This document shows, piece after piece, positions 1-21,989 of a stretch of 21,989 nt of DNA. The stretch is from a virus. The position numbers were made by a program, and so were the translations under genes. The notes beneath the pieces were generated by a model. That model saw nothing but the letters and a program-made list of their open reading frames with translations, did no database searches and was not told the origin of the DNA. The stretch spans positions 1 to 21,989 of the IMG/VR virus record IMGVR_UViG_3300022200_008386. One strand, 5' to 3'. Position 1 is the first letter of the stretch. Each line of letters starts with the position of its first letter.

Positions 1-2327
1 CCAAGTTTATTAGCTTTAAGTAAGTTATTATAGTAATAGGCAGCCTTACAATGTATAGGCATACCTTTTACAACACTCATACCGTTACATTGAGCAGCAT
101 ACTTTTCATATCCCTTAATGCCCATGACAGATGCAATTTCTGATATACTTAGTTCCTTAAACTTATCATACACGATTTTCATTGCTTCATTAGTCTTTTG
201 ATAATCCTGGGTACTAAGCATGATCTCAATAACGTTTTTCATATACGGTTTCAACGAGTTAGGCAAGGTAGTTCTAACAACTTCTACCCCAGTGTATTTC
301 GTCTTGTTAACCTTTGCACCTTCATCATCAAGGATGTTTAGAACGTAACGTTTTTTCTGTAAGAAGATACCAACTTCACCAATACACTCACGCTTGAAAA
401 CGAATCTACAGTCTTTACTATTGAACGTCTTCTTACCCCATATCATGATTTCCTTATTCAGGTATCCAACCAACTCATCTTCAAGTTTATAAATGTCCTC
501 ATGTACTTCTCCTTTTTCATTTTTGAAGGTAAGTCCCAGATGTTTGATAAGTAACTCAATCGAGGCATATGATGAATCCGTGTCGTTGTAAATAATAGGG
601 TCTTTCTTCTTAAGATCTTCATCAGTTAGTCCTGTCTTTAGTTTGATAAAGTCTCTAATGATTACGTTACTTTGTTTAATCACTGCTTGACCACTCAATG
701 TAACTGATGATGCAATATCGTCATCACCAATAGGAGCGTTCTTGTTACCAAAGTATCCATAAATCGAATTGATTAGAATCTTTACTGTTAATTGTTTAGT
801 ACCAGCACGTTGTAGTTCAACCCCGACTTTATTATAGTCTGGGTCTGATTTTTTCATAGCAGCATGCTGCTTCTTCAAGTCAACATACTCATCTTTGAAC
901 CCTTTACGTTTATGATAGTAGTAATCAACAATTTCAGGAATGAGACCCATTTCCTTCTGATGGAATACAATGTTAGCTTTACTGATTGTAAGATTATGTT
1001 CCTTAATCATTTTACTAAACACCGGTATACTATACTCTTTAACCTTACCGTTGACTAGTTCCATAACTATCATGTCATCTGTCTTTTCTAAGATCTTACC
1101 AATCTTAGTTTCTGGTGATAAGTTAAGGGTAATCATCACATTCGGGTATAGACTATTAGCATCAAAAGATAACACATAGTTTTGAAACCCTTGTTGAGGT
1201 TCACCAACATACGCACCTGGGTTCTTACCAGTATCTTCACCACGAATGAAAGTAGGAATGACTTGCTTACGATGTCTAGCACGAATACAAAACGCACCAT
1301 TGATTACTGATAGTGCACCCATTGCAGCATCAAAGGTGGTACAACCAACATAAGCTAACATACGTACCAAACCAATGTATTGTAGTTTTTCTTCTAGTTT
1401 AACAAGAATGTTTACGTCCTGAATGTTGTAATCAATGAACTTGTCCCAATCAACATCAGATAACGTTGCAAGGTCCATGCCTTCAAACCCAACCTTACGT
1501 TCATTTAACTCAAGTTCACCAATTGCATCAAGTTTGTACGATTCACGCAATGGAGCAAACTTACGATATACATCCAAGTAATCAAGCAATGCAATACCAT
1601 CAATAAACCACTTGATTTGCTGTCTACCAAACTGACCTTGAATACTTCTATAATGAACGTTACCCACTGGTGATAACCTTTTCATTTCTTCCTCACCCAT
1701 AATACGTTCACAACGTTTGATAATGTATGGAATATCGAAGAACTCTGAGTTCCAACCACTTAGAATATCAGGGTAGTCCTTCTCAAGGTAGTTAAGGAAC
1801 TCAGTAAACAGTTGACGTTCACTTACACAGTATTTGTACTCAAGATCAGGTCTACCTTTACCGTTATATGGTTTGGTACCCCAAGTATAAAACCGTTTCT
1901 CAAGATTATCATAAACAGTAATAACGTTAATCGGGTGATTAGCATTTTCGATATTAGGAAAGCTATCTGGTGAATAAGTCTCGATATCAAGCAATAACAT
2001 CTTGATCTCATTCTTAGTAAAATCTGATGTTTCATTTACTTGCCAGAAGTTATCTAACAAGAACTGTTGCTTTTCAGGTAGGTTCTCAAACAATCTCTTA
2101 ACGTTATTCTGTTTGATAAAGCGTCTACGATCAGAACCACGTTTGAATATTAGTTTACGTAAAGGGGTTTTGTAGATAGACTCAGCATTCTTATGTCTAT
2201 TATCCTTAGGTTCAATATAAAGATATGGATTGTAGCTTTGAGTAACTTGAATACGGTTACCATCCTCGTCCCAGGTAAACAACCGCATTTGTTCCTTAAC
2301 AGATTCATACACTACATTTCTATACAT
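1..2327 (-). CDS. 43: T4 gp43-like family B DNA polymerase (3' end outside window)
   Basis: Replicative DNA polymerase with 3'-5' proofreading exonuclease. I translated it from the ATG at 2325-2327; it stays open to the window edge, giving about 775 residues (T4 gp43 has 898, so roughly the last 120 are missing). Exo I is LLLDIETYS with D114/E116, nearly the T4 positions (112/114). Exo II is SGWNSEFFD near residue 198 and Exo III is YNIQDV near 303. Polymerase motif A is SFDANSLYP with Asp near 389, motif B contains LINSIYGYFGN, and motif C is YNDTDS with D582/D584. All catalytic carboxylates are present, so it should be active. It is the last gene of the leftward block, 30 nt beyond a glycosyltransferase gene. 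A TATACT box lies 6 nt before the ATG and no Shine-Dalgarno sequence is visible. Confidence 0.97.
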   Translation of the reverse strand, partial: MYRNVVYESVKEQMRLFTWDEDGNRIQVTQSYNPYLYIEPKDNRHKNAESIYKTPLRKLIFKRGSDRRRFIKQNNVKRLFENLPEKQQFLLDNFWQVNETSDFTKNEIKMLLLDIETYSPDSFPNIENANHPINVITVYDNLEKRFYTWGTKPYNGKGRPDLEYKYCVSERQLFTEFLNYLEKDYPDILSGWNSEFFDIPYIIKRCERIMGEEEMKRLSPVGNVHYRSIQGQFGRQQIKWFIDGIALLDYLDVYRKFAPLRESYKLDAIGELELNERKVGFEGMDLATLSDVDWDKFIDYNIQDVNILVKLEEKLQYIGLVRMLAYVGCTTFDAAMGALSVINGAFCIRARHRKQVIPTFIRGEDTGKNPGAYVGEPQQGFQNYVLSFDANSLYPNVMITLNLSPETKIGKILEKTDDMIVMELVNGKVKEYSIPVFSKMIKEHNLTISKANIVFHQKEMGLIPEIVDYYYHKRKGFKDEYVDLKKQHAAMKKSDPDYNKVGVELQRAGTKQLTVKILINSIYGYFGNKNAPIGDDDIASSVTLSGQAVIKQSNVIIRDFIKLKTGLTDEDLKKKDPIIYNDTDSSYASIELLIKHLGLTFKNEKGEVHEDIYKLEDELVGYLNKEIMIWGKKTFNSKDCRFVFKRECIGEVGIFLQKKRYVLNILDDEGAKVNKTKYTGVEVVRTTLPNSLKPYMKNVIEIMLSTQDYQKTNEAMKIVYDKFKELSISEIASVMGIKGYEKYAAQCNGMSVVKGMPIHCKAAYYYNNLLKANKL

Positions 2328-2357
2328 AAGAATAGTATATGAACAATCTATATATCA

Positions 2358-3566
2358 TCAAGTAGTAAGATATTTACGGCGTGAATCACTCCTGCCGTAC
2401 ATATAATTGTCATAATATTGATATAGATTCTCTTCAGTTTCTAAGAATCTAGATTCTGCTACATTACGACCATTGACCGACTCTTTAATATATCGTCTTT
2501 CATCTCCAAGTACCTCTTTTATACGATCAATCATTTCATCTCCAGTCTTGAACTTAATTGGAGCATCTTCATATGTACAAATATCTTGACATACAATAGG
2601 GATACCAAGGGCACTAGCTTCAATATACTTTAGATCACTCTTAGCTTTGTTAAAATTATTATCTGACAAAGGAGCAATAAACATATTAATGTTAGATGTG
2701 AATAACTTTTCTGGGTAATTATATAATTTAGCCCAAGGTATAAATTCAACTTTACCAGATCGTGCTAAATCAGATAACTCTTGAGAAATACCACCAAAGA
2801 ACACCCACTTGAAATCATCAACTGTTTTTCTTACAACATCATTAATATGATAAAAATCATCTTTACCTTTTATTCTTCTTTCTACATCAATATGAGCACC
2901 GGAACCAGCCCAACAGATACGAGGACGTTTTTTATTACGTTCATAATCCTCTTCAATCTTTTCCCTATAGTAGTAGTTACCAATCCAAAACTTAGGAATA
3001 AAATTAGGTATAACATCTATTTCAACTGATGGGTCTATTTTAGATGCAAAATAATCTTTCATGAACTTACAAGTAACAGACATATTACCGCATGTTTCCA
3101 TAATAGATTGAATATTGTTCCTTATTTCATCACTAGTAAAAGCATGTTTATGTTTGTTGTAATCAGGAATATCTTCTCTAAACGGTATATCATCAATCTC
3201 ATAGATAACCCTGAAGTTAAATTCCTTAGAAAGTTTACTAATAAATTCAATGAACTGTTTTTGATGAGGTGCAGCTTGTCTTTGAAACTTAACTGCTGTA
3301 AGTCCTTTGTAATAGTTAGGATCGGTGACCATAACAGTTGATGTATGTACCATACACCTACCATCAGCATTAAGAAGATACTCAGGCCATATACATCTCC
3401 AGTAACCACAACCACCGTAATCGGCTACATAGTTAAGAAACCTAGGCATTCTAGCTTGATCTTGTGGTCTTTGTTCTTGATTAGGTTTCTTAAATCCTGC
3501 GTTCCCAAAAGGGTTCCCAAAAGGGTTTGATCCATATGGATTACCATGATTGATTGGTATAAACAT
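2358..3566 (-). CDS. GT-B (GT1/GT4-type) glycosyltransferase
   Basis: Probable cytosolic glycosyltransferase of 402 residues. The C-terminal half has the features of a GT-B donor-binding domain: a strand with WAGSGAH near residue 219, WVFFGG, then a stretch ending KSDLKYIEASALGIPIVCQ, which matches the GT4 motif where an acidic residue binds the nucleotide-sugar and is followed by a Gly-Pro/Ile turn. A middle segment VIYEIDDIPF resembles the DDD/DDx inter-domain segment of phage and bacterial GT4-like proteins. The first 35 residues are different: Gly/Asn/Pro/Phe-rich with repeats of NPFG, then a charged Gln-rich linker, probably disordered. The gene lies between 46 and 43, 9 nt after gene 46. 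Donor and acceptor sugars cannot be deduced. AGTAAATA sits 6 nt upstream of the ATG. Confidence 0.75.
   Translation of the reverse strand: MFIPINHGNPYGSNPFGNPFGNAGFKKPNQEQRPQDQARMPRFLNYVADYGGCGYWRCIWPEYLLNADGRCMVHTSTVMVTDPNYYKGLTAVKFQRQAAPHQKQFIEFISKLSKEFNFRVIYEIDDIPFREDIPDYNKHKHAFTSDEIRNNIQSIMETCGNMSVTCKFMKDYFASKIDPSVEIDVIPNFIPKFWIGNYYYREKIEEDYERNKKRPRICWAGSGAHIDVERRIKGKDDFYHINDVVRKTVDDFKWVFFGGISQELSDLARSGKVEFIPWAKLYNYPEKLFTSNINMFIAPLSDNNFNKAKSDLKYIEASALGIPIVCQDICTYEDAPIKFKTGDEMIDRIKEVLGDERRYIKESVNGRNVAESRFLETEENLYQYYDNYMYGRSDSRRKYLTT
3501..3524. repeat. Two tandem 12-bp units encoding NPFG
   Basis: The unit gttcccaaaagg occurs twice in direct succession (3501-3512 and 3513-3524). On the minus strand it encodes the repeated NPFG of the glycosyltransferase N-terminus; a diverged NPYG copy lies just outside. 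A repeat-length change would stay in frame, so copy number could vary without breaking the gene. Confidence 0.85.
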
Positions 3567-3575
3567 TAAAGTTAT

Positions 3576-5378
3576 TTACTCTGAATATTGAACTCTTCTA
3601 GTGATACCATTAACTTTTTCTAGATAAATAACATCGCCTTGAGCTGCTTTAACACTTTCCTTACGATGACTAATGACCATTACACATTCATTGTATTGTT
3701 CAACGCGTTCCTTAAGAATGTTAATAACTAGTTCAACACCACGTTCATCAAGACTACTATCAAACAATTCATCATACATACTGAAGTTGTAAGTAACATC
3801 GCCTTGTAAACGACGAATATCCATAAAAGCAAACAAGCATGCTAAGTCAATATTCTTACGTTCGGCTCCACTAAAGTTGAAGTATGAACATATCTTACCC
3901 TTTTCATTAATAATTTGTTCTTCAAAGTACTCATTAAAGATACAAACACAGTTACTATCCATCTTCTTAAGGTAATGTGCTAGCCTACTATTGAATAAGG
4001 TTAACATCTTCTTAACAATATATGATTTTACACCTTCTTCAGAGACTACATACTTAACCACATCAAGCATGTTAATTTTATTCTTAGTAGTATCTAAAGT
4101 AGCTTTAACTTTATCAAGTTTAGCTTCGTACTCTTCAATAACCTTGTCTAGACCAGTATCTGTACTTTTTAGTTCCTTAATATCTAACTTTAACTGACCT
4201 TGCCACTCAACTAACTGTTTAGCTTTTTCTTTAAGAAGGGTTTGACTATTAATTTGTTGAACTATAACTTTATTTTTCTCATTAAGTTGATAGATTACAT
4301 CATTTATCTTTTTAATATTACCTTCAGTTATAAAAATTACACCTTCAATCTTGTCTTTTATTTCTAAATTGGTTTTTATTTTGTCTTTTAACCTTTGTTT
4401 TTCTTTTTCTATATGATCTCTATCATCATTATTAATAGAATGTAAACAAACAGGGCAAGTATCTTTATCCGTACCAATATTACTAATAGTTTTTTCTATC
4501 TGCTCATTTTGCACATCTACTATAGTAAGCTTTTTAAGTAAATCGTCTCTTTTATCAGATTGTTCAGGTAGTTTATTTTTTAATGCTTCAATAAACTTAT
4601 TATTCTTTTCAATTACCTCTTGACTAACATCGGTAAGTTTACTTTTGATGTCAAGTAATTCTCTTTTGTTATTTTCTTCACGTTGTTTATAGCGTTCAAG
4701 CTTATCTTTACGTTCTTTGATAATATTAGTATGTTGTTCCCTATAACTTTTAAGAGAATTATCGGTTTCTGTAAATACGGTGGAATCAATATCAAATACC
4801 TTTTTAGTTTCATTATAATCAGAGCGTAAGTTAGATATCATTTCACTAAACACTCCAAGATTGAATATACCTTCAATAAACTTTCTCTTTTCTACCTTTT
4901 TCTTTGCCATGAAAGGTATAGTATTATTAAGAGTCATAATAATACAATTCTGAAACACTTCTTCAGTGCAGTTAATTACATCTTGAATGTATTCATTTGT
5001 GTTAATTATAGAATCACGAGTTACATCATCACCGTTTTTAAAGATGTAACATTTATTAGGTCCTAAAGTCCTATGTACAAGAAAATTATCATTACCTCTA
5101 GGAGATTTTACGTTAAAATCTAACTTAACTGAACATGTTTCATTAGTAAGGTTATTTTGAATAAGTTCCTTTTTAAGTTCACGTAAAGTTGAACCAAAAA
5201 TAGCAAAGTTAATTGAATCTGCTATAGTACTTTTACCCACCCCATTACGACGGTCCTGTTTATCTTTGTTAAGACCGGTAATAACATGAAAGCCCTTTTT
5301 AAAATCAACCTTAATAGGGTCAGAACCAGCAGAAAGAAAGTTTTTTATCTCAATATCGTTGAAGATAATTTGCTTCAT
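3576..5378 (-). CDS. 46: gp46-like recombination nuclease ATPase subunit (Rad50/SbcC family)
   Basis: ATPase subunit of the gp46/gp47 complex, which resects DNA ends for recombination-dependent replication and host DNA degradation. 600 residues (T4 gp46 has 560). The Walker A motif RNGVGKST is at 44-51, preceded by an unusually charged loop. Coiled-coil arms flank a zinc-hook CPVC at 308-311. The ABC signature FSGAERKNID is at 502-511 and the Walker B region NFSMYDELFDSSLD at 531-544, followed by VMVISHR with the switch His near 571. All parts of a functional SMC-type ATPase are present. It is separated from its partner gene 47 by a GT2 glycosyltransferase gene. A TATAAT box on the minus strand (5387-5392) lies 8 nt before the ATG. 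Confidence 0.96.
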   Translation of the reverse strand: MKQIIFNDIEIKNFLSAGSDPIKVDFKKGFHVITGLNKDKQDRRNGVGKSTIADSINFAIFGSTLRELKKELIQNNLTNETCSVKLDFNVKSPRGNDNFLVHRTLGPNKCYIFKNGDDVTRDSIINTNEYIQDVINCTEEVFQNCIIMTLNNTIPFMAKKKVEKRKFIEGIFNLGVFSEMISNLRSDYNETKKVFDIDSTVFTETDNSLKSYREQHTNIIKERKDKLERYKQREENNKRELLDIKSKLTDVSQEVIEKNNKFIEALKNKLPEQSDKRDDLLKKLTIVDVQNEQIEKTISNIGTDKDTCPVCLHSINNDDRDHIEKEKQRLKDKIKTNLEIKDKIEGVIFITEGNIKKINDVIYQLNEKNKVIVQQINSQTLLKEKAKQLVEWQGQLKLDIKELKSTDTGLDKVIEEYEAKLDKVKATLDTTKNKINMLDVVKYVVSEEGVKSYIVKKMLTLFNSRLAHYLKKMDSNCVCIFNEYFEEQIINEKGKICSYFNFSGAERKNIDLACLFAFMDIRRLQGDVTYNFSMYDELFDSSLDERGVELVINILKERVEQYNECVMVISHRKESVKAAQGDVIYLEKVNGITRRVQYSE

Positions 5379-5386
5379 ATAATATG

Positions 5387-5392
5387 ATTATA
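5387..5392 (-). promoter_or_regulatory. Candidate -10 box upstream of gene 46
   Basis: On the minus strand TATAAT is followed by CATATTAT and then the ATG of gene 46 (8-nt gap). With ordinary sigma-70 spacing the transcript would begin at or next to the start codon. I see no convincing -35 element and the region is AT-rich, so this is weak evidence. Confidence 0.3.
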
Positions 5393-5406
5393 TGTAACTT
5401 CTATGG

Positions 5407-6189
5407 TTATCTACTCGATAAATTTTTTAGTTTTTGTACTACGTCTTTTTGTGAATAAATCTCGAAAAGATTTTGTGGTTGTGTTTTAAACTTGAGGTTA
5501 AACACTTTCATACTTTTAATAATTCTATCCTCAACAGTATTAGAATTAAACACCGGGTGAATAAAATCAGGTCTGTTAGTTTGATAAAGAATATTACTAG
5601 ATGAGCTCTTCACATCAGCAAACCAACCAAAATAAGAAGTCACGCCTTTATCAGAAGCACGTTTATAGTAATCGGAACCTTCGAAAGCACCTTTATAACG
5701 TTCATCAAAGAAACCCACCTTCTTAATAGTTTCTCTATTAAGATATAAAAGGTATCCATTAAATCCTTTATTAAGTGATAACTGATAACCTTCTTTTAAT
5801 TCTAAAGTAAGTTTATTATTTTTACCTTTACTGTAAGGGTCATCACTTTCAGTACTACTTGCCATGAAACCTATCTTAGTTTGACTATTAACATTAATAT
5901 AATCATCAAACAACTTATCCTCTAAGACCATTACATTGTCATTTACGATAAAGAAATGTTCTACACCTTTGTTAAGTAAATGCCTTAACCCGTGGTTATA
6001 ACAACCAGATGCAAAAATGGTACTTTTATATTCTTTGGTTTCAAACCCTTCAAGTTCATCAATACTAGGCAATGTACCATCACATACTACAATTACTCTA
6101 TCTTTAAAATTGGTTAAAGACTTAAGACAATTTTTTAGATTACGTTTGTTATTGCCTTGGGTGTATAAAACTATTCCTAAATTTTGCAT
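5407..6189 (-). CDS. GT2-family glycosyltransferase
   Basis: 260-residue GT-A-like glycosyltransferase. The N-terminus is a typical GT2 opening: LGIVLYTQGNNKRNLKNCL, then a strand DRVIVVCDG. A middle strand HFFIVNDNVMVLED occupies the place of the metal-binding DxD (here NDN). The acceptor side has VGFFDERYKGAFEGSDYYKR, the common GT2 pattern with the catalytic acidic residue in 'FEGSDYYKR'. Substrates are unknown. The start overlaps the end of gene 47 by 13 bp (ATG inside the last codons of 47), so it is translated as part of a 47-GT2-46 unit. The change from DxD to NDN could mean altered metal use, or that my motif assignment is off. Confidence 0.75.
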   Translation of the reverse strand: MQNLGIVLYTQGNNKRNLKNCLKSLTNFKDRVIVVCDGTLPSIDELEGFETKEYKSTIFASGCYNHGLRHLLNKGVEHFFIVNDNVMVLEDKLFDDYINVNSQTKIGFMASSTESDDPYSKGKNNKLTLELKEGYQLSLNKGFNGYLLYLNRETIKKVGFFDERYKGAFEGSDYYKRASDKGVTSYFGWFADVKSSSSNILYQTNRPDFIHPVFNSNTVEDRIIKSMKVFNLKFKTQPQNLFEIYSQKDVVQKLKNLSSR

Positions 6190-7238
6190 GATTTATATAA
6201 CTCAATGGTGTATTGTATTACTTCAGATTTATTATTGATATCTAACATGTTAACAAACTCGGTTATAGCTGTTTCATAATCAACACCTGAATACTCGTAA
6301 CCAACGTCACCTTCTACTGAAAATTTATTAAAATTAATGTCGTAATCCAGATTGAACATAAATGGTTTCAAACTGTTTATTGACATTGTTATAATATCCA
6401 AATCATCTGGTTCAACATTTTTATCTACAACTAATCTTACAATGTTACCTTTAAGCAACTTTTTAAGTTCATCAGTTATACCATCATACTTGATAAGTTC
6501 ACTCAAAGGTAATTTTATATGAACTGGGGATAGTTTATTTTGATGAAATGTTGTTTCACTGGTGTTAAAGTCTAATTCATACCAACCTTTAGTACTACCA
6601 GCATCACCAAAATCCATCTGAAACGGGTTACCAAGATATAGAATCTCACCTTTATCAAATTTACGATGTTCTCTAAGATGAAAATGACCAGTAATTACTT
6701 TATTACCTTTCTTAAGAATGTCCTCAGGTGTATCACCGTGATCACACACTTTAAAATTATTCATCTTAAAATCAATTAACTCGAAATGACCAAATACTAT
6801 ATCAATGTTACGTTGCAATTCATTAATCTTAGTACCCCACGGACAAAAGCTAACGGTTTTATCGAATATTTCAACCGTTTCAGGTTTATCTATAATCCTA
6901 ATATTAGGTCTACCTTTAAGAATAGACAACGAGTTAACCAAACTATTATCTTTGTAATAACAATCATGATTACCTGTTATCATTACAATATTATATGATT
7001 GTAATATATCAAACAGTTCATTTGCAACATGAAGACTATTAACTGCAATTTCATCTCTATAATGAAACAAATCACCGCATATCATTATATCTTGAATATT
7101 ATTGGACTTTAGTTCTTTGTCTAACCAGTTAGCCCAATCTAACAAAACTTTATGCCAATTGCTATTATTTTGATGTACACCAAGATGAATATCGGATACA
7201 CAACATATTTTAGGTTGTTTAAAGTAGATATGCTTCAC
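6177..7238 (-). CDS. 47: gp47-like recombination nuclease (Mre11/SbcD family)
   Basis: Metallophosphoesterase nuclease subunit that pairs with gp46. 353 residues (T4 gp47 has 339). The five phosphodiesterase motifs are readable in order: VSDIHLG (14-20), GDLFHYRDE (55-63), ITGNHDCY (87-94), VFGHFEL near 149, and ITGHFHLREH (182-191) followed by LGNPFQMDFG. These supply the His/Asp ligands for two Mn ions, so the enzyme should be active. The start is a GTG at 7238 (GTG AAG CAT); no better ATG exists because motif I begins at residue 14. The gene is divergent from the plus-strand HtrL-like gene across 34 nt that contain TATTAT/TATAAT-like boxes. Confidence 0.95.
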   Translation of the reverse strand: MKHIYFKQPKICCVSDIHLGVHQNNSNWHKVLLDWANWLDKELKSNNIQDIMICGDLFHYRDEIAVNSLHVANELFDILQSYNIVMITGNHDCYYKDNSLVNSLSILKGRPNIRIIDKPETVEIFDKTVSFCPWGTKINELQRNIDIVFGHFELIDFKMNNFKVCDHGDTPEDILKKGNKVITGHFHLREHRKFDKGEILYLGNPFQMDFGDAGSTKGWYELDFNTSETTFHQNKLSPVHIKLPLSELIKYDGITDELKKLLKGNIVRLVVDKNVEPDDLDIITMSINSLKPFMFNLDYDINFNKFSVEGDVGYEYSGVDYETAITEFVNMLDINNKSEVIQYTIELYKSCKI

Positions 7239-7272
7239 TTTTTAAATAATATATTATAACAAAGCATAATCC

Positions 7273-8316
7273 ATGAGTACTACATTAGTTACAGGAATTT
7301 ATTTTAGTGATAGAGAGGGAGAGTTCGGAGGACGTAGTTGGCAAGAACAGTATTACTTCTCTTCCTTACAAAACATTTACAACTTCGGCTTACCAATTGT
7401 CGTCCATTGCGATGATAGAGGTTATCACAAAGTTAAACGGTATATGGAATACCTGACCATGGTAACAGGTGAAAACAGATGGAAAATTATTAAGAGTGAA
7501 ATTGGCGATTTCAAATATAAAGATATTATCAGAAAGCATAGAGAAGCTTGCATTGAATATCAAACATGGGAAGCACAAGAACGTAAAAAAACTAATCCTG
7601 ATGAACCCGGTTTCTTTCACGCACGATGTGAAATTTTATGCCATAGGAAACTTTACTTTGTAAAAAGTGTTGCTGAAGAGAATCCATTTAATACTGAAAA
7701 CTTCTGTTGGATTGATTCAGGAATTACTCATTGGGCTTTAACACCGTTTAGTAAAGGTGGTGTTGAGATTAATAATTTCTTTGATAAGAAACATTATTGG
7801 CCTTGGAATAAGAATAACATTTATACCCCCGAAATCGGTAAAGGTTTAGATAACTTAATTACTAAACATGGTATGTTTGAATTTAAGCATAGTAACATTT
7901 GGTATAATAGTTACCATGTTAACCATCTTAAAAACTTATTAATGAAAGAGTATGGTTTTTCTCAAGAAGATGCTTCAATGAGATATCAGTTAGTAGGTGG
8001 TGTTATCGGGTTACAACCTAAAGAGTTTGATAAGTTATTTTCTTTCTATGAAAAGGGGTTAGAAACCCTTGCAGCTACCAGACCGCCTGAATCTGATTTC
8101 TTTACTGAAGAAATTATTTTAAGTGCTTATTATTTGATACGTAAACCATTTACTATTCACTTCCAAGATTGGCCACATGATGGGGAAAACGACCCCGCAT
8201 TTGTTGATTACGGGGCCGAAAATGAAGCTAGAAAAAGTATGATTCAGTTTTATAAAGTTTGGGACATATTAAAAACACATGCCCCAGAACCTACACCTGA
8301 ATATAGGTCAGCTTAA
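7273..8316 (+). CDS. HtrL/YibB (WlaTC)-like putative glycosyltransferase
   Basis: 347 residues, similar in layout to the HtrL/YibB/WlaTC family, often placed among lipopolysaccharide or capsule glycosyltransferases. The N-terminus TLVTGIYFSDREGEFG is followed by WQEQYYFSSL, then PIVVHCDD, and a central FCWIDSGITHW near 144-154, the most characteristic segment of the family (an acidic sugar-nucleotide site). Charged aromatic C-terminus; no signal peptide or membrane segment, so cytosolic. It is the only plus-strand gene in the left block: divergent from gene 47 and convergent with gene 55, its TAA overlapping gene 55's stop by 4 bp. This isolated orientation suggests an inserted accessory gene with its own promoter. 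The biochemical role is inferred from family resemblance only. Confidence 0.65.
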   Translation: MSTTLVTGIYFSDREGEFGGRSWQEQYYFSSLQNIYNFGLPIVVHCDDRGYHKVKRYMEYLTMVTGENRWKIIKSEIGDFKYKDIIRKHREACIEYQTWEAQERKKTNPDEPGFFHARCEILCHRKLYFVKSVAEENPFNTENFCWIDSGITHWALTPFSKGGVEINNFFDKKHYWPWNKNNIYTPEIGKGLDNLITKHGMFEFKHSNIWYNSYHVNHLKNLLMKEYGFSQEDASMRYQLVGGVIGLQPKEFDKLFSFYEKGLETLAATRPPESDFFTEEIILSAYYLIRKPFTIHFQDWPHDGENDPAFVDYGAENEARKSMIQFYKVWDILKTHAPEPTPEYRSA

Positions 8317-8795
8317 TCATAATGTAAATCGTCTTCAGATTGAGGTCGGACATAAACACGTTGTTCGACCTCTTCGCTATTTAACATCTCTTCATACACA
8401 CGTTCCTTATATTCGTTAATAGCATCAAAGTGTCTCTTTTCTTTCTTAATACGATTAATAAAAGCATGAAAAGCAATTGTGGTAAAGTATGAAAATGGGT
8501 TATATTTGTTACCTTTACTATCAACTGCATCAAGATCAAACTTTTTATTGAATAATGCTGTAAACATCTTAACTACTGCATCACCCACCATTTCATCTTT
8601 ATATGAATAATTGATAAAATTAGGTGCATAACTTAAACCATGAGCTATTTTAGTAATCATTTCACCTAATTCATCATTACAAACATCGGTTTCATAATAA
8701 CGAGCTATAGCTTCTTTAAATTCTTTAGAGTTTACATAATGTTCTTTACTCTTTGGTTTAATTTTTTGACCGTTTTTAGGTTTTTTAGCTTGCAT
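8313..8795 (-). CDS. 55: gp55-like late-transcription sigma factor
   Basis: Minimal sigma-70-family factor that directs host RNA polymerase to phage late promoters (TATAAATA). 160 residues (T4 gp55 has 185). The alignment to T4 gp55 is easily seen by eye: HYVNSKEFKEAI (T4 YVNNKELLQAI), then GLSYAPNFINYSYKDEMVGD (T4 [20 protein letters not shown]), NPFSYFTTIAFHAFINRIKK (T4 [20 protein letters not shown]). The last residues SEDDLHYD are an acidic/hydrophobic tail in the position of T4 gp55's sliding-clamp-binding tail. Matching TATAAATA boxes in this window (12724, 20157, 20161) agree with its function. It lies 33 nt beyond uvsW and ends 4 bp inside the convergent HtrL-like gene. Confidence 0.95.
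   Translation of the reverse strand: MQAKKPKNGQKIKPKSKEHYVNSKEFKEAIARYYETDVCNDELGEMITKIAHGLSYAPNFINYSYKDEMVGDAVVKMFTALFNKKFDLDAVDSKGNKYNPFSYFTTIAFHAFINRIKKEKRHFDAINEYKERVYEEMLNSEEVEQRVYVRPQSEDDLHYD
8342..8372 (+). terminator. Hairpin downstream of the HtrL-like gene (possible terminator)
   Basis: GAGGTCGGACA (8342-8352) pairs with TGTTCGACCTC (8362-8372), an 11-bp stem with one G-U pair and a 9-nt loop. It lies 25 nt after the plus-strand stop codon, inside the 3' end of gene 55. There is no clear U tract afterwards, so it may be a pausing or 3'-end-protecting structure rather than a standard intrinsic terminator. Confidence 0.4.
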
Positions 8796-8828
8796 TCTAA
8801 TTGAATAATAGAATAGGGAACGCTTATA

Positions 8829-10271
8829 TCAACTGTTCTCGTAAAAATCAACGATTTTTGTTTGAATATTTTCTGACTGGTATAAATCGATTCGTTTCTC
8901 AGAGTGTTGTTCACTATACCTTAACTGATCAGCAATATCTATAATAACTAATTTATTTTTGTTTTTGTGAAGACGTAACCCACGACCAATTGACTGTAAT
9001 ATTTTAACTTTAGCTTTGCCTCCTGAAGCAAAAATAATGTAATGAAGGTTATTGATACTAATCCCAGTACTGAATATTTTACTAATAGCAATACAAATAA
9101 TGTTATCGTTACTTTCAATAAGTTTTTTAATTTTATCACGTTCTTCAACATCAACATCTCCTTGAATAAAGTATACTTTTTTACTTTCGTCTTGACTTAA
9201 TACATTATATAGCTCTTCCCCGTGTCTAATAAAGTCTACAAGTATAAGAGTGTTCTTTTTTACACCAGTAGATAACTTTTTAATAACGTTGTTCCTAAAA
9301 CCATTGGTAAATAGAAACTCAAACTCTTGTCTATACCGTTCACCAGGGTCATTTATTTCAGTAGAGTAACGAGGTTTAGTTTTGTAATGAAGTTTAACTA
9401 CTTGTACCAAAGCATTACTAACATAATTCTCTAATCGTAACTCGTAACTACCTTTTTCATATATAACAGGTCCTATTTTACCAAATATGTTCCACATATC
9501 AGCATCATTATCGGGTAAGGTACCTGTAAACCCAAATTTATTACTAGTATTAATTTTAGTTACTATTTTATTAATCTTATTTTTAGCTCTTATTTTATGT
9601 ACTTCATCAATAACAAGTACATCTACATAATTAATAAAGTCAATATCACTTTTATCACTTTGTAATATACCCATATTAGCTATAATAACGTTATCAGCTA
9701 TGTTAACCGGGTTACTACCAGTCCATTTACCGTGTGTAAAATTAACTTTATAATTTTCAAAATCAGCAAACGTTTGATTTACCAATCCTAAGTCAGGTAC
9801 AATGATAAGAGCTTTCCATGTATCTTTATTTTGTGATGTTTGGTAAATACGTTCAAGTAAATTAGCCATAGTTAAGGTTTTACCACCAGCAGTAGCTAAC
9901 ACCACCACACCTCTACCAAACTTAACACACTCATCAACAATTTCACCTTGATAATCACGTAATTCTAAAGCTAGGGATACCTTCTCTGCATTAATTGAAG
10001 GTTTAATAATATCTTTTATTGATTCATCTATTACAATAGGTTCATTAGGTAATTCTCTTTTAATATATTTGATTATATCTAAAGTCATACCCACATCATA
10101 CTTACCAGCAGGGGTTATAATATAGGAACGCGTGGGTATAAACCATGCACCACGCCTTCTTGCAAAAACTGCACCTTCGTTAGGGTAAGAAAAATGTTCT
10201 CTAATTAGATCTAATTGATCTGAAAAGATAGTAGCTTTACGTTTTTTATTATCGTAAATAAACTTAGCCAT
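8829..10271 (-). CDS. uvsW: UvsW-like SF2 DNA/RNA helicase
   Basis: ATP-dependent helicase that unwinds R-loops and branched recombination intermediates and helps shift T4-type phages from origin- to recombination-dependent replication. 480 residues (T4 UvsW has 503). Order of motifs: RDYQ (105-108), Walker A ATAGGKT (126-132), IVPDLGLVNQ (motif Ia), VIDEVHK with DEVH at 222-225, GFTGTLP (motif III), then the second RecA domain with LILVDFIRHGEEL, FIQGDVDVEERD and QSIGRGLRLHK (motif VI). The N-terminal 90 residues correspond to the small UvsW N-terminal DNA-binding domain. All catalytic motifs are intact. It is flanked by gene 55 and a GT-A-like gene. Confidence 0.95.
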   Translation of the reverse strand: MAKFIYDNKKRKATIFSDQLDLIREHFSYPNEGAVFARRRGAWFIPTRSYIITPAGKYDVGMTLDIIKYIKRELPNEPIVIDESIKDIIKPSINAEKVSLALELRDYQGEIVDECVKFGRGVVVLATAGGKTLTMANLLERIYQTSQNKDTWKALIIVPDLGLVNQTFADFENYKVNFTHGKWTGSNPVNIADNVIIANMGILQSDKSDIDFINYVDVLVIDEVHKIRAKNKINKIVTKINTSNKFGFTGTLPDNDADMWNIFGKIGPVIYEKGSYELRLENYVSNALVQVVKLHYKTKPRYSTEINDPGERYRQEFEFLFTNGFRNNVIKKLSTGVKKNTLILVDFIRHGEELYNVLSQDESKKVYFIQGDVDVEERDKIKKLIESNDNIICIAISKIFSTGISINNLHYIIFASGGKAKVKILQSIGRGLRLHKNKNKLVIIDIADQLRYSEQHSEKRIDLYQSENIQTKIVDFYENS

Positions 10272-10307
10272 TTAAGATATAATAATATATATACTTAAAC
10301 AGTCAAG

Positions 10308-11117
10308 CTACTGAGGTAGTTCTTCTGGTGTTAAACCTGCACCGAATTTATCATATTCGGAAACATCGACGGTGAAATTGTCTTTTTCAAATATGTCGCG
10401 AAAATACTCAATATATAACCTATCAAATTTACCCCATCTTACTAACTCTACATAATTAAGCAAAGGCGAATCACCCTGACCTGGGTACCTATCTAAAAAT
10501 GTACCACCTTTACCGTGTTTGCAAGATATGTATTTCCATTTCTTGGAATAATCTCTAAAGTTTTCATCTGTTTCAAGCACCCAACCTGAATATACATCTT
10601 CTCTAGTTTTAAGCAACTCAACAAAACGTTCTTTATTCCAGATAGCAGCTTGAAGTGAATTTCTATACTCATTATCAAGTGAGATAAAACCAAAATTTTC
10701 ATTGTTAATAATACCTTCTTCTATATCTAAATCAGTATCAGGTTCAGGCATTGATAAACATCTAATTTTAGTTATATCGTTTTTGTCCATATAACTAATA
10801 GCTTGTGTAAAATTATCAGTCACTACATCTCTAACTAGTATTTGATCTTCACACATATATAAAATGTATTTGGTATCTATTTTATCTAATGCATGAAGAA
10901 GCATACCTTTAAAATGAGATGCATCAGGTTGTGGCTTAATGTTTGTAGTTTCAAAATTAATCACTTTACTATTATAGTGATTAAAGTTACAAACAGAAAC
11001 AACTTTATAAGGGCAATCAGGCCAATGTTTGACAAAATACTTTTCCCAAACTTTTATAATAGGTTGGTAATGGTCTGATGATAAAACTAAAATGGTTAAA
11101 TCAGAGTCTGTCTTCAT
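10308..11117 (-). CDS. Putative GT-A-like glycosyltransferase
   Basis: 269-residue cytosolic protein without membrane segments. The N-terminus DLTILVLSSDHYQPIIKVW, the strand YKVVSVCNF and the segment KYILYMCEDQILVRD look like a GT-A fold: an N-terminal Rossmann strand and an acidic motif (EDQ) where a DxD would sit. Farther on are LQAAIWNKERFVELLK and VLETDENFRDY, resembling the acceptor region with the catalytic acid in ETDEN. I do not recognise a named family, so glycosyltransferase is inferred from these patterns and from the sugar genes beside it. The start overlaps the end of the upstream nucleotidyltransferase by 17 bp, implying coupled expression. Confidence 0.55.
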   Translation of the reverse strand: MKTDSDLTILVLSSDHYQPIIKVWEKYFVKHWPDCPYKVVSVCNFNHYNSKVINFETTNIKPQPDASHFKGMLLHALDKIDTKYILYMCEDQILVRDVVTDNFTQAISYMDKNDITKIRCLSMPEPDTDLDIEEGIINNENFGFISLDNEYRNSLQAAIWNKERFVELLKTREDVYSGWVLETDENFRDYSKKWKYISCKHGKGGTFLDRYPGQGDSPLLNYVELVRWGKFDRLYIEYFRDIFEKDNFTVDVSEYDKFGAGLTPEELPQ

Positions 11118-11829
11118 AAAGGCTTAAACTAGGTACATCACCTACTACGTTTTGTTTTTCAGATTGTTTAAGTTTAAAATCTTTTACTATTTTACCTTCT
11201 TCAATTAGAGGATTAAAAGTTAATGATACGTATATTTCATCGTTATATGTTAACCCTTGTTCTTTTGCTTTTTCAAACGACCTAAAATAGTCACTAGCTT
11301 TTTTCCAGTAATGAGTACCAATTAACCCTTCATTTGAAATGATAGTTTTTTCCATAACGTCAATAGCTTCACGTTTATGATTATATCTTGCGTAGCTGTA
11401 ATGAGGGTCTACCACATTAATGGTAACTAACACTGCATCATACTCATCGTTTTTTACAAACTCAATAAACCTGTTACTATCCCAATCAAGTATTTGATCA
11501 ACATTAGTTTGTAACATAGGTTCATCATCAGGAATAATACCTTTTAGTTGATACAGTGTTTCAGCAGGTCCAGAAGTAACTTTAGGTAAGTAAACTACTT
11601 TAGCCTTTTCACAAAAACCTTTTATAACGTTATCTACATCATATTCATCTTTATGTTCTTCCAATGCTATGAAATAAACATTACTCGCAACATGATCTAA
11701 GTTTAATGATTCATAAGCACGTTGAACCATTGTTTTGCCTTTTATATCAATAAAAGGTTTTGGGGTTTCTATACCTTCATTAGAAAAAGAAGAACTTTTT
11801 CCTGCCATTGGAATTACAATATTCATCAT
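11101..11829 (-). CDS. Sugar-phosphate nucleotidyltransferase (NTP-transferase family)
   Basis: Probably activates a sugar phosphate (or similar) with an NTP. 242 residues, or 241 if the second ATG at 11826 is used. The N-terminus NIVIPMAGKSSSF followed by GIETPKPFIDIKGKTM is the nucleotidyltransferase signature: a Gly-rich phosphate loop, here AGKSS rather than GxGxR, then the PKP lysine. TSGPAETLYQLKGI and LQTNVDQILDWD match the region holding the metal-binding Asp of capsule-type NTP transferases. It overlaps the 3' end of the HAD phosphatase gene by 50 bp in another frame and the next glycosyltransferase by 17 bp. The missing Arg in the phosphate loop is unusual. Substrate unknown; the adjacent YrbI-type phosphatase suggests a shared sugar pathway. 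Confidence 0.75.
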   Translation of the reverse strand: MMNIVIPMAGKSSSFSNEGIETPKPFIDIKGKTMVQRAYESLNLDHVASNVYFIALEEHKDEYDVDNVIKGFCEKAKVVYLPKVTSGPAETLYQLKGIIPDDEPMLQTNVDQILDWDSNRFIEFVKNDEYDAVLVTINVVDPHYSYARYNHKREAIDVMEKTIISNEGLIGTHYWKKASDYFRSFEKAKEQGLTYNDEIYVSLTFNPLIEEGKIVKDFKLKQSEKQNVVGDVPSLSLYEDRL

Positions 11830-12310
11830 CCTTTAATTTGTATTTAATTGTTGAAAAAACGCAGTCAGCTACACCTTCACCACCACGTATAGGTAACACA
11901 TTTACACCTTTAATATTTCTAATATCGTAAATTGCATCACACGGACAGTATTTAAACCCAACTGCTTTCATTATTTCATAATCTTGATAATCATCACCAA
12001 CATAACCAACATGGGAAGGTTTAATACTATCTAGATTACAAATATGAATCAGTTTTTCTACTTTGTTAGTAATATTAGGGTTAACATAATAACATTTCAC
12101 CTTTTTACTTTTAGCATAAGCTTGATTAATTTCCTTACTACCTGTAAAAAGAGCAACATCAATATCAAGTTCCTTTTTAAACCGTCTTAATGCAGTTATA
12201 TCTTTATAGTTATACTGTTTATATGTGACATAACTGACCTCATCATAAGAAGCTTTACCGTCTGTTAATACACCATCTACATCAAACAAAATTAGTTTAG
12301 GTTTATTCAT
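11780..12310 (-). CDS. KdsC/YrbI-type HAD phosphatase
   Basis: 176-residue phosphatase of the HAD superfamily, close in size and motifs to KdsC (KDO-8-phosphate phosphatase). Motif I FDVDGVLTDG (9-18) carries both catalytic Asp, motif II is LFTGS (54-58), a Lys follows near 83, and motif IV is GYVGDDYQDYE (102-112). GGEGVADCV near 143 corresponds to the GGxGxxRE segment of KdsC-like enzymes. Members act on phosphorylated sugars such as KDO or sialic-acid-like 8/9-carbon acids, but in other capsule pathways the substrate differs. The start overlaps the uvsY stop (TAATG). The last dozen residues (NSNGRKKFFFF) are read from the overlap with the nucleotidyltransferase and are not conserved family sequence. 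Confidence 0.85.
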   Translation of the reverse strand: MNKPKLILFDVDGVLTDGKASYDEVSYVTYKQYNYKDITALRRFKKELDIDVALFTGSKEINQAYAKSKKVKCYYVNPNITNKVEKLIHICNLDSIKPSHVGYVGDDYQDYEIMKAVGFKYCPCDAIYDIRNIKGVNVLPIRGGEGVADCVFSTIKYKLKDDEYCNSNGRKKFFFF

Positions 12311-12708
12311 TACATTGTTTCGAGTTTTTGTATCTCTATAATATTTTTTATGTCATAACTCATACCGCTAAATATTTTTTCAATCTTTTCTAAAAACTCA
12401 ATTATAAGTTCTTGTTCACCTATTTGTAAGGAAAGTTCCTTAATTGGTTCTGTATTCCATGCTACCTTTTCAGCAGCTGGTACTGATAATCTAACAGCAC
12501 TACTTTCTTGAATAGATTTTGTTATCTTTTGTATAAGTTTGCTCTTTTTAGTTTTTAAATTATTAAGTTCTTGTTTATGTCTCATTAAACGTCCAACCCA
12601 AAGATGTTTACGTCCTGGTAACTTCATTTGAGCATCTTTAATGTTAAACTCATCTAACACTAAATGTTCTTTGAGCTCATTATTATATTGATCTATTAAT
12701 TCAGACAT
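12310..12708 (-). CDS. uvsY: UvsY-like recombination mediator
   Basis: 132 residues (T4 UvsY has 137). UvsY loads the UvsX recombinase onto gp32-coated single-stranded DNA. The similarity is of the same length and layout: an N-terminal acidic helix, a basic middle GRKHLWVGRLMRHKQELNNL containing the W..R/K DNA-binding pattern of T4 UvsY (SKWLNKH...KKEML), a second helical region, and a C-terminal helix FLEKIEKIFSGMSYDIKNII that corresponds to T4 FCSGALDAIKSRGFAIKHI. Its place at the head of the leftward block with uvsW supports the assignment. A CATAAT box lies 8 nt before the ATG; the stop overlaps the HAD phosphatase start by one base. Confidence 0.8.
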   Translation of the reverse strand: MSELIDQYNNELKEHLVLDEFNIKDAQMKLPGRKHLWVGRLMRHKQELNNLKTKKSKLIQKITKSIQESSAVRLSVPAAEKVAWNTEPIKELSLQIGEQELIIEFLEKIEKIFSGMSYDIKNIIEIQKLETM

Positions 12709-12716
12709 CTAAATAG

Positions 12717-12722
12717 ATTATG
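12717..12722 (-). promoter_or_regulatory. Candidate -10 box for uvsY
   Basis: On the minus strand CATAAT is followed by CTATTTAG and the uvsY ATG, the same 8-nt gap as at gene 46. It is a plausible early/middle -10 element in the 29-nt divergent gap. No -35 or MotA box was recognised. Confidence 0.25.
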
Positions 12723-12723
12723 C

Positions 12724-12731
12724 TATAAATA
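12724..12731 (+). promoter_or_regulatory. T4-type late promoter TATAAATA
   Basis: Exact match to the T4 late -10 consensus recognised by gp55. The ATG of the next gene is at 12738. Since T4 late transcripts start six bases past the last A of the box, the predicted start is 12737, one base before the ATG. Confidence 0.7.
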
Positions 12732-12737
12732 CTATTA

Positions 12738-12947
12738 ATGTCAACGTTTAAAAACATATTTTTAAAGTTGCTTGACGAAGATGGTAATGTAGCTGGACCC
12801 GGCGGGGCTTTAGGTACATGGACATCGTCCCAATTTTCTGGTGATAATTACGCTCCAGGTGATTATAGAATGCCTAAAGTATTAGGAAGTGTTCAACGAC
12901 GTAATACTAAAAAGAAGCGTAAAAAGAAAAAGAAGAAAAATGGTTGA
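12738..12947 (+). CDS. Small Lys-rich protein with capsid-targeting-like leader
   Basis: 69 residues, first gene of the rightward late block. The N-terminus MSTFKNIFLKLLDEDGN is a short amphipathic helix ending in L-D-E before Asp, resembling the leader and cleavage site of T4 internal head proteins. A Gly/Ser-rich middle follows (GPGGALGTWTSSQF), then a DNA-binding-like tail KKKRKKKKKKNG. Predicted to be packaged in the head and to neutralise DNA charge; this is inference. The purine run encoding the tail lies directly before the next start codon (12940), which overlaps this gene's stop by 8 bp. An exact TATAAATA lies 6 nt upstream. Confidence 0.7.
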   Translation: MSTFKNIFLKLLDEDGNVAGPGGALGTWTSSQFSGDNYAPGDYRMPKVLGSVQRRNTKKKRKKKKKKNG

Positions 12948-13356
12948 TAATTTAGGGCATTGGACTTATAATGGTAAAAAAGAAGATATACCTGAGAACT
13001 TTTTCGGCTTTATCTACATTATAACCAATACTGTTACCGGCAAAAAATATATCGGTAAAAAACAGGCGCAAAAGATAGCTAAACTTCCCCCTCTTAAAGG
13101 TAAATCACGCCGCAGACATGTAGTAAAAGAAACAGATTGGAAAACATACACCTCTTCATCTGATAAGGTTAATCACGATCTAATTGAGTACGGTAAAGAT
13201 AAGTTTATGTTCGAAATAGTTAGGTTCTGTAATTCTAAATCTGAATTAGCATATTATGAAGCAAAGTTACAGTTTGATAATGATGTACTACTTAACGAGG
13301 ATAAATTCTACAACGGAATAATTAACTTAAGACTAGGTAAGATAAAAAAGAGTTGA
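12940..13356 (+). CDS. GIY-YIG family putative nuclease
   Basis: 138 residues from the ATG at 12940. An upstream ATG at 12889 would extend it through the preceding gene's Lys-rich tail in another frame and is unlikely. The GIY-YIG domain is complete: FIYIITNTVTGKKYIGKK (GIY as FIY, then YIG), the basic helix KGKSRRRH with the catalytic Arg, AYYEAKLQF with the metal-binding Glu, and a late Asn in YNGIINLRLG. Many T4-like phages carry similar small GIY-YIG proteins, some being homing endonucleases (Seg family). Here no extra DNA-binding domain is visible, so a free-standing processing or recombination nuclease is as likely as homing. It has no capsid-targeting leader. Confidence 0.75.
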   Translation: MVDNLGHWTYNGKKEDIPENFFGFIYIITNTVTGKKYIGKKQAQKIAKLPPLKGKSRRRHVVKETDWKTYTSSSDKVNHDLIEYGKDKFMFEIVRFCNSKSELAYYEAKLQFDNDVLLNEDKFYNGIINLRLGKIKKS

Positions 13357-13386
13357 ACTAGTCTGCAGACACGTTAAAATCACATT

Positions 13387-13947
13387 GTGAGATTAGATCT
13401 GCCAGAGTATAATGTTACATTAATTGATTATCAACAGATACATTTATCTTTTGAGCAGCGGTTAATAGATGAACTCCATAATCTTCAGTTACTTGACTCA
13501 CTTTACGATTTATCTAAGGATTGCAGAAAATTAATACTTCATTTTACCATTAAAGAAACGGTAGACTATTTAAATTCTTATAAAACCACTAATAAATTAC
13601 TACTTTACTTTAATAACACACAATTTTACGATAGTGAGGTGTTGAAATATATAGATGAATCCGTATATTTGAAATTAGTAACTAAGATGTTGTTAAGGAT
13701 AAGGACTATTTTACCTATTAAAGTTGTTATCTCGAGTAAGAGTTTAGAGTTTTTCAGTCATTTGTTAACTATAGATGATGGTAGAGCTAGAGGCACGTTA
13801 ATTAGAATAGTTGATACAGTTAATAAGTTTAAAGTAGAAAATTTTACATTTGAAAAGGTTAAAAAGTTTGCAATGGTAAATGAACTTAACTTTTTATCTG
13901 GTGAGTATTTTAACAATATAAAAACTAAACAGATTGCTTTTAAATAA
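13387..13947 (+). CDS. Unknown 186-aa protein (GTG start)
   Basis: I do not recognise this gene. The start is a GTG at 13387; a TGA directly overlaps upstream in another frame and no ATG is available before the conserved-looking start LPEYNVTLIDYQQIHLSF. The protein is rich in Leu, Ile and Lys, probably mostly helical, without membrane segment, cysteine motif or nucleotide-binding loop. It has no capsid-targeting-like leader, unlike its downstream neighbours. T4-like genomes have baseplate-hub genes after uvsY (25, 26, 51), and size would fit a hub or assembly factor, but I see no sequence match, so the role is open. Gap to the next start is 8 nt. Confidence 0.6.
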   Translation: MRLDLPEYNVTLIDYQQIHLSFEQRLIDELHNLQLLDSLYDLSKDCRKLILHFTIKETVDYLNSYKTTNKLLLYFNNTQFYDSEVLKYIDESVYLKLVTKMLLRIRTILPIKVVISSKSLEFFSHLLTIDDGRARGTLIRIVDTVNKFKVENFTFEKVKKFAMVNELNFLSGEYFNNIKTKQIAFK

Positions 13948-13950
13948 ATA
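13943..13950 (+). promoter_or_regulatory. Near-consensus late promoter box (AATAAATA)
   Basis: Seven of eight bases match TATAAATA and the spacing to the ATG at 13956 is exactly 5 nt, as at 20151 and 20174, which would place the transcript start on the A of the ATG. The box lies in the last codons of the preceding gene. AT-rich context lowers the certainty. Confidence 0.35.
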
Positions 13951-13955
13951 TAAAT

Positions 13956-14471
13956 ATGAAGTTCGACCAAGCCATTAAAGAAGGGTTTGCAAATTACGTT
14001 TCAGAAGACGAAGATCAGATTTCTATTGGTAGAGATGTTTTAGAATCTATCAGAGATTTGATTAATGATGACGATGTAGTTAAAATTGCAGTAGAAAAAC
14101 ATAGAGATAACCCTAATCTGTTTAAAGCTATTAACAAATTAATTTTTAAAGTAGATAGTTTACTTGCTCCCAAGAAAGAAGAGTTTCCAGAAGATGAAAT
14201 GACTTTGGGTGACCCTACTCGTAAAAATAGTTCTGTATCTGGAGTTAAAAACTTAGGTAGTAGTTACAATTTAGATGACCATGTTGAGCAAGCTGCAGCA
14301 AAGGCTAATAAATTACAAAAATTTGGTGGATCATTTGGTGTAGGAGTCGGTGCTTATGGTGCAGCTAATGCTGCTGTAAAAAGAAGAGATAAAGTTGTAG
14401 GTCTTGCTGCTAAAAAATATGATGAAGTTACTAAAAATATTGAAAATGTATTGAAAAGACAAAAACCATAA
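13956..14471 (+). CDS. Putative internal head protein with capsid-targeting-like leader
   Basis: 171 residues of unknown family. The N-terminus MKFDQAIKEGFANYVSEDED is an amphipathic helix ending in V-S-E before Asp, a possible prohead-protease site. Residues 25-70 are a charged helical region. The middle is acidic (KKEEFPEDEMTLGDP). From about 125 a Gly/Ala-rich stretch FGGSFGVGVGAYGAANAA is followed by a basic helical tail ending KRQKP. The Gly/Ala segment plus cationic tail could interact with membranes or DNA, which is only a guess. It starts a chain of closely spaced plus-strand genes (6 nt to the next). Confidence 0.6.
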   Translation: MKFDQAIKEGFANYVSEDEDQISIGRDVLESIRDLINDDDVVKIAVEKHRDNPNLFKAINKLIFKVDSLLAPKKEEFPEDEMTLGDPTRKNSSVSGVKNLGSSYNLDDHVEQAAAKANKLQKFGGSFGVGVGAYGAANAAVKRRDKVVGLAAKKYDEVTKNIENVLKRQKP

Positions 14472-14477
14472 AAAATT

Positions 14478-14843
14478 ATGAAAATTAAAACTCACAGCAA
14501 ATTTTTTAGTTTAATTGGTAACAAGTATAAAATGCTTGAAGAACAGCCTGTTGATCCAACTGCTCAAATGTCTATGCCACCTGCTGCTCCTAATCCTGCA
14601 GCAGCCGCCCCTGCAGTACCAGCTGAACCTGCCCCAGAACCTGAAGTAAAGCAGTTAACACCTGAAGGTGAAGTTGAATTGATCAGACTTATTCGTAAGG
14701 CATTAGTTTTAGAACCAACTGAAGGTACTATTCCTCCTTCTATCTTAGATGATGAAATTAATGAAGAAAATGGTCGCGAAATATTGTCTAAACTTAAACA
14801 GTTTATAAATTCTTATTCAGACGACCCTGATATAGATTATTAA
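14478..14843 (+). CDS. Pro/Ala-rich small virion-module protein with leader-like N-terminus
   Basis: 121 residues. The N-terminus MKIKTHSKFFSLIGNKYKML followed by EEQP is basic-amphipathic and contains M-L-E, a possible cleavage site near residue 21. Residues 25-60 form a disordered linker of Pro and Ala (PAAAAPAVPAEPAPEPEV). The C-terminal domain begins LTPEGEVELIRLIRKAL and ends in an acidic tail DDPDIDY. The tripartite design (targeting leader, flexible Pro/Ala spacer, small helical domain) suggests a virion or scaffold component. I cannot name the family. Confidence 0.55.
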   Translation: MKIKTHSKFFSLIGNKYKMLEEQPVDPTAQMSMPPAAPNPAAAAPAVPAEPAPEPEVKQLTPEGEVELIRLIRKALVLEPTEGTIPPSILDDEINEENGREILSKLKQFINSYSDDPDIDY

Positions 14844-14844
14844 T

Positions 14845-16410
14845 ATGAGCAAATATAGATCATTAGCAGATATATACAGCGATAACGCTTTTAAACGTGT
14901 ACCTAAATTACAAAGACAAAAAGTGATTGGTGAGGACGTTAAAATATTTTTTCAGACAGAAATTGATGATGAACCTAAAATCGTAGGTTCACTTAACGAT
15001 GAACAAGCTTCGAAGTTAAGAAGAAAAATTATTAACCAATCTGGTGGTGTAGCTTCTCTGCTTAACGACTTATTAATTAAATCTCATTGGAAAGGTTCAA
15101 ATGAAAAAGAATATATATCTAAAGTTTTAGGCCCAGTAGTTGAAGCTGTAGAATCAAATACCGATGTTGATAAGAAAAATTTAGAACAATTTATAAAAGA
15201 TAAAAGAGAGTTAACATTTTTTATTGATACTCTCGATCAAGCTGCTGAATCTGAAACCGATTTCAACATATTTGAACAAATTGAACCTCTTTTACAAGAT
15301 ATATTTATTACAGATGCCCATGATACCGTTGTTGATATTTTCCTTATTAACCCTACGTTAAATAACATAGGTACGGGTAAGGGAGAAATATTAATTTCTA
15401 TGTTTACTAATGCAGTTAAAGGCGATGTGGGTGATTTATATTTTAACGGTTATGGTGATGTAGAAGTAAAAGGGTTAAAAGGTAGACCAGGTACATCTGG
15501 TAATGCATCAAGATCGATTGAATTATTACCTAAATTACTTTATAATAAAAAAGGTTCAGACGTTCATACAGGGGAAGGTATAAGAGATAAATTTCAACAA
15601 TCAGTAGGTGTTAGAAATGAACTTTATGATTACATTAATAATAAACTTTATAATGTAATGATCAAAAAAGGCGAAAAATATATTTCTTCTTATAATGAAA
15701 TAAAAAACATTATTGATACAGAATTAGATAAATTAGATGAAAATGAAAATATAACTAAAGAATTTCTAGAAAATTTAAAAGATAATTTACATGCCGAAAT
15801 TAACTCTTTAGTAACCTTTATAACACAAAGAACTACTCTTAAAAATAAGGTTACAAATTATATTAATTCATTAAAGGACTATTTAATAGCATCAACAAAT
15901 AGAATGGATTATGTACCTAAAGTAAAAAAACGAAAAAATAAAAAATCCGGTGAAATAGAAGAAACAGGTCCTACTACAACTGATGTATTTCAAAATTTCT
16001 TTCTAAACGAATGGGGGTTAAGTATAGATGATATAATAGAAGGATTTTTACTTGCAGCTAATGAAAATAAATTTAATAAAAAAGAATTTGAAGAGGGACT
16101 AAAAGAAATATTACTTTCCGATAATAATTTAAGAAAACTTCGCAGAAATAATGACGATATATTGTTACGCGCTATTATTGGTGCAATGCAAGTTTCAATG
16201 TATAAGGAAAAAGAAGGATTTAAAGTAATACTTTTTATAAATGATAATACAGGTAATGCTTTACCTTTTAAATCTAAAGGTGATACTGTAAAAGAACGAT
16301 TTATATATACTTTTAATAAATTTCAACAATTAATGAATAAAAATTTATTAAAAATTGGGTTAAACATTGATGATAGATCTAATGGCGTACCAATATCATA
16401 TATCGGTTAA
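14845..16410 (+). CDS. PD-(D/E)XK nuclease-like protein
   Basis: 521 residues. The segment from 178 reads GKGE, then GDVGDLYFNGYGDVEVKG (193-210): the Glu of GKGE (181), Asp of GDL (197) and E-V-K (207/209) match the E...D...ExK active site of the PD-(D/E)XK nucleases, in the form seen in several phage and restriction-type enzymes. GRPG after the motif resembles the GxGGR turn that often follows. The remainder is helical and charged, unlike anything I recognise. The N-terminus SLADIYSDNAF aligns by eye with SLQELYEATLS of the 175-aa minus-strand protein but lacks the Glu, so it may be a degenerate or uncleaved targeting leader. The ligase-like gene follows after 2 nt. Confidence 0.65.
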   Translation: MSKYRSLADIYSDNAFKRVPKLQRQKVIGEDVKIFFQTEIDDEPKIVGSLNDEQASKLRRKIINQSGGVASLLNDLLIKSHWKGSNEKEYISKVLGPVVEAVESNTDVDKKNLEQFIKDKRELTFFIDTLDQAAESETDFNIFEQIEPLLQDIFITDAHDTVVDIFLINPTLNNIGTGKGEILISMFTNAVKGDVGDLYFNGYGDVEVKGLKGRPGTSGNASRSIELLPKLLYNKKGSDVHTGEGIRDKFQQSVGVRNELYDYINNKLYNVMIKKGEKYISSYNEIKNIIDTELDKLDENENITKEFLENLKDNLHAEINSLVTFITQRTTLKNKVTNYINSLKDYLIASTNRMDYVPKVKKRKNKKSGEIEETGPTTTDVFQNFFLNEWGLSIDDIIEGFLLAANENKFNKKEFEEGLKEILLSDNNLRKLRRNNDDILLRAIIGAMQVSMYKEKEGFKVILFINDNTGNALPFKSKGDTVKERFIYTFNKFQQLMNKNLLKIGLNIDDRSNGVPISYIG

Positions 16411-16412
16411 TT

Positions 16413-17729
16413 ATGAAATTTGAACAAGAACTAATTTTTGAAGCATACAACAACGCTGTACTAAATGAAGGTGGCGCTGCTGGTCATATGTATCACCCTT
16501 TTGACTTACCTGAAGTTAACTCTATCGATGATTTAGTTAATGTATTATATAATAGCGTTGATATACTCAACAAAGGTACCGCTACAGTTAAACTGGATGG
16601 GGTTAATTTAAGTTTAAAAGTAGTTAATGATGAACGTAACGAAGCATTTAAAAAACAATTTGCTTTAGATAGAGGTTCTCAAAAAGTAGAAGATGTACAT
16701 GGTATTACATTAGATGGTTTAACAACTCGTTTTCCTGAAGGTCATGGATTAATTGATAAAGGTAAAACAATTCTTACAATTATGGATAAATCTATTCCAC
16801 TTATTAAAAATGATTTAATCAAATTAGGTATGTGGAATGATCCAACAAAATTTTTAAACACCGAATACATTGACGGTCAAGAAAATGTTATTGATTATGG
16901 TGATAAAAAAATAATAGCTTTTCATAGTGTTAATCAGTTTGTTGAAAAACGAAATAGAAAAGGTGAATTAACAAGACCCGGGTTAAAACCCAAACCTTAT
17001 GTTAAAGAGACATCAAGAGTTATTAATTATGATAACGAAGCTTTAAACAGTTTAAGAGAAAAAGTTAATACAATAGCTAATCAGTATGGGTTTGAGGTTA
17101 TTACCGGTATATATGTTACTAAAAAAGGTGTACCTAATTTTGATTCAGTTTTAAATAAACCATTTACAGTACAGTTTGATGATAAAGAAAAGGTAACCAA
17201 ACCTCTTAAAACTTGGATTAAAGAAGTTGGGAAAGGTATACCTAAAAAAATTAGAGTTAAAACTTTAGACGGAAAAGATAGAGGCGCTGTTAGTAAAGAT
17301 GTTTATCTTACTGTACTTAATGGTACACCTTTAGATAGTGTATTTAAAACAGAAGATATTAATACTGCAGTTGCAGGGGCTTTAACTTATCATATTACTA
17401 AGGAATTAGGTCAAGAAATTTTACGTAATTATACTACTGATAATTACGGTGATACCGATAAACACGAAGGTATAGTATTAACTGATACCTCATATGGTAA
17501 AGATAACTTAGGTAACCCTAATTCTATTAAAATTACAGGTGATTTTATTCTTAGTGGTATGGGTGGTAAATTAGCTACAAATAGACCTAAAGTGTCTGAT
17601 GAAGAAGATCAATCTGCACCAGCTGCTAACTACGGTAATGGTGGTATGGATTTTTCTTCTTATTTTACAAATCCAAGAAGTGAAACCGACCCCGGTGGAT
17701 CTGGATTTAAAGCCAAATCAGTTAAGTAA
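16413..17729 (+). CDS. Covalent nucleotidyltransferase (DNA/RNA ligase-like) with capsid-targeting-like leader
   Basis: 438 residues. The superfamily motifs occur in order: motif I TVKLDGVNLSLK with the AMP/GMP-accepting Lys at 60, NTEYIDG near 149-155 (motif III Glu 151), KIIAFHSV (IIIa) near 166, HEGIVLTD (motif IV, EGIV 352-355), and SIKITGDF with Lys 373 (motif V). An AGHMYHPFD segment (24-31) precedes motif I. No OB-fold or zinc finger is evident; the C-terminus is Gly/Ser-rich and basic. The N-terminus MKFEQELIFEAYN ends in I-F-E before Ala, a fully typical prohead-protease site, so the enzyme may be packaged. It follows the PD-(D/E)XK gene by 2 nt. Whether it seals DNA or RNA is unknown. 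Confidence 0.7.
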   Translation: MKFEQELIFEAYNNAVLNEGGAAGHMYHPFDLPEVNSIDDLVNVLYNSVDILNKGTATVKLDGVNLSLKVVNDERNEAFKKQFALDRGSQKVEDVHGITLDGLTTRFPEGHGLIDKGKTILTIMDKSIPLIKNDLIKLGMWNDPTKFLNTEYIDGQENVIDYGDKKIIAFHSVNQFVEKRNRKGELTRPGLKPKPYVKETSRVINYDNEALNSLREKVNTIANQYGFEVITGIYVTKKGVPNFDSVLNKPFTVQFDDKEKVTKPLKTWIKEVGKGIPKKIRVKTLDGKDRGAVSKDVYLTVLNGTPLDSVFKTEDINTAVAGALTYHITKELGQEILRNYTTDNYGDTDKHEGIVLTDTSYGKDNLGNPNSIKITGDFILSGMGGKLATNRPKVSDEEDQSAPAANYGNGGMDFSSYFTNPRSETDPGGSGFKAKSVK

Positions 17730-17733
17730 CTTT

Positions 17734-19029
17734 ATGTCCTTCTTAAAATATCACCAACGTTTAGGTGATTACATTCCTATACCAGATTGTACTATATTTA
17801 ATTACGATCTTATTTACTTCCTTAATGAAGATGGCCCTTTCTTATGGGAAAATAGTATGGGTGGTTATATATCACCTGATCTAGGAGGTAAAATAGTAGA
17901 GATAGATTGGGACTTACTTAAAAAAGATCTTTTAGAACAAAAACCTGGTATTTTAATTATACCAGAATGTTTGGTTAATAACTACCATAAACAATGTAAG
18001 TTAAAAATTGAAAATGATATCAGAGAATTAGGTTACTATGATGATCGTTTAATTGTTTATCTTCAGAAAGAGCAAAACTTTTATTACGGTGAAATTCACG
18101 ATAAACCAGATTGGTTCTACGTTGATGAATTAGATTATAAAAACATATGTTATCATTCTATTGGTTATAACACACCACCTAAAGAAGAAGATGAAACCCG
18201 ATTTAAAAACTTTAGATTTTGTAAACAAGGGTTTATGTGTGAATCTTTTTTTAAACTTTATAGTATTAAAGATACTTCACCAGACGAACTTTGGGAACAG
18301 AGACTTAAAACAAATTTTGATCCCGGTAAATTAATATGGTACGGTAATTTATATACAAGTATTAGAAATAATATAACTGGAGCTATAAAAGATAGTACTA
18401 AAGTACATTATAAAGATGTGGTTTATGGTAATGAAAGTTTAACTGATTTAGTACTTGGTGAAAAAGGTATCGGTATATCAATGGACGGTTTAGTATTTAA
18501 CACTATTAGAGATGCTGAATTCGGTGTTGTTGGTTTACCAAGTATTAAAGTAACAAGGGCTGATAATTATCTGATTGAACATAACAATGTTGATATGTTT
18601 GGTTGTAGGCAAATTATACAAGTACAAGATAACATTTTTACTAATGCGAATAATGAATTAATCAAAAAACAAGTTGAAGAAGGGTATGAAAGATATTTTG
18701 AATTAGATCATAATGATTATGATAAGACAATGAAAAATATAAGATATCATTTCTTCATTATTTTACTTCAAAAATTTAATAATATTGAATTTTTTGTTTT
18801 TGATATTTTGTTTGGGGATAAAATAAAGGATTTTGTTGATAATTTAGATATAAAAGTGGATTATAGTATATTTGAAAAAGCATGTAACGTAGATCCTTCA
18901 ACATATAATAAAGGAGATGTTTGTTTGTTACCTTATATGGAAAATCTATTGACTAAATTTAGAGAGTATTTTAAACTATGTTATATAGATTGGTATAAAA
19001 CATTAAATAATAAAAATGACAGCATTTAA
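17734..19029 (+). CDS. Putative GT-B-like glycosyltransferase (low certainty)
   Basis: 431 residues from the ATG at 17734; an earlier ATG at 17599 lies inside the ligase-like gene and is not the start. The most informative segment, KGIGISMDGLVFNTIRDAEF followed by GVVGLPSIKV, resembles the donor-binding C-terminal half of GT-B enzymes (Gly-rich loop, then an acidic helix, then Gly-Val-Pro strand). KLIWYGNLYTSIRNNI upstream resembles the first strand and loop of that domain. The N-terminal 250 residues are unfamiliar and aromatic. No leader resembling a capsid-targeting sequence is seen. It ends inside the next gene by a 14-bp overlap. If real, it is a sugar enzyme inside the virion module. 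Confidence 0.5.
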   Translation: MSFLKYHQRLGDYIPIPDCTIFNYDLIYFLNEDGPFLWENSMGGYISPDLGGKIVEIDWDLLKKDLLEQKPGILIIPECLVNNYHKQCKLKIENDIRELGYYDDRLIVYLQKEQNFYYGEIHDKPDWFYVDELDYKNICYHSIGYNTPPKEEDETRFKNFRFCKQGFMCESFFKLYSIKDTSPDELWEQRLKTNFDPGKLIWYGNLYTSIRNNITGAIKDSTKVHYKDVVYGNESLTDLVLGEKGIGISMDGLVFNTIRDAEFGVVGLPSIKVTRADNYLIEHNNVDMFGCRQIIQVQDNIFTNANNELIKKQVEEGYERYFELDHNDYDKTMKNIRYHFFIILLQKFNNIEFFVFDILFGDKIKDFVDNLDIKVDYSIFEKACNVDPSTYNKGDVCLLPYMENLLTKFREYFKLCYIDWYKTLNNKNDSI

Positions 19030-19627
19030 GTGGTTTTTCATCAAAGAGCAAACTGGTAGAAAGATAGTTCTTTTTCCTGGTTCATTTAAACCACCTCACC
19101 TAGGTCATTTTAAGTTAATTGAAAGCTTTAAAAACAAAGTTGGTCAAGATGGTATTGTAAATGTTATCGTAACCGATCCTTCACCCAAATCAAGAAGATA
19201 TACCCCAGGTGGTAAATATGTACCCGCAGAAGTAGCAGCTGATATTTTAAGACGTTATGTTGCTGAAATGGGGTTAAGAGGTGTTAATGTAACTACAGCT
19301 AAAAATGCAGTAGGTGAAGTTTATGACTTTGTGAGAGAGGATGCTTTACCAGGAGATCAAATTATAGTTGGTGTAGGTGGTAAAGGAAATGATAAAGCTA
19401 GATATTCAGGTATATTAAAAGGTTTACCCGCTGGTGTAACGGTTAATATAGATGTTGCCGATGTAGTTGGTGATGAATCTGGTGCATTTAGTGCTAGTAA
19501 CTTCAGAGACTTGTTAGATAACCTTTCGATCGAAAATTTGTTACCATATATACCAGAAAACCTACGAAACAATGAAAGCCTCGTAGGTTATGTATTTGAT
19601 AAATTAAGTAACTTACCTTCTGATTAG
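19016..19627 (+). CDS. HxGH-type nucleotidyltransferase with capsid-targeting-like leader
   Basis: 203 residues. LFPGSFKPPHLGHFKLIE contains the HxGH motif (28-31) of the cytidylyltransferase/adenylyltransferase superfamily (NadD, NadM/NadR, CoaD). FSASNFRDLL (158-167) matches the ISSTxxR-type motif at the C-terminal end of the active site, and QIIVGVGGKGN is the middle strand. The substrate (NMN, phosphopantetheine, glycerol-3-phosphate or others) cannot be told. The N-terminus MTAFKWFFIKEQTG adds 11 residues before the fold, ending in I-K-E, a good match to a cleaved head-targeting leader. Enzyme families of this type appear in T4-like marine phages. The stop overlaps the convergent gene by 4 bp. 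Confidence 0.75.
   Translation: MTAFKWFFIKEQTGRKIVLFPGSFKPPHLGHFKLIESFKNKVGQDGIVNVIVTDPSPKSRRYTPGGKYVPAEVAADILRRYVAEMGLRGVNVTTAKNAVGEVYDFVREDALPGDQIIVGVGGKGNDKARYSGILKGLPAGVTVNIDVADVVGDESGAFSASNFRDLLDNLSIENLLPYIPENLRNNESLVGYVFDKLSNLPSD
19559..19589 (-). terminator. Hairpin downstream of the minus-strand 175-aa gene (possible terminator)
   Basis: AACCTACGA (19559-19567) and TCGTAGGTT (19581-19589) are perfect inverted repeats of 9 bp with a 13-nt loop. On the minus strand the stem starts 34 nt after the stop codon and is followed by a run ending in TTTT, then CTGG. It lies inside the 3' end of the plus-strand nucleotidyltransferase gene. The short U run makes a weak intrinsic terminator plausible. 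Confidence 0.45.
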
Positions 19628-20151
19628 AAACGACTCATCAACATTTTAATAACTTCGTCGTTTACACCCTTTTTCTCTTCATCACCCATTTCACCTGGTG
19701 GTTGTTCATCAATATCGACTTCAACTGCTGCAGGGCCACCACAACCACCCATAGGAGCAGGAGGTACTTCATCAACTTCATGACTATGTACTTTAGCTTC
19801 TTCTTCGTACTTAAGATAATGGTAGATATCAGAAACATAATCACTTGCTTTGGTAAGTTTAGCTTGAACCCAACCTTCTAACTCATCATAATTTTTAATT
19901 AAGTCAAGTAATTTAGGAGCATATTCAGCTAATTTGTAAAGCTCTGATTTAGCCATATCAACCTCGTGATCGTCAATCTGTTCCCTTTCTTCATCTTCAG
20001 GTGTTTCAACATCTTGAACATCTATTTTGGTCATAGTAGGGCTTCCTAATCCACCTGCTGAATCTTCAGCTTGAGGACCTAACCCTACACCGTTAAGAGG
20101 TGAAAGTGTAGCTTCATAGAGTTCTTGTAAACTCTTTTCGTCTTTATTCAT
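19624..20151 (-). CDS. Acidic virion-associated protein with capsid-targeting-like leader
   Basis: 175 residues from the ATG at 20151; a longer frame from 20256 would run through the promoter and the divergent gene and is rejected. MNKDEKSLQELYEATLS ends in L-Y-E before Ala, a typical prohead-protease site. The body is acidic and low-complexity except for one conserved-looking helical block, AEYAPKLLDLIKNYDELEGW followed by VQAKLTKASDYVSDIYHYL. Blocks of this kind recur in small proteins of T4-like marine phages, from memory and unconfirmed. The C-terminus is Pro/Gly/Glu-rich (GGCGGPAAVEVD). The only minus-strand gene in the late module, it is divergent from 20174 and shares an overlapping late promoter. 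Confidence 0.65.
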   Translation of the reverse strand: MNKDEKSLQELYEATLSPLNGVGLGPQAEDSAGGLGSPTMTKIDVQDVETPEDEEREQIDDHEVDMAKSELYKLAEYAPKLLDLIKNYDELEGWVQAKLTKASDYVSDIYHYLKYEEEAKVHSHEVDEVPPAPMGGCGGPAAVEVDIDEQPPGEMGDEEKKGVNDEVIKMLMSRF

Positions 20152-20156
20152 ACTAA

Positions 20157-20164
20157 TATTTATA
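20157..20164 (-). promoter_or_regulatory. Late promoter TATAAATA for the minus-strand 175-aa gene
   Basis: On the minus strand TATAAATA is followed by TTAGT and the ATG at 20151. T4 late spacing puts the transcript start exactly on that A. It overlaps the plus-strand box at 20161-20168 by four bases, forming the palindrome TATTTATAAATA. Confidence 0.7.
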
Positions 20165-20168
20165 AATA
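20161..20168 (+). promoter_or_regulatory. Late promoter TATAAATA for the plus-strand small-protein operon
   Basis: Exact consensus followed by ATTGT and the ATG at 20174; the predicted transcript start is the A of the ATG. It drives the run of three small basic genes and probably the structural gene at 20897. Confidence 0.7.
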
Positions 20169-20173
20169 ATTGT

Positions 20174-20476
20174 ATGGATTTTGATGCATTGTGTGATTTT
20201 CTTACCGAAGACTTTGAATTGGTTAAGATTATGGAGAAAAAAGGTAGCCGTTGCACTAAAGCTACTAAACAAGCTAGCTCTTACCTTAAGAGTAAGAAAT
20301 ATATGAAGTGTGTAAAGAACCCTTCCGGTAAGGGATACAAAAGGGTCCATTACGGAGACCCTAAACGTCGCATTAAAAAGAGTAATCCTAAAAGACGTAA
20401 GAGTTTTAGAGCAAGGCACAAGTGTTCTTCAGCTAAACCTGGAACAGCAAGATATTTAAGTTGTAAGAATTGGTAA
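20174..20476 (+). CDS. Small basic Cys-containing protein with capsid-targeting-like leader
   Basis: 100 residues. MDFDALCDFLTEDFE ends in L-T-E before Asp, a good prohead-protease site. The mature part is very basic (KRVHYGDPKRRIKKSNPKRR, then KSFRARHKC) with Cys in GSRCTK, MKCVKN, RHKCSS and LSCKNW, possibly a zinc-binding or disulphide core. From memory, the block SNPKRRKSFRARHKC...YLSCKNW recurs in many phage proteins of unknown function; I cannot verify this here. First of three tandem small genes, all basic and all with leaders. Packaged DNA-binding protein is the best guess. Confidence 0.7.
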   Translation: MDFDALCDFLTEDFELVKIMEKKGSRCTKATKQASSYLKSKKYMKCVKNPSGKGYKRVHYGDPKRRIKKSNPKRRKSFRARHKCSSAKPGTARYLSCKNW

Positions 20477-20477
20477 A

Positions 20478-20639
20478 ATGAATAACTTTAATAAAAAAAT
20501 AGACGAATTACTCAATTTACTATCAGAAGATCGTTGTAAATCACGTGCTGATAAAGTATACGGTAAGAAAACATCCGCATATAAGTCAGGTGCTATAGTA
20601 AGATGCCGAAAAGGTAAAATTTGGAAGAAAAAGAAATGA
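20478..20639 (+). CDS. 53-aa basic protein with capsid-targeting-like leader
   Basis: Complete short gene: ATG at 20478, TGA at 20637-20639. MNNFNKKIDELLNLLSEDRC ends in L-S-E before Asp (cleavage would follow residue 18), leaving a mature peptide of only about 35 residues. The mature part has YGKKTSAYKSGAIVRCRKGK and ends IWKKKK, with two Cys (20 and 43). A 'SAYxSGAxVxCRK' segment is common in small phage proteins, from memory. It starts one base after the previous stop, and its stop overlaps the next ATG (ATGA). Confidence 0.7.
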   Translation: MNNFNKKIDELLNLLSEDRCKSRADKVYGKKTSAYKSGAIVRCRKGKIWKKKK

Positions 20640-20893
20640 CTTTTAAACAGTTTTACGAAGCATCAGATAATTTACATCAATGGTTTAAAAGAGGTGGTAA
20701 AGACCCTAAGACCGGTAAGAAATTCTCTGGTTGGGTAAATTGTAAAACTGGTGGTCCTTGTGGCCGTAAATCTAAAAAGTCAGGTGGTAGTTACCCTGCA
20801 TGTAGACCCACTAAAAGTGCATGCAAAAGTATTAAAGGTAAAATGTATCAAAAGAAAAGCTCTAAAAGAGTTAACTGGAAGAAAAAGAAATAG
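20636..20893 (+). CDS. 85-aa basic Cys/Gly-rich protein with capsid-targeting-like leader
   Basis: Start at 20636 (ATGA overlap); an in-frame ATG at 20621 would run through the preceding tail and is less likely. A purine-rich GGAAG lies 8 nt before this ATG, the only decent Shine-Dalgarno-like site in the late block. MTFKQFYEASDN ends in F-Y-E before Ala. The mature part begins LHQWFKRGGKDPKTGKKFSG and continues WVNCKTGGPCGRKSKKSGGS, then YPACRPTKSACKS, with four Cys (CxxxxxC and CxxxxxxC), a likely metal site, and ends VNWKKKK, nearly the same tail as the previous protein. Function unknown; packaged nucleic-acid binding is the best guess. Confidence 0.7.
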   Translation: MTFKQFYEASDNLHQWFKRGGKDPKTGKKFSGWVNCKTGGPCGRKSKKSGGSYPACRPTKSACKSIKGKMYQKKSSKRVNWKKKK

Positions 20894-20896
20894 CAT

Positions 20897-21989
20897 ATGT
20901 CACTTAAAACAGTATTAAACGGTGGGTTCCAAACCTATGAATATCAAAAGTTCGTTGAAATAATTAACGATACTAATTTTCCCCCAGTTACCGCTTATTG
21001 GGAAAATGATTTAAGTAGTAAAACTCAGGTTTTTCCTAAAACAGCAGTTTTAACATATGATATAGGTCAATCACAAACTAACCCCGTTCCATTTGGTGAT
21101 GGAGGTGCTATAGATGCTTTTGGTCGTTTAAGAGTTAGTAACCCTACTGCAATATTTTCAGCAAAACAATTATACAGTAAGAGAGATTTTGTATATGATG
21201 ATTTAGGTAATGGTGGTGGAGCTTGTGAATTTAGTTCTGGTGATTCTGGTACTAAAATGTATACCGTAAACAGTGGTGATTACGCTATAAGACAAACATT
21301 TCAAAGTTTTGGTTATCAACCAGGTAAATCACAACAGTTTCTTTTTACAGGTATATTAAGTGGTGGTAATGATATAGACATGCTTTATGGTGCATACAAA
21401 TCTAACACGTCTGGTGATTACGATCAGTATAATGGTGTTTATTTTAAAAATAGTAATAATGTTGTTTCTGTAAATGTATCTAATTATAATGGTAACGCTG
21501 CTGATATTACCGTGCCTCAAAGTAGTTGGAACATTGATACAATGGATGGTAATGGTGCTAGTGGTATAACATTAGACTTTACTAAATCTCAGATATTTAC
21601 TATTGATTTTGAATGGTTAGGGGTAGGTAGAATTAGATACGGTTTTGTTGTTGATGGTCTTACTTATTATTGTCATCAAGTTACTAATGCTAATGCTATT
21701 AGTTCTGTTTTTATTCAAAATCCTAACCTACCTATTAGAGCTGAAATAAGACAAAACGGTTCAACACCAGGACAATTATTACAAATTTGTGCTAATGTTA
21801 ATTCTGAAGGCGGTGTTAGTAAACAAGGTTCATTACGTTCAATTGACACTGCGTTAGAGACAAGTAATGTAGAAATTTCTATTCCTGTTAAAACAGAGTG
21901 TTCTATTATGATGTTAGCTTTATCAGCTACTAGATTAAACGCTGTTGTTACACCTTCTGATTTTAGTGTTCTTAATACAGATTCTAATA
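20897..21989 (+). CDS. Virion structural protein, partial (runs off the window)
   Basis: Translated from the ATG at 20897; 364 codons in the window with no stop. The sequence is Gly/Asn/Ser/Thr-rich and strongly beta, without a leader. Readable landmarks are DAFGRLRVSNPTAIF (about 75-89), FQSFGYQPGKSQQF, IDFEWLGVGRIRYGFVVDG, TYYCHQVTNAN and NPNLPIRAEIRQNGS. I remember this combination as a large structural-protein family of T4-like and other marine phages, probably tail or fibre associated; the exact place in the virion is not known to me. It follows the small-protein trio by 3 nt and is probably co-transcribed. Confidence 0.65.
   Translation, partial: MSLKTVLNGGFQTYEYQKFVEIINDTNFPPVTAYWENDLSSKTQVFPKTAVLTYDIGQSQTNPVPFGDGGAIDAFGRLRVSNPTAIFSAKQLYSKRDFVYDDLGNGGGACEFSSGDSGTKMYTVNSGDYAIRQTFQSFGYQPGKSQQFLFTGILSGGNDIDMLYGAYKSNTSGDYDQYNGVYFKNSNNVVSVNVSNYNGNAADITVPQSSWNIDTMDGNGASGITLDFTKSQIFTIDFEWLGVGRIRYGFVVDGLTYYCHQVTNANAISSVFIQNPNLPIRAEIRQNGSTPGQLLQICANVNSEGGVSKQGSLRSIDTALETSNVEISIPVKTECSIMMLALSATRLNAVVTPSDFSVLNTDSN

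Follow-up and report, generated by a model that had tools for sequence, protein, structure and literature searches.

Probable internal head proteins with capsid-targeting-like leaders encoded in one block of an uncultured T4-like phage

The window analyzed here, the whole of a 21,989-nt fragment of an uncultured T4-like phage (IMGVR_UViG_3300022200_008386), contains no head genes and has no megablast match among phages, nor do the 16413, 14845 and 12738 proteins by tblastn. Nine or ten proteins of the right block bear a short N-terminal leader, and the leader-type genes crowd into one 8-kb block (Table 1). The original prediction had named ten such N-termini, all of which are present in the sequence where it placed them. 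Leaders are 8-22 residues long in nine proteins, and at the cuts as revised below, P3 is Leu or Ile in seven of the nine, Val in 13956 and Phe in 20636. Phe is frequent at position 3-4 (MSTF, MTAF, MTF, MKF, MDF, MNNF), position 7 being less regular, compared with T4 IPIII targeting residues 4 and 7. The predicted mature proteins range in charge from +11 to +25 (12738, 20174, 20478 and 20636) through near neutral to -12 (14478) and -24 (20151 minus); four of the ten are basic as T4 internal proteins (IPs) are, and the remainder are neutral or acidic.

Table 1. Proteins of the right block with leaders or leader-like N-termini (all cuts and leaders predicted)
Protein	Coordinates	Strand	Length (aa)	Leader (coordinates)	Predicted cut after	Body
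12738	12738..12947	+	69	MSTFKNIFLKLLDE (12738-12779)	E14	gp23-arm body and Lys-rich tail (+11)
13956	13956..14471	+	171	MKFDQAIKEGFANYVSE (13956-14006)	E17	no assigned function
14478	14478..14843	+	121	MKIKTHSKFFSLIGNKYKMLEE (14478-14543)	E22 (LEE/Q)	Pro/Ala-rich, acidic
14845	14845..16410	+	521	leader-like MSKYRSLADIYSD (14845-14883)		Asp13 in place of P1 Glu
16413	16413..17729	+	438	MKFEQELIFEAYNNAVLNE (16413-16469)	E19	candidate covalent nucleotidyltransferase (RNA-ligase-like)
19016	19016..19627	+	203	MTAFKWFFIKE (19016-19048)	E11	HxGH-motif nucleotidyltransferase (NMNAT/cytidylyltransferase-like)
20151 minus	19624..20151	-	175	MNKDEKSLQELYE (20113-20151)	E13	acidic (-24)
20174	20174..20476	+	100	MDFDALCDFLTE (20174-20209)	E12	very basic (+25)
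20478	20478..20639	+	53	MNNFNKKIDELLNLLSE (20478-20528)	E17	basic DUF5872-like module (+13)
20636	20636..20893	+	85	MTFKQFYE (20636-20659)	E8	Cys/Lys-rich, basic (+22)

Sites of the form [LIFVMY]xE ending at residue 7-22 occur in 12/14 right-block genes versus 3.6 expected (P 6e-7) and in 2/12 left-block genes versus 4.2 expected, and the strict T4 motif [LI]xE in 10/14 versus 1.8 (P 2e-7) and 1/12 versus 2.1, respectively, where expected counts come from shuffled composition and the right-block P values are optimistic, the block having been picked after the pattern had been seen. The neighboring genes and the left block, which had been described as free of leaders, do lack them, but bare hydrophobic-x-E triplets occur there by chance and are kept as body sequence in relatives of a SegE-like protein (33/35) and of UvsY (28/32). 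The triplet by itself was dropped as evidence, since these control families keep it too. A regular-expression classifier of leaders, applied genome-wide, exceeded the internal background by a factor of just 1.2-2.2 or so and was therefore not used to count them.

Comparison with relatives, unlike the right-block P values, is free of that selection bias. Among 43 distinct sequences of the 20636 family, the body is 91% identical versus 20% for the leader, P1 is Glu and P3 is hydrophobic in 43/43, and body conservation begins at P1'. As the original prediction had anticipated, leaders recur on divergent bodies: they are portable, swapped independently of the bodies with P1 and P3 constant, and near-identical MKTFKEYFE-type leaders stand on unrelated neighbors, one genome (G006) having MKTFREYFE/E, MKTFKEYFE/D and MKKFKQFFAE/K on adjoining unrelated genes (slashes mark predicted cuts throughout). 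Where cargo domains are fused, the hydrophobic-x-E site stays at or beside the domain junction, as in gp084 of Flavobacterium phage immuto (ELLQE/DETLHKWF) and ahead of the nucleotidyltransferase domain in two relatives (VMLNE/FEE in L041, KIMSE/DEE in L083).

Two cuts are moved by this comparison. The 14478 cut, formerly placed after E21 (KMLE/E), fits better after E22, as leader length varies among 29 relatives and the junction is mostly E/Q (LKE/Q, ILE/Q, LNE/Q), also E/D and E/A. In 16413, a cut at E10 (LIFE/A) gives way to E19, which the relatives conserve instead (VLNE/GGAAGHM.HPFD; E19/GG in 11/11), and shorter relatives possess the later site alone (MKTFKNYILNE/GG). The 13956 site is retained in three relatives (L006, L007, L012) and is YVSD in another (L013); relatives of 20151 minus read LIYE/AYNKSLNE/DLGLGP and LIFE/KYKQVNE/DLGLGP; and relatives of 20174 have leaders such as MQFDELVKQILE/A and MTFDKLYTSLME/A, with the site kept in 41/41. 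The 20478 module, which matches PF19197 at 0.0047, below the cut-off, is joined in relatives to other leader proteins. The reading of 14845 as a degenerate tenth leader holds, P1 Glu having been lost to Asp: relatives have QVYIQE/AAL, QVYLNE/SAN and DVYSE/NAL, and near kin DVYAN and DIYTN. This protein, for which a fold search gave no match, may at most be targeted without cleavage.

Two of the leader proteins, 16413 and 19016, are probably enzymes. In the 16413 family, K60xD62G63 (KxDG motif I) and E352GIV355 (EGxV motif IV) are invariant in 13 sequences, and the top Foldseek match is T4 Rnl2 (E 6e-4) at a low TM of 0.25-0.32. The 19016 protein matches PF01467 (1.4e-6), and its relatives bear leader variants (MKTFKEYFE/D, MIKTFKQYFLRE/Q, MKTFKQFFLGE/Q). 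Ligase-like and nucleotidyltransferase genes likewise adjoin in cyanophages, as T4-GC71 (DUF6267) and the T4-GC190 cytidylyltransferase (PMC3037559), but 16413 escapes detection by the DUF6267 profile. GC190 of S-SM1 was detected in purified virions by mass spectrometry (PMC3037559) and begins with a leader, MKKFSAFLNE/A; it differs in carrying an extra N-terminal segment, and its match to 19016 is confined to the nucleotide-binding motif, so that the virion evidence concerns the same kind of protein rather than a proven orthologue. No proteomics of phage immuto was found in the literature. Homologs that keep the body start without the leader, which the original prediction had counted as adverse, are seen in some cyanophages (GC190 in P-HM2 and S-CAM1; DUF6267 in P-HM2 and S-SM1), but others of the same family have the leader; packaging of those bodies is thus not universal or takes another route.

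The body of 12738 reproduces the N-fist/N-arm of mature gp23 (GNVAGPGGALG...SGDNYAPGDYRMPKVLGSVQRR). An HMM of its family matches seven gp23s (4e-13 to 7e-9), BLAST matches the gp23 of one relative (L110, 2e-9), and the body begins at the predicted start of mature gp23. The gp23 shell domain (PF07068, HK97-fold) is absent from its 69 residues, which have no Pfam match; the N-fist/N-arm segment alone aligns. The relatives' gp23 cut (CLNE/A) is likened to the T4 cut by its position at the boundary of pro-region and Gly-rich arm; exact equivalence to T4 E65/A66 by alignment was abandoned, MAFFT placing gaps there, and one profile comparison was set aside as circular, its alignment having included 12738. 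The aligned segment is that which becomes the new N-terminus of T4 gp23 after the gp21 cut (PMC9958956, PMC7136217), but in the 12738 family a Lys-rich tail or DUF5872-like basic module follows the arm instead of the HK97 fold. Cyanophages have a similar small gp23-arm copy, the best match of which is their own gp23, and no description of a gp23 N-arm or N-fist mimic was found in the literature searched.

In the T4 genome, ipII and ipIII begin MKTYQEFIAE/A and ipI MKTFKEFTSTTTPVSTITE/A, and the propeptides of gp22 and gp24 read MLKEQLIAE/A and MAKINELLRE/S; the leaders match these, in keeping with the likeness to T4 internal proteins first proposed. With P3 often Phe or Val versus T4 Leu/Ile, the protease would need a laxer specificity. 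The gp21 protease (PF03420) is found in 12/18 large relatives and gp23 in 11/18, and PF03420 is also encoded by S-SM1, P-HM2, HTVC008M and immuto. The large relatives' gp21 begins MSLKLNLVVE/K, akin to MNEPQLLIE/T of T4 gp21, and their gp22 and gp23 contain sites of the same kind (LTE/, LSE/A, CLNE/A). No report of capsid-targeting sequences in marine T4-like phages was found in the literature searched.

The right block very probably codes for a suite of internal head (cargo) proteins with capsid-targeting leaders cut by a gp21-type protease. The original prediction of a packaged set, almost all of whose sequence-level consequences held where they were checked, draws support from leader turnover over constant P1, P3 and body, the T4 references, gp21 and gp23 of the relatives and the leader-bearing virion nucleotidyltransferase of S-SM1, as well as from the right-versus-left enrichment, the 12738 body start and the fusion sites; capsid targeting and gp21 cleavage are strongly supported by these sequence comparisons. 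The leader would bind the gp22-type core of the prohead, around which the gp23 shell closes; the protease would then cut after hydrophobic-x-Glu and the leader peptides would exit, leaving the mature proteins in the head beside the DNA, with which they would enter the next cell. The basic 20174, 20478, 20636 and 12738 proteins may bind DNA, 16413 and 19016 may be early-delivered enzymes, and 14845 may be targeted yet uncut. After its cut, 12738 could dock in the shell lattice via its gp23 N-fist, tethering its Lys tail or a fused basic domain. A tentative and rather doubtful extension is that marine T4-like phages make a small protein duplicating the N-fist/N-arm of the major capsid protein that they themselves encode. 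In this group it would be brought in by a leader, released when the same protease cuts, and dock in the gp23 lattice, fastening a DNA-binding tail, Lys-rich or DUF5872-like, to the wall of the shell as a capsid-anchored histone-like tether. Such a mimic is a testable new idea on how internal proteins or DNA attach to the shell.

The leaders resemble those of T4 IPI, IPII and IPIII (PMC9026906) in length (10-19 residues in T4), look, hydrophobic-x-E cut and unrelated bodies, several of them small and basic, but the bodies themselves showed no homology to T4 IPs. Unlike the three IPs plus Alt of T4, about ten cargo proteins are predicted here in one 8-kb block, with Phe or Val also at P3, and including probable enzymes and a capsid-arm mimic. 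T4 Alt, an ADP-ribosyltransferase, is an enzyme packaged in the head and injected after N-terminal cleavage (PMC9026906), as is proposed for 16413 and 19016, which are instead nucleotidyltransferase-type candidates. In SPN3US and phiKZ, too, a gp21-like protease removes N-terminal propeptides from packaged proteins, cutting after x-E (PMC5694885), but these propeptides often exceed 100 residues.

It is improbable that the small basic proteins alone are head cargo, leaders on enzymes such as 16413 and 19016 being left over from fusions or gene conversion, with the enzymes acting in the infected cell: the leaderless homologs in P-HM2 and S-CAM1 and the loss of P1 Glu in 14845 would fit, but the enzyme leaders turn over while the site persists, the S-SM1 nucleotidyltransferase bears a leader and is in virions, and Alt is a precedent for packaged enzymes (PMC9026906). 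Still less probably, the leaders are uncut amphipathic helices directing proteins elsewhere (to a membrane, polymerase or cell-takeover complex). The helices are amphipathic and might bind membranes or partners, and the case for cleavage is made from sequence, but no tool result supports this alternative; strict P1 Glu, hydrophobic P3 and body conservation from P1' mark a cut site rather than a binding helix, and the leaders are the same as those of T4 IPs, in phages whose relatives encode gp21 and keep the sites at or near fusion junctions. That these are short acidic amphipathic N-termini arisen by chance in small phage proteins is scarcely credible, even though SegE-like proteins and UvsY contain the triplet: the enrichment has a P of about 1e-7 and, decisively, P1 and P3 are kept in 43/43 although identity over the rest of the leader is only 20%; the leaders are real.

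For a cargo set cut by a gp21-type protease, a cheap rule (variable leader, fixed hydrophobic-x-E/body junction) would make the likely injected set of uncultured T4-like phages readable from DNA. Proteins injected by T4 include the restriction-enzyme inhibitor IPI and IPIII, which is needed for infecting one E. coli strain (PMC9391042); cargo sets are therefore prime candidates for first-response counter-defense and takeover factors. In related genomes, the positional excess of N-terminal sites, used for counting instead of the classifier, suggests roughly 18-35 such sites per genome. Leaders on nine or ten proteins of this phage suggest that its kind packages and injects a far larger protein set than the handful recognized in T4.

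The right block of the window (12738-20893) very probably encodes proteins, named here by start coordinate, whose short N-terminal leaders direct capsid targeting and are removed by gp21-type cleavage, which supports the head packaging proposed in the original prediction. All ten N-termini described there are present in the window, with two cut sites (/) better placed elsewhere: after E22 in 14478 and after E19 in 16413. A hydrophobic-x-Glu triplet ending at residues 7-22 is found in 12 of 14 right-block genes (3.6 expected) versus two of 12 left-block genes (4.2 expected), and strict [LI]xE in 10 of 14 (1.8 expected) versus one of 12 (2.1 expected), this comparison of blocks being post hoc. 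At P1, the residue before the cut, 14845 has Asp, a position where Glu, Asn or a different residue occurs in its relatives; because Asp at position 10 of the T4 IPIII leader stops processing without affecting targeting (PMC9026906), 14845 may by analogy be carried in the head uncut.

Since its ends are classed linear, the 21,989-base IMG/VR record is probably a fragment of an uncultured T4-like phage genome. Its left block includes glycosyltransferases and T4-type replication and late-transcription genes: DNA polymerase (truncated by the left end), gp46, gp47, gp55, a UvsW-like helicase and a UvsY-like protein. The right block consists of the leader proteins and, interspersed among them, a few genes without leaders and one for a SegE-like GIY-YIG protein.

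For comparison, orthologues were aligned from loci gathered on other viral contigs, whose genes were called by a simple script. Among 43 distinct sequences of the 20636 family, identity is 91% in the body versus 20% in the leader. The body starts with ASD[NS]L[HR][QK]WF in nearly all aligned sequences, and all 43 have Glu at P1 and L, F, V or I at P3; the leaders (MTFKQFYE, MNFDELYEYYVNE, MKFDDLVDHYLIE, MKKFISFKAFFE, MTQKEILE and others) span 8-19 residues, a few being lengthened by an upstream alternative start. The junction E/GGAAGHM is present in 11 of 11 sequences of the 16413 family, and alignments of the 14478, 20174, 20151, 19016 and 12738 families follow the same pattern of turnover. 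The triplet alone proves nothing, because it is also conserved in the SegE-like and UvsY control families; a variable leader before a constant junction and body is what marks an exchangeable signal followed by a protease site. Leader turnover is also seen in a further family in G003, G004 and G006 (loci L117-L126, L127-L136 and L137-L145), with leaders MSFKSQVNLILE/, MTFLEEVNLILE/ and MNYDNLTDLLLE/ before a common body with GYKPI.LPY or QYKPI.LPY. Another leader-bearing family (MNKTFKTIYRNYFLNE/, MKKFKQFFAE/) matches a retropepsin-like Zn_protease (PF05618), and many proteins of Flavobacterium phage immuto have a different leader dialect (MKKSQLRQIIKE/A, MENTFDLKKFLVENKLTNNSRLLEVE/G and similar).

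Genes for gp21 and gp23 were found in 12 and 11 of 18 large relatives, respectively. The relatives' gp21 starts with MSLKLNLVVE/K and that of T4 with MNEPQLLIE/T, a site discussed in connection with self-cleavage (PMC9026906; PMC9958956); LTE/, LSE/A and CLNE/A sites occur in the relatives' gp22 and gp23. Leaders of T4 internal proteins, taken from the T4 genome (MKTYQEFIAE/A and MKTFKEF...ITE/A), are nearly identical to MKTFKEYFE/D and MKKFKQFFAE/K of relatives. Such targeting is already known in kind from T4, and CTSs have been suggested to allow T4-like phages to load varied proteins (PMC9026906); the extension lies in the number of proteins, the probable enzyme cargo and the capsid-arm mimic (12738).

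Like T4 internal proteins, four of the leader proteins are strongly basic: 20174, 20478, 20636 and, in its mature form, 12738. The KxDG and EGIV motifs of 16413 are invariant, and T4 RNA ligase 2 is the top match of its structure model, with low TM-scores. 19016 is a cytidylyltransferase-like nucleotidyltransferase. The nucleotidyltransferase GC190 of cyanophage S-SM1, found in purified virions (PMC3037559), has the leader MKKFSAFLNE/A; it resembles 19016 at the motif only, so its detection supports the protein class and not an orthologue. Five of seven cyanophages examined have the GC190 leader (S-SM1, S-E7, S-RIM14, S-SSM4, S-CAM7); it is absent in S-CAM1 and at the annotated start in Bellamy, and also in P-HM2, examined separately.

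The HMM for the 12738 family included no gp23 sequence; it matches gp23 of seven relatives (4e-13 to 7e-9), always directly behind the predicted gp21 cut. The window protein matches gp23 of relative L110 at 2e-9, and when its body was shuffled 200 times, only two of the shuffles scored as high as 25 bits. In T4 gp23, the N-fist is made up of residues 66-91, which directly follow the cut, and contacts four neighbouring subunits (PMC9958956, PMC7136217); the mimic may have a docking function. The leaderless P-HM2 counterpart has an arm 58% identical to that of its own gp23 (E 7e-11), and for the S-SM1 counterpart, annotated 'major head protein', the match to the gp23 of S-SM1 is confined to a short segment (E 1e-4). 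Among nine phages compared, the best gp23 match was the same phage's for seven mimics (permutation P 1e-5, shared descent not corrected for). These small copies of the mature N-terminal gp23 arm carry a leader in relatives of the window phage and none in cyanophages, and in some relatives a DUF5872-like basic module follows the Lys tail.

Coordinates of capsid-arm copies, fusions and additional genes
Feature	Location	Strand	Remark
gp23-arm copy	window 12738-12947		Lys-rich or DUF5872-like tail
gp23-arm copy	L020:7615-8004		Lys-rich or DUF5872-like tail
gp23-arm copy	L171:11596-12300		Lys-rich or DUF5872-like tail
YibB/HtrL-like gene	window 7273-8316	opposite	between gp47 and gp55
Sulfotransferase-like gene	L007:8332-8976		within L007 cargo block
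PF05618-matching protein	L007:12702-13142
PF05618-matching protein	L141:11607-12047
Ligase-like (16413-type or DUF6267) and nucleotidyltransferase domains, one polypeptide	L041:3903-5723
As preceding	L085:3874-5772
As preceding	L091:7977-10700
Phage immuto locus	L169, NC_055915 95000-135000		different leader dialect

Domain fusions, a small sample, are supporting evidence only. In immuto, 20478-like and 20636-like domains form a single protein with ELLQE/DETLHKWF in between. Ligase-like and nucleotidyltransferase domains are fused at L041, L056, L083 and L085, with hydrophobic-x-E kept near the junction; this suggests that 16413-type and 19016-type proteins act in one pathway, for which NAD or RNA-end chemistry would be a guess.

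Follow-up and report, generated by a model that had tools for sequence, protein, structure and literature searches.

A candidate RNA-ligase-like enzyme family predicted as internal capsid cargo of T4-like phages

Two questions are raised by the locus described here: what the 438-amino-acid product of one open reading frame (ORF) might catalyze, and whether it would travel inside the phage head. The window (the whole stretch of DNA analyzed, a 21,989-base virus record) comes from an uncultured ocean virus of bacteria. Genes that we take, from reading the ORFs, to be T4-like replication genes (gp46, gp47, gp55, UvsW, and UvsY types) are present, and the replication genes lie mainly on the minus strand, as far as ~12.7 kb; from ~13.4 to 20.9 kb extends a mainly plus-strand block whose proteins are largely without known function. 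The ligase-like ORF within this block is uninterrupted, and its position and strand (16413 to 17729, plus) were confirmed. Our main reading, to which we give a probability of about 60%, is that T4-like phages carry, as cargo within the capsid, covalent nucleotidyltransferases of a new RNA-ligase-like family, and that the product of this ORF is one of them. Its neighbors, as read from the sequence, are as follows (a slash within a motif marks a possible cleavage site).

13956..14471, plus: 171-amino-acid cargo-block protein, possible leader MKFDQAIKE/G
14478..14843, plus: 121-amino-acid cargo-block protein, possible site MLEE/Q
14845..16410, plus: 521-amino-acid protein, GE...GD...EVKG pattern resembling PD-(D/E)xK nucleases
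17734..19029, plus: 431-amino-acid cargo-block protein, no recognized leader
19016..19627, plus: NMNAT/cytidylyltransferase-like protein (PF01467), possible leader MTAFKWFFIKE/Q; ligase partner, fused in relatives
19624..20151, minus: cargo-like protein if the start is at MNKDEKSLQELYE/A
20174..20476, plus: 100-amino-acid Lys/Arg-rich protein, possible leader MDFDALCDFLTE/D
20621..20893, plus: 90-amino-acid Lys/Gly-rich protein, possible leader MEEKEMTFKQFYE/A

The pattern of the 521-amino-acid neighbor (GKGE...GD...EVKG) is conserved, occurring also at L004:6463-8004, and the protein is possibly a co-packaged nuclease. The small Lys-rich proteins at 20174 to 20476 (LTE/D) and 20621 to 20893 (FYE/A) are possible DNA-binding capsid proteins. 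No polynucleotide kinase was recognized beside the ligase-like gene; a tRNA gene stood beside the ligase at one of six loci, which is not informative.

The ligase-like protein had no match in Pfam (hence also none to PF19782 [DUF6267]), in NCBIfam, or in the PDB with phmmer; the sole match of a PDB profile search, SUMO, was dismissed as chance. A PHROG “RNA ligase” profile matched it at an E value of only 0.007, across motifs IV to V. Single-protein scans of viral sequences returned close relatives only, and a profile scan was needed to reveal the family, which has at least 494 relatives in IMG/VR. Isolates found among these relatives were limited to Microcystis phage Mel-JY01, alongside two huge-phage metagenome assemblies, and GTDB genomes yielded no relatives. 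PHROG and Pfam RNA-ligase matches of family members were weak one by one; PHROG 562 (Rnl1) matched 3 of 38 members, each weakly (best E value, 0.033). This large enzyme family seems to have been recognized by nobody before.

Thirty-eight members, with 17 to 46% identity to the window protein, were aligned. H25, H28, P29, F30, K60, D62, G63, N158, Y162, G346, E352, G353, K373, T375, G376, and F378 were invariant (38/38), and N149, E151, and H171 were kept in 37 members. Motifs invariant across these relatives are not chance occurrences. The preliminary description of this DNA had recognized motifs I, III, IIIa, IV, and V of covalent nucleotidyltransferases in the protein, and all five are conserved in the 38 relatives. 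Features along the gene (all plus strand) are given below with their basis.

16413..17729, plus: RNA-ligase-like covalent nucleotidyltransferase, predicted capsid cargo, 438 amino acids (motifs, model, structural matches)
16413..16469, plus: putative capsid-targeting leader, residues 1 to 19, MKFEQELIFEAYNNAVLNE (boundary motif, low pLDDT)
16469/16470, plus: conserved site LNE19/GG20, with a secondary site, LIFE10/A11, at 16442/16443 (family comparison)
16485..16505, plus: invariant N-terminal element H25MYH28P29F30D31, HxxHPF[DE] (alignment)
16590..16601, plus: motif I, K60LDG (AAACTGGATGGG), predicted adenylation site (alignment; hhalign on T4 Rnl2 motif I, KIHG)
16857..16898, plus: motif III, N149xE151 to Y162 (aligns with T4 Rnl1 ANFEFVAPTNRIVLAY)
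16911..16925, plus: motif IIIa, IIAFH171, residues ~167 to 171 (alignment)
16929..17462, plus: mixed helix-strand insert between motifs IIIa and IV, ~180 amino acids (model, alignment)
17466..17477, plus: motif IV, E352GIV (alignment)
17529..17546, plus: motif V, K373ITGDF (alignment)
17559..17726, plus: C-terminal tail, disorder predicted, with nothing folded past motif V (model)

HxxHPF[DE] sits ~30 residues ahead of motif I, the spacing between motifs IIIa and IV varies from 180 to 235 amino acids across the family, and members within polyproteins extend just ~15 to 20 residues beyond motif V.

An AlphaFold2 model built with 35 sequences had a pLDDT of >90 across most of residues 23 to 382 and low values in the leader (residues 9 to 22) and tail (residues 383 to 438). 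The best Foldseek matches in the PDB were T4 Rnl2 (E value, 1.1e-3; probability, 0.96) and also Trypanosoma REL1 (TbREL1). After realignment with VIA, whose ranking covers only families present in the VIA list, the top 50 rows were RNA or DNA ligases without exception, led by T4 Rnl1 (Z score, 7.6 over 183 residues) and Naegleria RNA ligase, with every Z score below 8. At weak scores, hhalign paired TVKLDGVNLSLKVV with T4 Rnl2 REKIHGTNFSLIIE and FLNTEYIDGQENVIDYG with T4 Rnl1 TANFEFVAPTNRIVLAY. The single Z scores being middling, the ligase fold is proposed because the match list is uniform and the motifs fit. Judged from the model, the window protein almost certainly has a covalent nucleotidyltransferase fold, and it is probably a ligase, not another kind of transferase; the fold ranking and the absent OB domain tip the balance slightly toward RNA, not DNA, as the substrate. 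Structure prediction thus returned the nucleotidyltransferase fold, with ligases as top matches, that the ligase-like assignment of the preliminary description implied, and comparison with T4 Rnl1, T4 Rnl2, and DNA ligases found a shared core, T4 Rnl2 ranking best with Foldseek and T4 Rnl1 with VIA.

DNA ligases do stand in that match list, DNA lies in the same particle, and a neighboring gene is nuclease-like, all of which would suit a packaged DNA repair ligase that mends incoming phage DNA where it is nicked or has been broken by the host, perhaps jointly with the PD-(D/E)xK-like neighbor. The best matches are nevertheless RNA ligases, and the absence of a fold after motif V means that neither an OB domain (nor motif VI) nor an Rnl-type C-terminal domain follows it; we consider repair of DNA an unlikely role.

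Motif V itself is unusual, in that Thr (T375) replaces the second Lys of KxK in 38/38 members, leaving the family without the KxK pattern. That pattern is typical of ATP-dependent ligases and not universal in the superfamily, and the second Lys is essential in characterized ligases, so the chemistry may differ here. A single motif V Lys is also found in DUF6267 (PF19782), a domain present in hundreds of cyanophage genomes and often encoded beside, or fused to, the cyanophage NMNAT-like gene. For a DUF6267 structure predicted from 21 sequences, the top 50 VIA matches were all ligases, with Naegleria RNA ligase first (Z score, 8.9), and plain Foldseek E values were weak; K48WDG, E361GxV, and K373 are invariant. 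Besides the single Lys, DUF6267 has in common with the window family a KWDG-type motif I, an EG[FY]V motif IV, the predicted ligase fold, an HxxHxxD N terminus, and an NMNAT partner. The two differ in that they have no significant overall sequence similarity, and the DUF6267 member inspected has no leader; in hhalign, the alignment between the families was confined to motifs I to III and had a low probability. Fold and motifs suggest a common ancestry, which sequence comparison does not demonstrate. DUF6267 loci include L096:2371-3546 and L092:3025-4801 (S-PM2 p141 and p142), the latter pair apparently being a single gene that a frameshift in the record divides in two.

The window family is likewise coupled to NMNAT. 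Ligase (16413 to 17729) and NMNAT-like protein (19016 to 19627) are two genes in the window; they are fused as ligase-NMNAT in L005 and in the reverse order, NMNAT-ligase, in Mel-JY01. Polyproteins run NMNAT-(zincin, other modules)-ligase, L007 has ParB-NMNAT-ligase, and HExxH zincins lie within several polyproteins or in the gene immediately upstream. The L007 protein (L007:7590-10334) is a huge-phage chain uniting ParB-like, NMNAT, and ligase-like domains. At L078:1309-6045 and in L037, L059, L047, L055, and L046, polyproteins of up to 1,974 amino acids place ahead of the ligase domain an NMNAT, an HExxH zincin, a conserved “VDKGDxVLMGKFKNKK” module, and zinc-ribbon-like segments, with sites of the types ESVNE/A, ESVNE/G, and LLxE/GG between modules; a RegB-like match in L078 was weak (E value, 0.004, below the cutoff).

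Such repeated coupling to NMNAT, the missing second motif V Lys in both the window family and DUF6267, and the unusual invariant HxxHPF[DE] would also fit a covalent nucleotidyltransferase other than a ligase that, with its NMNAT-like partner, places AMP or another nucleotide onto a protein, a small molecule, or the 5′ ends of RNA. We find this improbable, however, as the fold and the motif III pattern are nearest those of RNA ligases and our searches brought up no known capping or protein-AMPylating family that lay closer.

Evidence on packaging begins at the N terminus. The pattern [LIVM]xE/GG stands right before the ligase domain in 48/48 nonredundant relatives with longer ORFs (up to 1,974 amino acids, some cut by contig ends), against a background for a looser pattern in those proteins of 0.45% per position. 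The ligase domain is the C-terminal module in most of the 48 and is followed by NMNAT in a few. Five entries whose upstream part is short (one of them cut by the contig start) have [LIVM]xE/G, and 11 further members start within a few residues of that glycine (10 as M-GG, also M-GT). Such sites are enriched upstream in the polyproteins (119 versus 74 ± 8.6 in shuffles), and the low-confidence leader in the model stops at about residue 22. The idea that a frameshift links the M-GG forms to genes upstream was rejected, the upstream ORFs mostly stopping beside an ATG and lacking the site. The preliminary description had proposed a leader ending at LIFE/A; LIFE10/A11 is indeed present, but the family-wide site is E19/G20, and LIFE10/A11 was dropped as the main cleavage site because the P1′ residue of L004, the nearest distinct relative, is Lys.

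An S77 (T4 gp21-type) prohead protease was found in 7/11 relatives' records versus 0/14 control genomes; no protease gene was seen in the 22-kb window fragment. Internal proteins of T4 have a capsid-targeting leader of ~10 amino acids, and gp21 cuts off small N-terminal peptides; the leader of the window protein ends, as in T4-type cargo, in hydrophobic-x-Glu. In a small, post hoc comparison across window genes, leader-like sites within the first 25 residues numbered 0 among the replication-side genes and 6 to 7 among the cargo-block proteins (IKE/G, IFE/A plus LNE/G, IKE/Q, LYE/A at an inner start, LTE/D, FYE/A, and LEE/Q at residue 22).

If instead the protein were made late and acted in the cell or in assembly without being packaged, the N-terminal Glu motif would be a feature of the domain and not a cleavage site. 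The fold relative DUF6267 begins at HxxHxxD without a leader, and 11 family members begin beside GG, as might then be expected. We regard this as quite unlikely, however, given that a hydrophobic P3, a variable P2, a fixed Glu at P1 (48/48), and a start Met in the others form the pattern of a protease site and that several neighboring genes have similar leaders.

Mass spectrometry has identified NMNAT-like proteins in S-SCSM1 and S-CREM2 virions, such proteins have also been reported for S-CBWM1 and S-SZBM1, and the authors of the cyanophage virion proteomics warn of co-purification (PMC9602691, PMC10665884). In S-SCSM1 and S-CREM2, these proteins begin MKSFLQFLKE/A and MKNFSSFLTE/A, respectively, a leader of the same type as in the window. 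The S-SCSM1 virion block (ORFs 89 to 93) contains the NMNAT and no recognizable ligase, and the phage encodes DUF6267 outside this block. These ORFs (L097:31358-36833) encode virion proteins around the NMNAT, of which ORF90, read from its sequence, may be nuclease-like. The virion NMNAT-like proteins support packaging of the cargo set and bear indirectly on the ligase itself. Because of the leader, polyprotein, and protease evidence, and indirectly the virion mass spectrometry, we consider it likely that the window protein is packaged in the capsid; the travel inside the head predicted in the preliminary description is well supported by the leader, the polyproteins, and the S77 protease of relatives, the NMNAT virion data again being indirect.

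Within our main reading, of a packaged RNA-ligase-like enzyme, we infer the following steps of cleavage, injection, adenylylation, ligation on an RNA substrate, and action before phage expression. The N-terminal leader would steer the precursor into the prohead core, where a gp21-type (S77) prohead protease would cut at LNE19/GG20, and the mature enzyme would exit the head together with the DNA. After entry, the enzyme would be adenylylated on K60, AMP would be handed to a 5′-phosphate end, and the end would be sealed; the likeliest targets would be tRNAs or other RNAs cleaved by host defense nucleases, ahead of phage gene expression. During that same early period, NAD+ would be produced by the NMNAT-like enzyme packaged alongside, and the NMNAT link suggests NAD supply. 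It is conceivable, if doubtful, that the ligase is itself fueled by NAD+, taking AMP from it and releasing NMN, from which, with ATP, NMNAT would rebuild NAD+; the virion would then deliver a repair module able to sustain itself. This idea comes from the NMNAT coupling, seen with fusions in either order and in two ligase-like families that are divergent, and from the single motif V Lys and the invariant N-terminal HxxHxx[DE] in both families; NAD+-dependent DNA ligases have a single motif V Lys. A structural pseudo-enzyme or assembly catalyst, like T4 Rnl1 in its tail fiber attachment role (T4 rnlA is annotated as RNA ligase and tail fiber attachment catalyst), is very unlikely, since catalytic residues invariant in 38 divergent members are hardly expected of a purely structural role.

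Phage RNA ligases and NAD enzymes have been surveyed (PMC7824862, PMC9503650). In the open-access literature, outside which most subscription journals lie, our searches returned no publication about DUF6267, about a comparable virion ligase, or about enzyme polyproteins processed by prohead protease, nor any virion proteomics covering this phage or a member of the ligase family. If our main reading is true, a widespread group of aquatic phages injects a repair ligase that is ready to act, together with a partner that makes NAD, giving counter-defense from time zero and not after early transcription. It would give a large family without annotation, as well as DUF6267, an activity that can be tested, offer a possible reason for the recurrent NMNAT-like proteins in cyanophage virions, and describe a cargo format that could be mined for more injected effectors: the enzyme polyprotein whose modules are separated by prohead-protease-like sites.

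Among known enzymes, T4 Rnl1 (gp63) has in common with the window protein the nucleotidyltransferase core aligned by VIA, the motif III pattern NxE[FY][IV]...N/R-[IV]-V..Y, and motif IV (EG[YI]V). It differs in having an all-helical C-terminal domain past motif V, where the window family has no folded domain, and in motif V (KIK, versus K[IL]T in the window family); the window family also has the ~180-amino-acid insert between motifs IIIa and IV, and the window protein is a predicted virion cargo with no significant sequence or profile match to Rnl1. T4 Rnl2 (gp24.1), the top Foldseek match, has a similar motif I (KIHGTNFSL, versus KLDGVNLSL here), whereas the window family is without the second motif V Lys and the C-terminal domain and has a different N-terminal element. 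DNA ligases and capping enzymes have a C-terminal OB domain and motif VI, unlike the window protein, which has no folded domain after motif V. Because of T375, the long insert, the lack of a fold after motif V, and the invariant HxxHPF[DE], the proteins are better regarded as a family of their own, built on a ligase core, than as members of Rnl1, Rnl2, or the DNA ligases. With T4 IPII, IPIII, and Alt the window protein has in common a short N-terminal leader (removed by gp21 in T4), and relatives have a T4-type protease; here, in contrast, the cargo is ligase-like and is often the final module of a polyprotein with several such sites. Multidomain injected proteins have already been described as the polyvalent proteins of phages and conjugative elements, which are likewise multidomain, probably injected, and equipped with zincin and other effector domains (Iyer et al. 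2017, PMC5512222). No ligase or NMNAT module is described in the passages of that survey consulted here, and the modules of the window family differ from polyvalent proteins in being parted by prohead-protease-like sites.
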